Part shown: in pieces, positions 1-64,000 of the stretch
Position numbering within the stretch: the first letter of the stretch is position 1
Layout of the letters: every line of letters begins with the position of its first letter
NCBI GenBank assembly: GCA_022828085.1
Contig: JAJEIY010000083.1
Span: 1 to 64,000 of the forward strand
DNA from: Acidobacteriota bacterium
Lineage (GTDB): Bacteria; Acidobacteriota; Vicinamibacteria; Marinacidobacterales; Marinacidobacteraceae
Length of the DNA: 64,000 nucleotides
Direction of reading: 5' to 3'
The notes under the pieces: generated by a model
Told to the model about the DNA's origin: nothing
Seen by the model: only the letters and a program-made list of their open reading frames with translations
Databases searched by the model: none
Made by a program: the position numbers and the translations under genes

Positions 1-391
1 CCGCACCCGGCGAAGATCAGAACAAGACACACAAACGTAGTGCCAAGCTGCCGGCGCCCGTTCTTCTAACAGGCGACCTGTCAACGGCTTGCAGATCCCG
101 ATACGTCCAAAGTGGCGAAGTCGGGTTCAGACCGGCATCGCCCGCGCAGCGGGCGAAACTCCAGGGCTGCATCTCGCCAAATGGCACCCTCGCCAAAAGG
201 GCATGGCGCGGCGACAACTGCCCGCGCTACCTCCGCTTCGCCGTCTCTGCTTCGGGTCCCCGCAACGGGGCGCAACGGAACCGGGAGTTTCGCGGCCGTT
301 GGCCGCGATGCCGCTCTGAAGAGCGGCGCTCCTGGCCTCGTGTCCGACACGGCCTCCGCCTCCCCGTTCCGCCCTCCCGCGGCGCAGAGTT
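1..391. other. Gene-free segment downstream of pgsA
   Basis: I see no convincing gene here. Short open frames exist in several phases but none looks protein-like or has a ribosome-binding site. The segment holds a partial copy of the interspersed hairpin repeat near 126-162 and several GC-rich inverted stretches around 270-335. It is probably a downstream untranslated region plus repeat debris. Confidence 0.5.
126..162 (+). repeat. Variant copy of interspersed GC hairpin repeat
   Basis: The segment reads TTCAGACCGGCATCGCCCG and continues into CGCAGCGGGCGA. The second palindrome, CGCCCGC/GCGGGCG, matches the variant at 14953-14998 almost exactly. It is a divergent or truncated member of the family whose clearest copies are near 10643, 36904 and 43605. 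Confidence 0.5.
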
Positions 392-925
392 CTACAGCAG
401 GCGGACGCGCCAGAGGTACTGGAGCGAGGTGACCACCGTGAGGGTCACCATCGCCGCCAGCAACAGCGGGGTGACGATGCTCTCCAGCCCCAGCAGGTTC
501 GCGACGAGGAACCAGAGGATTCCCACCACGTTGATCACGGTAGCCGCCTTCCCGAGGCGGCTGGGCGTGAAGTTGCGCCGCTCTACGGCCAGGTTGTAGG
601 CCCCGGCCACGAACAGGATCGTGGCGTCGCGGGACAGCACCAGGATCGCGACCCAGGCCGGAATGCGCACCGAGACCGCCTCGATGGGCGCCGCGAGGGT
701 CACCACCGCCGACACGATCAGCACCTTGTCGGCGAGCGGGTCGAGGAGCGCGCCAAGGTCGCTGTTCTCGCCGCGGCGGCGGGCGAGCGGCCCGTCCATC
801 ATGTCCGTCAGGCCGGCCAGCACGAGCGCTCCGAGCGCGAGGCCGAAGCGCCCGTAGAGGATGCAGATGACCACCACCGGGGCCAGCAGCAGCCGGAGAA
901 CGGTGAGCTGATTGGCGATCGTCAT
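392..925 (-). CDS. pgsA: CDP-diacylglycerol-glycerol-3-phosphate phosphatidyltransferase family protein
   Basis: This 177-residue integral membrane protein belongs to the CDP-alcohol phosphatidyltransferase family. It shows the signature DG-x2-AR-x8-G-x3-D-x3-D in the stretch from DGPLARRR to LLDPLADK (about residues 43-66), whose aspartates bind the metal and CDP-alcohol. Several hydrophobic helices follow. The likely reaction is formation of phosphatidylglycerol phosphate from CDP-diacylglycerol and glycerol-3-phosphate. The length matches PgsA, but other CDP-alcohol transferases are hard to exclude by sequence alone. It starts 31 bases after glutamate dehydrogenase, last in the run MFS-hydrolase-gdh-pgsA. 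Confidence 0.85.
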   Translation of the reverse strand: MTIANQLTVLRLLLAPVVVICILYGRFGLALGALVLAGLTDMMDGPLARRRGENSDLGALLDPLADKVLIVSAVVTLAAPIEAVSVRIPAWVAILVLSRDATILFVAGAYNLAVERRNFTPSRLGKAATVINVVGILWFLVANLLGLESIVTPLLLAAMVTLTVVTSLQYLWRVRLL

Positions 926-956
926 CGGAGGAGGAAACGCTCGGGGCGAGGCCGGG

Positions 957-2387
957 TCAGGGGAATATCCCGAGTTCCTCGTAGGAGCGGCGGATTTTCT
1001 CGAGCGCCACCACGTAGGCCGCGGTCCGCAGGGTGCCGCATTCCGGAAACCGGTCGCGCGCGTCGCGGATCTCGTCGTAGGCTCTCGTCATCTTCTCTTC
1101 GAGCCCGCTCACCACGAGTTCCTTCTCGTCGGACTGGGTGACCAGGTTCTGCCGCATCTCCACGCTCAGCCGCTTGCCGGCGAGCGTCTCCGCGGCATTC
1201 AGCAACGCGTTCGTGTTCGCGATTTCGAGCCGCTTCTCGAGCAGCCCGAAGCGCATGTGGGAGAGGTTCCGCGCCCACTCGAAGTAGGAGACCACCACCC
1301 CGCCGGCGTTCAGGTACACATCGGGGATCACCGGGATGCCGCGTTCCCGGAGGATGCGGTCGCCCTCCGGGGTCGTGGGTCCGTTCGCCGCCTCGGCGAC
1401 CAGCTTCGCGTTCACCAGCGGCGCGGTTTCCCCGTGGATCACGTTCTCGACCGCCGCCGGGATCAGGACGTCGCATTCCATGGCCAGGATCGCCTCGGGG
1501 GGCAGTTCTTCCTCGGCGCCGGGGAATCCGCGGATGGTGCCGTGTTCCCGGCGCCACTCCAGGAGATCCCGCACCGGGATTCCCGACCCGGAGCGCGCCA
1601 CGATGGTGACGTCCCATTCGCCGATGGCGATGACCTTCGCGCCGCGCCGGACCAGGATGTCGGCGGTGTGGAAACCGACGTTCCCGAACCCCTGGATCGC
1701 GATGCGTTTGCCCGGCAGGCCGCGGGTCAGCCCACCGCCCGGAAAGTCCTCGACGAACTCGAGTCCGCGGGCGAGGCCCAGTACGACGCCCCGTCCGGTG
1801 GCGTCCTCACGCCCGCGAATGCCGCCCTGGGTGACCGGCTTGCCGGTCACGCTGGCGAAGTTGTCGATCCCGCCCGGATGCATCGCGTCGTAGGTGTCCG
1901 CGATCCAGGCCATCTCGCGCGCTCCCGTCCCGAGGTCGGGCGCCGGCACGTTGACCCCGGGGCCGATGAAGTTCTTGCGGATCAGCTCCGCGGTGTAGCG
2001 GCGGGTGATGCGTTCCACCTGCTCCGCGCTGTAGCGGCGCGGATCGAAGGCGATGCCGCCCTTCGAACCGCCGAAGGGCACGTTCACGATCGCGCACTTG
2101 TAGGTCATCAGCGCCGAGAGCGCGCTGATCTCCTGCTGGTTCACCAGCGGGCTGTAGCGGATCCCCCCCTTGAGGGGATGACGGTGATGGCTGTGCTCCG
2201 CCCGCCAACCGGAAAAGACTTCCACCCGGTCCCCGAACTTGACCGGAAACCGCGTGTAGTAGATCGAGTCGGTGACGCAGATCTGCTGCAGGAGTCCCTC
2301 GGGAAGCTGGAGCGCGCGCGCCGCTTCGTGGACGAGACCCTGAACGTTCCGCTCGAGGTTCAGGTCGGAAGCGCCGTTTCCCCTCAT
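957..2387 (-). CDS. gdhA: Glu/Leu/Phe/Val dehydrogenase family, probable glutamate dehydrogenase
   Basis: This 476-residue protein interconverts glutamate and 2-oxoglutarate plus ammonia with NAD(P). The substrate-binding and catalytic lysines sit in PLKGGIRYSP (K73) and MTYKCAIVNVPFGGSKGG (K97, K109). The catalytic aspartate is in NVPAPDLGTG (D151). The Rossmann dinucleotide motif is GFGNVG at about 233-238. Length fits hexameric bacterial GDH. The frame stays open further upstream, but ATG at 2387 is preferred because it makes a 4-base ATGA overlap with the stop of the upstream hydrolase, indicating translational coupling. NAD versus NADP preference cannot be read safely. Confidence 0.92.
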   Translation of the reverse strand: MRGNGASDLNLERNVQGLVHEAARALQLPEGLLQQICVTDSIYYTRFPVKFGDRVEVFSGWRAEHSHHRHPLKGGIRYSPLVNQQEISALSALMTYKCAIVNVPFGGSKGGIAFDPRRYSAEQVERITRRYTAELIRKNFIGPGVNVPAPDLGTGAREMAWIADTYDAMHPGGIDNFASVTGKPVTQGGIRGREDATGRGVVLGLARGLEFVEDFPGGGLTRGLPGKRIAIQGFGNVGFHTADILVRRGAKVIAIGEWDVTIVARSGSGIPVRDLLEWRREHGTIRGFPGAEEELPPEAILAMECDVLIPAAVENVIHGETAPLVNAKLVAEAANGPTTPEGDRILRERGIPVIPDVYLNAGGVVVSYFEWARNLSHMRFGLLEKRLEIANTNALLNAAETLAGKRLSVEMRQNLVTQSDEKELVVSGLEEKMTRAYDEIRDARDRFPECGTLRTAAYVVALEKIRRSYEELGIFP

Positions 2388-3355
2388 GGTCCGGGATCGT
2401 AGAGCAGTTTCGCCGGCGTTACGCCCTCCTCCGGCGTGAGATCCAGGAATCCCGCGAGCGCCGCCTCGCACGCGTGCGGCTTCCGGAGGCACGGGCGGCC
2501 GTGTGTCGCGCCCTCGACGACGACCATCCGGCTCTCCCGCTGACCGTTCGCGCGGAATACGGCGGCCTGCGCCTCGAGCGGCGCTCTCCGGTCCTCGTCG
2601 CCGGCAATCACCAGCACGGGGACCCCCGCATCCCCGAGACCGGCCGCGAACCGCTCCACGTCCATCTCCCGCGGTTCGAAACCGGCGGCGAGTTCGAGCC
2701 CGAGCAAGGTCAGGTCTCCGGCCGGAAAAGGGGGCAGACCCACCAGGAGGGCCGCGTACCGATCGACCACCTCGGGGACGTTCCTGAAGGTGCTGTCGAG
2801 GACGACCCCCGTGACATCGGCCGCCATGGCGGCCCCGGCGCGCGCCGCCGCCGCTCCGCCCATCGAGACCCCGAGGAGATAGAGGCGGTTCTCCGGAAAC
2901 TCGCGCCGGAGGAAACGGGCCCCCGCCATCACGTCGAGCCCCTCCAGAAAACCGAGGCTGGTGCGGGTTCCGCCGCTGTCGCCATGGCGTCTGAGGTCAA
3001 GGGTCAGGGCATGGCACCCGCGCGCCGCCAGGTACGCCGCGCGGTCCAGCACTTCGCGGCGCGACCGGAAGAGGCCGTGGGCGAGCACCACGGAACACCC
3101 GGCGGGATGCGGCGCCCTCAGGAGCCAGGAAGCGAGCCGCACTCCGTCTTCGCTCCTGAGCAGGACGGTCCGGTAGGACAGTCCGTAGTCCCCGGGCGTC
3201 GCCCGGTCCTGGAGGTCCTGGGGGCGGGTCCCCGAAGACCGGGCGAGAAGCACGCCCACCGCCGTGGGAAGGGAGAGGGCGACGAGCACCCCGAAGGCCG
3301 CCAGCCCCAGCAGGATTCGGCGCGCCTTCCGGCGGCGATTCCGCGCGCGGGTCAT
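2384..3355 (-). CDS. Membrane-anchored alpha/beta hydrolase
   Basis: This 323-residue protein has a basic N-terminus and one hydrophobic segment (about 12-38), suggesting membrane anchoring or export. The hydrolase core follows: VVLAHGLFRS as the oxyanion region, nucleophile elbow LGVSMGG (Ser164), probable acid in IAGDEDRRAP (D253 or D255) and His285 in EGATHG. The arrangement is typical of serine esterases or acylaminopeptidase-like hydrolases; the substrate is unknown. ATG at 3355 overlaps the MFS stop by ATGA, and its own stop overlaps the gdh start the same way. The fused longer frame upstream is a shadow of the MFS gene. Confidence 0.82.
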   Translation of the reverse strand: MTRARNRRRKARRILLGLAAFGVLVALSLPTAVGVLLARSSGTRPQDLQDRATPGDYGLSYRTVLLRSEDGVRLASWLLRAPHPAGCSVVLAHGLFRSRREVLDRAAYLAARGCHALTLDLRRHGDSGGTRTSLGFLEGLDVMAGARFLRREFPENRLYLLGVSMGGAAAARAGAAMAADVTGVVLDSTFRNVPEVVDRYAALLVGLPPFPAGDLTLLGLELAAGFEPREMDVERFAAGLGDAGVPVLVIAGDEDRRAPLEAQAAVFRANGQRESRMVVVEGATHGRPCLRKPHACEAALAGFLDLTPEEGVTPAKLLYDPGP

Positions 3356-4554
3356 CCGTTTGCGGACGCCGTTCCCTCGACGGATCCGGGTTCGGGGACA
3401 CGCGCGATCAGGACCACCGCGAGTACGCCGAACCCGGCCATCAGCCAGCAGACCGGTTCGAACCCGTACGGATACAGGAGCCCTCCGGCCGCGACCGCCG
3501 CCGCGATGCCGAGCTGCGAGAACACGTTCGAAAACCCCAGGAAACTCGCCCGGCGCGCCTTCGGCACCAGCTCGCTCCGGAGAGCGGTGAACGCCGCGAT
3601 GCGAGCCACCGCCAGACACCCGAAGAGAAGGAGAGCCACGATCAGCGGGGTACTCGAAAGCCACGGCAGCACCGGGGTCATGGCCGCGACGGCGCCGGAG
3701 ACCAGCACGGTGAAACGACGCTTGCCGACCCGGTCGGCGAGCGGCCCGGCGAGGAGTTGCGCGGCCATGATCGCGGCGCCAAGTCCCCCGTAGAGCACAC
3801 CGACCGCTTCCAGCGAGAATCCGCGCACCTCCTGCAGCCAACCCGAGGCGTACGCGGAAATCCCCACCAGGCTCCCGGACATGCAGAACGCGGCGAACGC
3901 CGCCGTCCGGTGGACCGGGCTCTTCAGGAATTCCACGTGGCCCGCCAGCCTGTGTCCGAGCGGCCCCGGAACCGTTTCCGGCGACCGCGCTTCCGGGAGC
4001 GCGAAGAGCATCGCCAGGGTGAGGGCCGCCAGGACTGCGATCGCCCCATACACGATCTGATGGCCGAAACGGCCGGCGGCGAAGGCCGCCCCGACCTGTC
4101 CCAGGATGGCGGCCCCCATCGCTCCCCCCATGAGGAAGGCCATGACCCTGCCCCGCCGCCGGTACGGCACCAGATCGGCAATCCAGGCGACGGCGAGCGC
4201 CGCGATCGTGCCGCCGGCGAACCCGGCGGCGAGCCGCGCCAGCATGAACGCGGCGTAGTGGGGCGTCAGGGAGATCACGCACGCGGACGCCAGCATCAGG
4301 GCGGCGCCGAGGAGCAGGTAGGGGCGGCGCCCGCGGGAGTCCGAGAGCGGGCCCATGACCAGCGCGGCGAGGGCGGCCGCGAAGGAGTACGCCGAGATGG
4401 CGAGGCCGACCTCGGCTACCCCGACCCGGAGTCCCCCGGCGAGGGCCGCGATCAGCGGGGTGATCACCTGCTGGTCGAGCAACCCGAGTGCGATCACCGT
4501 GCCCAGCACCACGCCGGGCCAGGTGAGCGAGGATGTCTCGGGGCGGATCGTCAA
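3352..4554 (-). CDS. MFS transporter, DHA1-like
   Basis: This 400-residue protein has about twelve hydrophobic segments in two halves. A loop motif between helices 2 and 3, GPLSDSRGRRPYLL, resembles the MFS signature GxLaDrxGrkxxl, with a second copy GPLADRVGKRRF in the C-terminal half. This is the pattern of proton-driven drug or sugar efflux carriers; the substrate is not predictable. The first codon in frame is TTG at 4554, with no good ATG before the first membrane helix, so a TTG start is likely. It is the first gene of the minus-strand run that ends with pgsA and is divergent from the DUF349 gene. Confidence 0.85.
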   Translation of the reverse strand: MTIRPETSSLTWPGVVLGTVIALGLLDQQVITPLIAALAGGLRVGVAEVGLAISAYSFAAALAALVMGPLSDSRGRRPYLLLGAALMLASACVISLTPHYAAFMLARLAAGFAGGTIAALAVAWIADLVPYRRRGRVMAFLMGGAMGAAILGQVGAAFAAGRFGHQIVYGAIAVLAALTLAMLFALPEARSPETVPGPLGHRLAGHVEFLKSPVHRTAAFAAFCMSGSLVGISAYASGWLQEVRGFSLEAVGVLYGGLGAAIMAAQLLAGPLADRVGKRRFTVLVSGAVAAMTPVLPWLSSTPLIVALLLFGCLAVARIAAFTALRSELVPKARRASFLGFSNVFSQLGIAAAVAAGGLLYPYGFEPVCWLMAGFGVLAVVLIARVPEPGSVEGTASANG

Positions 4555-4663
4555 GGAGCGAAGCCTACTTTCCGCACGCCGGCCGCCCGCCGAAACGCCG
4601 CGCCGCTCCTCGCTGTCCGCACTCCCGTTTCCCGGCCGAAGTTCCGGGCGCGGCGACCCCCTC

Positions 4664-4693
4664 CTGACGTCTCCTCCTCCAAGCCTCTATATT
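4664..4693 (+). promoter_or_regulatory. Possible sigma-70-type promoter for the DUF349 gene
   Basis: CTGACG at 4664-4669 and TATATT at 4688-4693 are separated by 18 bases, in one of the few AT-containing spots of this divergent intergenic region. Transcription would begin near 4700 and leave a leader of under 20 bases before ATG 4718. The match is modest and no Shine-Dalgarno is visible. Confidence 0.3.
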
Positions 4694-4717
4694 CTCGCGG
4701 CCCGAGCCGCCCTCGAT

Positions 4718-7648
4718 ATGTCCGTTCTCGAACGATTCGCGTCGCCGATCCGCAGCCGCGACGCCTCCGTTCGTCTCAAGGCAGTCCAGAAACACCCTCC
4801 CGAAGACACCGGGACACTCGCGGACCTGGCGCGCTCCGATCCCGACGCCCGCGTCCGCAAGGAGGCGGTGCGCCGCCTCGAGGCGCCCCGCGTGCTGCTC
4901 GAGCTGATCGACAGCGCTGGCGACGAAGCGGCCCGCCGGCTGGCGCGGTCCCGGGGCGAGGCGCTCCTGGTCAAGATCGCCGCCGACGACCGGGACGAGG
5001 CGGAGTCGCGGCGGGCGCTCGGACTTCTCACTCCGCTGCGCGCCGTCGCCGAAGTGGCGTGCCGCGCCCACTTCGAGGCGATCCGCGGCGAGGCGCTCGC
5101 GCGTCTGACCGCCGTTCCCCCGGAAGAGGGCGACCGCGATTCGGCCCTCGCGACGGTGGCCGGACGGGCCGCGGAACCCGCTCTCCGAAGCCACGCCCTC
5201 GAGGCCATTTCCAGTCCGGCCGGCCTCCTGCAGGTGGCGGTAGCGGCGGAAGACCGCGAGAGCGCCCAGGCCGCGGTCCGCCGTCTCGAGGATCCGGACC
5301 TGCTGCTCACCGCAGCGGCCGGCAGCAACTCGAAGAGCGTCCGCCGGCTTGCCCGGCGCCGGGCCGAGGAACGGCTGCCTCCGGATCATCCGGAAAGGGT
5401 TCAGCTGCGCGAGAAGGCTCTCGGGGGCCTGCTCGACCGCCTCGCCGCCGCCGATCCGGCGAGTCCGGCCCAGAGCGCGAGCCTGCTCGCGGAGGCGAAC
5501 GGCGTGATCGCCTCCGGACCGGTCGCGGACGAACTCACCGCCCGGCTCGCAGAGCTGCGGGGAAGCCTCGAGGGCGGAGCATCCCGCGGCGAGGGTGCGG
5601 CTCGCCTTGCCTTTCCCGAAGAAGAAGCCCTTCGCGACGCCGGAGAGCACGCCCCGGCCGAAGCGGAGGCGCCCCCGCCGGATCCTCCGCCGGCCGCCGA
5701 GGAGATCCTCACCCGGCTGGAAGACCCCGAAGCGGCCCTGAGTCTGGCCGAGGTGGAAGCAGCCGAACGGGAATGCCGCACCCTGCTCGAGGGGACGGCG
5801 GCCGCGGAGCAAATCGGTACGCGGCTGCGTGCCGCGGCGGAAGGCGCCAGGGAACGGGCCCTCGGACGGAAGAAGGCCCGAATCCGCGAATTCCAGGTCG
5901 CCGAACTGGCGGACCATGCGGTGGCCCTGGTCAAGTCCCTCGGCGAACGTCCCTCCGGCCCCGAGATTGCCCAGGCCCGCCGGGAACTCACGCGGCTCGG
6001 GCGCCGCTTCGATCGCCTGGACCCACCCGAGACTCCGGACGCCGACCGGTTCCGGACCGCCGCCCAGGAAGCGGACACCGCGCTCGGCGCCGCCGAGTCG
6101 GCGCGCGAGGACCGGGTCCAGAAGTCCGAGGAACGGATCACCGGACTCGAGGAGCGGCTCGCGTCGCTCGAATCGTCGGACCCGTTTCCGCTCGAACAGG
6201 GCGAGGCCGCCCTTCGTGAGCTCGGGACGCTCCGGAACGACGCCCCCCTCTGGCGCCAGGTGGGAGCGGAACGGCAGACACGCTTCCAACGCCTGCAGGC
6301 CGCGCTGATGCCGAGACTGCGGGAGGCCCGGGAACTTCGCGAGTGGCGTCACTGGTCCAACCTGGAAGAACAGGCGGATCTGATTCGCCGGGCGCGGGCG
6401 CTCGCCGAGGTCGAGGACCTCGAGCGCGTGGACCGCGAGCTCGCCGCGCTCGAACGCGCCTGGCACAAGGCTCGCCACACCGGACGCGATCGGGGTCAGG
6501 AACTCTGGGAAGAGTGGGGCAAGGCGCGGGAAGCCATCCTCGAACGGATCGGCCCCCTGCGAGAGGCCGCCGAGCGCGAGCTCGGCGAAAAGCTGGACGG
6601 GCTCCGCGCGCTCGTCGAAAAGGCGGAGGAGATCGCCGAGAGCGCCGACGGCCGGAGGGCCGCCGAGATCCGCGCGCTGATGCCCGCGTGGCGCGACCGC
6701 GCCAAGGGCATGGGCAAGCGCTCGGAGCGACTCTGGAAGCAGTTCCGCGCCGCGAACGACCGGTACTTCACCGAACTCAAGGCGGTGAGGAAAAAGCGCT
6801 ACGAGGAGTTCGCCGCCAACATCCCGATCCGCGAGGACCTGATCGCCCGCGCGAAGGCGCTGTTCGACCACACCGATGCCGAGACGGTCCGGAACGCGGT
6901 TCGCGACCTGATGCGCGAGTGGAAGGAGTCGCCCCCCGTCCCGCGCAAGGAGGGCGACCGCCTCTGGGAAGACTTCCGGACCGCCTGCGACGGGGCGCGG
7001 GACCGCCTCCGGGAAGCGGCGGGGAACGCGAAGTCCGACGCCGGCGCTCCCGAAACCACACCGCGCAGCGAGGCCGACGACGCCCTCCGCGCCCGCATCA
7101 CGGAAGTCGCCGCCCAACCCGCCGAGGAACAGCGCGACGCCGCTATTTCGCTCTGGGAGGAATATCGGCGGATCCGCCGGTCGACGGACCGTCTCGGCCG
7201 CGAAACCGAAGGCGCCCTCTTCGCTTGTCTCCGGAAGGCCCTCGAAAAGGATCCGGACTCCTTCGCCGAGACGCGCCTCGATCAGGAGCAGCTCGGTTCG
7301 CGGCTCACGGGACTCCTGGCCGAGATGGAGGCGCTCGCCGAACCCCGCGCGCCCGTCTCGTCGGAAGGCGGGGTGGTTGACTTCGCGGAGCACCTGAAGC
7401 GCACGCTGCAGGCCGGCAGGGCCGCCGATCGCGGCGCCGTCCTCCGGGAGGACGCACAGGCGGCGACGCGGATTCTGGAGCGCGCCCGGGCCGCGGGCCC
7501 GGCGCTCTCCGCGCCCGCGGTGGAAACGTTGAAGCGGATCGACGGGCTCGCCCGGAAGGTCATCGCGCGGGCGCCGTCGCTCGAGGAGGGGCGGGATCGC
7601 CCCCGCTCCGGATCCCGGTCCCGCGGACGGCGCCCGCCCCGGCGCTAG
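4718..7648 (+). CDS. Large HEAT-like/DUF349 coiled-coil protein
   Basis: This is a 976-residue, highly charged, soluble protein. The first 250 or so residues look like short alpha-helical HEAT-type repeats (for example SDPDARVRKEAVRRL). The remainder is long acidic/basic coiled coil containing DUF349 units of the W-x3-G-x4-R-x4-LW-x-F type. Examples are ALMPAWRDRAKGMGKRSERL and LMREWKESPPVP followed by EGDRLWEDFR. DUF349 proteins have no firmly assigned biochemical role; the helical array suggests a scaffold or nucleic-acid-associated protein. ATG 4718 is chosen because the HEAT-like region begins there; the upstream extension is low-complexity. It stands alone, divergent from the MFS gene. 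Confidence 0.8.
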   Translation: MSVLERFASPIRSRDASVRLKAVQKHPPEDTGTLADLARSDPDARVRKEAVRRLEAPRVLLELIDSAGDEAARRLARSRGEALLVKIAADDRDEAESRRALGLLTPLRAVAEVACRAHFEAIRGEALARLTAVPPEEGDRDSALATVAGRAAEPALRSHALEAISSPAGLLQVAVAAEDRESAQAAVRRLEDPDLLLTAAAGSNSKSVRRLARRRAEERLPPDHPERVQLREKALGGLLDRLAAADPASPAQSASLLAEANGVIASGPVADELTARLAELRGSLEGGASRGEGAARLAFPEEEALRDAGEHAPAEAEAPPPDPPPAAEEILTRLEDPEAALSLAEVEAAERECRTLLEGTAAAEQIGTRLRAAAEGARERALGRKKARIREFQVAELADHAVALVKSLGERPSGPEIAQARRELTRLGRRFDRLDPPETPDADRFRTAAQEADTALGAAESAREDRVQKSEERITGLEERLASLESSDPFPLEQGEAALRELGTLRNDAPLWRQVGAERQTRFQRLQAALMPRLREARELREWRHWSNLEEQADLIRRARALAEVEDLERVDRELAALERAWHKARHTGRDRGQELWEEWGKAREAILERIGPLREAAERELGEKLDGLRALVEKAEEIAESADGRRAAEIRALMPAWRDRAKGMGKRSERLWKQFRAANDRYFTELKAVRKKRYEEFAANIPIREDLIARAKALFDHTDAETVRNAVRDLMREWKESPPVPRKEGDRLWEDFRTACDGARDRLREAAGNAKSDAGAPETTPRSEADDALRARITEVAAQPAEEQRDAAISLWEEYRRIRRSTDRLGRETEGALFACLRKALEKDPDSFAETRLDQEQLGSRLTGLLAEMEALAEPRAPVSSEGGVVDFAEHLKRTLQAGRAADRGAVLREDAQAATRILERARAAGPALSAPAVETLKRIDGLARKVIARAPSLEEGRDRPRSGSRSRGRRPPRR

Positions 7649-7671
7649 CGCGGTCTCGAACCGGCGTTGCG

Positions 7672-9912
7672 CTACCCGATTCTGAGCCGCAGGGCGTTGC
7701 CGACCACCGTGAGCGAGGAGAGCGCCATGGCGGCGGCGGCCGCTTCGGGCGGCAGCAGCAGTCCGGTCGCCGGATAGAGGGCGCCCGCGGCGAGCGGGAG
7801 GGCCGCCACGTTGTAGATGAAGGCCCAGAACAGGTTCTGGCGGATGATCCGGAGCGAACGGCGGGCGATGCGCACCGCGACGCTCACGAGACGCAGGTCT
7901 GGGCGCATCAGGGTCACCCCGGCGGCCTCCCGCGCGATCTCGGTGCCCTGGGCGAGCGCGATTCCCACGTCGGCGCGGGCGAGCGCCGGGGCGTCGTTGA
8001 TCCCGTCGCCGACCATCGCCACCCGGCCGTAGCGTTCGCGCAGACGGTCCACGGCGGAGAGCTTCTGGGCCGGGAGGAGTCCTCCCTCGACGTTCCGGAC
8101 GCCGATCTCCAAACCGGTTGCCGCCACCGCCGCGGCTTCGTCGCCCGAGACCAGGGACACCGCGAGTCCATCGTCGTCGAGTCTCCGGACGAGGTCCGCC
8201 GCTTCCGGGCGCGGCCGGTCCCGGAACCCGATGCTCCCGGCGAACTCGGTCCGGCCGGCCGATTCCGAAACCACCCGCAACCAGCCGGAGGCGCCGCCCC
8301 CGCCCGGATCCTCGGGGACCGGCAGGCCCCGTTCCCGGAGCAGACGCTCGCTCCCCACCCACGCGCGGGTCCCTCCGCTGAACGTGGCCGTGACGCCGCG
8401 GCCCGGGAGGGCCTCGAAGCGTTCCGGTGTCCGGAGATCCATCGCCTCGCCGCGGGCGTGGGCGACGAGCGCCACGCCGAGGGGATGTTCGGACCCCTGT
8501 TCCGCCGAGGCCGCGAACCGGAGCAGTTCGTCCCGGGTCCAGCCGGGCGCGGGTTCCGCCGCCACGACCACGGGGGTCCCGGTTGTCACGGTTCCGGTCT
8601 TGTCCAGCGCTACCGCGCACACCGCCGCCAGGGCCTCCAGCGCCCCGCCGGAGCGGAACAGGATTCCCTGCCGGGCGCTCCGCCCGGTGGCCACCAGGAC
8701 CGCGATCGGCGCCGCCAGCCCGATGGCGCAGGGACAGGCCACCACCAACACCGCCACCCCGCGGGCCAGCGCGAAGTCGAGCGCGCCGTCCACCAGCAGC
8801 CAGGCGGCGAAGGTCAGGACCGCCGCCGCCATGACGGCGGGGACGAAGACCCCTGCCACCCGGTCCGCGGTTCGCTGGATGGGAATCTTCTCCGTCTGCG
8901 CCTTCCGGACCGCCGCGGCGATCCGGGACACCGTGCTGTCGGCGGCGGGACGGGTCACTTCGATCTCGGCGGCCCCGGTGAGGTTCATCGCCCCCGCCAC
9001 GACCCGGTCGGAGACCGTCCGTTCGACGGGCACGCTCTCCCCGGTCAGCAGCGACTCGTCCATGGCCGCCCCGCCCCGCGCGATCCGTCCGTCGAGCGGC
9101 ACGCGCTCTCCGGGGCGCACGCGAACGTGTTCGCCCCGACGCACTTCCGCCACCGGCACCAGGCGCTCGATACCGTCCCGCACCACCCGCGCCCGGTCGG
9201 GAGCAAAGGCCAGCAACTCGGTCAGGGCATCGGTGGCGCGGCCCCGGGCGCGGTCTTCGAGCCAGCGGCCGAGGCGGACGATGGCGACGATGAGCGCGGC
9301 GGTGTCGAAGAACAGCATCCCCGCGCCGCCCGCCGCGAGCGCTACGACCGAGGAAACGTACGCGGCTCCGGCGCCGAGCCCGATGAGGCTGTCCATGCCG
9401 AACGTCCAGTTGCGGAGCGAGTTTCCGAGCGCCTTGACGAAGGCCCAACCGAAGAGCAGGCAAACGGGAGTCGCCAGCGCGAACTGAGCGAGGCGCCCAG
9501 CGGTGGAGGCCCCGAAGCCGCTCATCGCAACCCCCATCGCCGCGCCGGCGAGCGCCAGGCCCCCGAGAACCGGAAGGAACCCGTCCCGCCAACGGGAGCT
9601 GGCGGCGGACTCCCCCGGCTCCGCGGCGGCGGCCGGCGAGGCCGTCTCGACCCGATACGGGCCGGCGGACTCCACGGCCCCCGCGATGTCGGCCGCGAGG
9701 GCGGAGTCCATGGGCCGCGTGTCCGCGAGGCTCACCGAAAGGTCACCCGTGAGCAGGCTCACCTCCGCGCCCTCGACCCCGGGAAGGTCTCCGACCGCCT
9801 TCTCGATGCTCGCGACGCATCCGGCGCAGTGCATCCCGACGACCCGGGCCTCGAACCGGCCGTCTCCGGCGGTTTCTGGTTCCGGCGTACGCGGCTCTGC
9901 AGCGGCATCCAT
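7672..9912 (-). CDS. copA: Heavy-metal (Cu+) translocating P1B-type ATPase
   Basis: This 746-residue ATPase drives metal export across the cytoplasmic membrane. It has an N-terminal heavy-metal-associated domain with GMHCAGC (C29, C32), then membrane helices. The actuator motif TGES is at 290-293, the transmembrane metal-binding CPC at 393-395, the phosphorylated aspartate in DKTGT at D437, the HP motif in SEHPLG and hinge GDGINDAP near residue 640. CPC with MxCxxC is the Cu(I)/Ag(I) signature. ATG 9912 is preferred because GGGAG lies just upstream and the longer frame reads through an intergenic repeat. No chaperone or CueR-type regulator is adjacent. Confidence 0.92.
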   Translation of the reverse strand: MDAAAEPRTPEPETAGDGRFEARVVGMHCAGCVASIEKAVGDLPGVEGAEVSLLTGDLSVSLADTRPMDSALAADIAGAVESAGPYRVETASPAAAAEPGESAASSRWRDGFLPVLGGLALAGAAMGVAMSGFGASTAGRLAQFALATPVCLLFGWAFVKALGNSLRNWTFGMDSLIGLGAGAAYVSSVVALAAGGAGMLFFDTAALIVAIVRLGRWLEDRARGRATDALTELLAFAPDRARVVRDGIERLVPVAEVRRGEHVRVRPGERVPLDGRIARGGAAMDESLLTGESVPVERTVSDRVVAGAMNLTGAAEIEVTRPAADSTVSRIAAAVRKAQTEKIPIQRTADRVAGVFVPAVMAAAVLTFAAWLLVDGALDFALARGVAVLVVACPCAIGLAAPIAVLVATGRSARQGILFRSGGALEALAAVCAVALDKTGTVTTGTPVVVAAEPAPGWTRDELLRFAASAEQGSEHPLGVALVAHARGEAMDLRTPERFEALPGRGVTATFSGGTRAWVGSERLLRERGLPVPEDPGGGGASGWLRVVSESAGRTEFAGSIGFRDRPRPEAADLVRRLDDDGLAVSLVSGDEAAAVAATGLEIGVRNVEGGLLPAQKLSAVDRLRERYGRVAMVGDGINDAPALARADVGIALAQGTEIAREAAGVTLMRPDLRLVSVAVRIARRSLRIIRQNLFWAFIYNVAALPLAAGALYPATGLLLPPEAAAAAMALSSLTVVGNALRLRIG

Positions 9913-10003
9913 GGCGTCTCCCGGAGTATAGGAAGGGGCGACGGAAGCTCCGGTCGATAACTGAGAGTCGTCCGCACCGTGGGGCTGCATGGGGGTCACG
10001 CCG

Positions 10004-10057
10004 TGCGCGGCGCGGAGCGCCGCGCGTGCCGGTCGGAGACCGGCGTTCCAAACCGGC
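10004..10057 (-). repeat. Interspersed GC hairpin repeat, full copy
   Basis: Read on the minus strand, it contains TTTGGAACGCCGGTCT, CCGACCGGC and then a second palindrome GCGCGGCGCTCCGCGCC. It lies between the divergent copA and VOC genes. It is the same element as at 10643, 15025, 36904, 43605, 43752, 53174 and 53289. Confidence 0.8.
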
Positions 10058-10181
10058 GGCGCCATCACGGCGCTTGACCGACCCACCGGACCGCATTTTT
10101 ACAGCAATTGGCCGCCCTCGGCGCTCACGGGAGTTTCACCACAGGCTGCTAACGTGGGTCCTGCGAAAGCGGGGGCATCGA

Positions 10182-10544
10182 GTGCAAAACGTTCAGGGAT
10201 TCGGCGGGTTCTTCTTCCGGGCCAGGGACCCGAAAGGACTCGCCAATTGGTACCGGGACCACCTTGGCATCCATCCCGCCCCGACGAACATGGAGATGGC
10301 GCCCTGGGTGACCGATTCCGGGGTCACCGTCTTCGCACCCTTCGCTGCCGACACGGACTACTTCGCAGCCGACAAGACGTTCATGCTGAATTTCCGCGTG
10401 GCCGATCTCGACGCGATGATCAGCCAACTGAAGTCGGCGGATATCGAGGTCAGCCACGAAAGCGAGATGGAGGGCATCGGCCGTTTCGCCCGCATTCACG
10501 ACCCCGAGGGAAACGCGATCGAGCTCTGGGAACCCGCGTCGTGA
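10182..10544 (+). CDS. VOC (glyoxalase/bleomycin-resistance fold) protein
   Basis: This 120-residue protein forms a single vicinal-oxygen-chelate module. It opens with a beta strand (GFGGFFFRARDPKGLANWYR), has the helix WYRDHLGI, and ends with IHDPEGNAIELWEPAS, where the glutamate of IELWEP is the usual metal ligand of the family. Such proteins dimerise; the substrate is unknown and it is not a recognisable glyoxalase I. GTG 10182 is chosen because the domain starts immediately after it; the longer upstream frame runs through the repeat. Confidence 0.82.
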   Translation: MQNVQGFGGFFFRARDPKGLANWYRDHLGIHPAPTNMEMAPWVTDSGVTVFAPFAADTDYFAADKTFMLNFRVADLDAMISQLKSADIEVSHESEMEGIGRFARIHDPEGNAIELWEPAS

Positions 10545-10642
10545 CGTCCCGGTCCTGATCTCCGGCCGGGCATGACCCTGGGGCGCAGAGCGAGGACACG
10601 CCGGTAGATCGCTGCTGCGAGATTACTGTCCGAAGGCAGAAA

Positions 10643-10693
10643 CGGCTTGGAACGCCGGTCTCCGACCGGCACCCGCCCCGCGGAGCGGGGCGG
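10643..10693 (+). repeat. Interspersed GC hairpin repeat, full copy
   Basis: It reads CGGCTTGGAACGCCGGTCTC, then CGACCGGCAC, then a palindrome CCCGCCCCGCGGAGCGGGGC. It lies between the convergent VOC and EEP-nuclease genes, where the hairpins might also act as a bidirectional terminator, although no U-tract follows. Confidence 0.8.
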
Positions 10694-10743
10694 AACCGAA
10701 CCTGCTCCCTGCGGTGCGGTTCCAGCGTTCGCGCAACGCGTCC

Positions 10744-11421
10744 TCAGGCCGAGGAATCCCGCAGTGACACCGTCAGCGGACGGTGATCGCTCATCCGCCA
10801 TTCGTCATAGGTCCCGACCTCCACGCCAGCGATCCGGGAAGTCCACGATTCCGGCAGAAAGCAGTAGTCGATGTGGAACGGTTTCGATTCGTTCCACTGG
10901 TGGTAGTGGGTGGGACATGTCTCCTCCCCCGGCGTCTCGCCCGAGAGCTCGTGGTAGGCGCTGACCAGCCCGAACTCGTTCCGCATCCACTCCAGGAACC
11001 GCAGCGCCTTTTGCCGCTTGCCGCTCACGGCTGGCGAGATGTTGAAGTCGCCGGCTGCGACGACCGGCAGGCCGGAGGCGGCAGCCACGCAGGCCGTCAT
11101 CGAGTCTCGCGCCGACTCGATGTAGCGCTTGTGCGTGCAGACACCCACGAAGAGGAATGGGACCGGCCCGTGGACCGCCGCGGGCACCAAGGTGGCATCG
11201 GGCCGCCGGATGTCGAGCGGCTCCAGCTTCAACTCCGGGTGCCGGCTGATCACCGCTGTGCCCGAGCGGGCCGTGTCGCCGCGCCAGATGACGGCGGGAT
11301 TGCTCCCCGACGGCCGCCTGCACTCCTGCAGCACCACGAGATCGGCATCGAGATGTGCGGTCAGCGACAGGCATGTGTCGATGTTGTTGCGCGGGCAGTT
11401 CCAGGTCGTCAGGCGCATCAT
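10744..11421 (-). CDS. Endonuclease/exonuclease/phosphatase (EEP) family protein
   Basis: This 225-residue, apparently cytoplasmic protein has the EEP fold of DNase I, Mg-dependent endonucleases and some phosphatases. The motifs run in order: TWNCPRNN at the N-terminus, the catalytic glutamate in VVLQECRRP, AAGDFNISP in the middle, and MSDHRPLTVSL at the C-terminus with the catalytic Asp-His pair. The substrate is unknown. The start at tandem ATGs (11421/11418) is supported by GGAAGGAAAC directly upstream. It lies downstream of nothing obvious and converges on the VOC gene. Confidence 0.85.
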   Translation of the reverse strand: MMRLTTWNCPRNNIDTCLSLTAHLDADLVVLQECRRPSGSNPAVIWRGDTARSGTAVISRHPELKLEPLDIRRPDATLVPAAVHGPVPFLFVGVCTHKRYIESARDSMTACVAAASGLPVVAAGDFNISPAVSGKRQKALRFLEWMRNEFGLVSAYHELSGETPGEETCPTHYHQWNESKPFHIDYCFLPESWTSRIAGVEVGTYDEWRMSDHRPLTVSLRDSSA

Positions 11422-11449
11422 GTTTCCTTCCCGGGGTTACCTCTTGGGG

Positions 11450-12787
11450 TCACCACGGCCGCGGAAGCGCGGCCTGGAGCCGTAGCAGGAAGTCCGCGGT
11501 GGGCGGCGAACCGAGCCGCTCGGCCGCTTCGACGTGCTCCCAGGCGGCGGCGAACTCCCCCTCCGCGGCGAGCACGATCGCGAGGTCGCGATGCACCGGG
11601 CCGTCCTGCGGGTCGTGGCCCAGCACCGCGCGGTAGTGCCGGATGGCCGCCTCGTTGTCTCCCCGGTAGGCGAAGAGCCCGCCCAGCGTCCGGTTGGCGT
11701 CCGGGTCCGCCGAATCGTGTTCCAGAGCGCGGAGGAGGTGGTCCATCGCCTCGTCCCGCCTGCCGAGCATGAGGAGCGCACTGCCCAAATTCACCCGCGC
11801 CGCGACGTGGTCCGGGCGCGCTGCCAGTGCTTCCCGGTAGCGCTCGGCGGCTTCCCCGAAGCGGCGGGTACGCACGTAGAGGTTGCCGAAGTTGTAGAGG
11901 ATGTCCGAGTCGCCCGGTTGCAGGCCCAGCAGGTGGTCGTAGAGCGTCTCGGCCGCGTCGAAGTCGCCGGCCGCTTCGGCGCGCAGCGCCCGCTGCTGAT
12001 AGCCCCGCGCGGACACCGCCTCGTCCCAGACCTCGGTGAGCACCGGATCGTCCACCGGGACGAGATCCGGAAGGTCGCGGGCGGCCTCGGCCGCCCCGCG
12101 GGCCGCCTCCGTGTCGCCCTGCCGGGCGTAGAGCCGGGCGAGTGCGGCGTGGACCGGCCCGGCTCGCGGGGCGAGCGCGGCGGCTCGTTCGAGGCGTTCG
12201 CGCGCTGCCTCCAGCTCACCGCGCCTGAGGAGGAGACGCCCGATCCCGAGTTCGGCGGGAGCCGCGTCCGGCGCGGTATCGAGGGCCCGGCGGTAGCGGT
12301 CCATCGCCGGTTCCACATTCCCGGCGCTCTCCAGCAGCTCCGCGGCCAGCAGGTGGACGGGCGCGTAGCGGGGATTCAGCTCCGCCGCACGGCCCGCCGC
12401 GGTGAGCGCGTCCTCCGGCCGGATGTTCCTGAGGGCGGCGGCGCGCAGGTAGGGCCAGCGGAAGTCGGCGGGGTCGAGTTCCTCCGCGCGGAGGTAGGCC
12501 TCGTCCGCTTCGGGCTCCAGACCGTGCGCCTGGAGGGTCCTCCCGAGCGCACCCCAGGCGTCGGCCGACCTGGTGTCTTCCGCCACCAGGCCCCGCAGCC
12601 GGGCGATCTTTTCGCGCACCTGCGGTTCCATCTCCGCGGTGTCCGGGTCTGGAATCCGGACGGACATCTCCGGGGGTTGCGCCGGCTGCGCGGCCGCCCC
12701 GGAGATCGCGGCGACGCTCAGGACCGCCGCGAGAAGGCGGGGCTCGGAGCTGGCGCCGGGTCTCCAGCTTCCGCGGGCGGGGAGCAT
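11450..12787 (-). CDS. Secreted TPR-repeat protein
   Basis: This protein of about 445 residues has an N-terminal signal-like segment ending near AAVLSVAAISGAAAQ. Tetratricopeptide repeats then fill most of the chain, with recognisable units such as RRFGEAAERYREALAARPDH, RRDEAMDHLLRALEHDSADP and GDNEAAIRHYRAVLGHDPQD. It probably acts as a periplasmic or membrane-associated protein-protein scaffold. ATG 12787 is preferred to the in-frame TTG at 12796. It ends 28 bases before the EEP gene on the same strand and could be cotranscribed with it. Confidence 0.8.
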   Translation of the reverse strand: MLPARGSWRPGASSEPRLLAAVLSVAAISGAAAQPAQPPEMSVRIPDPDTAEMEPQVREKIARLRGLVAEDTRSADAWGALGRTLQAHGLEPEADEAYLRAEELDPADFRWPYLRAAALRNIRPEDALTAAGRAAELNPRYAPVHLLAAELLESAGNVEPAMDRYRRALDTAPDAAPAELGIGRLLLRRGELEAARERLERAAALAPRAGPVHAALARLYARQGDTEAARGAAEAARDLPDLVPVDDPVLTEVWDEAVSARGYQQRALRAEAAGDFDAAETLYDHLLGLQPGDSDILYNFGNLYVRTRRFGEAAERYREALAARPDHVAARVNLGSALLMLGRRDEAMDHLLRALEHDSADPDANRTLGGLFAYRGDNEAAIRHYRAVLGHDPQDGPVHRDLAIVLAAEGEFAAAWEHVEAAERLGSPPTADFLLRLQAALPRPW

Positions 12788-12817
12788 GCGGTCCAACTCA
12801 GGTCGGTGCGGGAGGCA

Positions 12818-12985
12818 TCAGGGCCGGATGATCTCGTCCGCCCAGAGCCGCCGGAGGAACTTGAGACACGGCAGGACGGTGACCGCGCCGAAATGAGCGG
12901 GCCGTCCCCCGGGTACACCCCGAATCACCGCAGCCGGTCCGGCGCCATTTCGGCTGGCGGCGTCCGGAGAGGTGGGTAGTTCCAT
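12818..12985 (-). CDS. Possible small protein upstream of the TPR gene
   Basis: This is a 55-codon ATG frame ending 30 bases before the TPR gene. Its C-terminal half, LPCLKFLRRLWADEIIRP, looks more protein-like than the surrounding noise, and a relatively AT-rich stretch (about 13000-13030) that could carry a promoter lies just upstream on this strand. I recognise no family and see no strong Shine-Dalgarno. The rest of the roughly 300-base gap between the TPR and M14 genes holds nothing else that I can identify. Confidence 0.25.
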   Translation of the reverse strand: MELPTSPDAASRNGAGPAAVIRGVPGGRPAHFGAVTVLPCLKFLRRLWADEIIRP

Positions 12986-13098
12986 GCCGAAATTCCAAGA
13001 ATATTGCGACCCTGCATCACATTTGTACGGTCCCCCATCCCGGCAACCGGCGATCCGGAACCCCGGGGAGCCGCCGCGCCGCCGTTCCCCGGAGCGCG

Positions 13099-14868
13099 TC
13101 AGCGCGGCGCGCCCCCGTCCGTGGAGCCGATGGTCATGCTGCGCTGATGGCGCCCGGCGCGCTTCGCCCAGGCATCCACGGTGACCTCCATGGGTCCGTC
13201 TCCCCGGACCGTCCAGGAGACCGTCTTCCGCGACTCGTCGGCGCCGGATCCCCAGCGGCGGATGTAGGCCAGCTTGCCAAGGATGTGTCCCGCGTCCACC
13301 TTGGCCGGCCCGCTGACCTCGCCGCCCTGAACCCGAATCTCGGCGAGGATCGGGTAGTCGAGGTCGATTTCGAGCGCCTTCCGGGTCACGTAGGTCGAGA
13401 GGTAGCCCTGGTTCTGCAGGACGGCCGTCACCCTGTGCTCGCCCGGCGAGACCTCTTCGGCATCGAGTTCGATGACCCGGAGCAGCGGCGACCGGCCGGC
13501 GATCTCCATCAGGTACTGGTAGTGGATCTCGCACTCGAACTGGAGGCGGTCGTCGATCCCCTGCGGAAGGCCCCGGTAGCCGCCGATCTCGACCTCGCCG
13601 AGTTCGGGATGCCGGTAGGGGGTCCAGGGAGCGAAGTAGACGCCGTCCTTTTCCTCGTCCACCCAGCGCAGGATTTCGTACTGGGTGGTGTAGCCGTCCT
13701 GGTCGTAGTCCCGGCCTGCGCCTCCGATCTCGGGCAGCAGGCTGTGGATGCCGACGTGCATGTAGGCCCAGTCGTTCGAGAAGCCGTGCATCGTCTCGCC
13801 GTAGCGGCCGGCCTTCACCTCCTGGGCGTACCAGTTGTTGTTCATCACCCCTCCCTTCGAGAGCCAGGACCAGACGGCCCCCAGCCGGGTGTAGAAGTCG
13901 TTGTCCTCCGGCGGCATGTACTCGAAGGGATGGCTCATCGGCGGGCGGACGATGTAGTTCCGGGCGCCGCCGCCGGAGTGGATCGTGTAGGTGAAGAAGA
14001 TGTTCGGATGGGTGACGGTGAACTCCGCGACCGCGCGGACTTCGGGCAGCGAGAACGGGTAGGGGCCGGCCCCGGGCTCGTGCCGCTGCCACTCGGCGGA
14101 CCAGTTCCGGTTGAAGTTGGGCTCTTCGCGCTCGTCGGTCACCTCGCGGGTGAGGTTCTGGCCCTCGGTATAGACGCGGTAGCGGTTCTCGGGTGGGGCG
14201 AGCTTCTCGAAGTCGCCGGGATCCTCCAGCGTGGTGGGGACGAAGTTCCAGCGGCCTCCGTCGCGGGTGCGGACCTGGAGCATGTGGCGCTCGTCGATCC
14301 AGCTCGGGTAGGAGTTCCCCTCGGGATCCTTGACCCGCATCCGGGTGATGTAGCCGTCGCCGTCGAGGTCCTTCCCGTTGTGCTCCTCCGGCTTGTGCTC
14401 CGGCCACGCCGGATGCCGGGTGAGGGCCGCCTCTCCGCCGTCGGCGTCGAAGATGGGCATGACGTAGAAGGTGCGGGTGTCCAGCATGCGCGTCGCGACG
14501 GGGTCCTTCCCGTAGCTCGCCAGCGCGGCCTCGGCGAAGTACCACATCATCTGGCGCCCGGTGACCTCGACGGCGTGGATGTTCCCGTCGAACCAGAGGG
14601 CGGGTTTCTCTTCGCCCGGGCCGGTCTCGAAGTTCGTGATCTCGAGGACCACGAGATCCCGACCCTGCCGGCTCTTGCCGATGACGTGGGCGCGGGCCAG
14701 GTTGGGATAGAGCTCCGCCAGCTCGTGCAGCCGGTCCGTCACCTCCTGGTGCAGGGGGTAGGGCCAGCGTTCGAAGTCGAAGTCGACATCCTCCGGAATG
14801 CTCGCGAACTGGCCGGCCTGGGCCGGCAGCGCGACGAACAGCAACGCTACGAACAGAAGGTTGCGCAT
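13099..14868 (-). CDS. Secreted M14 family zinc carboxypeptidase
   Basis: This 589-residue exported metallopeptidase has a signal peptide ending around residue 18 (ALLFVALPAQA). Zinc ligands H98 and E101 are in FDGNIHAVEVTG and the third ligand histidine is probably in YTIHSGGGARN. Insertions unlike pancreatic carboxypeptidase include a calcium-loop-like NGKDLDGDGYIT. A beta-rich tail of about 120 residues follows the catalytic domain. The role is removal of C-terminal residues from peptides outside the cytoplasm; specificity is unknown. ATG 14868 is set by GGGAGGG about 8 bases upstream; the longer frame enters repeat sequence. Confidence 0.88.
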   Translation of the reverse strand: MRNLLFVALLFVALPAQAGQFASIPEDVDFDFERWPYPLHQEVTDRLHELAELYPNLARAHVIGKSRQGRDLVVLEITNFETGPGEEKPALWFDGNIHAVEVTGRQMMWYFAEAALASYGKDPVATRMLDTRTFYVMPIFDADGGEAALTRHPAWPEHKPEEHNGKDLDGDGYITRMRVKDPEGNSYPSWIDERHMLQVRTRDGGRWNFVPTTLEDPGDFEKLAPPENRYRVYTEGQNLTREVTDEREEPNFNRNWSAEWQRHEPGAGPYPFSLPEVRAVAEFTVTHPNIFFTYTIHSGGGARNYIVRPPMSHPFEYMPPEDNDFYTRLGAVWSWLSKGGVMNNNWYAQEVKAGRYGETMHGFSNDWAYMHVGIHSLLPEIGGAGRDYDQDGYTTQYEILRWVDEEKDGVYFAPWTPYRHPELGEVEIGGYRGLPQGIDDRLQFECEIHYQYLMEIAGRSPLLRVIELDAEEVSPGEHRVTAVLQNQGYLSTYVTRKALEIDLDYPILAEIRVQGGEVSGPAKVDAGHILGKLAYIRRWGSGADESRKTVSWTVRGDGPMEVTVDAWAKRAGRHQRSMTIGSTDGGAPR

Positions 14869-14952
14869 GACCGCCCTCCCGCGGGAAGTCCCGCCGAACG
14901 TCCGGGTGTACCACATCGCGCCGCCGCCCCGCGAATCGGTCTCCGAGCGCGA

Positions 14953-14998
14953 GCCTCCGGCTGGCATCGCCCGCGCGGCGGGCGAAACCCGCACTCCG
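14953..14998 (+). repeat. Variant copy of interspersed GC hairpin repeat
   Basis: It reads CCTCCGGCTGGCATCGCCCG and continues into CGCGGCGGGCGAAACCCGC. The CGCCCGC/GCGGGCG palindrome matches the copy at 126-162. It lies between divergent genes, 27 bases from the full copy at 15025. Confidence 0.55.
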
Positions 14999-15024
14999 GT
15001 GCTCTGACGCATGGCGCGCCGGCC

Positions 15025-15069
15025 GGGACCGCCGGTCTTCAGACCGGCACGCACGGCGCTCCGCGCCGC
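15025..15069 (+). repeat. Interspersed GC hairpin repeat directly before a start codon
   Basis: The first hairpin, CCGGTCTTCAGACCGG, is perfect and is followed by GGCGCTCCGCGCC. The copy ends only 7 bases before ATG 15077, so it would lie in, or overlap, the translation initiation region of the downstream operon. Confidence 0.75.
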
Positions 15070-15076
15070 TGCTACG

Positions 15077-16420
15077 ATGCGTACCCCCGTTCCCACTGTG
15101 TTCCGCCGCTCTTCCAGCCTCGCCGCGCTGACGCTCGCGGCTGTCGCTGCGGGTCCGTTCGCCGTTCCCGCAGCCGCCCAGTACGGGTACTTCCCGGACC
15201 AGCCTGAAGCAGTCGAAGTGGCGGATCTCGCGCGGCGTCCCTCGTTCTACCACGAGAAAGCGGTGCTCACCCGCGGCCGGCTCGGCTTTTCCCTCGGGGT
15301 CGGACTGGACCAGCGGGTGATGGCGCTCGAGGATCCGGAGTCCATCGACGAGATCCTGATGGCCCAGCCCTACATGAGCAGCAACGACCTTGCCTTCATG
15401 GGCGCCGGAGAGGTGGAGGTCGAGGGATGGTTCTTCGCCACCCGCATGGTCGATGAGTTCACCCTGCGCTCGCATCCGATCCTCCGGAACTATCCGTACG
15501 ACCCTTCGTGGGGCGATTCCATGGACATGCGGAGAGAGGGGTTCTTGGCCATCGTGGCGGTGACCCCGATCGGGGACACCGAGAGTGTGGTTTCCGAACG
15601 CGAACGCGAGGCGGCGGCCGAAATGGCGGCCGGCGACGCGATCAAGATCGAGGCCGGCAGCGTCGCGGCGCTCACCCTGGACCAGTTGATCGCCGACCCG
15701 GAGCCCTGGGTGAGCCAGCGGGTGGAAGTGATCGGGAAGTTCCGCGGCAACAACCTGTTCGGCGATCTCTCCATCAAGGACAAGAAGACGCCGCGCGACT
15801 TCGTCATCAAGACCGCGGATGATGCGATCTGGGTCACCGGGATGCGCCCGGCGGGGAACGGGTTCCGGTTCGATCCCACCCGCCGCCGCGACACCGGCAA
15901 GTGGCTGCGGGTGTACGGAAGGCCGTGGACCTCGGACGGAGTGGTCTATCTCCGCGCCGAGCGGCTCGAACTGGCCGATCGTCCCGACGATGACTCCCTG
16001 GAGCCGGTGGACATCCGGGTCGCCGAGAAGGAGGCCCGCGAGGCCGACGTAAGTCCGCTCCGCGTGGTCTTCTCGCTGCCGCTCGACGGGGAACGGGAGA
16101 TTCCGCTCGACAGCGACTTCCGGGTGCAGTTCTCGAACCGGATGGCGTCGGAGAGTTTCCACGCCGCGGTGGATCTCCTCTACGGCGACGAGCCCTATGA
16201 GGACAATCCATTCCCGGAGCTGGAGGTCACCTACGACGACGGCAGCCGGAGCCTGCTCGTCATTCCGAACGGGTCGCTCGATCCCGAGCGCGAGATCCAT
16301 CTCATCCTCTACCGGGAGATCGAAGACGAGCACGGCCAACACCTCGAGCCGCAACCCCTGGCGGCCGAATGGGATGACGATGCGGTCTGGGTGCTCTCCT
16401 TCCGCACCGCCTCCCGGTGA
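15077..16420 (+). CDS. Secreted protein with C-terminal bacterial Ig-like (Big_5) domain
   Basis: This 447-residue protein has a clear signal peptide (RRSSSLAALTLAAVAAGPF to AVPAAAQ). The central region, roughly 35-310, is beta-rich with no family I recognise. The last 100 or so residues (from VVFSLPLDGEREIPLDSDF, with VQFSNRMASESF) match the Ig-like SbsA/Big_5 pattern seen in surface proteins of diderm bacteria. It is likely periplasmic or outer-membrane attached. No Shine-Dalgarno is visible before ATG 15077. Its stop overlaps the thiD GTG by GTGA, making it the first gene of a four-gene overlapping set. Confidence 0.75.
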   Translation: MRTPVPTVFRRSSSLAALTLAAVAAGPFAVPAAAQYGYFPDQPEAVEVADLARRPSFYHEKAVLTRGRLGFSLGVGLDQRVMALEDPESIDEILMAQPYMSSNDLAFMGAGEVEVEGWFFATRMVDEFTLRSHPILRNYPYDPSWGDSMDMRREGFLAIVAVTPIGDTESVVSEREREAAAEMAAGDAIKIEAGSVAALTLDQLIADPEPWVSQRVEVIGKFRGNNLFGDLSIKDKKTPRDFVIKTADDAIWVTGMRPAGNGFRFDPTRRRDTGKWLRVYGRPWTSDGVVYLRAERLELADRPDDDSLEPVDIRVAEKEAREADVSPLRVVFSLPLDGEREIPLDSDFRVQFSNRMASESFHAAVDLLYGDEPYEDNPFPELEVTYDDGSRSLLVIPNGSLDPEREIHLILYREIEDEHGQHLEPQPLAAEWDDDAVWVLSFRTASR

Positions 16421-17226
16421 GCGGCGCTCTCCGCGCTGACGTCCCGCCGGTCGCCCTCACCATCGCCGGGTCCGACTCCGGTGGCGGGGCCGGCATCCAG
16501 GCCGACCTGAAGACCTTCGCCGCCCATGGGGTGTACGGCCTTTCGGCGATCACCGCGGTCACCGCGCAGAACACCGTCGCGGTGACCGGTGTCCAGGAGA
16601 TCGAGCCGGAACTGGTGTCTTCCCAGATCGCCGCGGTGGTCTCCGACTTTCCGGTTGGCGCCGCGAAGACCGGCATGCTGTCCTCCGCGGCGATCATCCG
16701 GGCGGTGGCGAAGGCGGTGGACGACCACGAGTTGCGGGTCGTCGTGGATCCGGTGATGGTCGCGAAGAGCGGCGACCGGCTGCTGCGGGCGGACGCGGTG
16801 GATGCGCTCCGGGACGACCTCCTGCCGCGGGCGGCGCTCTTGACCCCGAACGTGCCCGAGGCTTCCGACCTGACCGGTCTTCGGGTAGAAAACGAGGATG
16901 AGATGCAGGCCGCCGGTGAAAGGCTCCTGGGGATGGGCGCCCGGGCGGTGCTCATGAAGGGGGGTCACCTGAACGGCGACGCGGTGGTGGATCTCTTCCT
17001 CGAGGGGAGCCGCGTCGTCCGTCTCCGGGGTCACCGGATCCACACCCGCGCTACCCACGGGACCGGCTGTACGCTGTCGGCCGCCGTGGCGGCGAACCTC
17101 GCGCTCGGCCGCACCCTGCCCGTAGCGGTGAAGCGGGCGCGTCAGTACCTGCGGACGGCGATGCTGCGGGCCGCCCCCCTCGGCCAGGGACACGGCCCAC
17201 TGGGACATCTCCCACCACCGTCCTGA
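16417..17226 (+). CDS. thiD: Hydroxymethylpyrimidine/phosphomethylpyrimidine kinase
   Basis: This 269-residue kinase of the ribokinase fold phosphorylates HMP and HMP-phosphate in thiamine synthesis or salvage. It carries ALTIAGSDSGGGAGIQADLK at the N-terminus (substrate and ribokinase signature) and IHTRATHGTGCTLSAAVAAN at the C-terminus (anion hole and catalytic Asp region; here Gly-Cys in THGTGC). Length fits ThiD. GTG 16417 overlaps the preceding stop and its own stop overlaps the moaE ATG as TGATG. No TPP riboswitch or other thi gene is adjacent, so it is expressed from an unrelated operon. Confidence 0.92.
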   Translation: MSGALRADVPPVALTIAGSDSGGGAGIQADLKTFAAHGVYGLSAITAVTAQNTVAVTGVQEIEPELVSSQIAAVVSDFPVGAAKTGMLSSAAIIRAVAKAVDDHELRVVVDPVMVAKSGDRLLRADAVDALRDDLLPRAALLTPNVPEASDLTGLRVENEDEMQAAGERLLGMGARAVLMKGGHLNGDAVVDLFLEGSRVVRLRGHRIHTRATHGTGCTLSAAVAANLALGRTLPVAVKRARQYLRTAMLRAAPLGQGHGPLGHLPPPS

Positions 17227-17657
17227 TGGAACGATTCCGGATCACCGCCGAACCGCTGGACGAGCACGCCATCGCTGAGGGACTCTCCACCTCCGAGGAC
17301 GGCGCGGTCGTCGTCTTCTCGGGGATCGTGCGCGCCCGCAACAAGGGGCGGAAGGTGCTGCATCTCGAGTACGAGGCGTACGAGGCCATGGTCTACCCGG
17401 TGTTCGAGCGGGTGGCGGAGGACGTGAGCCGGCGCTTCGGAGTCGAGCGCCTGCGGATCCACCACCGGATCGGGCGGGTGGACATCGGCGAGTCCAGCGT
17501 CCTGGTCGCGGCCGCCTCGCCGCACCGCGGCAGCGCCTTCGAGGCGGCCCGCCACACCATGAACGAGATCAAGCGCATCGTGCCCATCTGGAAGCGCGAG
17601 TTCTTCGAGGGTGGGGACGTCTGGGTGGAGGGACCGAAGGAGCCCGTAACCGAATGA
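17226..17657 (+). CDS. moaE: Molybdopterin synthase catalytic subunit
   Basis: MoaE is 143 residues long and inserts sulfur into precursor Z (cPMP) together with thiocarboxylated MoaD. Family motifs are present: VVVFSGIVRARNKG, the conserved HHRIGRVDIGESSVLVAAAS, SPHRGSAFEA and the active-site lysine segment IVPIWKREFF. ATG overlaps the thiD stop; the stop overlaps moaD as ATGA. Molybdenum-cofactor synthesis in the organism is implied, but other moa genes are outside this window. Confidence 0.93.
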   Translation: MERFRITAEPLDEHAIAEGLSTSEDGAVVVFSGIVRARNKGRKVLHLEYEAYEAMVYPVFERVAEDVSRRFGVERLRIHHRIGRVDIGESSVLVAAASPHRGSAFEAARHTMNEIKRIVPIWKREFFEGGDVWVEGPKEPVTE

Positions 17658-17911
17658 CCGGGTCTGCCGCGGTGACGGTGCTGCTCTTCGCGGCGGCGCG
17701 CGAGGCTGCGGGAAGGGGGCGCCTGGAGGTCCCCCATCGCGAGGGACTCACCGCCGCCGATGTCTGGAAGAACCTGGAGAGCGAGCGACCCGCCCTGGCG
17801 CCGCTGGCCGGCTCCGTCAGCGTCGCGGTGAACCACCGCTTCGTCCCGCGGGACACGCTGCTCGCCGCCGGCGACGAACTGGCCTTCCTCCCTCCGGTCA
17901 GCGGCGGCTGA
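17654..17911 (+). CDS. moaD: Molybdopterin synthase sulfur carrier subunit
   Basis: This 85-residue ubiquitin-like (beta-grasp) sulfur carrier ends in the required C-terminal Gly-Gly (PPVSGG). The run DELAFLPPVSGG is typical of MoaD. The glycine carboxylate is adenylated and thiolated by MoeB-type enzymes, then supplies sulfur to MoaE. Its start overlaps moaE by ATGA, so the two subunits are translationally coupled. It ends 23 bases before the convergent PIN-domain toxin. Confidence 0.92.
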   Translation: MTGSAAVTVLLFAAAREAAGRGRLEVPHREGLTAADVWKNLESERPALAPLAGSVSVAVNHRFVPRDTLLAAGDELAFLPPVSGG

Positions 17912-17934
17912 ACGCGCCTTCCTCGTCCGGGCGT

Positions 17935-18354
17935 CTATCCCCAACGCTCCACTCGGAGGCCCTCGAACCAGCCGAAATCCCTCTGATTCAAGGTGACCAG
18001 CGTGAGATCGTTGACGCGGGCGATGGCAGCGATCTGGCCGTCGACGAACGGGGGAGTCTGGCCGGCCTTCGCGAGCCTCGCACGTTCACGGGCATGCCAT
18101 TCCGCCGCTCGCCGGTCGTAGTCGAGGATCGGCAGACTCGCCAGGACGACTTCGACCAGGTAGGACTCGATCGAGTCGCGGCGCCGGGAGCGCGGCAGCC
18201 GTTCGCACCCGAACCGCAGTTCGTGCCAGACCGGCGCCGCGATCGCCGATTCGCCCTCGTGCCGCTCCAGCCAGCGGAGCACTTCGGCCGAGGGCGCCGG
18301 CCGGGTCGGCTCGGACACCACATCGGTATCGAGGAGGTAGCGAGGGGTCACCAC
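17935..18354 (-). CDS. vapC: PIN-domain ribonuclease toxin (VapC-like)
   Basis: This 139-residue PIN-fold protein shows YLLDTDVVSEP with the first catalytic aspartate, a mid-chain conserved WHELRFG glutamate, and C-terminal acidic residues in PFVDGQIAAIA and TLVTLNQRDFGWFEGL. VapC toxins are Mg-dependent RNases that cut tRNA or rRNA. It starts with GTG and overlaps the upstream antitoxin by 7 bases, the usual type II arrangement. All expected acidic positions appear intact, so the toxin is probably functional. Confidence 0.88.
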   Translation of the reverse strand: MVTPRYLLDTDVVSEPTRPAPSAEVLRWLERHEGESAIAAPVWHELRFGCERLPRSRRRDSIESYLVEVVLASLPILDYDRRAAEWHARERARLAKAGQTPPFVDGQIAAIARVNDLTLVTLNQRDFGWFEGLRVERWG

Positions 18355-18644
18355 TGAAAGTCCCGCCCCGGTGAGCGGTCACGCACAGCGGCAAAGATCT
18401 CGGCGGGGTCGAGGGCGAGCGCCGCGAGGTCGGTTTTCCGAACGAACGTCCGATACGCCTCCATGAAGCCCGGCCGCTTCGGCCCGAGCTGCGCGAACCG
18501 CTCGCTGCTGATGAGCACTGCCACGGATACGCCGCGCCGGCTGATCTCCACGGTGCGTCCATCCTCTGCCGCCCGGATCAGTGCCGGCAGGTTCCGGCGG
18601 GCGTCGGCGACCGAGTGACGGCGCTGTTGCTCCTTGGTGTTCAT
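18348..18644 (-). CDS. Phd/YefM-type antitoxin
   Basis: This 98-residue protein begins MNTKEQQRRHSVADARRNLP and contains LIRAAEDGRTVEISRRGVSV, the DNA-binding and dimerisation fold of Phd/YefM antitoxins. The C-terminal tail would wrap the PIN toxin. ATG 18644 is chosen; a second in-frame ATG lies 12 bases upstream (18656). Such antitoxins usually autorepress the pair. The combination is a Phd-type antitoxin with a VapC-type toxin, a common hybrid. Confidence 0.85.
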   Translation of the reverse strand: MNTKEQQRRHSVADARRNLPALIRAAEDGRTVEISRRGVSVAVLISSERFAQLGPKRPGFMEAYRTFVRKTDLAALALDPAEIFAAVRDRSPGRDFQW

Positions 18645-18690
18645 ATAGATGTACATTAGCGCCTCGCCCGCTCCGGGGGAAAGGATCGCC

Positions 18691-20043
18691 ATGCCGTTTC
18701 ATCGTCTTCTCGTTGTCGTCGCCGTCCTGGCCGTGGCCGCCGGGGCCGGCGCCCAGCCGCTCCCGCCCGGGATCACGCCGGAACTCGTGGACCGGGCCCG
18801 CGAGCTGCTCCGGAGCGTCCCCTTCGCCGACGGGCACAACGACCTGCCGAGTTCCCTGCTCGACGTGGTCCGCGGCGACCTCGATGCCCCCGGCGCCGAC
18901 CTGAGCCGGGTGCAGATGGAACTTCCCGCCGACATCCCGCGGCTCCGCGAGGGTGGGGTCGGCATGCAGTTCTGGTCGGCCTTCGTGGACACGGATTTCA
19001 TCGCCACCGGGGACTCGCTCCGGCAGGCGATCCGCCAGATCGACGTCATCCACAGGTTCGTGGACCGCTACGAGGACTTCGAGTTCGCCCTCACCGCCGA
19101 CGACATCGAGCGGGCGTACGCCGCCGGACGCATCGCCTCGATGATCGGCCTGGAGGGCGGGCACGCGATCGAGGGCTCCACCGCGGCGCTCCGGATGTTC
19201 TACGAACTGGGTGTCCGCTACATGACGCTGACCCACTTCCGGACCCACGACTGGGCGGACGCGGCGACCGACATTCCCTTGCACCGGGGCCTGTCGCCCT
19301 TCGGCGAGGAAGTGATCCGTGAGATGAACCGGCTCGGGATGTTCGTGGACCTCTCCCACGTGAGCGCCGAGACCATGCGCGACGCCATCCGGATCAGCGA
19401 GGCGCCGGTGCTCTACTCGCACTCGGGGGCCCGCGGGGTGAACGCCCATCCGCGCAACGTGCCCGACGACGTGCTGCGACTGCTGCCCGCGAACGGCGGG
19501 GTGGTGATGATGGACTTCATTCCCGGCTACGTAGTCCCCACGCCGCCCGAATGGCTGGCCCGCGAGGGCATCGAAGCCGAAGAAGACCGGGCCGCCATGG
19601 GGATGGGCGCCGCCGAGCCGGTCTGGGGAGCGCTCCGGAACCGCGAGCGCGAGCGCCTCCGCGCCGAGCTGGACGACGAGGGAGAGGTGATTCGGCTTCT
19701 CTCCCGCTGGGAGGCGGACAACCCGATGCCGCGCGGCGCGGTCTCGGACGTCGCGGCGCACATCGAGCACATCCGCGACATCGCCGGTCTCGCGCACATC
19801 GGGATCGGGTCCGACTACTACGACCCGGGCGGCCCCTCGATGGTCGAGGGACTCGAGCACGTGGACCGGTTCCCGGTGCTCTTCGCGGAGTTGCTGCGGC
19901 GGGGCTGGTCCGAGGACGACCTCCGCCAGATCGCCGCCGGCAACGTCCTGCGGGCGCTCAGGGAGGTGGAACGGGTCGCGGCGGAGCTCCAGGAGACGCG
20001 GTCCCCGTCCACCGCCGATCTCCGCGGCGTGGGAGCGCGGTAG
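18691..20043 (+). CDS. Secreted M19 family membrane dipeptidase
   Basis: This 450-residue zinc dipeptidase has a signal peptide (about residues 1-21, ending GAGA). Metal-binding elements are in order: FADGHNDLP (H49, D51), the bridging glutamate in IGLEGGHAIEG, VDLSHVSAETM, YSHSGARGVNAHPRN and IGIGSDYYD. Family members hydrolyse dipeptides and some D-amino-acid-containing dipeptides. The start is fixed by AAGGA seven bases before ATG. It is divergent from the toxin-antitoxin pair. Together with the M14 peptidase it suggests peptide scavenging. Confidence 0.9.
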   Translation: MPFHRLLVVVAVLAVAAGAGAQPLPPGITPELVDRARELLRSVPFADGHNDLPSSLLDVVRGDLDAPGADLSRVQMELPADIPRLREGGVGMQFWSAFVDTDFIATGDSLRQAIRQIDVIHRFVDRYEDFEFALTADDIERAYAAGRIASMIGLEGGHAIEGSTAALRMFYELGVRYMTLTHFRTHDWADAATDIPLHRGLSPFGEEVIREMNRLGMFVDLSHVSAETMRDAIRISEAPVLYSHSGARGVNAHPRNVPDDVLRLLPANGGVVMMDFIPGYVVPTPPEWLAREGIEAEEDRAAMGMGAAEPVWGALRNRERERLRAELDDEGEVIRLLSRWEADNPMPRGAVSDVAAHIEHIRDIAGLAHIGIGSDYYDPGGPSMVEGLEHVDRFPVLFAELLRRGWSEDDLRQIAAGNVLRALREVERVAAELQETRSPSTADLRGVGAR

Positions 20044-20075
20044 AGTCGGTTCGCTACGCAGCAACGGAGGTAGCA

Positions 20076-20306
20076 ATGACTCCTGACTCGAAGGACCGGA
20101 TCACATTCCATCTGCCGGCCCCTCTGCTGGAGGGTCTCGACAGCGTCGCCCGGTGCCACAGTCGCAGCCGGGCCGAGATCATCCGGCAGGCCATCGAGTG
20201 CTACCTCGAAGACTTCGAAGACCTCACCGTGGCATCGGAGCGTCTTCGGGATCCCAGGGATCCGGTGCTCGACTGGGATCAGGTCCGAGGTGGCCTACTC
20301 CGTTGA
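20076..20306 (+). CDS. Ribbon-helix-helix protein, orphan antitoxin-like
   Basis: This 76-residue protein has the RHH pattern: beta strand DRITFHLPAPLLEGLD, then helices with SRSRAEIIRQAIECYLED. It resembles CopG/RelB-type antitoxins and small repressors. A perfect GGAGG precedes the ATG by 6 bases. No toxin follows (41 bases to the convergent mrfB end) and none precedes it; the M19 gene is 32 bases upstream on the same strand. It may be a lone regulator or the remnant of a toxin-antitoxin locus. Confidence 0.78.
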   Translation: MTPDSKDRITFHLPAPLLEGLDSVARCHSRSRAEIIRQAIECYLEDFEDLTVASERLRDPRDPVLDWDQVRGGLLR

Positions 20307-20346
20307 GCCGGGGGCGCCGGGGTGAGAACGCGATCCGCGAGGGTAA

Positions 20347-21783
20347 TCAGTCCATCCGGCCGCGTAGCCGGGCGGCGCGCCGTTCGAGCTCCTTCCGGTA
20401 GCGGCGGCTCGTTTCCCGGCCCATCTCGATCCGGGGAAGCCGTTCCAGCGCGTCCTCGACGTGGGTGAGGGCGCGCGCCGGTTCCTTCCGCTGGTGCTCT
20501 TCGTGCTTCGCGAGCCAGACGAGCACGTCCAGCCGCTCCCGGGAATCGACGATGCTGACCCGGCGCCAGAGTTCGATCGCGCCGTCCCAGTCGCCGAGCT
20601 GCTTTCGCCGCTCCCCGAGGTCCAGCAGGCAGCGGTCGCGGTTCCGGCCTGAGAGCCCGGCGGAAAGCGCCCGCTCCAGCAGCGGGATGGCCACTTCCGA
20701 CTCCCCCCGGCGCCAGAAGTGGTGTCCAGCGCCGTGCAGGTCCGCGGGATCGTCGCTGTACCAGTCCTCGTCCATCCGCTCGAGCGCCCTCAGTGCGAGC
20801 GCGGCCAGCGTGACGATGTCGTAGCGGTTGTGCGCCAGCACCGATTCCATGGCGGGGTGGTGTCCGTAGCGGAGGAAGTCGAAGAACACCTGGGGGATGC
20901 GGTCCCCTGGGATGTCGTCGTCGCGTTCGACCTCGAGGAGCTCCCGTTCCAGCGTGGAAAGGCGGGCGTTCTCGTGGCGCGGCTTGAACAGCCGGCGCGC
21001 CGGATGCAGCAGATCCAGATGGCGCGCGTCCCGGAAGGGGGAACGCACGCCGTTCAACGCGAAGCGGGTTTCGAGCAGCGGAAGGTCGAAACTCCCCCCG
21101 TTGTAGGTCACGAGGTCGCGGCGGCCGGCCGCCAGGACCGTCAGTTCCTCCAGCATGGCGGCTTCCCCCAGCGGATTGCGCAGGAGGAACTGCGTGACCC
21201 GGAAGCGGTCCTCTTCCACGAAGCCGACGCCGATCAGGAAGGCGAAGGTGCCGGTGCCGCCGGCGAGTCCGCTGGTCTCGGTGTCCAGGAAGAGGGCTCG
21301 GGACAGGTCCACGCCGGGCTCCTCGGGGCGGATCTGGAGGCGCGCCGCCGCCTCCTCGGAGACCTCCAGCAGGCGGACGAGGTCCTCGCCGCCGTAACGC
21401 GACGCCAGGGGGACGTCGTGGTCCTCCCGGGAGAAGGGTTCGTCCGCCGCCCGAGCCTCCGGCGCGGGGTCGGCTTCCCCGTCGTCCGCCTCGGGAGCGG
21501 CTCCAGGCTGGACCTCCCGGAGCGACGGCTGGCCATCCCCGGGCGAACCGATGCGGAGTTCCTTCCAGCCGCGCTCCGTCCGTCGTATGAGTTCCCGGGC
21601 TCGCGCCAGCCGGGCGGTCTTGTCGCTCCCGTGAGGTTCTTCCGGAATCCCCGCGGACGGCGGGTCCACAGAGGCTTCAGGAAGCGGCGCCTCCGCCGCC
21701 CGCTCCGGGCCAGCGACGCGGCCAACAACCCGCGCCCGGCTGCGCCGGAGCCGTTCCGCGAGGGAGCTTCGATGCGGCGCCAT
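20347..21783 (-). CDS. mrfB: MrfB/YprB-type DEDD exonuclease with TPR tail
   Basis: This 478-residue protein has a disordered N-terminus (about 1-155), then an RNase H-like DEDD exonuclease domain: FLDTETSGLAGGTG (D167, E169), VTYNGGSFDLPLLETRFA and HNRYDIVTLAAL. C-terminal TPR-like helices follow (RGESEVAIPLLERALSAG, KQLGDWDGAIELWRRV). Domain order matches B. subtilis YprB/MrfB, which acts with the MrfA helicase to repair mitomycin C adducts. It begins 8 bases after mrfA, and the two are surely one operon. Confidence 0.85.
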   Translation of the reverse strand: MAPHRSSLAERLRRSRARVVGRVAGPERAAEAPLPEASVDPPSAGIPEEPHGSDKTARLARARELIRRTERGWKELRIGSPGDGQPSLREVQPGAAPEADDGEADPAPEARAADEPFSREDHDVPLASRYGGEDLVRLLEVSEEAAARLQIRPEEPGVDLSRALFLDTETSGLAGGTGTFAFLIGVGFVEEDRFRVTQFLLRNPLGEAAMLEELTVLAAGRRDLVTYNGGSFDLPLLETRFALNGVRSPFRDARHLDLLHPARRLFKPRHENARLSTLERELLEVERDDDIPGDRIPQVFFDFLRYGHHPAMESVLAHNRYDIVTLAALALRALERMDEDWYSDDPADLHGAGHHFWRRGESEVAIPLLERALSAGLSGRNRDRCLLDLGERRKQLGDWDGAIELWRRVSIVDSRERLDVLVWLAKHEEHQRKEPARALTHVEDALERLPRIEMGRETSRRYRKELERRAARLRGRMD

Positions 21784-21791
21784 GGGTGGCG

Positions 21792-24221
21792 TCAGGGGAC
21801 GCTCGCGGCGGAAGTTGCGGGCGCCGTTTCTTCACGGCCCCGAATCCCCTCGAGAATGGCGAGCGCGGCGGCCTTGCCGTGGCGGCCGATCTCGCCCACC
21901 GGCCCCACGCACGACGGACATCCCGCCTGGCACGGGCAGCGCTCGATCAGCCCGAGCGTCTCGGCGAGCAGGGTGGCGCGGGACTCCCAGAGCGGCTCCG
22001 AGAAACCGATGCCCCCCGGATAGTTGTCGTAGATGAAGATCCGGGTCACCGCATCCGCTTCGCCAGGCCCCGCTTCCGCTGGTTCCGGGTGAGGCGCCCC
22101 GCCATCGCGCGAGCCTGTCCCGATGGCGGACCCGATGTCGTGGGCTTCGCACATGAGGAAGGTGGTCGCCACCGCGCGCATCGCGTTCCTGATCCCGCGG
22201 ATGCCGTCCCGGCGGTCTTCGGGACCGAAGGGAACCGCCGCCAGCACCTCGGGCGGAGCCTCGAGCCAGAACGCGGTGGTGTGCATCTCGACGGCGGGCA
22301 TGTCGAGTTCGCCGGAGCCGACGTTCTCGCCCGTGAAGAACTTGATCTTCTTGAAGCCGACGACCTGCTTGACGACGTGGACCTCGCCGTGGGCCGCCGG
22401 CGAGGACGGCTCCGGCGCCGCGGCGAAGGTGTCGAGGATCGTGACCTTCGTGTGGGTGACCGCGTCCGTGTAGTAGTCGCTCTCGATGGGGCGGACCTCG
22501 GCCCGGCGCTCCTGGTGGTCCAGCCGCTCGACGTAGTAGGTGTCGCTCTCGAGCATGTAGATGGCCTTCTCATGGAGCGTCGAATGGGCGCTCACGAAGT
22601 CCACTTCCGCGATGACCTTGCCGCTCTCCCGGTCGTGCACCACGAAGTTGTCGGAGCTGATGGAGCGCAGGCTCACGCTGTTCGCAGGGTAGGAGTCGGC
22701 AGTCCAGAACCACCGGTCGCCGGCCCGGTAGAGGATCTTCTCTTCTTCGAGCACCCCCAGAAGCTCCTCCAGGTTCTCGTCGCCGAACCTCTCCCCCTTG
22801 CGGAACGGCAGCTCGAAGGCGGCGCACTTGAGGTGCTCGATCAGGACCTGAAGGTTCTCCGGATTGATCAACCCCCGCTCGGGCGTCCCCTCGAAGAAGT
22901 AGTCCGGGTGCTGGATGACGAACTGGTTGACGGGGGTTGAGTTCGCCACCAGCACCGCCGCCGCGGTTCCACCGCGGCGTCCCGCCCGGCCCGCCTGCTG
23001 CCAGGTGGAGGCGATGGTTCCCGGGTAGCCGGAGATCACCGCCACGTCGAGGCTGCCGATGTCGATCCCCAGTTCCAGCGCGTTCGTGGAGACGACGCCG
23101 AGGACGCTCCCGTTCTTGATGCCGTCCTCGATCTCCCGCCGCTTCTTCGGCAGGTAGCCGCCCCGGTAGCCGCGGATCCGGTCGCTCCGGTCGGGACGGG
23201 TCTCGATGTCCTGCTTCAGGTACTTGACGAGCACCTCGGTCTGGGTGCGGGAGCGGGCGAACACGATCGTCTGCAGGTTGCCCTTCAGGAATCCCCCGGC
23301 AATCCGGCGGGTCTCGCCGAGCGCCGAGCGGCGGATCCCGAGTTCGGGGTTCACCACCGGGGGGTTGTAGAACAGGAAGAAGCGTTCCGGACGGGGGGCG
23401 CCGCTCCGGTCCACGAGCGAGATGGGACGTTCGGTGAGCCCCTCCGCCAATTCCCGCGGATTCGCGATGGTGGCGGAACTGAGAATGAACCGGGGTGCCG
23501 CGCCGTAGTGGGCGCACACCCGGCGGAGCCGCCGGAGCAGGTTGGCCAGATGGCTGCCGAACACCCCGCGGTAGGTGTGCATCTCGTCGATGACGACGAA
23601 GCGCAGGTTCTCGAAGAGCTTGGCCCACTTCGTGTGGTGGGGGAGGATGCCCGCATGGAGCATGTCCGGATTCGTGACCACGATGTGCGCCCGGGTGCGG
23701 ATGCTGCGCCGGGCGTCCCCCGGGGTGTCCCCGTCGTAGACATCGGCGCGGACGTCCTCCCCGAGCAGGTCCTTCAGGTCGAGGATCTCCTTCTTCTGGT
23801 CCTGCGAGAGCGCCTTGGTGGGGAACAGATAGAGCGCGCGGGCGTCGGGCTCCCGGAGGATCCGGTTGAGGACCGGCGCGTTGTAGCAAAGCGTCTTGCC
23901 GGAAGCGGTCGGGGTGACCGCGGCGACGTTCTCCCCCGCCTCGACCCGGTCGAGCACCTCCCGCTGGTGGGAATAGAGCGCTTCGACGCCCCGGCGGCGG
24001 TAGGCGTCGCGCAGGCGGGCGTCGATGTGCTCCGGAAAGTCCCGGTAGTCGCCGGGTTCCGCCGGGAAGTGGCGGAGCGCGGTGACTCCCCGGAGCGCGG
24101 CGCCGGCATCCAGTTCGGCCACCAGCGACCGGATCGCGGCGCGCCGCTCGGGCGCCGTGAGCGCGACCCCGGAAGCGCCGGAGCCTCTCCCGGGACCATC
24201 CAGGAGTGCAGCCGATTTCAT
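21792..24221 (-). CDS. mrfA: MrfA/YprA-type superfamily 2 helicase with four-cysteine C-terminus
   Basis: This 809-residue DEAD/DEAH-type helicase has Walker A TPTASGKT (103-110), motif II DEMH (212-215), motif III SSATIAN and motif VI QQAGRAGRRG. The C-terminal MrfA-associated Zn domain carries cysteines at 762, 764, 768 and 771 in RCPCQAGCPSC. B. subtilis MrfA unwinds DNA 3' to 5' in a UvrA-independent excision pathway for mitomycin lesions, and homologues occur across bacteria and fungi (Hrq1-like). The neighbouring mrfB strongly supports the assignment. The gene lies 95 bases downstream of selC on the same strand. Confidence 0.9.
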   Translation of the reverse strand: MKSAALLDGPGRGSGASGVALTAPERRAAIRSLVAELDAGAALRGVTALRHFPAEPGDYRDFPEHIDARLRDAYRRRGVEALYSHQREVLDRVEAGENVAAVTPTASGKTLCYNAPVLNRILREPDARALYLFPTKALSQDQKKEILDLKDLLGEDVRADVYDGDTPGDARRSIRTRAHIVVTNPDMLHAGILPHHTKWAKLFENLRFVVIDEMHTYRGVFGSHLANLLRRLRRVCAHYGAAPRFILSSATIANPRELAEGLTERPISLVDRSGAPRPERFFLFYNPPVVNPELGIRRSALGETRRIAGGFLKGNLQTIVFARSRTQTEVLVKYLKQDIETRPDRSDRIRGYRGGYLPKKRREIEDGIKNGSVLGVVSTNALELGIDIGSLDVAVISGYPGTIASTWQQAGRAGRRGGTAAAVLVANSTPVNQFVIQHPDYFFEGTPERGLINPENLQVLIEHLKCAAFELPFRKGERFGDENLEELLGVLEEEKILYRAGDRWFWTADSYPANSVSLRSISSDNFVVHDRESGKVIAEVDFVSAHSTLHEKAIYMLESDTYYVERLDHQERRAEVRPIESDYYTDAVTHTKVTILDTFAAAPEPSSPAAHGEVHVVKQVVGFKKIKFFTGENVGSGELDMPAVEMHTTAFWLEAPPEVLAAVPFGPEDRRDGIRGIRNAMRAVATTFLMCEAHDIGSAIGTGSRDGGAPHPEPAEAGPGEADAVTRIFIYDNYPGGIGFSEPLWESRATLLAETLGLIERCPCQAGCPSCVGPVGEIGRHGKAAALAILEGIRGREETAPATSAASVP

Positions 24222-24316
24222 GGGTCTGGGGTCAGGCGCCGGAGAAGTCCGATGCGTGCAGAAATCCCGCGGCTGAACGGCACTGTATCCGGCCCCGGTG
24301 ACAAATCACGCCACCC

Positions 24317-24414
24317 TGGCGGAAGCGTGTGGGAATCGAACCCACCATCCCGGGGACTAACCCGGAATCAACGGATTTGAAGTCCGCGGAGGCCGCCAGA
24401 CCCCATGCGCTTCC
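24317..24414 (-). tRNA. selC: tRNA-Sec (anticodon TCA)
   Basis: This 98-base tRNA is unusually long. On the minus strand the anticodon arm GCGGA-CTTCAAA-TCCGT gives anticodon TCA. The D stem has six pairs (GGGGTC/GGCCTC) with a four-base loop, there is a long variable arm (ATTCCGGG/CCCGGGAT), and the T arm is GTGGG/CCCAC. The acceptor GGAAGCG/CGCTTCC is extended by an apparent C-A mismatch at pair 8. GCCA is encoded at the 3' end. These are the hallmarks of bacterial selenocysteine tRNA, so the genome should decode UGA as selenocysteine. No selA, selB or selD is in the window. Confidence 0.93.
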
Positions 24415-24444
24415 AGGGGGAGGGGATCCCGGTGGATCACCGGT

Positions 24445-26277
24445 TCACCGACCGCTGGCCCCATCTTCGGCGCCGGTGCTCCCGGTGGCGAGCGCGACGA
24501 CCTCGATGGCAGCCTCACGCATGGTAACCGCGAGGGTGCCTCCGCCGGGGCTCACGCTCGGTTGGAGTGCGCCGAGGGCGCCGGTCGTCACCTGTTCCGT
24601 CGCGCCGGTGGCGATGTCCACCCGCCACACCTGGAAGGGCCCGAAGCCGTCGTTGCGCGAGTAGAAGAGCGACGCGCCGTCGGCGCTCCATTCGGGCGCG
24701 CTGTACGGTTCGCCATTGGCAAAGGTGATGACGGCGGCGGGGGTGCCACCCGCCGGCGGAACGGTGTAAACGGTGACGCGTCCGTCCTCGAGCGAGCGTC
24801 CGTAGAAGGCCAGCCGTTCCCCGTCCGGCGAGAAACGGGCTCCCATGGCATAGCCCTCGAACCCGTCGAGCGGGACGCGGACGGGGTCGCCGGCCGCGAG
24901 CCCCGTAGCGGGGTCGACGGCGATCGTGTATACGGACCCCGGGTTTTCCTCGCCTGGCGGGCCGTGACTGCTGAAGGCGAGCGTCCGCCCGTCCGGACTC
25001 CAGTCCGGCTCTCCGGTGTCCGCGCCCGGTCCGAACCGCGTGAGTCGATCGGGTCGCTCGTTCCCGCCAAGCCGGACGATCCAGATGTCGTCGCTCTGCT
25101 GCTGGTGCCCCTGGAAGGCCAGCCACTGGCCGTCCGGCGACCACGCGGCGCCGTAGTCTTCGTGCTCCTCCGACAGGAGCGTCCGGACCGTGCCGGTTGG
25201 GGCCCCGTCCGCGTCGAGGTCCAGGACGCCCAGATCGAAGTCGACGGGCATGCGGAGGCGTCGCCAGGAGAACGTGATGAAGCCGAGCGCTCTCCCGTCG
25301 GGGCGCCAGGAAGGCAGGAAGGCGCTCGCGGGACCCGCCGTTGTCACATCGGTGGGTTCCCCTCCGGTCACGGGCACGAGGCCCACCGCGGTGCGCGTGT
25401 GGTACACGCTGAGAGCGACGCGGCCGTCGGCGAGCGGCGTGACCGCGAGCACGTCACGGCCGCCACCCTCCAGCCGTTCGGCCGGGGCGCCATCCAGTGG
25501 CACGCGCCAGCCGGCAAAGAGCGCATCGTCGGGCCCCGCTGCCGCGAGATAGAGCGCGCCGCCGGTGGGGGACCACTCCACGCGGCTGTCCCATCCGAGC
25601 CGGAGGTCGGCGGCGAGCGTGCGCGTCTCGCCCGTCGCGATCTCCGTCACGGCGAGGTCCGCGCGGTACCCGCTCGCGACCTGAAGGTGCGCCACCGTGC
25701 GCCCGTCGGGAGATCGCACGGGCGCGGCCCAGCCCCCGGCATCGTCGACGAGCACGGTCGCGGCGTCGAGTCCCGGCGCGTACGCGACCCACGCGGTAGC
25801 GGGGTCCGCGTGTCGTAGCGCGGTCACGGTGCCGTCCGGCAACAATCGCGGATAGTCGATGCGTGCGTCCCCGGGATCCACGACGCGCGACTCCTGGCCG
25901 CTGGCCGGGTCCAGGGTCCAGACCCCGTGACTCTCGGGCCAGCGGTCGACGTAGACGACCCGCGAACCGTCGGGCGACCAGGTCACCCGCGACCGCCCCG
26001 CCGGCCTCGTCGTCACCACGCGGCCGACCCCGGCCGCCACGTCGTAGACGGAAAGCGACCGGGTGTTCGCGGCGTAGTCGGCGAACACGACCCGGTCGCC
26101 GGCGGGCGACGGGATGCCCGGGTAGGCGTCGTAGAGGTCCGTGTGGACGTGTCGTGCGAGCACGACGTCCGAGACCTCTTCGACGCCTCCTCCGCACGCC
26201 GCCGCCAGGAGGAGGGGTACTGGCACGAGGCAACGGCGCACCAACGTCGGGCGCCGTGACCGCTGCGGAGACTTCAC
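24445..26277 (-). CDS. PD40/TolB-like beta-propeller lipoprotein
   Basis: This protein of about 610 residues has a basic N-terminus and lipobox LLLAAAC-G, so it is likely lipid-anchored in the cell envelope. The body is built of WD40-like PD40 blades with the recurring pattern W-SPDG-x-x-(L/V)-x-(F/V), seen in TWSPDGSRVVYVD, AWSPDGQWLAFQG, DWSPDGRTLAFSS, RFSPDGERLAFYG and EWSADGASLFYSR. The fold binds partners or ligands; no catalytic domain is attached. The start is uncertain: GTG 26277 gives a normal signal peptide, while GTG 26241 is shorter. The longer frame runs into tRNA-Ala. Confidence 0.8.
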   Translation of the reverse strand: MKSPQRSRRPTLVRRCLVPVPLLLAAACGGGVEEVSDVVLARHVHTDLYDAYPGIPSPAGDRVVFADYAANTRSLSVYDVAAGVGRVVTTRPAGRSRVTWSPDGSRVVYVDRWPESHGVWTLDPASGQESRVVDPGDARIDYPRLLPDGTVTALRHADPATAWVAYAPGLDAATVLVDDAGGWAAPVRSPDGRTVAHLQVASGYRADLAVTEIATGETRTLAADLRLGWDSRVEWSPTGGALYLAAAGPDDALFAGWRVPLDGAPAERLEGGGRDVLAVTPLADGRVALSVYHTRTAVGLVPVTGGEPTDVTTAGPASAFLPSWRPDGRALGFITFSWRRLRMPVDFDLGVLDLDADGAPTGTVRTLLSEEHEDYGAAWSPDGQWLAFQGHQQQSDDIWIVRLGGNERPDRLTRFGPGADTGEPDWSPDGRTLAFSSHGPPGEENPGSVYTIAVDPATGLAAGDPVRVPLDGFEGYAMGARFSPDGERLAFYGRSLEDGRVTVYTVPPAGGTPAAVITFANGEPYSAPEWSADGASLFYSRNDGFGPFQVWRVDIATGATEQVTTGALGALQPSVSPGGGTLAVTMREAAIEVVALATGSTGAEDGASGR

Positions 26278-26349
26278 CGGCCGTTCACGGGTTCTGCTGG
26301 CACTCTTGGCGAGATATTGGAACACCGTGGAGCACAGTGGTCCACCCCC

Positions 26350-26425
26350 TGGTGGAGCTGACGGGGATCGAACCCGTGACCTCGTGAATGCCATTCACGC
26401 GCGCTCCCAGTTGCGCCACAGCCCC
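26350..26425 (-). tRNA. tRNA-Ala (anticodon GGC)
   Basis: This is a 76-base cloverleaf on the minus strand. The acceptor is GGGGCTG/CAGCTCC with one G-T pair. The anticodon arm CGTGA-ATGGCAT-TCACG gives GGC, and the T arm contains GGTTCGATCC. Discriminator A and CCA are encoded. It lies between dctM and the propeller lipoprotein gene. Confidence 0.95.
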
Positions 26426-26498
26426 AACCCGGGTCATGGAAGGAGAGAGGACGCTCTGCCTTCCAGCAGGACCGCCGATTTTAGCAGCCGGCTGCGCC

Positions 26499-27791
26499 CT
26501 AACCTCCGGTTTCCCCGAGGATCAGGTCCGGCAGGAAGAGGCTCGCTTCCGGCCAGAACGTGACGATCCCGAGCACCACGAGCAGCGCCGCGATGAAGAA
26601 CACGTTGACCTTCATCACCTCCGAGATCTCGGTCTTGGCGATGGAGCAGGTGGTGATGAGGACCGAGGCCACCGGGGGCGTCTGCTGGCCCACCGCGAGG
26701 CTCACGGTGACCATCATGCCGAAGTGCACGGTGCCGATCCCCGCGGACTCCGCCAGCGGCAGCAGGATGGGCACGAGGAGCACGATGGCGGCGGCGCTGT
26801 GGAGGATGGTTCCGGCCAGCAGCAGGACGCCGTTCAGGATCAGCGCGACCGCCCAGGGCGCGTCCGCGAGCGACAGCACCCACGCCGTCAGCCGCTCCGG
26901 GGCCTGCTGGTTGGCCAGGTACCAGCCGAGGATCGCCGATCCGGCGACCAGCAGCATGACCACCGCGGTCTGCCGCGCCGACTCGGTGAACGCCTCGCGG
27001 ATCGCCGCGAACCGGACGGTGCGGTAACCGACCACGCCCATCAGCAGCGCGAGGAGCACCGCGACCGCAGCCGCCTCGGTGGCCGTGAACCAGCCCAGGA
27101 AGATGCCGCCGAGGATGATCGCCGGGATGAGCAGCGGCCACGCCGCCGCCCGGGCCGCGGTTCCCGCCCGCCGCAGGCGGAAGGGTTCCGAGTCGCCGAA
27201 CCCGCCCCGGCGGGCCAGCCACCGGCTCACCAGCATGATGAAGGCGCCGGCGAGCACGCCCGGGACGAATCCGGCGAGAAAGAGCCGGGCGATGGAGGCC
27301 CCGGTAACGGCTCCGAAGAGGATCATCGGGATGGACGGCGGAATCAGGATCGCGATCGTCGCCGAGGCGGAGAGCACGGCGGCGGCGAAGGGGGCCGGAT
27401 AGCCGCGTTCCTTCATCGCCGGAATCAGGACGCTCCCGAGCGCGGCAGCGTCGGCGACGGCCGACCCGGACATCTCGGAGAACAGCATGCTGGACGCCGT
27501 GGTCGTCATCGCCAGGCCCCCCCGCATCCAGCCGACCACCGAGGCGGCGAAGTCGGTGAGGCGCCGGGAAATCCCGGCGTGGTTCATGAGCGCCCCGGCG
27601 AGGATGAACAGCGGAATCGCGACCAGCGGGAAGGAGTCGGTCCCGTTGAAGAGGCGGAGCGGGACGACCACCAGCGGGGTGTTCGTGGTGAGCCAGATCG
27701 CCAGCACCGACGCCGCGATCAGCACGTACCCGATCGGGATCCCGACCAGGATGAACGCCAGCGCGGCGATCAGCGCGACCAGGATCTCCAT
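26499..27791 (-). CDS. dctM: TRAP transporter large permease (DctM)
   Basis: This 430-residue permease of the DctM/IT superfamily has about twelve to thirteen hydrophobic segments. Typical features are the N-terminus ILVALIAALAFILVGIPIG, the PLFILAGALMNHAGI segment and FSEMSGSAVADAAALGSVLI, a core motif of the family. It couples Na+ movement to import of a substrate delivered by DctP. ATG is 9 bases after the dctQ stop. The substrate class, typically organic acids or related anions, cannot be told from sequence alone. Confidence 0.92.
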   Translation of the reverse strand: MEILVALIAALAFILVGIPIGYVLIAASVLAIWLTTNTPLVVVPLRLFNGTDSFPLVAIPLFILAGALMNHAGISRRLTDFAASVVGWMRGGLAMTTTASSMLFSEMSGSAVADAAALGSVLIPAMKERGYPAPFAAAVLSASATIAILIPPSIPMILFGAVTGASIARLFLAGFVPGVLAGAFIMLVSRWLARRGGFGDSEPFRLRRAGTAARAAAWPLLIPAIILGGIFLGWFTATEAAAVAVLLALLMGVVGYRTVRFAAIREAFTESARQTAVVMLLVAGSAILGWYLANQQAPERLTAWVLSLADAPWAVALILNGVLLLAGTILHSAAAIVLLVPILLPLAESAGIGTVHFGMMVTVSLAVGQQTPPVASVLITTCSIAKTEISEVMKVNVFFIAALLVVLGIVTFWPEASLFLPDLILGETGG

Positions 27792-27800
27792 GGCGCCGCG

Positions 27801-28298
27801 TCAGTCCGCCGGGGAGCGGAGGAGCGCCACGAGGCGCCGGGCCTCCATGGCGGCGGTCAGCAATGCGAAGAGCGGCAGGACCAGGTAGAAAGCGCCCATC
27901 GGAACCGGCATGGTGATCGAGCGTTCGCCCAGGAAGCGGAGCACCAGCACGGTGCCGAACCAGGCGAGGACGAGGTGAAGGGCGAGGACCGCCGCGTGTT
28001 CGAGGATCCGGGCGATCCGCCGCGGACGGGGCGCAAGACGGCTGACCAGGTCCCGGATACCGATGTGGGCCCCGTCCCGGCGCGCGAGGACCGCCCCCAG
28101 GAAGGTGAGCCAGACGAGGGCGAAGCCGGCGAGTTCGTCGTAGAAGCCGAGCCCGCCGCCGAAGCCGTACCGCAGGGTGACCTCGACGAGGCACAGCACC
28201 GCGATGGCGGCGAGCAGCAGCGAACAGGCGACGGCCAGCGGATCCCGGCCCTTGGGTTCCGTCGTCAGTGCGCCAATTCCCGCGCCGCTTCGATCCAC
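27801..28298 (-). CDS. dctQ: TRAP transporter small permease (DctQ)
   Basis: This protein of about 165 residues has four hydrophobic segments and the DctQ pattern: EVTLRYGFGGGLGFYDELAG, FLGAVLARRDGAHIGI and a C-terminal LRSPAD tail. DctQ bridges DctM and the binding protein. The start is unclear. GTG 28298 overlaps dctP by 34 bases; the only later option before the first helix is CTG 28271, so I use the GTG. Confidence 0.85.
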   Translation of the reverse strand: MDRSGAGIGALTTEPKGRDPLAVACSLLLAAIAVLCLVEVTLRYGFGGGLGFYDELAGFALVWLTFLGAVLARRDGAHIGIRDLVSRLAPRPRRIARILEHAAVLALHLVLAWFGTVLVLRFLGERSITMPVPMGAFYLVLPLFALLTAAMEARRLVALLRSPAD

Positions 28299-29245
28299 CC
28301 GGCGCCGAAGCGCTCCTCGTAGTGCTCGAAGACCGGCGCCGCCGCCGCGGCGAAGGCCGGGAGGTCCACTTCGTTCACGGCGAGCTGCCCTTCGAGGCCG
28401 GCGAGCAGGCGCGTGTCCTCCCGGGCCAGGAAGTCCCGGAGCCAGTCGCCGGTCTCGATCGCCGCCTCCCGAAGTCCGGTCTGGAGCTCCGCGGGCAGAC
28501 GTTCGAGCCACGCGGTCTGCATTACTGGGTAGGCCGGGGTGTAGACGTGGTTCGAGAGCGACAGGTAGCTCTGCACTTCGTGGAGCCGCGCCGCCGTCAA
28601 CTGGGCGAGCGGGTTCTCCTGCCCGTCCACCACCCCCTGCCGCAGCGCCGAGAACACCTCTCCGAAGCTCATGGACGCGGGGCTCGCGCCGAGGGTCTCG
28701 AAGAGGCGGACGCGCTCCGGGTCCTTCGGGGTGCGGAGACGGATCCCCTCCAGGTCCGCGGGCGTCACCACCGGGCGCACGTTGTTCGTGATGACCCGGA
28801 ACCCGTTCTCCCAGAAGGCGAGCAGGGTGAGCCCGTGATCCCGCCGGAGCGTCTCCTCGAGACCCCTGCCGATCTCGCTGGCGGCGATCCGCTCGAAGTG
28901 GCCCCGGTCCTCGACCAGGAAGGGCAGGTCGAAAATGCCGAACTCCGGCGCCACGGAATGCATCACCGACGAGGGAATGTGCATCTCGAGAGTGCCCAGG
29001 CGGAGCCCCTCCAGCATCTCCTTGTCCTCGCCGAGCTGGCCGGTGCCGAAGATGCGGATCTCGACCTGCCCCGGGAAGCGCGCTTCGACCAGTTCCTTGA
29101 AATGACGCGCACCATGGTCGAAGGGCGAATCGGGAAACCCGATGTGCCCGAGGCGGATTACGGTGGGGCCGGACCCGCCGTCCGGGGAGCAGGAGACGCC
29201 GAGCGCCAGCGCGAAGGCTGCCAGCACGGCGGTGCCGGGTCGCAT
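28265..29245 (-). CDS. dctP: TRAP transporter substrate-binding protein (DctP)
   Basis: This 326-residue periplasmic binding protein has a lipoprotein-like signal (LALGVSC-S), so it is probably tethered. The DctP family landmarks are IRLGHIGFPDSPFDHGARHF near the N-terminus, GQLGEDKEMLEGLRLGTLEM, and LRTPKDPERVRLFETLGASP with the substrate-carboxylate-binding arginine. FGEVFSALRQGVVDGQENPL follows. It heads a dctPQM set. Confidence 0.93.
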   Translation of the reverse strand: MRPGTAVLAAFALALGVSCSPDGGSGPTVIRLGHIGFPDSPFDHGARHFKELVEARFPGQVEIRIFGTGQLGEDKEMLEGLRLGTLEMHIPSSVMHSVAPEFGIFDLPFLVEDRGHFERIAASEIGRGLEETLRRDHGLTLLAFWENGFRVITNNVRPVVTPADLEGIRLRTPKDPERVRLFETLGASPASMSFGEVFSALRQGVVDGQENPLAQLTAARLHEVQSYLSLSNHVYTPAYPVMQTAWLERLPAELQTGLREAAIETGDWLRDFLAREDTRLLAGLEGQLAVNEVDLPAFAAAAAPVFEHYEERFGAGWIEAARELAH

Positions 29246-29281
29246 CCTGCGGATTGAACCACGGTTCGCCCGTGGCGGACG

Positions 29282-29836
29282 CTACGGAATGCTGCGCGTC
29301 CAGCGGCTGCGGATCGTGATGCTCTCCGTCGCGCCGGGCAGCGTCAGGTCGAACACCTCGTCAAAGGTGTCCGCGTCGACCCGTGTCAGGGTGAGGGTCG
29401 CACGGGTGCCGCGTGCGTTCTCCGATTCCTCGAGGACGAAGATCAGGCGCTCCGGAGGCGACGACGCGGCATCGAGGACGAACGTGTTCACGTACCCCTC
29501 GCTGTTGAACTGGCGCAGGACATAGGTGTCGCGGTCCCGGTCGAAGCTCAACACCGTCCAGTCGTCGTGCGTGTCCCCTTCGGGAAGACCCTCGTGGGGA
29601 GGGAACACGGACCGGTTTCGGCCGAGCAGATACGCGTCCTGCAGAACGAGCTCATAGGTGCGTTCGCCGCGTCCCTCGCCGAAGGTGGCGGATTCCTCTC
29701 CGATCCACGCACCGGCGAAGAACTCGAACGCGGCCCAACGTTCCGACTCGCCCCAGCTCTGTTCCGGGGAGCCTGTTTGGCGAGCGGCCGACAAGGTGGC
29801 GGTGGCGATCAGCAGCAGCATGAAGATGGCTCTCAT
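29282..29836 (-). CDS. Secreted beta-barrel-like protein of unknown function
   Basis: This 184-residue protein has a signal peptide (MRAIFMLLLIATATLSAA). The mature part is rich in alternating beta strands and starts FEFFAGAWIGEESATFG, a pattern like lipocalin-type or DUF1579-like small-barrel proteins. I cannot assign a family firmly. ATG 29836 is supported by GGGAGG seven bases upstream. It sits 36 bases before dctP on the same strand and may be cotranscribed with the transporter. Confidence 0.65.
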   Translation of the reverse strand: MRAIFMLLLIATATLSAARQTGSPEQSWGESERWAAFEFFAGAWIGEESATFGEGRGERTYELVLQDAYLLGRNRSVFPPHEGLPEGDTHDDWTVLSFDRDRDTYVLRQFNSEGYVNTFVLDAASSPPERLIFVLEESENARGTRATLTLTRVDADTFDEVFDLTLPGATESITIRSRWTRSIP

Positions 29837-29922
29837 GGCGTCCTCCCGGGCAACCCGTGACTGCCCGACCATGGCCACCGTAATCCGCGCTGCCGCGCGC
29901 GCGATTGTAAGGATTCGACGGC

Positions 29923-30735
29923 CTACTCGACCTCGAGCGCCGACACGCGGGCGTCAGCCGCGAACTTCCCCGGCGTCATGCCGGCGAAGGCCCGGAACTC
30001 GTGGATGAAGTGGGCCTGGTCGTAGAACCCGGCGTCGTAGGCGACCCCGGTGAGCCGGGCGTCGGGCGCCTCCCGCAGGCGCTGGCACGCGCGGAGGAAG
30101 CGCGCGAGCCGGGTCAGGTGCTTCGGCGTCATCCCCAGACCGGTCTCGAACGTGCGCTCGAGGCGCCGCTGGCCGATGCCCAGCGAATCGGCGATGCGAT
30201 CGATCCGTACCGGGGACGGGGTCCGCCAGAGCGTCCGCACCAGGCCCGAGATGTCGGGCCTCCGGTGCCTTGCGAGGCGCCGCAGCAGAAACGCCTGCAA
30301 GGCGTCGACCCGCTCCTCGTCGGTCGCGCCCGTTGCAATGCGCTCCTCGATCTCACGGACGTCGGGGCCGCGCCAGACCTCGTCCGCCGAGGTGGCGCGA
30401 TCGGCGACGTCACGCACCGGGACCGGGAGGAACTGGTGGGCTCCCCACGGATGGAACCGCACCGCCACGAAACCGCCGGCGCCGGCCGGCTCGATCTCGA
30501 CGAATCGCCGCGTCTGGGAGACCAGCAGGCTGACGGGTTGTGCGGCGGCTTCCGCGCCCGCGAAGCGCATCGTGAACGGCGTGCGGTAGTGGAAGATCGC
30601 CTCGACCACCCCGTCCGCCACGATGCGCTCCGGTCCGCCGAAGAGCGCCGGCCCGTCGCATTCGAGCAGCCAGATCAGCCGGACGTACGGCGCGAGCGCC
30701 CCGTGGACGGGGAACTCGCGGTACCGGAGCGTCAC
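29923..30735 (-). CDS. AraC-family transcriptional regulator
   Basis: This 270-residue regulator has an N-terminal sensor-like domain (about 1-150, DUF6597-like, starting YREFPVHGALAPYVRLIW). The C-terminal AraC double helix-turn-helix has RIDRIADSLGIGQRRLERTF as the first HTH and LTGVAYDAGFYDQAHFIHEF as the second. GTG 30735 is chosen because the domain begins there with GAGG just upstream. It starts 16 bases after the large secreted hydrolase on the same strand, which may be a target or operon partner. The ligand is unknown. Confidence 0.85.
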   Translation of the reverse strand: MTLRYREFPVHGALAPYVRLIWLLECDGPALFGGPERIVADGVVEAIFHYRTPFTMRFAGAEAAAQPVSLLVSQTRRFVEIEPAGAGGFVAVRFHPWGAHQFLPVPVRDVADRATSADEVWRGPDVREIEERIATGATDEERVDALQAFLLRRLARHRRPDISGLVRTLWRTPSPVRIDRIADSLGIGQRRLERTFETGLGMTPKHLTRLARFLRACQRLREAPDARLTGVAYDAGFYDQAHFIHEFRAFAGMTPGKFAADARVSALEVE

Positions 30736-30751
30736 GGCCTCGCAGGTTTCG

Positions 30752-32812
30752 CTAGGGCTGTGAATCTGCCGCTGCGGAGCCTCCCGTGACGTGGTCCCAC
30801 AACTCGAGGGCGTGGCGGGTGAGCGCCGGCAGGTCCTCACCGAGCAGGTAGCCGGCCTCGATCAGCTCGAGCGCGGCTTCGGTGAACTGCCCGAGATAGT
30901 CCTCCCGGCTCGAATAGCGGTCCATGACGGATTTCCGCGGGTCTCCGGCGGCCTGCGCCGCGGCGGCGTCCTTCGGGAACGGCACGAAGGAACCGGCCAT
31001 GCTGGAGATCTCGTCCGGAGGTCCGGACTCCGCGTTGAACAGGTTCCAGCCCATATAGGTTGCGAGAGGAACCGTGATTTCCGGCAGACGGATGCCGGCG
31101 ACCTCGTTGCCGTCCTCGTCCACGGACGAAACCCGGATCGGGAACCGCTTGCCGATGGCCGGCGGTTCCTGGGTCACCACGCCCTTCGACAGGAAGTCAG
31201 GGCCGTAGTCCGCCCGGTAGGCGTAGTGGACGCGGTCCGAGAACTCCACGCCGGGGATGTCCGGGAATCCGAGGTTCTCCGCCGCGACCGCGGTGCCGTC
31301 CTCGATGCTCGGGTACTGGCTCGGCGGCGGCGCCCCCGCCTCCCGGGTCCAGCGGTCCATGGCGAGCAGGAGGGCGCGCTGCCCCCAGCGGAAGTTGTTG
31401 GGGTTGGCGCGCTGCTGCCCGATCGTCACGCCGGGGGGGAACCCCGCCGGGCCGTGCTGGGTGCCGGCGTACATGTAGACGCGGACGTGGTCCGGGATCC
31501 GGGCGTCCTCGCTGGCGTCGATCGTGGTGTGGATGAGGCTCGCAGCGCGGCCCCAGTACTCGTACGAGGAGTTCGTGTAGAAGACCCGCGGATAGAACGC
31601 CTCGCGCTGCCGGGTCAGCAGTCCCAGGGTGAGTCCGGTCTCCGGATCCGTCTGCTCCACGTCGGTGAACGGAAAGATGTCGGTCGGATGGAACTGGTTC
31701 ATGTAGGGATGGGCGTCCCGGGAGGCCTGCGCGAAGCGGTGGTTGAAGCTGCCGCGGCCGCCGCCCGCCACGTCCGAGATCACGCCGTCGAGCACCCGGC
31801 GTCCCTTCTCGTCGCTGTTGAACCCGTAGAACATGAAAGTGCGCAGGAAGCGTCCGCTCTGGGAGACCCCGAAGCTGATGGCGCTCTTGATGTCGCCCCG
31901 GGCGATCCCCAGGTCTTCGGATCCGTCGTGGCGGAGCAGGGTCACGAAGTCGCGGATGCCGGCCGGGCCGAGGCCGACCAGCGGCGGGTTGTGGGAGCGG
32001 TACACGACCTCGTAGATCCGGTGCGGCTGGAAACCGCCCTTCAGGTAGACCGCGCCGTCGTCGGGCACCACGGAGCCGTTCTCGACCTTGCCGAAGCCCC
32101 ACTGGCCGCGCGGAACGACTTCCCGTTCGTCCTCGACCCGGTGCCGCACCGTCAGCACGTTCTCGGCATCGTCCGGATCCTTGACCCGGTAGGGCCGGTG
32201 GTTGCGGTCGGCCAGCGTGTGGTGGTCGACAGCACTGCGGACCACGAAGTCGGCCCGCACCAGCCCCTCGATGGCGGAGCCGTCCGGGTTGGTCGCGATC
32301 GGCGGGTGCATCCGCATCCGGAGCGGGTCGTCGTCGGGAACGTCCCACTGCCAGCCCAGCCAGAGCAGGGTGAACCCGTGGCGCATCAGGAAACCGTCCC
32401 CGAAGTGCTCCTCGGTCGTCGGCGCGAGGCTCCCCTGGGCCATGTTGAAGTAGCCGAGCATCCCCTTCCGCCCGCGGTTGTTCACCTCGTGCAGCAGGGT
32501 GCCCCGGCTCTTTCCCATCACCTTGGGGCGGACGAGGTGGAAGTCCGCGGACATCTCGACCTTCCCGTCGGCGTTCCGCGGCGCGAGAGCGATGTCGGTG
32601 ATGATCCGGTTGGCGTCGTTTTCGGGATCGAACGCGAAATGGACGACCCCGATGATCTGCTCGTAGGCGCCGGCCAGGCCGAAGCTCCTGCCTCCGAGCA
32701 CGTCGGAGCGCTCGCGGATCTCGAACCCCACGACCTCGGCGGCGGCGGGAACCGAGAGTGCGGCCAGCAGGCCAAGAGCCGCGACGACGGTGCGCGTGTT
32801 TCCTTTCGACAT
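30752..32812 (-). CDS. Secreted alpha/beta hydrolase-domain protein (Abhydrolase_10-like)
   Basis: This 686-residue protein has a signal peptide (about 1-25, ending VPAAAE). The mid-chain carries the nucleophile elbow SFGVSQSGRFLR, and the overall length and the N-terminal ERSDVLGGRSFGLAGAYEQI match a family of large bacterial hydrolase-fold proteins. The substrate is unknown. GGGAGGA nine bases upstream supports ATG 32812. The AraC regulator follows 16 bases downstream. Confidence 0.82.
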   Translation of the reverse strand: MSKGNTRTVVAALGLLAALSVPAAAEVVGFEIRERSDVLGGRSFGLAGAYEQIIGVVHFAFDPENDANRIITDIALAPRNADGKVEMSADFHLVRPKVMGKSRGTLLHEVNNRGRKGMLGYFNMAQGSLAPTTEEHFGDGFLMRHGFTLLWLGWQWDVPDDDPLRMRMHPPIATNPDGSAIEGLVRADFVVRSAVDHHTLADRNHRPYRVKDPDDAENVLTVRHRVEDEREVVPRGQWGFGKVENGSVVPDDGAVYLKGGFQPHRIYEVVYRSHNPPLVGLGPAGIRDFVTLLRHDGSEDLGIARGDIKSAISFGVSQSGRFLRTFMFYGFNSDEKGRRVLDGVISDVAGGGRGSFNHRFAQASRDAHPYMNQFHPTDIFPFTDVEQTDPETGLTLGLLTRQREAFYPRVFYTNSSYEYWGRAASLIHTTIDASEDARIPDHVRVYMYAGTQHGPAGFPPGVTIGQQRANPNNFRWGQRALLLAMDRWTREAGAPPPSQYPSIEDGTAVAAENLGFPDIPGVEFSDRVHYAYRADYGPDFLSKGVVTQEPPAIGKRFPIRVSSVDEDGNEVAGIRLPEITVPLATYMGWNLFNAESGPPDEISSMAGSFVPFPKDAAAAQAAGDPRKSVMDRYSSREDYLGQFTEAALELIEAGYLLGEDLPALTRHALELWDHVTGGSAAADSQP

Positions 32813-32872
32813 ACCCGAGTCCTCCCGAAGGTTGGCCGCCGAAGATACCGCAGCCTTCAGGCTACGGGCTTC

Positions 32873-33472
32873 TCAGACTTCCAGGTAGCGGGCCAGCGAC
32901 GCCCGGCGCGGCCGGCGGACGCCGCCGCCGAGCCGTTTCGACAGGTACACCTTGGAGTCGCCGTTGTGGATCGGGTGCGGTTCGTACTTGACTACGTCGA
33001 AGTGCAGGTGGGTCAGGGTGCTGCGCATCTCGTAGTAGCGGTTCTTGGTCTTGACCACGATTTCCCGGAAGCCCTTGTCGATGGCCCACTCCTCCTGGAA
33101 CTCGTCGAGGGCGCGGAAGTGGCCCTGGCCGCGCCAGTCGCTCCTCGTCCCGCCGAGCCAGGCGTAGAGGACGCGCTGTCCCGAGAACCGCACCGCTTCG
33201 CGCAGGCGTTCGACCAGGTCCGCGAGTTCCGGGTCGGTCTCCTCGTTCCGGATCTCGTGGGCCACCCGGTAGGAGACCGGGGCGAAGCGGGTGGGTTCTT
33301 CCGGCAGGCTCGCCTCCACCATGAAGATCCCGTGTTCGCGTCCCTCGAGGCGTTCCCGGATCTCCAGCGCGGACTTCTTCCGGTCGAATTCGCCGAAGAA
33401 CTCCTCGATGAACTGGATCTCGAGCGCGCCGGACTCCAGCGGGTACTGGCGGATCCGGAAGGGCTGGTCCAC
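32873..33472 (-). CDS. GNAT-like acetyltransferase
   Basis: This 199-residue protein has a C-terminal acetyl-CoA-binding pattern: GGTRSDWRGQGHFRALDEFQ (R/Q-x-x-G-x-G/A loop) and then an EIVVKTKNRY strand and helix, as in GNAT N-acyltransferases. The N-terminal half is family-variable. GTG 33472 is used because it starts 10 bases after the enolase stop; the longer frame is antisense-like noise. It is probably cotranscribed with enolase. The acceptor substrate is unknown. Confidence 0.75.
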   Translation of the reverse strand: MDQPFRIRQYPLESGALEIQFIEEFFGEFDRKKSALEIRERLEGREHGIFMVEASLPEEPTRFAPVSYRVAHEIRNEETDPELADLVERLREAVRFSGQRVLYAWLGGTRSDWRGQGHFRALDEFQEEWAIDKGFREIVVKTKNRYYEMRSTLTHLHFDVVKYEPHPIHNGDSKVYLSKRLGGGVRRPRRASLARYLEV

Positions 33473-33482
33473 GGACAGGCTG

Positions 33483-34784
33483 TTAACGCGCCGCGGGATG
33501 CGGCCACAGGCGTCCGCGTTCCTCGAGTTCTTCCTCGATTCGCAGGAGCTCGTTGTACTTCGCCACGCGTTCTCCGCGGCAGGGGGCTCCGGCCTTGATC
33601 TGGCCGGCCCCGGTAGCGACGGCGAGGTGGGCAATCGCGGTGTCCGCGGTCTCGCCGGACCGGTGGCTGAGCATGGCTCCGAGGCCGGCCCGCAGCGCTG
33701 CCTGGACGACCTGCACCGTCTCGGTCAGGGTGCCCACCTGGTTGGGCTTGATCAGGATGGCGTTGGCGGCCCTCTCTCGAATCCCCCGCTGCAGCCGGTC
33801 TTCCTGGGTTACGAAGAGGTCATCGCCTACCAGTTGCACGCGGTCCCCCAGTGTCGCGGTCAGCTCCGACCAGCCCTCCCAGTCGTCCTCCGCGAGTCCG
33901 TCCTCGATGGAGAGCAGCGCGGGAAACCGGTCCAGCCAGGCGGCGTAGGTGTCGATCATCGCGGAAGCCGGCTGCGCGGCGCCGTCCGCGGGAAAGCGGT
34001 AGCCGTTTTCGTCCGCGAACTCGGTGGCTGCCACGTCGAGGGCCAGCCCCATCTGCTCGCCGGGCTCGAAGCCGGCGCTCTCGACAGCCTCCACCAGGAG
34101 CTCCAGCGCCTCGCCCGCGTCCGCCAGCGCCGGCGCGAACCCGCCTTCGTCGCCAACCGCCGTCGAGTGACCACGCTTGCCCAGTACCTCTCGCAGTTCG
34201 TGATAGACGGCGACTCCGGCCTGGAGCGCGTCCGAGAAGAAGTCGAAGCCCAGCGGGGCCACCATGAATTCCTGGACCAGCAGAGCGTTGTCGGCGTGGG
34301 CGCCGCCGTTCAGCACGTTGAAATAGGGGACCGGCAGGGTGTCGGCGATGGCGCCGCCGAGGGACCGGTAGAGCGGCAGTCCCGCGGCCGTTGCCGCAGC
34401 CCGGGCGCTCGCGAGCGAAACGGCCAGGATTGCGTTCGCCCCGAATCGCGAGCGGTCTGCGGAACCGTCGAGCTCGATCATCAGCCGGTCCACGGTCGCC
34501 TGGTCCGCCGCGTCCTCGCCGGCGAGTTCGGGGCCGATCTGTTCCTCGATGGCGTTGATTGCCCCGAGCACTCCCCGCCCCCGGTAGCGTTCCTCGTCCC
34601 GGTCCCGGCGTTCGACGGCTTCGTGCCGCCCGGTGGAGGCTCCGGACGGCGCCGCGGCCCGTCCGCTGGCGCCCCCGACGAGCCACACCTCGGCTTCCAC
34701 GGTCGGATTCCCGCGTGAATCGAGGATCTCCCGGGCGGCAATCCGGTCGATCCAGGTGTCGCTCTCTTCCATCCGCCGCGTCAT
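33483..34784 (-). CDS. eno: Enolase
   Basis: This 433-residue glycolytic enzyme converts 2-phosphoglycerate to phosphoenolpyruvate. Key segments are REILDSRGNPTVEAEVWLV, GASTGRHEAVERRD, the magnesium aspartates and glutamates around LALDVAATEF and LLSIEDGLAEDDWEGW, ILIKPNQVGTLTET with the catalytic lysine, and SHRSGETADTAIAHLAV. Length and order are standard. It uses ATG 34784, with a second ATG twelve bases later. It is divergent from the Oar-like gene, with GNAT downstream. Confidence 0.97.
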   Translation of the reverse strand: MTRRMEESDTWIDRIAAREILDSRGNPTVEAEVWLVGGASGRAAAPSGASTGRHEAVERRDRDEERYRGRGVLGAINAIEEQIGPELAGEDAADQATVDRLMIELDGSADRSRFGANAILAVSLASARAAATAAGLPLYRSLGGAIADTLPVPYFNVLNGGAHADNALLVQEFMVAPLGFDFFSDALQAGVAVYHELREVLGKRGHSTAVGDEGGFAPALADAGEALELLVEAVESAGFEPGEQMGLALDVAATEFADENGYRFPADGAAQPASAMIDTYAAWLDRFPALLSIEDGLAEDDWEGWSELTATLGDRVQLVGDDLFVTQEDRLQRGIRERAANAILIKPNQVGTLTETVQVVQAALRAGLGAMLSHRSGETADTAIAHLAVATGAGQIKAGAPCRGERVAKYNELLRIEEELEERGRLWPHPAAR

Positions 34785-34979
34785 GGATTGACTCTCGCTG
34801 TCCGTGTCCCCGCGGCGGGAGCGGAGAGCGGCCTTCCCGCCACCCGGGGAAAACGGCGTTCGTCCGGCAACTTCATGACGTTACGAAACATAGCAGTCCA
34901 GAGGTCGATCGTTGGCTCATGGTTCGGGATTCGGTTGCCGTTTGACAAAGGGGGGGTGGCGCGATTGACTTACGGACGT

Positions 34980-36887
34980 ATGAATCCCCGGATTGTCGGC
35001 GGGCATGGGCGTCTGGCCCTTTGCCTGAACGCGGGATTGCTGCTGGCGGCCCCCGCCCTCGCCTTCCCGGGTTCCGTCTTCGAGGAACCGCCGATTGGCC
35101 GGGAGACGGGTGAGGCCAGCGTGGCCGGCGCCGCGTCCGCCGGCGTCGTCGTCCTGGCTCAGATTTCGGGGGTGGTGGCGAGCGAGGATGGGAACCCGCT
35201 TCCGGGCGCCCTGGTCTCGGTCTTCGCGGCGGACAGCGACGACGGCGCGGCGCGCTTTGCGGTCACCGACGAGGAAGGCCGGTTCGAGGTCGGCGAAGCG
35301 TCCCCCGGGCTCTACAGCCTGCGCGCCTACCTGGCTGGATTCCTCCCGTCGCCGCGGGCACAGGTGCTGGTTCGCAGCGGTGCGTCGCTCGCGGACACCC
35401 TGCTGATCCAGATGGCCGCCATCGGATCGGAACAGGGCACCGGCACGCTTTCGGAGCTGCGCTGGCTGCTGCAGCGCGGCGGACGGAACGTCCTGAAGGA
35501 CCGTCGCGCGGGAATCGATTTCGACAACATTTGGGAGGGCCCGTGGAACGATGGGTCCCGCTTCCCGGCGCTCGCCTCCCTGGAAGGCGAGTTCGGCTTC
35601 TTCGCCGCATCGGGCAGCTCGCTCGGACTCCCCGAGAGCCGGGCGGTGGATTCGGGAATCGCCTACACGCGGTTCGAACTGCCGTCCACGGCGCGCGGCA
35701 ACTGGGAGGCCGAAGCCCGCCTCATGGAGTCGGCGTTCGCGTCCTGGGCGGCGAACCTCTCCTACACGATGGAGGAATTCGACGGACACGAGTTCGCTGC
35801 GGGGATCGCCTACCAGCGGCACGTCTATGGCGATGCGCCCGATTACCGCCCGCCGGCGGCGCCGATCCTGAATCTGGCGCTGCTCCAGGAACCGCAGGCT
35901 GAATGGGACGGCGCGGTGTTCGTGGCCGATGACTTCACGCTCGGGCGGGCCAGCCTGAGCACCGGGCTGACCTATCGCCGCTTCTCGTACCTGACCGGAC
36001 ACCGGGGCCTCGCGCCGCGGGCGGTCCTGGAGTACCGGGCGGCCGAGGACTGGACGCTGATGGGCGGGGTCGCGGTCCGGGTGGACGGCCCGATCGGAGA
36101 AGACTCCGCGCTGCTGTCCCGGGTGGCGCACGGCGACCTGCTTGCCCTCGATCCGTCGTGGTTCGGCTCGGAGGCCGCCCAGCGGAACACCCGCTACCAG
36201 GCCGGCGTCCAGTTCGAGGCCTCTCCCAACCATGTCCTCGCGGCCCGGCTGTTCCGCGAGGTCACGACCGACCAGCTCCTGCGGACTTTCGAATCGGGTC
36301 CGGTTTCGGGAGGGCGTTTCGATGTGTCGAACGCCGGCGACTATTCCTCGACGGGGTTCGCTTTCGACTGGATTCGGGAGATGGGGCAGGTCACCCGGCG
36401 GCTCGATCTGGGCGGCCGGGTTTCCTGGCTGGTGGCGGCCGTCCGGAATCCGGGCGGCGACGCATCGCTTGAAGGGCCCGCCGGTCCGCTGGGCTTTGTC
36501 GGTCCGGGCGGCCCGGACGTCACGAACGCGACGCGCTTCCTGCTGCCGGTCGGAGGCACCGCTGTAGTCCATGACCTCTCGGCCGAAGTGTTGGCGCGGC
36601 TTCGTCCCTCGGGGACCCGCCTGGCCGCGGCGTACCGCGTGATCCGCCATCCCGGTCTGACGCCCGCGCATCCGGCCCTGTCGGCCGCCGACGAGCACAC
36701 GGCCCGCTTCGACGTGGAGTTGGTCCAACTCATCCCCTTCGCCGACTGGAGCGGAACCGAATGGGAGCTGTCGCTCGCGGTTCGCGATCTCTTCTTCCGC
36801 GAGATGCTGGGACGGTCCCTGCTGGACGAGATCGCAGTGGCCCATGCGCCCCGGCGCGTCGTGGGTGGCCTCGCCGTCCGGTTCTAG
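34980..36887 (+). CDS. Carboxypeptidase-regulatory-like outer-membrane barrel lacking a plug
   Basis: This 635-residue exported protein has a signal peptide (LALCLNAGLLLAAPALA). It then has one CarboxypepD_reg-like module (about 55-130: SGVVASEDGNPLPGALVSV, EEGRFEVGEASPGLYSLRAY). The rest is predicted beta strands typical of an outer-membrane barrel, ending RRVVGGLAVRF with the terminal phenylalanine required for BAM insertion. I see no TonB plug domain, unlike the receptor at 43848. ATG 34980 is chosen for the signal peptide; the frame is open further upstream. It is probably transcribed from a promoter in the short region divergent to eno. Confidence 0.72.
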   Translation: MNPRIVGGHGRLALCLNAGLLLAAPALAFPGSVFEEPPIGRETGEASVAGAASAGVVVLAQISGVVASEDGNPLPGALVSVFAADSDDGAARFAVTDEEGRFEVGEASPGLYSLRAYLAGFLPSPRAQVLVRSGASLADTLLIQMAAIGSEQGTGTLSELRWLLQRGGRNVLKDRRAGIDFDNIWEGPWNDGSRFPALASLEGEFGFFAASGSSLGLPESRAVDSGIAYTRFELPSTARGNWEAEARLMESAFASWAANLSYTMEEFDGHEFAAGIAYQRHVYGDAPDYRPPAAPILNLALLQEPQAEWDGAVFVADDFTLGRASLSTGLTYRRFSYLTGHRGLAPRAVLEYRAAEDWTLMGGVAVRVDGPIGEDSALLSRVAHGDLLALDPSWFGSEAAQRNTRYQAGVQFEASPNHVLAARLFREVTTDQLLRTFESGPVSGGRFDVSNAGDYSSTGFAFDWIREMGQVTRRLDLGGRVSWLVAAVRNPGGDASLEGPAGPLGFVGPGGPDVTNATRFLLPVGGTAVVHDLSAEVLARLRPSGTRLAAAYRVIRHPGLTPAHPALSAADEHTARFDVELVQLIPFADWSGTEWELSLAVRDLFFREMLGRSLLDEIAVAHAPRRVVGGLAVRF

Positions 36888-36903
36888 CCGCCGGACGGCA
36901 GAC

Positions 36904-36953
36904 CGGCTTGGAACGCCGGTCTCCAGACCGGCACCGCGGCGCTCCGCGCCGCG
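36904..36953 (+). repeat. Interspersed GC hairpin repeat, full copy
   Basis: It reads CGGCTTGGAACGCCGGTCTC, then CAGACCGGCAC, then CGCGGCGCTCCGCGCCGCG. It lies between two plus-strand genes, 16 bases after the barrel gene stop, so it is not confined to convergent intergenic regions. Confidence 0.8.
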
Positions 36954-37112
36954 CAAGTCGTAGCGCCACCCGCGCTCACGGGACGTACGCCTCGGATCGC
37001 TGGCCCGCGGCCTGTCCGATCATCCAATCCATTGAATCTCCCGACGTCAATCCGTCGCATTGGATAAGATGGCGGGTTCCGGCACCTGATCCACTGGCCG
37101 GCGACTGACGGC

Positions 37113-40040
37113 ATGCCCCTCCTCCGCGGCGTCACCCGCTCCACCCTCGCCGTAGCAGCGACCGCGCTGCTGCTCGCCCTCGCGGTGACGAACGTCGCGC
37201 GGCAGGTGGTTTCCGGCGTCATGGACGACGGCGTGCTGTGGGGTGACGAGCTGGGCCGCGTGGTCGCCATGCGCGTGGAAGCGGGCGGGGCGGGGGACGA
37301 CGCCGGCATCGAAGTGGGCGACGCGCTGCAGGTCATCACCGACCGGGCCGGCGGCACGACCATCGAGGTGGACAGCGCGGCTGATGTCCGCAGCGTGCTC
37401 GACGATGCTTCGGAGGGATCGCGCCTGCGCTACGTCCTGATCCGCGAGGGGGAGCGGCGCGGGATGACGCTCTCCGTCGTGCCTCTCCCGACCGGCAACG
37501 TCTCGCTCTACCTGTTCCTGGCGGCCGTGGGGATCTTTGCCGGGGGGGTCGGCACCTTCGTCTACGCCTTCCGCCGCGGCGCCTCGGCGTCGGCCCACTT
37601 CTACGGGCTCTGTCTGCTGTGGTTGCTCGCGTTCTCGTTCTCGTTCACCGGGGAACTGGATCTCTTCGATCACCTCTTCTTCTGGCTCGACCGGATCGGG
37701 GTGTTGTTCTTCCCTCCGGTGTTCCTGCACTTCGCGCTGACCTTTCCCAATCACAGCCGATTCCTGGAGCGGTGGCCGAAGCTGCTCCACTGGGCGTACG
37801 CGCCGTCCTTCGCCCTGCTTGGGCTTTCGATCGGTTCCCGGATCCTCTACTTCTCCCCCTTCAGTCCGGGGGGCGGGGTCATCACCGGCAGCGAGTTCGT
37901 GCTGGACCGCCTCGAGCCGGTGCTGTGGGCGCTCTATTCCCTCGCCGCGTTCGCGGCGTTCGTGGACGCCTATCGCAACGCCGAAAGCGTCACGGTCTCG
38001 AAACAGCTCAAGTGGATCGTCTGGGGCACCGGAGCCGGAATGCTGCCCTTCGCGCTGATCTACGCGGTTCCCTATCTGGGTGGACTTCCCACGACGCCGG
38101 AAATGGAGCTCTCCCTCGTGCCGGTGGTCCTGGTCCCGCTCTCCTTCGCGTACGCCATCGTCAAGTACCGGCTGATGGACGTGGAGGTGCTGTTCAAGCG
38201 CGGGATCCTGCTGGCTTCGTTGATGCTGGGCATCGCCGCGATCTTCCTCGCGGCCTTCCTGGCGGGAACCACCTGGTTCGGGGGCGACGAACACTCGCTG
38301 ATCATCGCGGTGCTCTCGGCCATCGTGGCGGCGCTGGCGGTGCCCGCCTTCCGGACCCGCACCGAGCGCCTGATCGACCGGCTCTTCTATCGCGAGCACT
38401 ACGACTTCCGGCGGGCGCTCGCCCGGTTGGCCGGCGAGATGAACTCCCAGCTCGATCTGGTTCCGCTGGCGAACCGCCTGGTGGAGCGCATCGCCGAGAC
38501 CTTCCGGATGCAGCGGGTGGCGCTGCTCACCGCCGTGCCCGACACCGCCGTTCCGGAACTCAGGGTCGTGGCGGCGCACGGCCTTGACGACACGGAGATC
38601 GCCGCTTCCGAGCGATTCACTGCGTCCGCATCCGTACGGAAGCGGCTGAGCGCCGGGGCGATCGCCCGCGCCTACCAGATGCCGGCGCCGGTCCGCGAAG
38701 GCGTCTGGGTGCTGAATGCCGTCCCGTGCTTCGCGCGGGGCGAGGTCGTGGGCGCCTTCCTGCTGGGCGAGACCGTGGACGGCGAGGAACTCTCCTCCGA
38801 GGACCTGGACCTGCTCCGCACGGTGGCGGCGCAGGCGGCGACCGCCCTCGTCAACGCACGCCTCTACAGCTCCCTCCAGGCCAAGCACGAGGAGGTGGTG
38901 GCGCTCCGGGAGCAGAGCGAAGACACGATCGAGTCGCTGGCCGCCGGCGTGGTGGTCCTCGACCTCAAGGGCCGCGTCGTCCGCTGGAACCGGTCCATGG
39001 AGATCATCTACGGGCGAAGCCGCCACGAGGTCGCCCATTCCTCCTACGCGGCGGTCTTCCCGAGGAGCCTTCGCCAGGCGCTCGACGCCGGCCTCGGTGA
39101 GGGATGGCTTTCCCGGAGCGAGGGTGGCGGAATCTCCCGGATGAACCTGAGGGCGGCCGATGGGCGGGACCGCGTCGTGAACGTCAAGGCCGCGCCGTTC
39201 ATGTCGGGGGCCGGGCAGCGCCACGGCGCGATCCTCATCTTCGAAGACATCACCGAGCGCGTCGGGATGGAGAACGAGATGCAGCTCCGGGAGAAGATGA
39301 GTTCCCTCGGCGTCCTCGCGGCCGGTGTCGCGCACGAGGTGAACACGCCGCTTACCGGGATCTCGAGCTTCACCCAGATGCTCCAGGACCAGACCTCCCG
39401 GAACGATCCCCGCCGCCCGCTCCTCACCAAGATCGAGAAACAGACGGAGCGCGCCTCGAAGATCGTCAACGGCCTGCTCAACTTCGCGCGGCACGGACAG
39501 ACGGACTTCCAGATCGTGAACCTCAACCGGGTCCTGGGGGACGTGCTGTCCCTCCTGGACCATCAGTTGAAGAGTTCCCATATCCGCATCCGCAAGGAAC
39601 TCGACCCGGCGCTTCCGCCGCTCCGGGGCGACGAGAACAAGCTCCAGCAGGTCTTCGTGAATCTCGCGGTGAACGCCTTCGACGCCATGCCCGCGGGCGG
39701 CTGGCTCACGCTCACCACCCGCAGCGAGGGAGGGCAGGTGATCGCCGAAGTCGCCGATACCGGCGAGGGCATCGCGCCCGAAGACATCCGGCGCATCTAC
39801 GACCCCTTCTTCTCGACCCGCAAGAAGAGCGGCGGGAACGGCCTCGGCCTGTCGATCAGTTACGGAATCGTCCAGGAACACGGCGGCGCGATGGAGGTCG
39901 AAAGCAGCGTGAGCACCGGAACCCGTTTCCTCATCCGTTTCCCGGCGGCGGATTCGTCGGCTGACCGTCAGGCTTCCGGGGATTCGTCGCTGGCGGTTCC
40001 GAAGGCCGCCGGCGCCCGCGCCGCGGAGACCAGGCAATGA
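37113..40040 (+). CDS. PDZ-containing membrane sensor histidine kinase (GAF-PAS-HisKA-HATPase)
   Basis: This is a 975-residue multi-domain kinase. A membrane anchor (about 8-30) precedes a PDZ-like module (about 45-125, with GIEVGDALQVI). About eight more membrane helices follow (to roughly 405), then a GAF domain (about 436-590) and a PAS domain (about 605-725). The dimerisation/phosphoacceptor box is AAGVAHEVNTPLTG with His741, and the HATPase carries FVNLAVNAFDAM (N box), DTGEGI and GGNGLGLSIS (G boxes). It phosphorylates the response regulator whose ATG overlaps its stop by ATGA. Confidence 0.9.
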   Translation: MPLLRGVTRSTLAVAATALLLALAVTNVARQVVSGVMDDGVLWGDELGRVVAMRVEAGGAGDDAGIEVGDALQVITDRAGGTTIEVDSAADVRSVLDDASEGSRLRYVLIREGERRGMTLSVVPLPTGNVSLYLFLAAVGIFAGGVGTFVYAFRRGASASAHFYGLCLLWLLAFSFSFTGELDLFDHLFFWLDRIGVLFFPPVFLHFALTFPNHSRFLERWPKLLHWAYAPSFALLGLSIGSRILYFSPFSPGGGVITGSEFVLDRLEPVLWALYSLAAFAAFVDAYRNAESVTVSKQLKWIVWGTGAGMLPFALIYAVPYLGGLPTTPEMELSLVPVVLVPLSFAYAIVKYRLMDVEVLFKRGILLASLMLGIAAIFLAAFLAGTTWFGGDEHSLIIAVLSAIVAALAVPAFRTRTERLIDRLFYREHYDFRRALARLAGEMNSQLDLVPLANRLVERIAETFRMQRVALLTAVPDTAVPELRVVAAHGLDDTEIAASERFTASASVRKRLSAGAIARAYQMPAPVREGVWVLNAVPCFARGEVVGAFLLGETVDGEELSSEDLDLLRTVAAQAATALVNARLYSSLQAKHEEVVALREQSEDTIESLAAGVVVLDLKGRVVRWNRSMEIIYGRSRHEVAHSSYAAVFPRSLRQALDAGLGEGWLSRSEGGGISRMNLRAADGRDRVVNVKAAPFMSGAGQRHGAILIFEDITERVGMENEMQLREKMSSLGVLAAGVAHEVNTPLTGISSFTQMLQDQTSRNDPRRPLLTKIEKQTERASKIVNGLLNFARHGQTDFQIVNLNRVLGDVLSLLDHQLKSSHIRIRKELDPALPPLRGDENKLQQVFVNLAVNAFDAMPAGGWLTLTTRSEGGQVIAEVADTGEGIAPEDIRRIYDPFFSTRKKSGGNGLGLSISYGIVQEHGGAMEVESSVSTGTRFLIRFPAADSSADRQASGDSSLAVPKAAGARAAETRQ

Positions 40041-41467
40041 GTCGAAACCGCGGGACCGTCCTCGTCGTGGACGACGAGCAGGTGATGCGGGAGATCCTCG
40101 AAGCGCTGTTGCGCCAGGCCGGCTATTCGGTGCGGCTCGCCGAGAACGGCGAGCAGGGGATCCGGATCGTGGATCGCGAACCGATCGATCTGGCCGTGGT
40201 GGACGTGATGCTTCCGGACATCTCCGGGCTCAAGGTCCTCGAACGCCTCCGGGAGATCGACCCGGAGATCACGGTCGTCATGCTCACCGCCTTCGCTTCG
40301 GTGGAAACCGCGGTGACGGCGATCAAGTGCGGCGCGTTCGACTATCTGACCAAGCCCTTCAAGAACGACGAGGTGCTGAACCTCGTCGGGAACGGAGTGC
40401 GCCAGCGACGGCTCGCCCGGGAGAACCGTTCGCTTCGGGAGCAACTGGTCCGTCGGGAGCGATTCGATGAACTGGTGGGGAAGTCACCGCGCATGCAGGA
40501 CGTGTACGCGCTCATCGAACAGGTCGCCGGATCCCGGTCCAACGTGCTGATCACCGGCGAGAGAGGGACCGGGAAAGAGCTGGTTGCGAAAGCGATCCAC
40601 CGCCTCAGCCCGCGCAAGAAACGCCCGTTCGTCACCGTCCACTCGGGAAGCCTCCCGCCTGAATTGCTCGAGAGCAACCTTTTCGGCCACCTCAAGGGAG
40701 CCTTCACCGGTGCGGTGGCGCCCAAGAAGGGACTCTTCGAGATTGCCGACGGCGGCAGCATCTTCTTCGACGAGATCGGCACCGTGCACGTGGACACCCA
40801 GGCGAAGCTGCTCCGGGTGATCCAGGAGAAGGAGTTCATGAACCTTGGCGGGGTCGAGACGATCAAGGTGGACGTTCGGGTGATCGCCGCCACCAACACC
40901 GATCTGAAGCGGCTGGCCGACCAGGGCAAGTTCCGCGAGGACCTCTACTTCCGACTGGATGTGATCAACATCCACCTGCCGCCGCTCCGGGACCGCCGCG
41001 AGGACATTCCCGCACTCGCTCAGCACTTCCTCAGGAAGTACGGGGGCGAGAACGGAAAGCACCAGCTCTCCTTCTCCGCTGACGCCATGCAGGCGCTGCT
41101 CGACTGTCCGTGGCCCGGAAACGTGCGCCAGCTCGAAAACGCGGTCGAGCGGGCGGTGGTGCTGACCCCGGCCGACGACATCGACATCTCCCTGCTGCCG
41201 GACGCCGTCCGGAGCCGGACATCACGGGCCTCGGTCGCCTCGGTTCCGCCGCTTGAGGACGGAGTCACGCTCCGCGAGTACATTTCCGAGGTGGAACGGC
41301 AGCTACTGCTCGAGACGCTCGACCGGGTCGGCGGCATTCAGAAGCGCGCCGCGGAGGTCCTTGGCCTGAAGCCCACCACCCTGAACGAGATGCTCAAACG
41401 CCACGGCATCCGGTTCGGCCGGCGCCCTCCGGAGACCTTCGGCTCCGTTCTTCGTGAGGCCCAATGA
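40037..41467 (+). CDS. NtrC-family sigma-54-dependent response regulator
   Basis: This 476-residue regulator has a receiver domain (1-120, VLVVDDE, phosphoacceptor D56 in VVDVMLPDISG, K in YLTKPF). The AAA+ ATPase follows, with Walker A GERGTGKE near 174, the sigma-54-contacting GAFTGA near 221, and Walker B GGSIFFDEIG. The C-terminal Fis-type helix-turn-helix is IQKRAAEVLGLKPTTLNEML. It activates sigma-54 promoters when phosphorylated by the kinase upstream. It overlaps both neighbours by 4 bases. Confidence 0.95.
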   Translation: MSRNRGTVLVVDDEQVMREILEALLRQAGYSVRLAENGEQGIRIVDREPIDLAVVDVMLPDISGLKVLERLREIDPEITVVMLTAFASVETAVTAIKCGAFDYLTKPFKNDEVLNLVGNGVRQRRLARENRSLREQLVRRERFDELVGKSPRMQDVYALIEQVAGSRSNVLITGERGTGKELVAKAIHRLSPRKKRPFVTVHSGSLPPELLESNLFGHLKGAFTGAVAPKKGLFEIADGGSIFFDEIGTVHVDTQAKLLRVIQEKEFMNLGGVETIKVDVRVIAATNTDLKRLADQGKFREDLYFRLDVINIHLPPLRDRREDIPALAQHFLRKYGGENGKHQLSFSADAMQALLDCPWPGNVRQLENAVERAVVLTPADDIDISLLPDAVRSRTSRASVASVPPLEDGVTLREYISEVERQLLLETLDRVGGIQKRAAEVLGLKPTTLNEMLKRHGIRFGRRPPETFGSVLREAQ

Positions 41468-43599
41468 TGAGAACAGTGCGACGGTTGGCCCGGCTCGCCG
41501 TTCTGCTGGCTGTCCTGCCGGCGGTGGCGTTGGCCGCCCAGGACGAACTCAGCCGGGACGAGAGGCTCGAGCGGCTCCGCGAGGACCACCGCACCTGGCT
41601 CGAGGAAGAGGTGGTTTACATCATCACCGATCGGGAGGAGGACGTGTTCCTCAGCCTCGAGACGCTCGAGGAGCGGACCCGCTTCATCGAGGTCTTCTGG
41701 GAGAAACGCGATCCTTATCCGGCCACCCCGGCGAACGAGTTCAGGGACGAGCACTACGCCCGGATCGAATACGCCAACAAGTACCTCGGCCGGGACACCT
41801 TCCGGGCGGGCTGGCGCACCGATCGCGGCCGCTACTACATCCTCCTCGGCGAGCCGCGGGAGCGGCATTCCTTCGACGGCTACAACGAGGTGGTCTCGTC
41901 CGAGCTCTGGTTCTACCAGGGAGACGTACAGAAAGGGCTGCCGTCGTTCTTCTATCTCGTCTTCTTCAAGCGCCACGACATCGGCGAATACCGGCTGTAT
42001 CACCCCGTCGTGGACGGGCCCCAGTCACTGGTGAGGGGGCAGTACACGCAGGGTCCCGGCCCGGAAGGAAACGTCCAGGCCTACGAGACCCTCCAGCGCA
42101 TCGACGCCGAGCTCGCCAACGCTTCGCTCTCCTTCGATCCGTCGGAGCCGGGCGACTGGACCTCGGGCCGGGCCTCGCTGGGGAGCGATCTCCTGATCGC
42201 GCGCGTCGAGGACTCGCCGCGCCGGGCGATCCGCACCGACTACGCCGACGCCTGGCTCCGCTACCGGGACCGGGTCTCGGCCGACTACTCGTTCAACTTC
42301 GTCCCGAGCCGCGGAGTGTTCGGAGTCACCGGAGGGCCCTCCGGCACGCCGTTCGTCCACTTCAGCGTCGAGATCGACCCCCAGAACTTCACGCTCGAGA
42401 CCGACGAGGACCAGACGTCGTTCTATACGACCCTCGACATCTCGGTCGAGGCGGTGAACGAGGATGACGTGGTGGTGCTGGCGATCGACCGCCCCGCCTA
42501 CCTGGAACTCACGCCGGCGCAGGTTCGCGATGTCCAGGCGTCGCCCTTCGCGTACCAGGACAGCGTCCCGCTGCTGCCGGGCCAATATGAGTTCAGCGTG
42601 ATCGTCCGCAACCGCGCGGCCCAACAGTTCACCGTGCTCGAGACGGAGATCGACACCACCGGCCTGGCCGAGGCCGGTTCGTCCCGGATCGCGGGAATCG
42701 TCGCGGGGTTCGACGGCACCGACCTGATGGAGGCGCCCAGCCCCGACGCGATCCGCACGTTCCAGGTGGGCAGCGTTCGCGTCCAGCCGGCCGCGGACGG
42801 CCTCTTCGCCCTCGGGAACGTGCTCTACGCCTTCGCGCACGTGATGGACGCGGGCGAGGACCAGCAGATCCGGTTCCAGTTGCTCGCCGACGATTCGGGC
42901 AGCCCGGAGGGGGAACCCCTCGCCGAACTGACCGCGGGTGTTCCCGCCGCAGGCGCGGTTCTGGCCCGGATGCCGCTGGATCTCGGGGTCGGCGGGAGCT
43001 ACTGGCTACGGGCCCGGCTCGAAGACTCGGGCGGCGCCCTGCTGGACCAGCGTGACCGCCGCATCCAGGTTTCCCCGCGCGCCGGGGTCCCGCGCGCCGC
43101 GTTCGTGTACCGCCGGGGCTTCAATCCGGAGACACCGGGTCTCCTCCCGCTGGTGCGGGGCGACCAGTACCTGACGCTGTCACGCTTCGAGGACGCGCTT
43201 CGCGAGTACGAGGCGGCGGTGGCGTCCGGGAATCCGCAGTTGCCCGCGGCGCGCTGGAAGCTCGCTCACGGCTACATCCAGACGAGCCGGGTGGCCGACG
43301 CGGCGGCGCTGCTCGAGCCCATGGTCGAGCAGTTCCCGGAGGTCTTCGAGGTGGCCAGCGGCATCGGTTTCGTCCGCTACTTCCAGAACCGCTTCGAGGA
43401 GAGCGTGACCCACCTGGAACACGCCCTTTCGCTGCGCACACCGGGATTCGGGTTGCTGAATGTCCTCGGAGATGCCTACGCCCAGGTCGGCCGCCTCGAC
43501 GAGGCGCGCACGACGTTCCAGCGCTCGCTGGAGATGAATCCCGAGCAGCCCTTCCTCCGCGAGCGGCTCGCCGAAATCAGCGCACCCCCGCCCCGCTAG
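41464..43599 (+). CDS. Secreted GWxTD-domain and TPR protein
   Basis: This 711-residue exported protein has a signal peptide (to about residue 25, AVALAAQ). The GWxTD motif GWRTDRGRYYILLGEP is at residue 116. A long beta-rich middle follows, then C-terminal TPR units (for example EDALREYEAAVASGNPQLPA, QNRFEESVTHLEHALSLRTP, GRLDEARTTFQRSLEMNPEQ). GWxTD proteins are known mainly from Acidobacteriota, Bacteroidota and neighbours, with no proven function. The start overlaps the NtrC stop by ATGA, so it is translationally coupled to the two-component pair. Confidence 0.88.
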   Translation: MMRTVRRLARLAVLLAVLPAVALAAQDELSRDERLERLREDHRTWLEEEVVYIITDREEDVFLSLETLEERTRFIEVFWEKRDPYPATPANEFRDEHYARIEYANKYLGRDTFRAGWRTDRGRYYILLGEPRERHSFDGYNEVVSSELWFYQGDVQKGLPSFFYLVFFKRHDIGEYRLYHPVVDGPQSLVRGQYTQGPGPEGNVQAYETLQRIDAELANASLSFDPSEPGDWTSGRASLGSDLLIARVEDSPRRAIRTDYADAWLRYRDRVSADYSFNFVPSRGVFGVTGGPSGTPFVHFSVEIDPQNFTLETDEDQTSFYTTLDISVEAVNEDDVVVLAIDRPAYLELTPAQVRDVQASPFAYQDSVPLLPGQYEFSVIVRNRAAQQFTVLETEIDTTGLAEAGSSRIAGIVAGFDGTDLMEAPSPDAIRTFQVGSVRVQPAADGLFALGNVLYAFAHVMDAGEDQQIRFQLLADDSGSPEGEPLAELTAGVPAAGAVLARMPLDLGVGGSYWLRARLEDSGGALLDQRDRRIQVSPRAGVPRAAFVYRRGFNPETPGLLPLVRGDQYLTLSRFEDALREYEAAVASGNPQLPAARWKLAHGYIQTSRVADAAALLEPMVEQFPEVFEVASGIGFVRYFQNRFEESVTHLEHALSLRTPGFGLLNVLGDAYAQVGRLDEARTTFQRSLEMNPEQPFLRERLAEISAPPPR

Positions 43600-43604
43600 C
43601 AGCG

Positions 43605-43657
43605 CCGGCTTGGAACGCCGGTCTCCGACCGGCACAGCGGCGCTCCGCGCCGCGGCG
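43605..43657 (+). repeat. Interspersed GC hairpin repeat, full copy
   Basis: It reads CGGCTTGGAACGCCGGTCTC, then CGACCGGCAC, then a CGGCGCTCCGCGCCGCGG palindrome. It follows the GWxTD stop by 6 bases, in the convergent gap before the TonB receptor. Confidence 0.8.
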
Positions 43658-43697
43658 GCTCGACGCTGATTCGCGTAAGGGGGCCGCAGCGCGTCCC

Positions 43698-43745
43698 TCA
43701 GAACCGCAGCCGCACCCCCACCCGCGCCACCCGCGGCGGCAGGAT
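43698..43745 (-). pseudogene. Vestigial C-terminus of a TonB-dependent receptor
   Basis: On the minus strand this piece encodes LPPRVARVGVRLRF followed by TGA, identical in protein to the last residues of the intact receptor ending at 43848 and nearly identical in DNA. A repeat copy (43752-43806) separates the two. The rest of a second receptor gene is missing, so this is a leftover of a partial duplication or deletion. Confidence 0.7.
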
Positions 43746-43751
43746 GGCGCA

Positions 43752-43806
43752 CCCGGCTTGGAACGCCGGCCTCCGGCCGGCACAGCGGGCCTCCGGCCCG
43801 CGGCGG
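43752..43806 (+). repeat. Interspersed GC hairpin repeat, compensatory variant
   Basis: It reads CGGCTTGGAACGCCGGCCTC, then CGGCCGGCAC, then AGCGGGCCTCCGGCCCGCGG. The first hairpin differs from other copies in both arms (CCGGCC/GGCCGG instead of CCGGTC/GACCGG), so pairing is preserved. It sits between the intact receptor and its vestigial copy. Confidence 0.75.
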
Positions 43807-43847
43807 CATGACGCCACTCCTCGCAGGAAGGTGGCGGGCGCACACCA

Positions 43848-46787
43848 TCAGAACCGGAGCCGGACTCCCACCCGCGCCACCCGCGGCGGCAGGATCCCCA
43901 CCACCGCGCCGAACGAATCGTCGCGGGATCCCTCGCCCACCACGTTGTTCAGGTTCAGCGCGTTGAAGATGTCGAAGTAGGTGGAAAACTCGCCGGATCC
44001 CGGTAGCTCCAGCCGATGATCGAGGCGGAAGTCGAGCAGCGGCACGGCGGGGGAGCGGGCCGCGCCGGGCGGCTCGACGATCACCTCCGTACTGCCCTGC
44101 GGGAGAGGCCTCCCGTCCAGCGTCTCGGTGAAGATGACGGACCGGTAGTTGGGCCAACCGGAGTGCGCCCGGAAGGAGCCCGCCACCGCGAAGCCCCAGG
44201 GCAGGCGGTAGCTCCCCGACACCCGGGCGATGAACGGGCGATCCCAGTATGTCGGGCCCTCGTGCAGGTCCCCGTGGTTCGGGTTGTTCAGGAGGGGGCC
44301 CGGGAATCCGGTAGCCTCGTCGATCTGGTCGCCCGGACCCGGCAGCCAACCGATCGAGCGGCTCACGGTGACAGAGGCCAGGAGTTGCCAGCCCGCCGCG
44401 TACCGCTTCCGGGCTTCGAGGATGAGCCCCTGGTAGCTGGAGCCGATTCCCGGGTTGTACAACCGGAAGCGGCTTGCTCCACGGGTTGCGGGATCCTGGA
44501 GCCAGAGCGTGATCGGGACGTCGTCTTCGCTGCCGCGGACGAAGTCGCGGCCCGGATCCAGATGGGGAACCGGGCGCCACGCGGTCGCCGGGACACCGAC
44601 ATCCGTGTCTTCGAGGAGGTTCCGCTCGCGGCGCAGGATGCCGGTGAGGCCGAAGGTGATCCCCCAGGGAATCTCGCGATGGATTCCCAGGGTCAGTTCA
44701 TCGGTGAAGGGTTGCCGGAGGTCCGGGTCCACTTCGTTCCTCACGGGAATGAAGATGCGGAGCGGCTGGGAAAAGTCCACCTCTCCGGCGTCCACCAGGC
44801 TGTTGAAGTTCCGGTCTTCGAAGCGGAATCTCGCGGACGCGCGGGCATTCGGGTTTCCGTAACCCGGAACACTCAGACCGAGTTGGTGGAGGTAGCGCCC
44901 CGCGCTGAAACGGACCTGGGTGCTGCCGTCTTCGGTGAGGCGGTAGTTGACGCCGAAACGCGGAGCGATCCCCAGCCAGGAAACGAGGGATGGTTCGCCG
45001 GCTACCTGCCGGGGAATTCCGAAGCCGCGGAATGCCTCTTCCCAGGCCCCCGGAGCGTTCTCCTGGTCCGGGTATCCGGCTCCCCACCAGTCCGCGCGGA
45101 GCCCGATCTCCAGGACCAGCCGCCCTCGGACGAGGCTGTCCTGGGCAAAGAGACCGACGTTCCGGGTGAAGTTCCGGACCGCCACCGGGTCGTTGTAGAG
45201 CGTGACCTCGATAGGGCGCACCCGGTCGTGGATGTAGACGATGCCCCCGTGCAGGTCATGGGTGGTGCGGCCCGGGTTCACGGTGGTTTCGATGCCGACC
45301 TTGAACTCGTTCGTGCCGCCGAAGAGCCCGTCCCGGAACAGGGAGGCCGTGGCGTTCCCCTGCCAACGGTCCCGCTCGTAGATGGTGTTCGTCCCCGAGC
45401 CGCCGTACCAGATGCCCGTGTTCAGCTCCCAGCGGGAAATCCCGGGCTCGCGGTCGGGTTGCTGTCCGTACGGGAAGTAGAGATCCAGACGGCTGGCGCG
45501 CGCTTCCACGAGCAGCGACTCGCCGAAAACGCCGGACCAGGAGACCTGTCCGAGCGTGGCGGTCGAGTCCTGGTGGAAGGTTGTCTCCGGCCGGGGCCGG
45601 AAGAGGCTCGCCCCCCGGTAAGGCCGGTATTTGCCGTTCGAGTAGAAGAACAGTCCGATCTCGTGTCCCTCGGCCACCCGCACGCTGCCCCGGGCCAGCA
45701 CGTTGTTCAGCTCGGTGAGGTCCACGCCGGGTTCGCCGCCCTCGAAGAAGAAGCCCGGCAGGAACGGCTCGACCCGGAATCGCGAGACGTTGAAGTAGAA
45801 CCAGGCGCGGTCACGTTGTACGGGGCCGCCGAGTTCCACGCTCCCGTCGAGGAGCGACTTGAGACGGTTGGCCTGTCCCACGCCCCGGGCGCGCAGCGCG
45901 TCGTCCAGGTTTTCCGCCTGGAACCGCTCGTGCTCGTAGAAGAAGCTGCCACTGCCGGCGAACCGATTGGTGCCGCGCCGGGTGACGATGTTCAGGAAGA
46001 CGCCCGGGGTCTGGATTTCCGCCCGGTGTCCCGCCGTGGACACCTCGATTTCCTCGAAGGTGTCGAAGGAGTAGTAGGCGATGCTCGCCCCCATCGCCGC
46101 GGGGTCCGTCACGTTCACGCCGTTCAGGTAGTACTGGTTCTGCGTCCACGCCGAGCCCGCCGCCGAGAAAAGGGACTGCTGGCCGCTTTCGGCCCCCCCC
46201 ACGTTGATCTTGGACATCATGATGCCGGGCGTCTGCTCCAGCACCGTCCAGATGTCGCGCGTGTTGGGGAGATCCTCGAGCACCGGCCGGTCGATGGTTT
46301 CGCGAACGCCGCTGCCGCGGAGGTCGAGGAGGCGGCGTGAGACCGCCGCGACGCTCTCGGTGATTCCGGCGAGCGCCAGTTGCAGGCGGATTTCGACGAC
46401 CGACCCGGCGTCCACCACGACTTCGGCCGGTGGCGAGTCCTCGAATCCGGGATGCGCCGCGGCGATGGTCCAGGTGCCTGGCTCGAGCCCCGCGAACCCG
46501 AACCGTCCCGATGGTCCGGCGGCCTGATCGCGCCGGACCCCGCGTTCCGGAAGCACGAGGGACACCCGGGCGCCCGGCAGTACGCCCCCGGTGGCGTCGA
46601 GTACGACGCCGTCCACCCCCCCGGTCGGCTGTGCGGCTCCGGGCGCAGGAAGTGCCGCGAGAAACGAACTCAGAGCGGCCGCCGCGAGCAGGCGCCCGCG
46701 GACCGGCGGCGCGGCGGAGAGGGAGGGATTCGAACCCTCGGCGCGGTATCCCGCGCAACTGCTTAGCAGGCAGCCCTGTTCAGCCAC
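43848..46787 (-). CDS. TonB-dependent receptor with carboxypeptidase-regulatory N-terminal domain; start unresolved
   Basis: This outer-membrane receptor has a signal-like segment (RLLAAAALSSFLAALPAPGA), a CarboxypepD_reg module (VDGVVLDATGGVLPGARVSL) and a plug (ETIDRPVLEDLPNTRDIWTV). A long barrel follows, ending VARVGVRLRF. It resembles Oar/SusC-like importers of peptides or polysaccharide. In frame, no ATG, GTG or TTG exists between the tRNA-Ser gene and the signal peptide; the first canonical start (GTG 46787) lies inside the tRNA. CTG 46691 or a sequence error are alternatives, so the first roughly 30 codons are doubtful. Confidence 0.88.
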   Translation of the reverse strand: MAEQGCLLSSCAGYRAEGSNPSLSAAPPVRGRLLAAAALSSFLAALPAPGAAQPTGGVDGVVLDATGGVLPGARVSLVLPERGVRRDQAAGPSGRFGFAGLEPGTWTIAAAHPGFEDSPPAEVVVDAGSVVEIRLQLALAGITESVAAVSRRLLDLRGSGVRETIDRPVLEDLPNTRDIWTVLEQTPGIMMSKINVGGAESGQQSLFSAAGSAWTQNQYYLNGVNVTDPAAMGASIAYYSFDTFEEIEVSTAGHRAEIQTPGVFLNIVTRRGTNRFAGSGSFFYEHERFQAENLDDALRARGVGQANRLKSLLDGSVELGGPVQRDRAWFYFNVSRFRVEPFLPGFFFEGGEPGVDLTELNNVLARGSVRVAEGHEIGLFFYSNGKYRPYRGASLFRPRPETTFHQDSTATLGQVSWSGVFGESLLVEARASRLDLYFPYGQQPDREPGISRWELNTGIWYGGSGTNTIYERDRWQGNATASLFRDGLFGGTNEFKVGIETTVNPGRTTHDLHGGIVYIHDRVRPIEVTLYNDPVAVRNFTRNVGLFAQDSLVRGRLVLEIGLRADWWGAGYPDQENAPGAWEEAFRGFGIPRQVAGEPSLVSWLGIAPRFGVNYRLTEDGSTQVRFSAGRYLHQLGLSVPGYGNPNARASARFRFEDRNFNSLVDAGEVDFSQPLRIFIPVRNEVDPDLRQPFTDELTLGIHREIPWGITFGLTGILRRERNLLEDTDVGVPATAWRPVPHLDPGRDFVRGSEDDVPITLWLQDPATRGASRFRLYNPGIGSSYQGLILEARKRYAAGWQLLASVTVSRSIGWLPGPGDQIDEATGFPGPLLNNPNHGDLHEGPTYWDRPFIARVSGSYRLPWGFAVAGSFRAHSGWPNYRSVIFTETLDGRPLPQGSTEVIVEPPGAARSPAVPLLDFRLDHRLELPGSGEFSTYFDIFNALNLNNVVGEGSRDDSFGAVVGILPPRVARVGVRLRF

Positions 46788-46801
46788 TCCAGCACCTCTC
46801 C
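46715..46801 (-). tRNA. tRNA-Ser (anticodon GCT)
   Basis: This class II tRNA is 87 bases without CCA. The acceptor is GGAGAGG/CCTCTCC, the anticodon loop CTGCTAA gives GCT, and there is a long variable arm (TGCGCGGGATACCGCG) and T arm GAGGGTTCGAATCCCTC. CCA is not encoded. It abuts and, depending on the true start, overlaps the TonB receptor reading frame. Confidence 0.94.
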
Positions 46802-46887
46802 AGCGCCCGTTTCAGGCGAGGGTTTCGCCGCCGGGCAGGGGATCGTATCTTGTAGCTCGTCTGTTCGCCCGGCGTGCATGATCCAGG

Positions 46888-46941
46888 CTCCTCGCGGCGC
46901 GATCTTGAGGTGTTGGACGCAGGCAGCGGGACCGGACGCCC
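46888..46941 (+). repeat. Direct repeat, first copy
   Basis: The shared core TCCTCGCGGCGCGATCTTGA continues GGTGTTG and then a diverged ACGC-GGC-GCGG-CCGGACGCCC block. The second copy starts at 47101. The 213-base spacing encloses the hairpin element at 46963. Confidence 0.7.
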
Positions 46942-46962
46942 GGGCCACGCTGTCTCCCGGTT

Positions 46963-47086
46963 GGGGGGAAAGTGTGAAAGAGGGGCTTGCCCCCCCGTTC
47001 ACAAGAAGACAACTCCGAATCGGAACTCGCCGGAGCGCGCCGAAGCGCGCAGGGAGTTTCGATTGCCGGCGCGAAGCGCCGGGCGG
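46963..47086 (+). repeat. Hairpin element family 2, copy A
   Basis: It begins GGGGGGAAAGTGTGAAAG and has a hairpin GGGGC-TT-GCCCC. TTCACAAGAAGACA and GAATCG follow, then GCCGGCGCGAAGCGCCGGGC. The reverse complement is found at 48481-48581 with the same order of blocks. Confidence 0.7.
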
Positions 47087-47100
47087 TTGTTGATCGGGGC

Positions 47101-47155
47101 GTCCTCGCGGCGCGATCTTGAGGTGTTGCACGCCGGCTGCGGGGCCGGACGCCCC
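47101..47155 (+). repeat. Direct repeat, second copy
   Basis: It matches 46888-46941 through TCCTCGCGGCGCGATCTTGA and GGTGTTG and then at most positions of the GC-rich tail. It ends about 50 bases before tRNA-Gln. Confidence 0.7.
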
Positions 47156-47206
47156 GGTCAACAACCGCTCGACCCGGAGTGCTATCCTCATGTGTTCCCG
47201 CGACAC

Positions 47207-47280
47207 TGGGAAGTCGTCCAATGGCAGGACACACGGCTCTGGACCGTGGAATCGGGGTTCGAGTCCCTGCTTCCCAGCCA
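47207..47280 (+). tRNA. tRNA-Gln (anticodon CTG)
   Basis: This is a 74-base tRNA. The acceptor TGGGAAG/CTTCCCA has the T1-A72 type first pair common in tRNA-Gln. The anticodon arm CACGG-CTCTGGA-CCGTG gives CTG, and the T arm is CAGGG-type with GTTCGAG. Discriminator G and CCA are encoded. Confidence 0.95.
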
Positions 47281-47348
47281 GCCGGGTGTGGGCGGAAGGG
47301 GCGTCCGCCGGAAGGGAGCCCCGAGCCCAGAGGCGAAGGAGATCTCCG

Positions 47349-48275
47349 ATGAGAAAAAACACGATTCAGAAGGCCGGACTCGTTGCGCTCGGCCTGCTCT
47401 TTGTCGCGCAAACGGCAATGGCCCAGATGGGTACCGGCCGGGTGTCCGGAACGGTGAAGGATCAGGAGGGGAACCCCATCGAAGGGGCGACCGTCACCGC
47501 ACAGGCCGGCGACTCGGGGCGGGTCCTCGAAGCCACCACGGATGGGCGTGGCCGTTGGGCCATTCTCGGTTTCCGGTCCCGCGCCTACGACTTCTCGGTG
47601 CAGGCGGCAGGCTTCATGCCCTACAACTACCAGGCGCCGATGCGGCAAGCGGGGAAGAACCCCGACATGGACCTCGTTCTGGAGCGCGCCCAGATGGGCC
47701 GGTCCGCGGGGACCGGCGGCGGTCTGCTGGCTGAGGCCCAGGAGCTCCACCAGGCGGGGCGCTACGACGAGGCGCTCGCGATGTACGACGAGGTGCTCAC
47801 CACCGATCCGACGGTGTACCAAATCAATCTGAACCGGGCCGCGGTGCTCCGCGAGCTTGGCCGGCCGGATGACGCGAAGGCGGCCTACCAGATCGTGCTC
47901 GACCAGGAACCCGGGAACGCCGCGGCGCTGGTGTCACTCGGCGAAATGGCGATGGCCGACTCCGACATGAACGGAGCGCTCGCGTTCTGGGAACAGGCGG
48001 TGGATTCGACCGAGGATGAGGTCATTCCCTACAACGTGGCGCAGATCTCCTTCCAGAACGGCGAGACGGAAAAGGCCATCGAGTACTACCTGATCGCCGC
48101 CGACCGGCGCGCGGACTGGGCCGAGCCGTTTGTCCAGATCGGCATCGTCTACCTGAACATGGGTGACTTCCCCGCTGCCGCCGAACAGTTCGAGATGGCG
48201 ATCGAGGTGGAGCCGGAAAGCGCCGCCGCGGCGCAGGCGCAGGCGATGCTGGACGCCCTTCCGAAGCCGGAGTAA
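47349..48275 (+). CDS. Exported CarboxypepD-regulatory-like and TPR protein
   Basis: This 308-residue protein has a signal peptide (KAGLVALGLLFVAQTAMAQ) and a CarboxypepD_reg module (about 30-110: GRVSGTVKDQEGNPIEGATV, DGRGRWAILGFRSRAYDFSV). About four to five TPR units follow (LHQAGRYDEALAMYDEVLTT, LGRPDDAKAAYQIVLDQEPG, NGETEKAIEYYLIAADRRAD). It is probably a periplasmic adaptor; the same N-terminal module occurs in the receptors at 34980 and 43848. AAGGAG seven bases upstream fixes ATG 47349. It is flanked by two tRNA genes and inverted repeats. Confidence 0.82.
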   Translation: MRKNTIQKAGLVALGLLFVAQTAMAQMGTGRVSGTVKDQEGNPIEGATVTAQAGDSGRVLEATTDGRGRWAILGFRSRAYDFSVQAAGFMPYNYQAPMRQAGKNPDMDLVLERAQMGRSAGTGGGLLAEAQELHQAGRYDEALAMYDEVLTTDPTVYQINLNRAAVLRELGRPDDAKAAYQIVLDQEPGNAAALVSLGEMAMADSDMNGALAFWEQAVDSTEDEVIPYNVAQISFQNGETEKAIEYYLIAADRRADWAEPFVQIGIVYLNMGDFPAAAEQFEMAIEVEPESAAAAQAQAMLDALPKPE

Positions 48276-48306
48276 CCAGCACGCCGCCAGCCCGGCGGCA
48301 ACTACC

Positions 48307-48391
48307 GGAGGGGTGGCCGAGCGGCTTAAGGCGGTGGTCTTGAAAACCACTGGCCCGAAAGGGTCCGGGGGTTCGAATCCCTCCCCCTCCG
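48307..48391 (+). tRNA. tRNA-Ser (anticodon TGA)
   Basis: This class II tRNA is 85 bases without CCA. The acceptor is GGAGGGG/CCCCTCC, the anticodon arm GTGGT-CTTGAAA-ACCAC gives TGA, and the variable arm is GGCCCGAAAGGGTCC. The T arm has GGTTCGAATCC and discriminator G. It starts 31 bases after the TPR gene. CCA is absent, as in the other tRNA-Ser of the window. Confidence 0.95.
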
Positions 48392-48480
48392 CTCGACCAG
48401 GCGGCCCGCAAGGGGGGCGCCTGGCCGACATGGTGATTCCGACATGACTTGGCTGAGGTGAGAGCGACCCCCTGGCGGGC

Positions 48481-48581
48481 CGTCCGGCGCTGCGCGCCGG
48501 AAATCGCGAACCCTCCGGGATTCGCGATTCGAGCTGTCTTCTTGTGAAAGGGGGCGCGCCCCCCTTTCACACTTTCCCCCG
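48481..48581 (-). repeat. Hairpin element family 2, copy B (inverted)
   Basis: On the minus strand it reads GGGGGAAAGTGTGAAAG, then a GGGGGGC/GCCCCCC-type hairpin, TTTCACAAGAAGACA, CTCGAATCG and finally CCGGCGCGCAGCGCCGGAC. This is the same block order as copy A at 46963-47086 in opposite orientation. The two copies enclose tRNA-Gln, the TPR gene and tRNA-Ser(TGA). The rest of the roughly 300-base gap to 48688 shows no gene. Confidence 0.7.
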
Positions 48582-48688
48582 ATGCAGCCGGCATCGGTGG
48601 TGTGCCTGGCGATCGGGTGAGCGCGTCCTGGCGGTCTGAACCGGGCGAAACGGCTCAGCAGCCGACGGACGGGGCGGGCGTGCCGCCG

Positions 48689-50068
48689 CTACCTCCGTAC
48701 GAGGGCCAGGTTGTACGGATCGTTTCCTACGCCCGTCACCGTGCCCACGACGGTGCGTGATCGAAGATCGATCACATAGACGTACCCGGTCTCCTCGGAG
48801 AACGGCTGCGACCCCGGCCCTCCGCTGATCACCGCGTAGCGGCCATCGGACGTGACCGCCGAACCCTTCGGGCGGGCGGGCCGCCCATCCGCCCTGCGCA
48901 GCGGAATGCGCGCGATTTCGGCGTGTTCGCCGGCCAGCGCCAGATCCAGGTCCACGATCGACACGTTGTTCGCGCGGACATTCGGGACGATCACCTCCCT
49001 CCCGTCCGGGGTCACGGACAGGATAAGCGGATGTGTCTGCTCCTCGGGATCATCCGTCCCTACCAGGACGCGCGCGACTTCGGCGTCTTCGTCGCCAGTG
49101 CTCGCCCGATCGACATCGATGATGGAAACCGCGTTGCCCGACCGGCTTTCACGCTGGCTTCCTCCGTTGGCAACGATGACGTGGCGCCCGCTGGGGGTCG
49201 CCGTGATTCCCCAGGGGCCGACCTGCATCGGCATCCGGCCGATCTCCGCGAGCCGGTCCCCTTCAAGGGCATGGGCAAGGGAGATCACCGACACGTCGTT
49301 CGTGCCGCCGTTGGCGGAAAACACGTACTCGCCGCCATCGCTCGAGCGGCCGAGCGCCAATCCGTTCGGATTGGGGAAACACCCCAGGTGGGGACCAGGG
49401 GCAAGTACGGCCAGATTCCTGGGCGGCCCATAGGGGGCGGCGTAGGGGACCGGGTACTCCTCGCAGGCGAACCCGGGTGAGCCGAGCGCCAACTCCACGG
49501 TAGCGCGGAGACTCCCCGTCCGCCGATCGATGAACGTGATGCGATTGCCGCCGTCCTCGGTCAGGTGGTTCTCGGCATTGCCGACGATCAGCATGTCCGG
49601 CAACAGCACGACGCCGAGCGCGCCGAAGCCGCCGGAATCGAGGTGCCGCCGGAGCGCTTTGGCCGTCTTGTCGTTGTCTGGATCGAGGACGTCGTTCACG
49701 TCCAGCACCGCGACCATTCCCCGGCCACCGTGTTGCCGGAACTCCACGTTGTCGATGGCGCCATGGTGATTGACCACGTACACGGTGCCGCCGTCCTCAC
49801 TCACGACCAGATTGGCGGGATCGCCGAGGAGTTGACTGTCCAGCCGGTCGAGCGCCACCTTGGCGCGACTGACGATCGCGTTCGGGGTGTGGTTGTTCGC
49901 CGGCGTGACGGCCTCATCAAGAGAAATCGCGTAGAGGTACGGCAGTCGCCGTCCCGTGGCGAGGATGTAGGTGCCCTGACCGGCGGCTTCGTGAGCACTG
50001 CATGTGATCGCCAGGAGGGCGGCGATCACGAGCGCCCGACGGGAGAGCGACGATGTTGAGGCAGCCAT
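48689..50068 (-). CDS. Secreted YVTN/YncE-like beta-propeller protein
   Basis: This 459-residue exported protein has signal peptide VIAALLAITCSAHEAAGQ. The seven-bladed-propeller pattern includes blades such as VSEDGGTVYVVNHHG, TPSGRHVIVANGG, TPDGREVIVPNVRANNVSIV and TSDGRYAVISGG. These resemble YncE/cytochrome d1-like surface propellers that bind partners rather than catalyse. GGAGAAG eight bases before ATG 50068 sets the start. The role is unknown, and no neighbour suggests one. Confidence 0.8.
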   Translation of the reverse strand: MAASTSSLSRRALVIAALLAITCSAHEAAGQGTYILATGRRLPYLYAISLDEAVTPANNHTPNAIVSRAKVALDRLDSQLLGDPANLVVSEDGGTVYVVNHHGAIDNVEFRQHGGRGMVAVLDVNDVLDPDNDKTAKALRRHLDSGGFGALGVVLLPDMLIVGNAENHLTEDGGNRITFIDRRTGSLRATVELALGSPGFACEEYPVPYAAPYGPPRNLAVLAPGPHLGCFPNPNGLALGRSSDGGEYVFSANGGTNDVSVISLAHALEGDRLAEIGRMPMQVGPWGITATPSGRHVIVANGGSQRESRSGNAVSIIDVDRASTGDEDAEVARVLVGTDDPEEQTHPLILSVTPDGREVIVPNVRANNVSIVDLDLALAGEHAEIARIPLRRADGRPARPKGSAVTSDGRYAVISGGPGSQPFSEETGYVYVIDLRSRTVVGTVTGVGNDPYNLALVRR

Positions 50069-50151
50069 AGTCTTCTCCACTTGTCCGCGTTTCGCGCCTG
50101 AGTAGCGCAATGCGGGCTCCGGTTAGTTGATGCGACCCGTCACTTGCAACG

Positions 50152-50499
50152 TCACTCAGGCCATGCGGCGTACACGCGCTGCTGTTCCTCATGCAGGAAA
50201 TCGCCACAAATGTCATCTCGTAGCTTCGCTGCGATTTCCGTGAAGAACTCACGGCCCGGGATCCCGGTGTCTTTGTTGACCACGAGAGCACTCTTTAGCC
50301 CTCGGTCCCGCCTGTTTTCGTTGATCGAGAGTTGCCCCAGGACTTTCCACAGCCGGCGACTGTTGGGCTCAAATCGGCGAGGTGTCAACCGGTCGCAGAG
50401 TGCCGAGTAAGGGATCTTCGTCCGGGCTCGAGCGACACCGATCAGGATTTGGCGCACCTCCTCCATCCCCGGTTCGTCGGGAGGGAGGAGGTCTTTCAT
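50152..50499 (-). CDS. Hypothetical protein in a lower-GC patch
   Basis: This is a 115-residue protein with a charged, globular-looking composition. The central stretch, IPYSALCDRLTPRRFEPNSR to RLWKVLGQLSINENRRDRG, suggests a small alpha-helical or winged-helix unit, and the tail EFFTEIAAKLRDDICGDFLH is helical. I do not recognise the family. The surrounding 50080-50700 bases are noticeably less GC-rich than the rest, consistent with recent acquisition. ATG 50499 is preferred over an upstream TTG (50535). Confidence 0.5.
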   Translation of the reverse strand: MKDLLPPDEPGMEEVRQILIGVARARTKIPYSALCDRLTPRRFEPNSRRLWKVLGQLSINENRRDRGLKSALVVNKDTGIPGREFFTEIAAKLRDDICGDFLHEEQQRVYAAWPE

Positions 50500-50650
50500 C
50501 GTGCGGGCCGCGAGGCCATCGGGCTCGGCGGTCAAATGCTAGCGGGAGCGACAGGAAGCTGAACAGCGGCGACAGGTCGAACGCTCGGCCTTTCCGGTCC
50601 GCGATGTAGGCGGGCGAACCGCAGTAGGAGGGACATTGTGCTAGAAACGT

Positions 50651-50679
50651 GAAAAACAAAAGCGATACTTTTGTTTTTC
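50651..50679. promoter_or_regulatory. Perfect AT-rich inverted repeat upstream of the DUF4143 ATPase
   Basis: GAAAAACAAAAG (50651-50662) and CTTTTGTTTTTC (50668-50679) form a perfect 12-base dyad around CGATA. It ends 15 bases before ATG 50695. In this GC-rich genome it stands out and looks like an operator for autoregulation, though a hairpin role is possible. Confidence 0.55.
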
Positions 50680-50694
50680 AAGTATCATGGCTCC

Positions 50695-51852
50695 ATGATC
50701 ACTCGCACGGGCCATGAAGCCCAGATCCGGGATCTTCTCGATCAGTTCCCGGTCGTCGGCATCGTCGGGGCGCGCCAGGTGGGCAAGACGACCCTCGCCC
50801 GCCGGCTGATCGCGGATCTGCCCAGACCGGTGACCTTCTTCGATCTGGAGGACCCGACCGACGAGCGCCGGCTGACGGACGCCAAGCTCGCGCTGGCGCC
50901 CCTTCGCGGACTGGTGGTCATTGACGAGGTGCAGCGGCACGAAGACCTCTTTCGCCTTCTACGGGTGCTCGTGGACCGCCCCGACAACCCGGCCCGCTTC
51001 CTCATCCTGGGGAGCGCGAGCCCCGCGCTCCTGCGCCAATCCTCCGAGAGCCTGGCGGGCCGCATCGCGTACCACGAGCTGCCGCCCTTCCGGATCGGCG
51101 AAGTCGGCACGGGGCCGGACACGGTCGAGCGGCTCTGGCTCCGGGGCGGTTTTCCCCGCTCGTTCCGTGCCGCGGATGACCGCCGGAGCATGCGCTGGCG
51201 CTCCACCTTCATCCGAACCTTCCTGGAGCGGGACCTCCCGCAACTGGGCGTCGCGATCCCGGCGGCCACCATGCGGCGCTTCTGGACGATGGTGGCGCAC
51301 TACCACGGGAGCGTCTGGAACCACGCCGAGCTGGCTCGCGCCCTCGGCGTCACCGCTCCGACGGTGATGACCTACCTCGACGCTCTGGTGGATGCGCTCG
51401 TCGTGCGGCGCCTCGTGCCCTGGTTCGAGAACCTGAAGAAGCGGCAGGTCAAGGCGCCGAAGGTCTATGTGGCCGATTCCGGCCTGCTGCACGCGCTCCT
51501 GGGCCTCGAGTCCTCCGAGGCGCTGCTTGGCCACCCGAAGTCGGGCCTCTCCTGGGAGGGTTTCGCCCTTCACGAGGTCGTGCATCGCCTGGGGTTCGCG
51601 TGGGAGAACTGCTACTACTGGGGGACGCATGGGGGCGCCGAGCTGGACCTGCTGGCGTTCGACGGCGGCCGCCGCCTCGGATTCGAGTTCAAGCGGACGA
51701 GCGCGCCGGGCATGACGCGCTCCATGCACGCGGCGCTCGCCGACCTGCGGCTCGACCGGTTGTTCGTCGTTTTCCCCGGCGGCGGCCGCTTCTCCCTGCA
51801 CGCGAGGGTGGAGGCGATAGGGCTGGAACGGCTGGTAGCCGAAGGTCTTTGA
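50695..51852 (+). CDS. AAA_14/DUF4143 ATPase
   Basis: This 385-residue protein has an N-terminal P-loop ATPase domain with Walker A GARQVGKTTLARRL, Walker B LVVIDEVQR and the sensor segment FLILGSASPALL. The C-terminal DUF4143 part is PD-(D/E)XK-like, with the run ELDLLAFDGGRRLGFEFK including a D-x-n-ExK core. These proteins are widespread and mobile in bacteria and archaea and have no settled role. ATG 50695 is chosen; a TTG lies 24 bases upstream. It is preceded by the AT-rich dyad and the unknown gene. Confidence 0.88.
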   Translation: MITRTGHEAQIRDLLDQFPVVGIVGARQVGKTTLARRLIADLPRPVTFFDLEDPTDERRLTDAKLALAPLRGLVVIDEVQRHEDLFRLLRVLVDRPDNPARFLILGSASPALLRQSSESLAGRIAYHELPPFRIGEVGTGPDTVERLWLRGGFPRSFRAADDRRSMRWRSTFIRTFLERDLPQLGVAIPAATMRRFWTMVAHYHGSVWNHAELARALGVTAPTVMTYLDALVDALVVRRLVPWFENLKKRQVKAPKVYVADSGLLHALLGLESSEALLGHPKSGLSWEGFALHEVVHRLGFAWENCYYWGTHGGAELDLLAFDGGRRLGFEFKRTSAPGMTRSMHAALADLRLDRLFVVFPGGGRFSLHARVEAIGLERLVAEGL

Positions 51853-51955
51853 CCCGCGGCTCGGGTGTCTTTGCGGACGTTCTCCGAGGGGAAGGTCGAG
51901 TTCAGAGCGAAGTCGGCCTGCTACTGTTTGTCGCCCGCTTCGGGCGGCGGCAACG

Positions 51956-53119
51956 ATGGATCGACGGACCCTGCTACGACTCGGTGGTGGAAGCCTGTTG
52001 GGCGCGGGTTTCGGCGCCTGCGCCGCACGCTCCGACGTCCTGCCACGGGAGCCGGCGTTCCGTCTGCCGATCGTGAACGTGGCGTGGAACCGGGTCATCC
52101 GCACCACCGTGGGACTTCGTCCGTACCGCCCCTCGGGGTTCGTGCTGCGCGCCGACAAGCTCGACGGCACCACCGTCCTCCACAACTACGGCCACGGCGG
52201 GTCAGGGATCTCGCTCTCCTGGGGTACGGGACGCCGGGTGGCCGAAATGGCGCTCGAGCACCGGAGCCGGCAGGCCGCCGTGATCGGCTGCGGAGCGGTG
52301 GGACTCGCGACGGCGCGTCAACTCCAGCGCCGCGGCTTCGAGGTAACGATCTACGCCATGTCCGTGCCGCCGAATACGACGTCGAACATGGCGTGGGCGG
52401 GTTTCACCCCGGCCGCCTGGCTGGTCGACGACAACATGCGGACGCCCGCGTTCGACGCTCAGTTCCGGGACGCCGCCGAGATCTCCTTTCGCGAGTTCCA
52501 GTGGCTTGTCGGCAGGGGATACGGAATCGACTGGCTTGACCGCTACACGGCCACCGACATCGAGCCGCGCGATCCGTCAGCCAGTCGGCGACCGCGCCGC
52601 CGGGAACCGCTCCTCCCCGACCACCTGATCAGCGGCCGGCTCCGGCTGGGGCCCGGGGAACATCCCTTCCCCACCCGCTACGCAACCCGGCGCAGCTACA
52701 TGCGGATCGAGCCGGCGACCTATCTGGACGCGCTGGTCCGCGACTTCGTGGAGGTCGGCGGGCGGATCGTGATCCGCAAGTTCACGGACGCCGAGGAACT
52801 TGTCGCACTCGAAGAGTCGCTCGTCGTGAACTGCACGGGACTTGGATCCGGGGAGCTGTTCCCCGATCCCGAACTGATGCCGCTCAAGGGGCAGCTCACC
52901 GTGCTCGTTCCGCAGTCGGAGATCAACTACGCGGTGTCCGGGAACGCCCCCGGGGCGCCGCCGGGTGTCGGCGGCTTCAGCATGCAGCCGCGGAGTTCCG
53001 GGATCATCCTCGGTGGGACCGGCGAGCGGGGGGAGTGGTCCCTGGAGCCGAATGCCGCGGCGCGCGAGTACATCGTGAACTCGAACATCGACTTCTTTGC
53101 GAGGATGCGGCGGGTCTGA
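51956..53119 (+). CDS. D-amino-acid-oxidase-like FAD oxidoreductase with permuted domain order
   Basis: This 387-residue flavoprotein begins with MDRRTLLRL and a lipobox-like GFGAC, so it is probably exported, possibly by Tat. GLRPYRPS (53-60) and HNYGHGGSGISLSWG (76-90), normally the C-terminal FAD/substrate part of DAAO and D-aspartate oxidase, come first. The Rossmann FAD motif AVIGCGAVGLATA (108-120), normally at the N-terminus, comes next. The substrate domain with SNMAWAGF and the tail IILGGTGERGEWSLEPN close the chain. The likely activity is oxidation of a D-amino acid or similar amine, untested. Confidence 0.8.
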   Translation: MDRRTLLRLGGGSLLGAGFGACAARSDVLPREPAFRLPIVNVAWNRVIRTTVGLRPYRPSGFVLRADKLDGTTVLHNYGHGGSGISLSWGTGRRVAEMALEHRSRQAAVIGCGAVGLATARQLQRRGFEVTIYAMSVPPNTTSNMAWAGFTPAAWLVDDNMRTPAFDAQFRDAAEISFREFQWLVGRGYGIDWLDRYTATDIEPRDPSASRRPRRREPLLPDHLISGRLRLGPGEHPFPTRYATRRSYMRIEPATYLDALVRDFVEVGGRIVIRKFTDAEELVALEESLVVNCTGLGSGELFPDPELMPLKGQLTVLVPQSEINYAVSGNAPGAPPGVGGFSMQPRSSGIILGGTGERGEWSLEPNAAAREYIVNSNIDFFARMRRV

Positions 53120-53173
53120 CGGGGGGCAAGCCGTGTGCGCCCTCTGGCCACACGGCCCTACGCCCTTTGCGCC

Positions 53174-53216
53174 CCTGCGGGCCGCGTGCCGGTCGGAGGT
53201 CGGCGTTCCAAGCCGT
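53174..53216 (-). repeat. Interspersed GC hairpin repeat, diverged copy
   Basis: On the plus strand it reads GCGGGCCGCGTGCCGGTCGG, then AGGTCGGCGTTCCAAGCCG. The first hairpin has one arm changed (GTCGGAGGTC). It is one of two copies in the 221-base gap between the convergent oxidoreductase and serS genes, 115 bases from the next. Confidence 0.65.
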
Positions 53217-53288
53217 ACGTGTCACCTCCGCGCTTGAGCTTCACGCCGAGGCGAGCGCCACCTTGTCCGGGGCGGGTTACGACGTGCG

Positions 53289-53337
53289 CGGCCCTGCGGG
53301 CCGCGTGCCGGTCGGAGACCGGCGTTACAGGCCGGCG
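53289..53337 (-). repeat. Interspersed GC hairpin repeat, full copy
   Basis: On the plus strand it reads CGGCCCTGCGGGCCGCGTG and continues with CCGGTCGGAGACCGGCGTTA. The arms are intact. It ends 4 bases before the serS stop. Confidence 0.7.
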
Positions 53338-53340
53338 CGT

Positions 53341-54630
<1,290 letters not shown>

Positions 54631-54679
54631 TTAGCCTAAACCGATAGCGGCTGGGGGTGAATCTCCCCATTTCCTTCCC

Positions 54680-55720
54680 ATGTCCAAAACGCTTCCGATC
54701 CCCGATTTCTTCGATTCCGAGCGCGTCGGTCAGCTCTACCGGGTCCCCTACGAGACCCGGGCGGCGGAGGCCCGCGCCTGGGCCCGGCAGCACGCGCTCG
54801 CTCCGGCGGCTGGCGACGCGCCGCGCATCGGTCTGCTGCTGGTGGACTGCCAGAACACCTTCTGCCTGCCGGGGGGCGAACTCTTTGTCGCCGGCAGATC
54901 GGGGCTGGGTGCGGTGAAGGACTCGTGGCGGCTGTGCCAGTTCCTCTACGGCCACCTGGACCGCATCAGCGAGATCGTCCTGACGCTCGACACCCACACC
55001 GCGATCCAGGTATTCCACGCCCATTTCTTCCTCGACCGGGAGGGAAACCCGCCCGCGGCCTACACCCAGATCGCCTCCGAGGACCTCGAAGCGGGCCGCT
55101 ACCGCGTCAATCCCGACGCGGCCGCCGCTGCCGGGCTCGACGAAGAGGAACTCTCCCGCCACGCGCTCCACTACTGCCGCCGGCTGGAGTCGCAGGGAAA
55201 GTACGTGCTGGTCATCTGGCCCTATCACGCCATGCTCGGGGGCGCCGGGCACGCGGTGGTGCCGGCCATCGAGGAAGCCGTCTTCTTTCACTCGATCGCA
55301 CGGTCGGCCCAGCCGCGATTCGAGCCCAAGGGGTTGAATCCGCTGACCGAGAACTACTCGGTGTTGCGGCCCGAGGTCCTCGATGACGCGGACGGCAACG
55401 CCATCGCGGAGCCCAACCGGCAGTTGCTCGACCATCTGCTCGAGTACGACGCCCTGATCGTCGCCGGCCAGGCCAAGAGCCACTGCGTCGCCTGGACGGT
55501 GTCCGACCTGCGGGACGAAATCGCGCGGCGGGATCCGGATGGCGTCCAGGGACTCGCCCGCCGGGTGTTCCTGCTCGAGGACGCCACCTCTCCGGTGGTG
55601 GTTCCCGGCGCCGACTTTACCGACGCCGCCGACGCGGCCTTCGCCGATTTCGAACGCGCCGGGATGGTCCGGGTGCGGAGCACCGACCCCCTCGAGGAGT
55701 GGCCCGGCTTTCCGGCCTGA
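54680..55720 (+). CDS. Isochorismatase-fold hydrolase, probable nicotinamidase
   Basis: This 346-residue cysteine hydrolase of the isochorismatase superfamily has the catalytic aspartate in GLLLVDCQNTF (D56), a lysine in the central region and the nucleophile in VAGQAKSHCVAWTVSDL. It is longer than E. coli PncA, with an N-terminal extension (1-48). The downstream pncB, overlapped by 22 bases, makes nicotinamide deamidation to nicotinate for NAD salvage the most likely role. Confidence 0.85.
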   Translation: MSKTLPIPDFFDSERVGQLYRVPYETRAAEARAWARQHALAPAAGDAPRIGLLLVDCQNTFCLPGGELFVAGRSGLGAVKDSWRLCQFLYGHLDRISEIVLTLDTHTAIQVFHAHFFLDREGNPPAAYTQIASEDLEAGRYRVNPDAAAAAGLDEEELSRHALHYCRRLESQGKYVLVIWPYHAMLGGAGHAVVPAIEEAVFFHSIARSAQPRFEPKGLNPLTENYSVLRPEVLDDADGNAIAEPNRQLLDHLLEYDALIVAGQAKSHCVAWTVSDLRDEIARRDPDGVQGLARRVFLLEDATSPVVVPGADFTDAADAAFADFERAGMVRVRSTDPLEEWPGFPA

Positions 55721-56949
55721 CGACCGGGCCTCCGGTCGCCTCCCTCCTCGACGTGGACTTCTACAAGTTCACGATGGGGCAGTTTGTCTTCCGGCTGCAC
55801 CCGGGGGTGCGGGTCCGGTATCAACTCATCTGCCGTACCCCGGAGGTCCGGCTGGCGAATCTCGTGCCCGCGGAGGCCCTCCGGGACGCTCTCGACGCCG
55901 TCAGGTCGCTGGCGTTCGCCGCGGCGGAACTCGAGTACCTCAAGGGGCTCGAGCCGCGAGGACTCTTCGGTGACGACTATCTGAACTTCCTCCGACGCCT
56001 CCGCCTGCCGCCGGTCGAACTCGAGGTCAGGGACGGCGACTTGCGGCTCGAGGTCGAATCCACCTGGCCGGAGATGATTCTTTGGGAGACGCTCATGCTC
56101 TCGGTGCTGAGCGAACTGCTTTCACGGGCCGCTCTCGCCGAGGCGGGCGCCGGGGCGCGAGAGCAGGCCGAGGCCGTGGGGCGGGAGCGGCTCGAGGGGA
56201 AGATCGCCGCGCTCCGTGAACGTCCCGGGGTCCGCTTCGCTTCCTTCGGCACCCGCCGGCGGTTCTCGCGGGCCTGGCAGTTCGCGCTGGAGGAGCGTCT
56301 CGCCGGGGCGCTGCCGGAGCAGTTCACCGGCACCTCCTGCGTGGCCTCGGCTTTCCAGCACGGCCTGGTTCCGGTGGGGACCATCGCTCACGAAGTCTTC
56401 ATGGTGGGCGCCGCGGCGGGAGATGGATCGGACGAGTCCATCCGCGGGTCGCAGCGCCGGATGCTGGATGCCTGGTGGGAGATGTACGGCGAGCCGTTCT
56501 CGCTCGTTCTCACGGACACCTGGGGTTCCGGCTTCTTCTTTGCCGACGTCGGGGAAGCGCGCGCCCGGCGGTTTCGCGGCGTGCGGCAGGATTCCGGCGA
56601 TCCGGCCGCCTTCGGGGAGCGCGCGATCCGCTGGTATGAGGACTTCGGGGTGGACCCGCGGCAGAAGTCCCTCGTCTTCAGCGACGGGTTGGAACTCCCC
56701 GACATCCTCGACCTCGAATCACGGTTCGCCGGACGGATCGGGGTGTCCTGCGGCTGGGGGACCAACCTGACGAACGACTGCGGGGTCCCCAACTACTCCC
56801 TGGTCGTGAAACCGGTGGCGGCGAACGGCCGGCCGCTCGTCAAACTCAGCGACAACCCGGCGAAGAGCACCGGGAGTCCCGCCGAGATCCGCCGTTACCG
56901 CCGGATCTTCGGCGCCGCCGCCGCGTCGCCCCGGATTCCCAGGTACTGA
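55699..56949 (+). CDS. pncB: Nicotinate phosphoribosyltransferase
   Basis: This 416-residue enzyme makes nicotinate mononucleotide from nicotinate, PRPP and ATP in NAD salvage. Landmarks are LLDVDFYKFTMGQFVF at the N-terminus, FASFGTRRRFSRAWQF, the phosphorylated histidine in VGTIAHEVFM, VRQDSGDP, and the phosphate loop SCGWGTNLTNDCG. Length and motifs are normal. The GTG start at 55699 overlaps the nicotinamidase end by 22 bases, implying translational coupling, so the two enzymes act in sequence. Confidence 0.94.
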   Translation: MARLSGLTTGPPVASLLDVDFYKFTMGQFVFRLHPGVRVRYQLICRTPEVRLANLVPAEALRDALDAVRSLAFAAAELEYLKGLEPRGLFGDDYLNFLRRLRLPPVELEVRDGDLRLEVESTWPEMILWETLMLSVLSELLSRAALAEAGAGAREQAEAVGRERLEGKIAALRERPGVRFASFGTRRRFSRAWQFALEERLAGALPEQFTGTSCVASAFQHGLVPVGTIAHEVFMVGAAAGDGSDESIRGSQRRMLDAWWEMYGEPFSLVLTDTWGSGFFFADVGEARARRFRGVRQDSGDPAAFGERAIRWYEDFGVDPRQKSLVFSDGLELPDILDLESRFAGRIGVSCGWGTNLTNDCGVPNYSLVVKPVAANGRPLVKLSDNPAKSTGSPAEIRRYRRIFGAAAASPRIPRY

Positions 56950-56959
56950 ATCGCCGAGC

Positions 56960-57937
56960 CTAGTCCCCTTTTTCCGATCCGCCCGCCTGGCGCGGATGGG
57001 TTTTCGAGTAGACCTCGAAGATCCTGGCCGTCGAAACGTGGGTGTACTTCTGGGTGGTCGCGAGGCTCGTGTGCCCGAGCAACTCCTGGATGGAACGCAG
57101 GTCGGCCCCGTGATCGAGCAGGTGGGTCGCGAACGCGTGGCGCAGCGTGTGGGGTGACACCGAGCCGGCAAGCCGGACGAGGCCCGCCTCGCCCAGATAG
57201 CGCCGGACCACCGTACGCACCGACCGGTCGGAGAGGCGTCCTCCGCGTGCGTTCAGGAAGACCGCCTCGGTAGTCCCGGCGGTTCCCTGGACGTCCGCCC
57301 GCACCCGAAGCCAGGGACCGAGCGCGTCGGCCGCAACCTCGCCGAAGGGAACCACCCGCTCCTTGCCGCCCTTGCCGAGGACCCTCAGGATCCGGCTGCT
57401 CGGGTTGATGTCGGCGAGGTTGAGACCGACCAGTTCGGAGACCCGGAGTCCCGTTCCGTAGAGGAGTTCGAGGATGGCGAGGTCCCGGCAGCCGAGCGGC
57501 GCGGCCGGATCGGGCGCGTGCAGCAGGGCCTCGACTTCGTCCATTTCCATGCGGGTCGGGATCCTCGCCGGAGTCCGCGGCGCCCGGAGCGCCCGCGCCG
57601 GATCCCGTTCCACCGCTCCCGAACGGGTGAGATACCGGTAGAGCGAGCGGAGAGCGGCCAGCTTCCGAGCGACCGTGGTGCTGGACAGCCCGCGCTCGTG
57701 CAGCGACCCGAGGTAAGCGCGTAGAACCGCCGTATCGACGCGTTCCGAACCGGCGGGCACGTCCGCCGGCGCGCGCTCCGTTTCGACGAACTCGGCGAAC
57801 TGCGACAGGTCGCTGCCGTAGCTCCGCACCGTGTTGGGCGAGGCCCCCCGGCGCTCCTCCAGGTCGTCGAGGAAATCCCGGATCAACGCGCGCAGCGGCG
57901 CCGGGGGTCCGGGTGCGGGTTCCTCCCCCGGGCTCAC
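56960..57937 (-). CDS. xerC: Tyrosine recombinase XerC/XerD-type
   Basis: This 325-residue site-specific recombinase has an N-terminal SAM-like core-binding domain (NTVRSYGSDLSQFAEFV). The catalytic domain has arginine I in LLYGTGLRVSELVGL, the beta-hairpin lysine in VLGKGGKERVVPF, HTLRHAFATHLLDHGADLRS (H-x-x-R), the GHTSLATTQ histidine and the tyrosine nucleophile in KYTHV. Xer recombinases resolve chromosome dimers at dif. GTG 57937 overlaps the topA stop by GTGA. XerC versus XerD is not separable by eye; the dprA-topA linkage favours XerC. Confidence 0.9.
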   Translation of the reverse strand: MSPGEEPAPGPPAPLRALIRDFLDDLEERRGASPNTVRSYGSDLSQFAEFVETERAPADVPAGSERVDTAVLRAYLGSLHERGLSSTTVARKLAALRSLYRYLTRSGAVERDPARALRAPRTPARIPTRMEMDEVEALLHAPDPAAPLGCRDLAILELLYGTGLRVSELVGLNLADINPSSRILRVLGKGGKERVVPFGEVAADALGPWLRVRADVQGTAGTTEAVFLNARGGRLSDRSVRTVVRRYLGEAGLVRLAGSVSPHTLRHAFATHLLDHGADLRSIQELLGHTSLATTQKYTHVSTARIFEVYSKTHPRQAGGSEKGD

Positions 57938-60216
57938 GAGGCCGCGGGACGGGAGCGGGCGCCGCGTCTGGCCGCGGTCTTTCGGGAGGTCGCCTTCTTC
58001 CCCTTCCTCGCCGGCCGCGGCTGGATGTAGCGGCACTTCGGGAAACCGCTGCAGCCGACGAAGGGACCGCGCCGGCTCTGGCGCTGGACGAGCCCCTTCC
58101 CACACTCGGGACACTTGCCCTCGACCGGTACGGGAGCCGGCCGGGCGACCGGCCGGCCGTTCCGGACCTGGATGATCTTGGTGCACTCGGGGTATCGCGT
58201 ACAGCCGAGGAAGGCCCCGAAGCGACCCCGTTTTTCGGACATCGGCGCGCCGCATTCGGGGCAGACCGGCGCCTCTTCCTCTTTCGGCTCATCGGCCGCG
58301 TCACCCAGGGAACGGCTTCCGCGGCACTCCGGGAACCCCTCGCAACCGAGGAACTTCTCGCCCCCCGACCAGCGAAGGACGAGCGGACGCCCGCAGCGCT
58401 CGCAGGGCTCGGCGGTCGGCAGCCCCTTGATCCGCGGCATCTCGACGACGGCCTTGTCGAGGTCGAGCGAGAAATCCGCGTAGAACGCCTCCAGCGTGCC
58501 CTGGAAACCGGCCTCGCCCTGTTCGATCCGGTCGAGGTTCTCCTCCATGTCCGCCGTGTAGCGGACGTTGAAGAGGTTGTCGAAGCTTCCCGCCAGCAGG
58601 TCGCTCACCAGCATGCCCACCTCGGTGGGAACGAAGACCCGCGCCTTCGTCCGGACGTACTCCCGGTCCTTGATCTTGCGGAGGATCGGCACGTACGTGC
58701 TGGGCCTGCCGATTCCGTTCTGTTCCAGCTTGCGGATCAGGCTCGCTTCGCTGTACCGCTTCGGGGGAGCGGTGAAGTGCTGGACCGGCAGGACCGCTTG
58801 GAGAGCGAGCGGCTGGCCGGCATCGAGCGGGGGAATGACGGTCCTCTTGTCCGAGTCGGCGGATGGGCCCGCGTCTTCGGCCGCCTCGCGATAGAGAACC
58901 CGGTAGCCGCGCTCGGCCAGGACCGAGCCGCTCGCCACCAGTCGCTCGGGCGCCCTGCCGAAGCCGGGGATCTCGGGCGGCTCGTCGCGGCCGGGGTGTT
59001 CCGCCAGGATCGTGGCCCTGGTGTCGTGCCAGACGGCCGGCGTCATCTGGGAAGCGATGAACCGCTCCCAGATCATCCGGTACAGCTTCCGCTGATCGTC
59101 CTTGAGAAAAGGCGCCACCTGATCGGGAGTCCGTTCGACGGACGTTGGCCGGATGGCCTCGTGGGCGTCCTGCGCCCCCTTCAGCTTGCGGAAGTGGTTG
59201 GGCCGCTCGGGGAGGAAGTCGTCGCCGAACCGCTGGCCGATGAACTTCCGCACCTCCCCGAGGGCCTCCTTCGAGATCCGGGTGGAGTCGGTCCTCAGGT
59301 AAGTGATCAGTCCGACGCGGTCCCCGGAGCCAAGGTCCACCCCCTCGTAGAGCCCCTGCGCCGCGCGCATGGTCCGCGCGGCCGGGAAGCGGAACAGGGA
59401 GGCGGCCTGGCGCTGCATGGTACTGGTGATGAAAGGCGGCGGAGCCTTCTCCCGGCGGTCCTTCGACTCGACGTCCGCCACCCGGTAACGGCACGTCTCG
59501 AGCCAGCGCTGGATCTCCCGTGCCGTGGCCTCGTTGCGCGCCGCCGGCTCGCGCGGGAGGCTCTTCGGAACTTCGGCGGTCGCCCGCAGCGGCGCATCGG
59601 CGCCGGTCAGGAGGAGCGCGTCGATGGTCCAGTACTCCTCGACGTTGAAGGCCCGAATCTCGCGCTCGCGCGCGCAGATCAGGCGGAGAGCAACCGATTG
59701 CACGCGCCCGGCGGAGAGGCGCGGAGCGACCTTGCGGGAAAGCAGGGGAGAGATCTTGTAGCCGACGATCCGGTCCAGCACGCGACGCGTCTGTTGCGCC
59801 TTGACCTTGTTCCCATCCACCTCGGACGCGCTCTCGAGCGCGCGCCGGACCGCCGGCGGGGTGATCTCGTGGAAGGTGATCCGCTGGATCGGAACCTGGC
59901 GGCCCGGCGGCAGCGCGCCGAGGAACTCCTCCGCGAGGTCGTGACTGATCGCTTCCCCCTCCCGATCCGGGTCGGTCGCCAGGTAGATGTGGGAGGCTTT
60001 TTTCGCCGCGCGCTTCAGGCTCTCGAGGATCTTGGCCCGGTCGGGAACCACCTCGAACTGCGGGCGAAAACCGTTCGCGATGTCCACCGAGAGGCCCCGC
60101 TGCGGCAGGTCCCGGACGTGCCCGCCCGAGGCCATGACCCGGTAGGAGCCCCCCAGAAACCGCTCGATGGTCTTGGCCTTGGCGGCGGATTCGACGACGA
60201 CGAGTGCGTTTCCCAT
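57934..60216 (-). CDS. topA: DNA topoisomerase I
   Basis: This 760-residue type IA topoisomerase relaxes negative supercoils. The Toprim domain carries ALVVVESAAKAKTIERFLGG and DPDREGEAIS, and the active-site tyrosine lies in GLITYLRTDSTRIS. Three C-terminal four-cysteine zinc ribbons follow, starting CERCGRPLV, CPECGAPMS and CPECGKGLV, before a basic tail. ATG 60216 is preferred to a TTG nine bases earlier. It begins 9 bases after dprA and overlaps xerC, the widely conserved dprA-topA-xerC order. Confidence 0.96.
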   Translation of the reverse strand: MGNALVVVESAAKAKTIERFLGGSYRVMASGGHVRDLPQRGLSVDIANGFRPQFEVVPDRAKILESLKRAAKKASHIYLATDPDREGEAISHDLAEEFLGALPPGRQVPIQRITFHEITPPAVRRALESASEVDGNKVKAQQTRRVLDRIVGYKISPLLSRKVAPRLSAGRVQSVALRLICAREREIRAFNVEEYWTIDALLLTGADAPLRATAEVPKSLPREPAARNEATAREIQRWLETCRYRVADVESKDRREKAPPPFITSTMQRQAASLFRFPAARTMRAAQGLYEGVDLGSGDRVGLITYLRTDSTRISKEALGEVRKFIGQRFGDDFLPERPNHFRKLKGAQDAHEAIRPTSVERTPDQVAPFLKDDQRKLYRMIWERFIASQMTPAVWHDTRATILAEHPGRDEPPEIPGFGRAPERLVASGSVLAERGYRVLYREAAEDAGPSADSDKRTVIPPLDAGQPLALQAVLPVQHFTAPPKRYSEASLIRKLEQNGIGRPSTYVPILRKIKDREYVRTKARVFVPTEVGMLVSDLLAGSFDNLFNVRYTADMEENLDRIEQGEAGFQGTLEAFYADFSLDLDKAVVEMPRIKGLPTAEPCERCGRPLVLRWSGGEKFLGCEGFPECRGSRSLGDAADEPKEEEAPVCPECGAPMSEKRGRFGAFLGCTRYPECTKIIQVRNGRPVARPAPVPVEGKCPECGKGLVQRQSRRGPFVGCSGFPKCRYIQPRPARKGKKATSRKTAARRGARSRPAAS

Positions 60217-60225
60217 GACGTGCAA

Positions 60226-61359
60226 TCAGTCTAACGATCCATCCGCTCCACGGAAGAAGTCACCCGGAAACCGGCGCACCAGGCCCCGCCGTTCCAGCTC
60301 CGAGATCGCCGCCAGCCCCACCGGCACCGGGAGGCCGGCGGCGCCGAGGAGGGTGTCCAGATCCATTCCGGACGGGCGTTTCCCGAGCGCGTCCAGCAGA
60401 CGCGCGGCTTCGGGGCCCGGTCTCGGGGAAGCGCCGCCCGGTTCGCGGCTTCGGACGTCTCCCGAGTCCGCACCGGATTCGATGGAACCGGAGGGAAGCC
60501 CCAGTTCCTCCAGGATGTCGGCCACTCCCGTGACCAGGGTGGCGCCCAGCCGGATCAGCGCGTGACACCCCGCGCTCGTATCCGATCCGATGGGGCCCGG
60601 GACCGCGAAGACCTCGCGTCCGGAGTCCACCGCGTGGCGGGCCGTCGCGAGGGAACCGCTCCGAGCGGCGGCTTCCACCACCAGCGTGCCCAGGGTAAGG
60701 CCGGCGATGATCCGGTTCCGGCGCGGAAAGTGATGCGGGAGGGGACGCGTTCCGGGGGGAAACTCCGTCAGCACCGCTCCCGAGGCGCGGCAGGCGCGCG
60801 CGAGACCGCGATGCTCCGGGGGATACAGCGAGTCGTGCGCGGAACCGAGGACGGCGACCGTCCTGCCGCCGGCCTCGATCGCCGCCCGGTGAGCCGCCGC
60901 GTCCACGCCCCGGGCGAGACCGCTCACCACCACGAGGCCCGCTTCGGCCAGCGCGGCCGCGAGTCGTTCCGCGACCGCGATTCCATAGGGGGTCGCTCTC
61001 CGGGAGCCCACCACCGCGACCGCCGGCGCCGCGAGGTCGGTCTCGCCCGCTATCTCGAGCGCAATCGGAGGAACCGCGATTTCGGCGAGCCGGGGCGGAA
61101 ACCCGGGCTGCCCGAGAATCAGCAGCCGGCGCCCGGCCGCGGCGGCCGCGTCGCGCCAGCGCCGCGCCGCTTCGAGCCCACTGGCCGGCGCCTCGCCGAA
61201 CTTCCGCCGGAACGTGGAAACGGCCGCTTCCAGATTGCCGCTCTCGAAGCAGCGGGCGCGCTCTCGGGGCGGCGGCCGCTCGGCAAGGGCGATCGCGAGC
61301 GCCGCCTCTTCGAGACGGGCGTGAGAGTGTCCTCCGGAGGGGGCGGGACGGTTCGTCAT
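60226..61359 (-). CDS. dprA: DNA-processing protein DprA (Smf)
   Basis: This 377-residue Rossmann-like protein loads RecA on incoming single-stranded DNA in natural transformation. Motifs are VGSRRATPYGIAVAERLA, GLARGVDAAAHRAAIEAGGR, RTVAVLGSAHDSLYPPEHRG and FPRRNRIIAGLTLGTLVVEA. The C-terminal winged-helix DprA_WH part (LDALGKRPSGMDLDTLLGAA) is present. Length is normal. It is first in the dprA-topA-xerC operon; other competence genes are not in the window. Confidence 0.95.
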   Translation of the reverse strand: MTNRPAPSGGHSHARLEEAALAIALAERPPPRERARCFESGNLEAAVSTFRRKFGEAPASGLEAARRWRDAAAAAGRRLLILGQPGFPPRLAEIAVPPIALEIAGETDLAAPAVAVVGSRRATPYGIAVAERLAAALAEAGLVVVSGLARGVDAAAHRAAIEAGGRTVAVLGSAHDSLYPPEHRGLARACRASGAVLTEFPPGTRPLPHHFPRRNRIIAGLTLGTLVVEAAARSGSLATARHAVDSGREVFAVPGPIGSDTSAGCHALIRLGATLVTGVADILEELGLPSGSIESGADSGDVRSREPGGASPRPGPEAARLLDALGKRPSGMDLDTLLGAAGLPVPVGLAAISELERRGLVRRFPGDFFRGADGSLD

Positions 61360-61591
61360 CGGTCATCTCCCCGAGGCCGGTTCCGCCGCTCCGGGGATCG
61401 GAACGGGTCGAAACGCCCTCAGTAGGTATTGACGCAATTCGTGTCGTTTTCTTCTCACCCCAATGGGGTTTTCCCCCACCGGCCGGCTCGCGCTACTATC
61501 GGAGACCGTTCGGATTCCCGTCCGGAGCCTTCTCCAGGGCAGTTGCCCGGGAACCAGCAACATGGCCTGTTCATTGCATTCCAGACTGACG

Positions 61592-62014
61592 ATGCACCGG
61601 TTGCCCGCACCCCGCGCCGCCTGGTTGCTCGCTGCCGCGACCTTGCTGATCGGAGGGTCCGCGGCGGCCCAGCCCGTCGCGACGCTCGACGCCTCCGCAT
61701 CTGCCGGCGGCGAGCGGTCCGGCCAGGAGAACTCGTTCGGGGTCGAGGTGGCGAGCAAGGGCCTCTGGAAGGAGGCGGCCTACCGCTGGGAGAAGGCGGT
61801 GGAACTCGATCCCCAGAACCCGAAGGCCCACAACAATCTCGGGGTCGCCTACGAGCGCTCCGGCAAGTTCGAAGAAGCGCTCAAGTCCTACGAGACGGCG
61901 CTTGAACTGATGCCCAGCAATGAGCAGATCCGTCAGAACTACGAGTTGTTCCGCGAGGCCTACGAGCGAAAGAAGCGGAAGGACCGCGACGCCGCCCGCT
62001 CCCGGAGACGCTGA
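61592..62014 (+). CDS. Small exported TPR protein
   Basis: This 140-residue protein has a signal peptide (RAAWLLAAATLLIGGSAAA) and about two TPR units (LWKEAAYRWEKAVELDPQNP, SGKFEEALKSYETALELMPS). A basic C-terminus ends ARSRRR. ATG 61592 is chosen for the signal peptide; another ATG lies at 61562. It lies 7 bases before the lipoprotein gene, so the three genes to the window end look like one operon. Confidence 0.75.
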   Translation: MHRLPAPRAAWLLAAATLLIGGSAAAQPVATLDASASAGGERSGQENSFGVEVASKGLWKEAAYRWEKAVELDPQNPKAHNNLGVAYERSGKFEEALKSYETALELMPSNEQIRQNYELFREAYERKKRKDRDAARSRRR

Positions 62015-62021
62015 CCGGCTC

Positions 62022-62825
62022 ATGGGTCTTGCTCGCTATCGCCGGTTCGCTGCGGGAGTTGCGTTTTCGCTGCTCGGCCTCACCGCCTGCGCCGCCGGGC
62101 CCTACGTCGAGGTGCCCATCGAGATTCCGATCGACGCCAAGCTCGACCTTTCGGAATACGGCCGGGTGCTCGTCGGCAGCTTCGTCAGCCAGACCAACGA
62201 GAACCTGGATCTCGACTCGGAGACTTCGCGGCTGCTCAGGAACCAGTTGCGCCTGAACTCGCGGTTGGCCGTGATCGAGGCCGAAGTCGAGCCCCTCGGG
62301 GACTTTTCCGACGCGGCGCTCGAAGCCAGCGGGCTGGCCGAACAGTTCGACGACATGGCGGCCGAGGCGGTCGCGATCGGCGACGGAGAAATCTCCCGGC
62401 AGGAGTGGATCGACCTGGAGCAGGACAAGCTCCTCGAGGACGAGGAGTACTGGCGGCAGTTGGGCGAGGAGTTCGAGGAGCCGCTGATCATCAGCGGCCG
62501 GCTCCGCTTCGCGGCGGAGGAACGCTCCGGGTTTTCCCGCCGCGACCGTTACGTCCGCGACAGCTTCAACCGGCCCCGGCTGGTGCGCAGCACCCAGTTC
62601 CAGGAGCGCAACGCCTACACCCTGACCGCGGAGTTCTATTTCATCGACGGCGCGAGCGGCCGGACCATCCACCGCGAGCGTTTCACCGAGGAGGTCATCT
62701 TCGGACGGGACGAGGAGAGCTCGGCGCTCTCGTCCTACTTCGAACTGATGGACCGCATCCTCCCGAATTTCCTGAGCGTGGTAACGCCGCAGACGTTCCG
62801 AGGCACCCGAGTCCTGTTGCGTTGA
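62022..62825 (+). CDS. Lipoprotein of unknown function
   Basis: This 267-residue protein has a lipobox LLGLTAC-AAG near residue 23, so it is likely envelope-anchored. The mature part is acidic and alternates strands and helices (YGRVLVGSFVSQTNENLDLD, RNAYTLTAEFYFIDGASGRT). This resembles periplasmic proteins of the CsgG/curli-like or LPP20-like group, but I cannot place it. It is followed 31 bases later by the peptidase gene. Confidence 0.65.
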   Translation: MGLARYRRFAAGVAFSLLGLTACAAGPYVEVPIEIPIDAKLDLSEYGRVLVGSFVSQTNENLDLDSETSRLLRNQLRLNSRLAVIEAEVEPLGDFSDAALEASGLAEQFDDMAAEAVAIGDGEISRQEWIDLEQDKLLEDEEYWRQLGEEFEEPLIISGRLRFAAEERSGFSRRDRYVRDSFNRPRLVRSTQFQERNAYTLTAEFYFIDGASGRTIHRERFTEEVIFGRDEESSALSSYFELMDRILPNFLSVVTPQTFRGTRVLLR

Positions 62826-62856
62826 CGGGCTGTCCGGCAAAGAAAGGAGAAGACTC

Positions 62857-64000
62857 GTGACTCGCGATTCTTCCAAATCCGGCTCCCGGGCCCGGGCGCC
62901 GTTCGTTCTCACCGTTCTGCTGGCGGCGCTCGGAACGGCGGCCGTGGCGCCGGCGCAGTACTTCATCCCCTTCTACGGGAAGAACAAGGTCAAGTACGAC
63001 AAGCACGATTGGCAGGTGTACCGGTCGCCGCACTTCGACGTTTACTACTACCCCGAGATGGAGGAGGAACTCGGGCGGCTCGTGAGCTACGCGGAGAGCG
63101 CCTACGAGACGCTGTCGGACGAACTGAAGCACGAAATCCCGTTCGCCATTCCGCTGATCCTCTACAAGACGTTTTCCGAGTTCGCCCAGACGAACCTCTC
63201 GCCATCCGAGATTCCCGAGGGCGTGGGCGCCTTCGCGGAGTCCGCGCGCGACCGGATGGTCATCCCCATCGACAACCCCCCGGATGAACTCCAGGAGCTC
63301 TTCCTCCACGAGCTCACCCACATTTTCGAGTTCGACATCATTCCCCGGTCGCTCTTCCGGCAGACGGTGCCGCTCTGGATCGACGAGGGGCTCGCCACCT
63401 ACATGGAGGACGAGTGGGATCCGGTCGACCTGATGGTGGTTCGCGATGCCGCCGTCGCGGACCAGATTCCCACCTTCCAGGAACTCAACCAGCGCTTTGC
63501 GCGCGCGCCGTATTCCTTCGGCGCCTCCATCTTCGACTTCATGGAGGAACGCTTCGGGAAGGAGGGCGTGCGGCAGTTCGTCTTCTCGCTGCGCCGGGCG
63601 GTGACCGGCGGGGTCAGCGAAGAGGTGTTCGAGCAAGCCTTCCGGATGCCGTCCGAGGAGTTCTACCGCGAGTACAAGCGCTGGATGAAGGAGCGGTTCA
63701 AGCCCTACCGGGACAAGGAGATTCCGGAGGACTACAGCGTGGACCTCTCGCCGCGCGAGGGACGCTACGTCGGGGCGATTTCCGCCGCGCAGTCGCCGTC
63801 GGGAGAGGTCATCGCGGTGCTTGCCGGGAACCGCCGCGAGTCGGAATACGACGTGGTGTTGCTGTCCGCCAGGGACGGTGAGGTGATCCGTAACCTGACC
63901 CCGGGGTACGCCGGCGAGTTCATCAATGTAGTCGGACTCAGCGGTGAGGACCAGCTCATGGGGCGGAACCTGAGCTGGACGCCCGACGGGGCGCAGGTCG
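62857..64000 (+). CDS. Secreted HEXXH-type metallopeptidase with PD40 repeats, 3' end outside window
   Basis: The N-terminal 381 codons are visible, with no stop before the window edge. A signal peptide (PFVLTVLLAALGTAAVAPAQ) precedes a peptidase MA-like domain with the zinc motif LFLHELTHIFEF (HELTH) and a downstream VPLWIDEGLATYMEDE glutamate ligand, as in gluzincins. After about residue 290 the PD40/TolB-like blades begin (SPREGRYVGAISAAQSPSGE, then SWTPDGAQV). GTG 62857 follows AAAGGAG by seven bases. Peptide or protein cleavage at the cell surface is inferred. Confidence 0.82.
   Translation, partial: MTRDSSKSGSRARAPFVLTVLLAALGTAAVAPAQYFIPFYGKNKVKYDKHDWQVYRSPHFDVYYYPEMEEELGRLVSYAESAYETLSDELKHEIPFAIPLILYKTFSEFAQTNLSPSEIPEGVGAFAESARDRMVIPIDNPPDELQELFLHELTHIFEFDIIPRSLFRQTVPLWIDEGLATYMEDEWDPVDLMVVRDAAVADQIPTFQELNQRFARAPYSFGASIFDFMEERFGKEGVRQFVFSLRRAVTGGVSEEVFEQAFRMPSEEFYREYKRWMKERFKPYRDKEIPEDYSVDLSPREGRYVGAISAAQSPSGEVIAVLAGNRRESEYDVVLLSARDGEVIRNLTPGYAGEFINVVGLSGEDQLMGRNLSWTPDGAQV

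Follow-up and report, generated by a model that had tools for sequence, protein, structure and literature searches.

A gene in the 64,000-nucleotide stretch of Acidobacteriota DNA that we analysed (the window) encodes what is almost certainly a natural circular permutant of the D-amino acid oxidase (DAAO)/D-aspartate oxidase (DASPO) fold. Sequence comparisons establish both the permutation and its conservation among relatives. Our best overall explanation, which we consider probable, is that the protein is an exported permutant of this kind that oxidizes a D-amino acid or a similar compound.

Segment order of the window protein

Canonical DAAO and DASPO proteins begin with the FAD Rossmann unit and end with the GxRPxR and YGHGGxG signatures, and the window protein departs from this order. 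It carries GxRPxR at residues 53-58 and YGHGGxG at residues 78-84, ahead of a Rossmann unit that contains VIGCGAVG (residues 109-116) and a PPNTTSN loop and at which the Pfam match begins (DAO, PF01266, from residue 107; profile positions 2-298 of 353; 118 bits against a cut-off of 27.9). The open reading frame and the motif positions reported in the original prediction, including those of GLRPYRPS and HNYGHGGSGISLSWG, were all recovered (Table 1). The displaced segment comprises the GLRP strand, the HNYGHGG strand/loop and the final helix, and GIILGGTGERGEW lies at residues 349-361. The C-terminus had been described as lacking a second GLRPxR, which is correct, and as stopping at 'IILGGTGERGEW', which is not: the chain runs beyond that point and ends in ...EYIVNSNIDFFARMRRV, the counterpart of the helix immediately ahead of GLRP in DAAO, so the chain appears to have been cut after the helix that follows the ILGGT strand and before the GLRP strand.

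Table 1. Features of the permuted gene and its product (window coordinates)
Feature	Position	Strand	Description and basis
Permuted DAAO-like flavoprotein gene	51956..53119	+	387 aa, stop codon included; ORF and translation; Pfam DAO E=6.6e-34
Tat-type lipoprotein signal, residues 1-22 (predicted)	51956..52021	+	RR at residues 3-4, hydrophobic stretch, lipobox Cys22
Displaced DAAO C-terminal segment, residues 45-104, now N-terminal	52088..52267	+	Aligns with 6rkf ~280-335
GLRPYRPS, residues 53-60	52112..52135	+	R55, taken as the DAAO Arg283 position (substrate carboxylate)
HNYGHGGSGISLSWG, residues 76-90	52181..52225	+	DAAO C-terminal signature and flavin loop
New junction, residues ~100-106	52253..52273	+	Old C-terminal helix to Rossmann strand 1; rotation-scan optimum
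FAD Rossmann beta-alpha-beta unit, residues 106-152	52271..52411	+	Aligns with the DAAO/DASPO N-terminus (chain 14-62)
Substrate domain and remaining FAD domain, residues 153-387	52412..53116	+	Aligns with chain 145-261
Ser342, DAAO Tyr228 position (substrate carboxylate)	52979..52981	+	Alignment columns, pig DAAO alignment

A phmmer search of the PDB with the native sequence produced three out-of-order blocks on the D-aspartate oxidase 6rkf (query residues 106-152 on chain 14-62, 246-371 on 145-261 and 48-100 on 280-335), and the total match to DAAO/DASPO chains cannot be attributed to chance given its E value of 1.9e-22. When residues 45-104 were moved to the end, blocks of 39.6 and 31.0 bits fused into one of 79.9 bits that spans ILGGT, the helix, GLRPYRP and HNYGHGG without a break, the end of the native chain continuing directly into GLRP, and the Pfam DAO match covered positions 2-353 of 353 in a single stretch at 133 bits, compared with 118 in the native order. 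A rotated profile built from eight family members aligned with DASPO in one piece (profile 1-327 of 333 on chain 14-336, E=5.9e-48), and its match to fungal and mammalian DAAO likewise runs from end to end. We then scored every fourth rotation point against an HMM built from canonical-order bacterial homologues only; the optimum fell at residues 100-104, with 178 bits in one domain versus 119 for the native order, and with the same HMM the best-domain score rose on rotation in 48 of 56 family members. Moving the tail to the front in four canonical proteins lowered their best-domain scores.

These data bear out the earlier proposal that the order is a permutation rather than a duplication: the rotated sequence matches collinearly from end to end, GxRP and HxxGHG occur once each in the 387-residue protein, and the order is retained in roughly 60 homologues that form one clan. 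Alternatively, an extra C-terminal module could have been added in front of a normal DAAO whose own tail was later lost or diverged. Tandem duplication is a plausible route to such a protein and does occur in this family, as a close tandem array of three permuted DAAO-like genes in one genome attests (G308; L090, positions 6235-9852). We nevertheless regard this history as very improbable, since the window chain stops where the GLRP strand would start, none of the permuted proteins repeats the GLRP/HNYGHGG module downstream of its Rossmann unit, and no protein with both orders was present among 79 distinct ORFs. A second GLRPxR/HNYGHGG segment after the Rossmann domain had been named beforehand as the refutation of a permutation; we looked for one in the window protein and it is absent. 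In a circular permutant, the old C-terminus, at the end of the HNYGHGG helix, would be joined to Rossmann strand 1 by only a few residues, and the rearrangement would most likely have begun with a tandem duplication or fusion followed by loss of the outer ends, for which the 79 ORFs yielded no evolutionary intermediate.

AlphaFold2 models of the window protein and of a signal-less relative (L059), both from eight-row alignments, were of low confidence overall (mean pLDDT 48 and 54, pTM 0.54 and 0.55, respectively). Within the low-confidence window model the junction forms a strand-helix-strand arrangement with local pLDDT mostly 73-91, and within the similarly low-confidence L059 model the junction scores mostly 84-94 but less around residues 51-70. 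Foldseek searches with these low-confidence models returned DAAO/DASPO structures for all matches better than E=1e-4, with low TM scores of ~0.3. We infer a DAAO fold from the sequence.

Distribution and origin of the permuted order

The roughly 60 homologues with the permuted order come from Acidobacteriota, several alphaproteobacterial plasmids and Nonomuraea, the spread outside Acidobacteriota being documented by plasmid records (Niveispirillum, Kozakia, Rhizobium, Bradyrhizobium, Mesorhizobium, the last frameshifted, and Nonomuraea). The window belongs to a draft genome of 93 contigs, in which a misassembly, a frameshift or a truncated tandem pair of DAAO genes might mimic a permuted order. 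Independent assemblies refute such an artefact, which we consider next to impossible: near-identical orthologues (94-98% identity) from separate MAG assemblies have the same order, as do dozens of homologues at 30-70% identity in finished plasmids and in genomes that are complete or nearly so. Furthermore, the window gene differs from orthologues that are 95-98% identical by 57-67 third-position versus 3-8 second-position codon changes, indicating that it is under purifying selection.

Among 297 sampled Acidobacteriota genomes, 26 encode a permuted form, eight a canonical form and none both, in a tally made from match orders. Canonical-order homologues were also present in Streptomyces, Mycobacterium, Nocardia and Burkholderia records. 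Useful homologues in IMG/VR were limited to L058 and L059/L060 (one sequence on two contigs), and the phage collection that we searched for homologues gave no match. Two candidate exceptions to the pattern were rejected: the Mesorhizobium locus (L071), which resembled a gene split naturally at the Rossmann junction, has a simple frameshift in its DNA, and L048, scored as canonical by a regular expression, owed this score to a chance GxGxxG in an upstream open frame.

In an unrooted tree covering 54 rows (40 permuted, 14 canonical), the permuted rows formed one clan with 100/100 support. The collinear block alone gave the same split with support of 100 and the displaced block alone with support of 92, indicating that both parts of the protein share a common history. 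Because the permuted rows form one clan, the permuted order likely arose once, and we take it to be the derived state because the DAO profile starts with the Rossmann unit.

Several variants of the family were observed. The genome that contains the window has a second permuted DAAO-like gene (L107; G000, contig C79, 3933-5039, minus strand) whose product is 52% identical to the window protein, has Tyr at the Tyr228 position and both RR and Cys at its N-terminus, and adjoins an amino-acid permease gene. A divergent clade (L027-L034, L061 and L062) has TRS in place of TTS in the FAD loop (Thr142 to Arg) and CLRP or a similar sequence in place of GLRP. One 733-aa open frame (L108, positions 1617-3815, in G152) is an unusual fusion of a canonical-order DAAO-like protein with a C-terminal region of ~350 aa.

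Export signal, active site and relation to known flavoenzymes

The N-terminus of the window protein, MDRRTLLRLGGGSLLGAGFGAC, contains a twin-arginine motif followed by Cys22 in a lipobox-like setting, which reads FGAC in this protein and LGAC in most orthologues. The proposal that it resembles a Tat/lipobox signal gains weight from its conservation in relatives and from the presence of TatC and Lgt genes in the genome. By script and by reading of N-termini, RR plus Cys was found in 51 of 58 permuted homologues, RR without Cys in three (L026, L030 and L062), and no signal in four (L059 and L063-L065). The protein is thus very probably exported, as a predicted Tat lipoprotein. Export appears to be separable from the permutation because the signal-less clade is also permuted; it was either not packaged with the permutation or was lost in that clade. 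The exported protein would acquire FAD and its fold in the cytoplasm before crossing the membrane through Tat, and Cys22 would keep it anchored there.

R55, which we take to be Arg283 in the numbering of mammalian DAAO, is invariant in all 54 rows (40 permuted, 14 canonical). The Tyr228 position is more variable: Ser occupies it in the window protein and the closest relatives, the main Acidobacteriota clade mostly has His, the paralogue and the signal-less clade have Tyr, and other members have Asn, Gly, Glu or Ser. Bacterial DAAOs are reported to have GxRPxR and YGHGGxG in common without strict conservation of the Tyr, and glycine oxidases to contain the same Arg-Pro pair (PMC9844085). Given these motifs, the window protein is nearly certain to be an FAD enzyme, and it likely binds FAD and a carboxylated substrate. 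Replacement of the substrate Tyr might instead point to a catalytically dead FAD-binding scaffold, yet neither the FAD motifs nor the substrate Arg vary within the family, and the window gene is under purifying selection, making a dead scaffold quite improbable. We lean slightly toward a D-amino-acid-like substrate, and the change from Tyr228 to Ser suggests that it may be shifted relative to that of DAAO. Catalysis would consist of oxidation of a D-amino acid, or a similar amino or imino acid, held by R55.

The window protein shares with DAAO/DASPO (PF01266) the FAD Rossmann unit, the TTS loop, NCTGLG, ILGGT, GLRPxR, YGHGGxG and the substrate Arg; it differs in its permuted order, its Tat lipoprotein signal and the Ser at Tyr228, and it belongs to a clan apart from canonical-order homologues. 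It is homologous to DAAO and yet, with its order and one substrate residue changed, is not to be filed as an ordinary member. Its canonical bacterial counterparts from Acidobacteriota and actinomycetes (L035-L038, L066-L067, L072-L075 and L079-L082) are homologous over the whole length after rotation but have the Rossmann unit first and the motifs last, and none of the eight phylum genomes that encode them has the permuted form. No NCBIfam model matched above its curated cut-off; the best was ThiO (TIGR02352; 42.7 bits versus a cut-off of 250.8), which shares the DAO fold but whose profile is in canonical order. DadA-type D-amino-acid dehydrogenases carry out FAD-dependent oxidation of D-amino acids without oxygen and are a functional analogy only: the window protein scores ~23 bits against DadA cut-offs near 400-500, and to our knowledge no known DadA is a Tat lipoprotein.

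Large cofactor enzymes are seldom circularly permuted in nature, and DAAO is a textbook and industrial flavoenzyme. In the open-access literature that we searched, we found no description of a naturally permuted DAAO, the matches being biosensor and engineering papers. Databases tend to hide the rearrangement, as the Pfam match starts only at the Rossmann unit and plasmid entries are named 'FAD-dependent oxidoreductase'. The family provides a natural setting in which to test how DAAO folding and FAD loading proceed under an altered chain order, and its new termini are ready-made for enzyme and sensor engineering.

Gene neighbourhood and electron acceptor

Genes near the permuted gene in relatives encode S9 prolyl oligopeptidases, M20 peptidases, an S15 X-Pro dipeptidyl peptidase, amidases and amino-acid permeases, and an M19 dipeptidase gene lies directly upstream. 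These neighbours, taken as a raw listing, tentatively suggest extracellular use of peptides and amino acids, and the protein is a candidate route to extracellular D-amino-acid use in Acidobacteriota. In two distant relatives (Kozakia plasmid L062 and L112 in G368), the gene directly downstream encodes cytochrome c, hinting at an electron acceptor other than oxygen. Electrons would go to oxygen or, alternatively, to a periplasmic carrier, for example cytochrome c; a non-oxygen acceptor is quite possible, though we lean a little against it.

The same observations bear on whether the permuted fold instead serves as a dehydrogenase of another carboxylated substrate, such as an N-substituted amino acid, a cyclic imino acid or a hydroxy acid. 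The cytochrome c neighbours, the TPP-dependent enzyme gene beside the permuted one in G404 and on rhizobial plasmids, and the non-Tyr residues at the Tyr228 position in much of the family are consistent with such an enzyme. R55 is invariant, however, strict conservation of the Tyr is reportedly lacking in bacterial DAAOs as well (PMC9844085), and the peptidase, amidase and permease neighbours fit amino-acid use, so that another substrate, while possible, seems to us somewhat doubtful. A broader reading, which we offer only tentatively and think rather unlikely, is that one ancient permutation founded a separate lineage whose lipid-anchored main branch, lacking the Tyr228 arrangement, consists of periplasmic dehydrogenases that feed cytochrome c; D-amino acids or peptide breakdown products would be the electron source in this joint reading, a part that we hold to be just as tentative. 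Our preferred explanation remains an exported DAAO/DASPO permutant that acts on a D-amino acid or similar compound.

The window gene itself has no metabolic neighbour; an AAA/DUF4143 ATPase gene (50640-51853) lies upstream, and a convergent seryl-tRNA-synthetase-like ORF lies downstream on the other strand. The AAA/DUF4143 gene is absent from this position in most orthologous loci (L003-L006 and L008) and is differently placed relative to the permuted gene in L007; it is a variable, possibly mobile, insertion. In rhizobial plasmids L063, L065 and L071, the permuted gene is followed by the TPP-dependent enzyme gene, and in the Rhizobium plasmid a gene for a berberine-bridge-type FAD oxidase lies upstream; the locus of the signal-less clade resembles a small operon of biosynthetic or catabolic function. 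In L111, which belongs to another clade, a gene for a Tat-type TPP enzyme is adjacent to the permuted gene.
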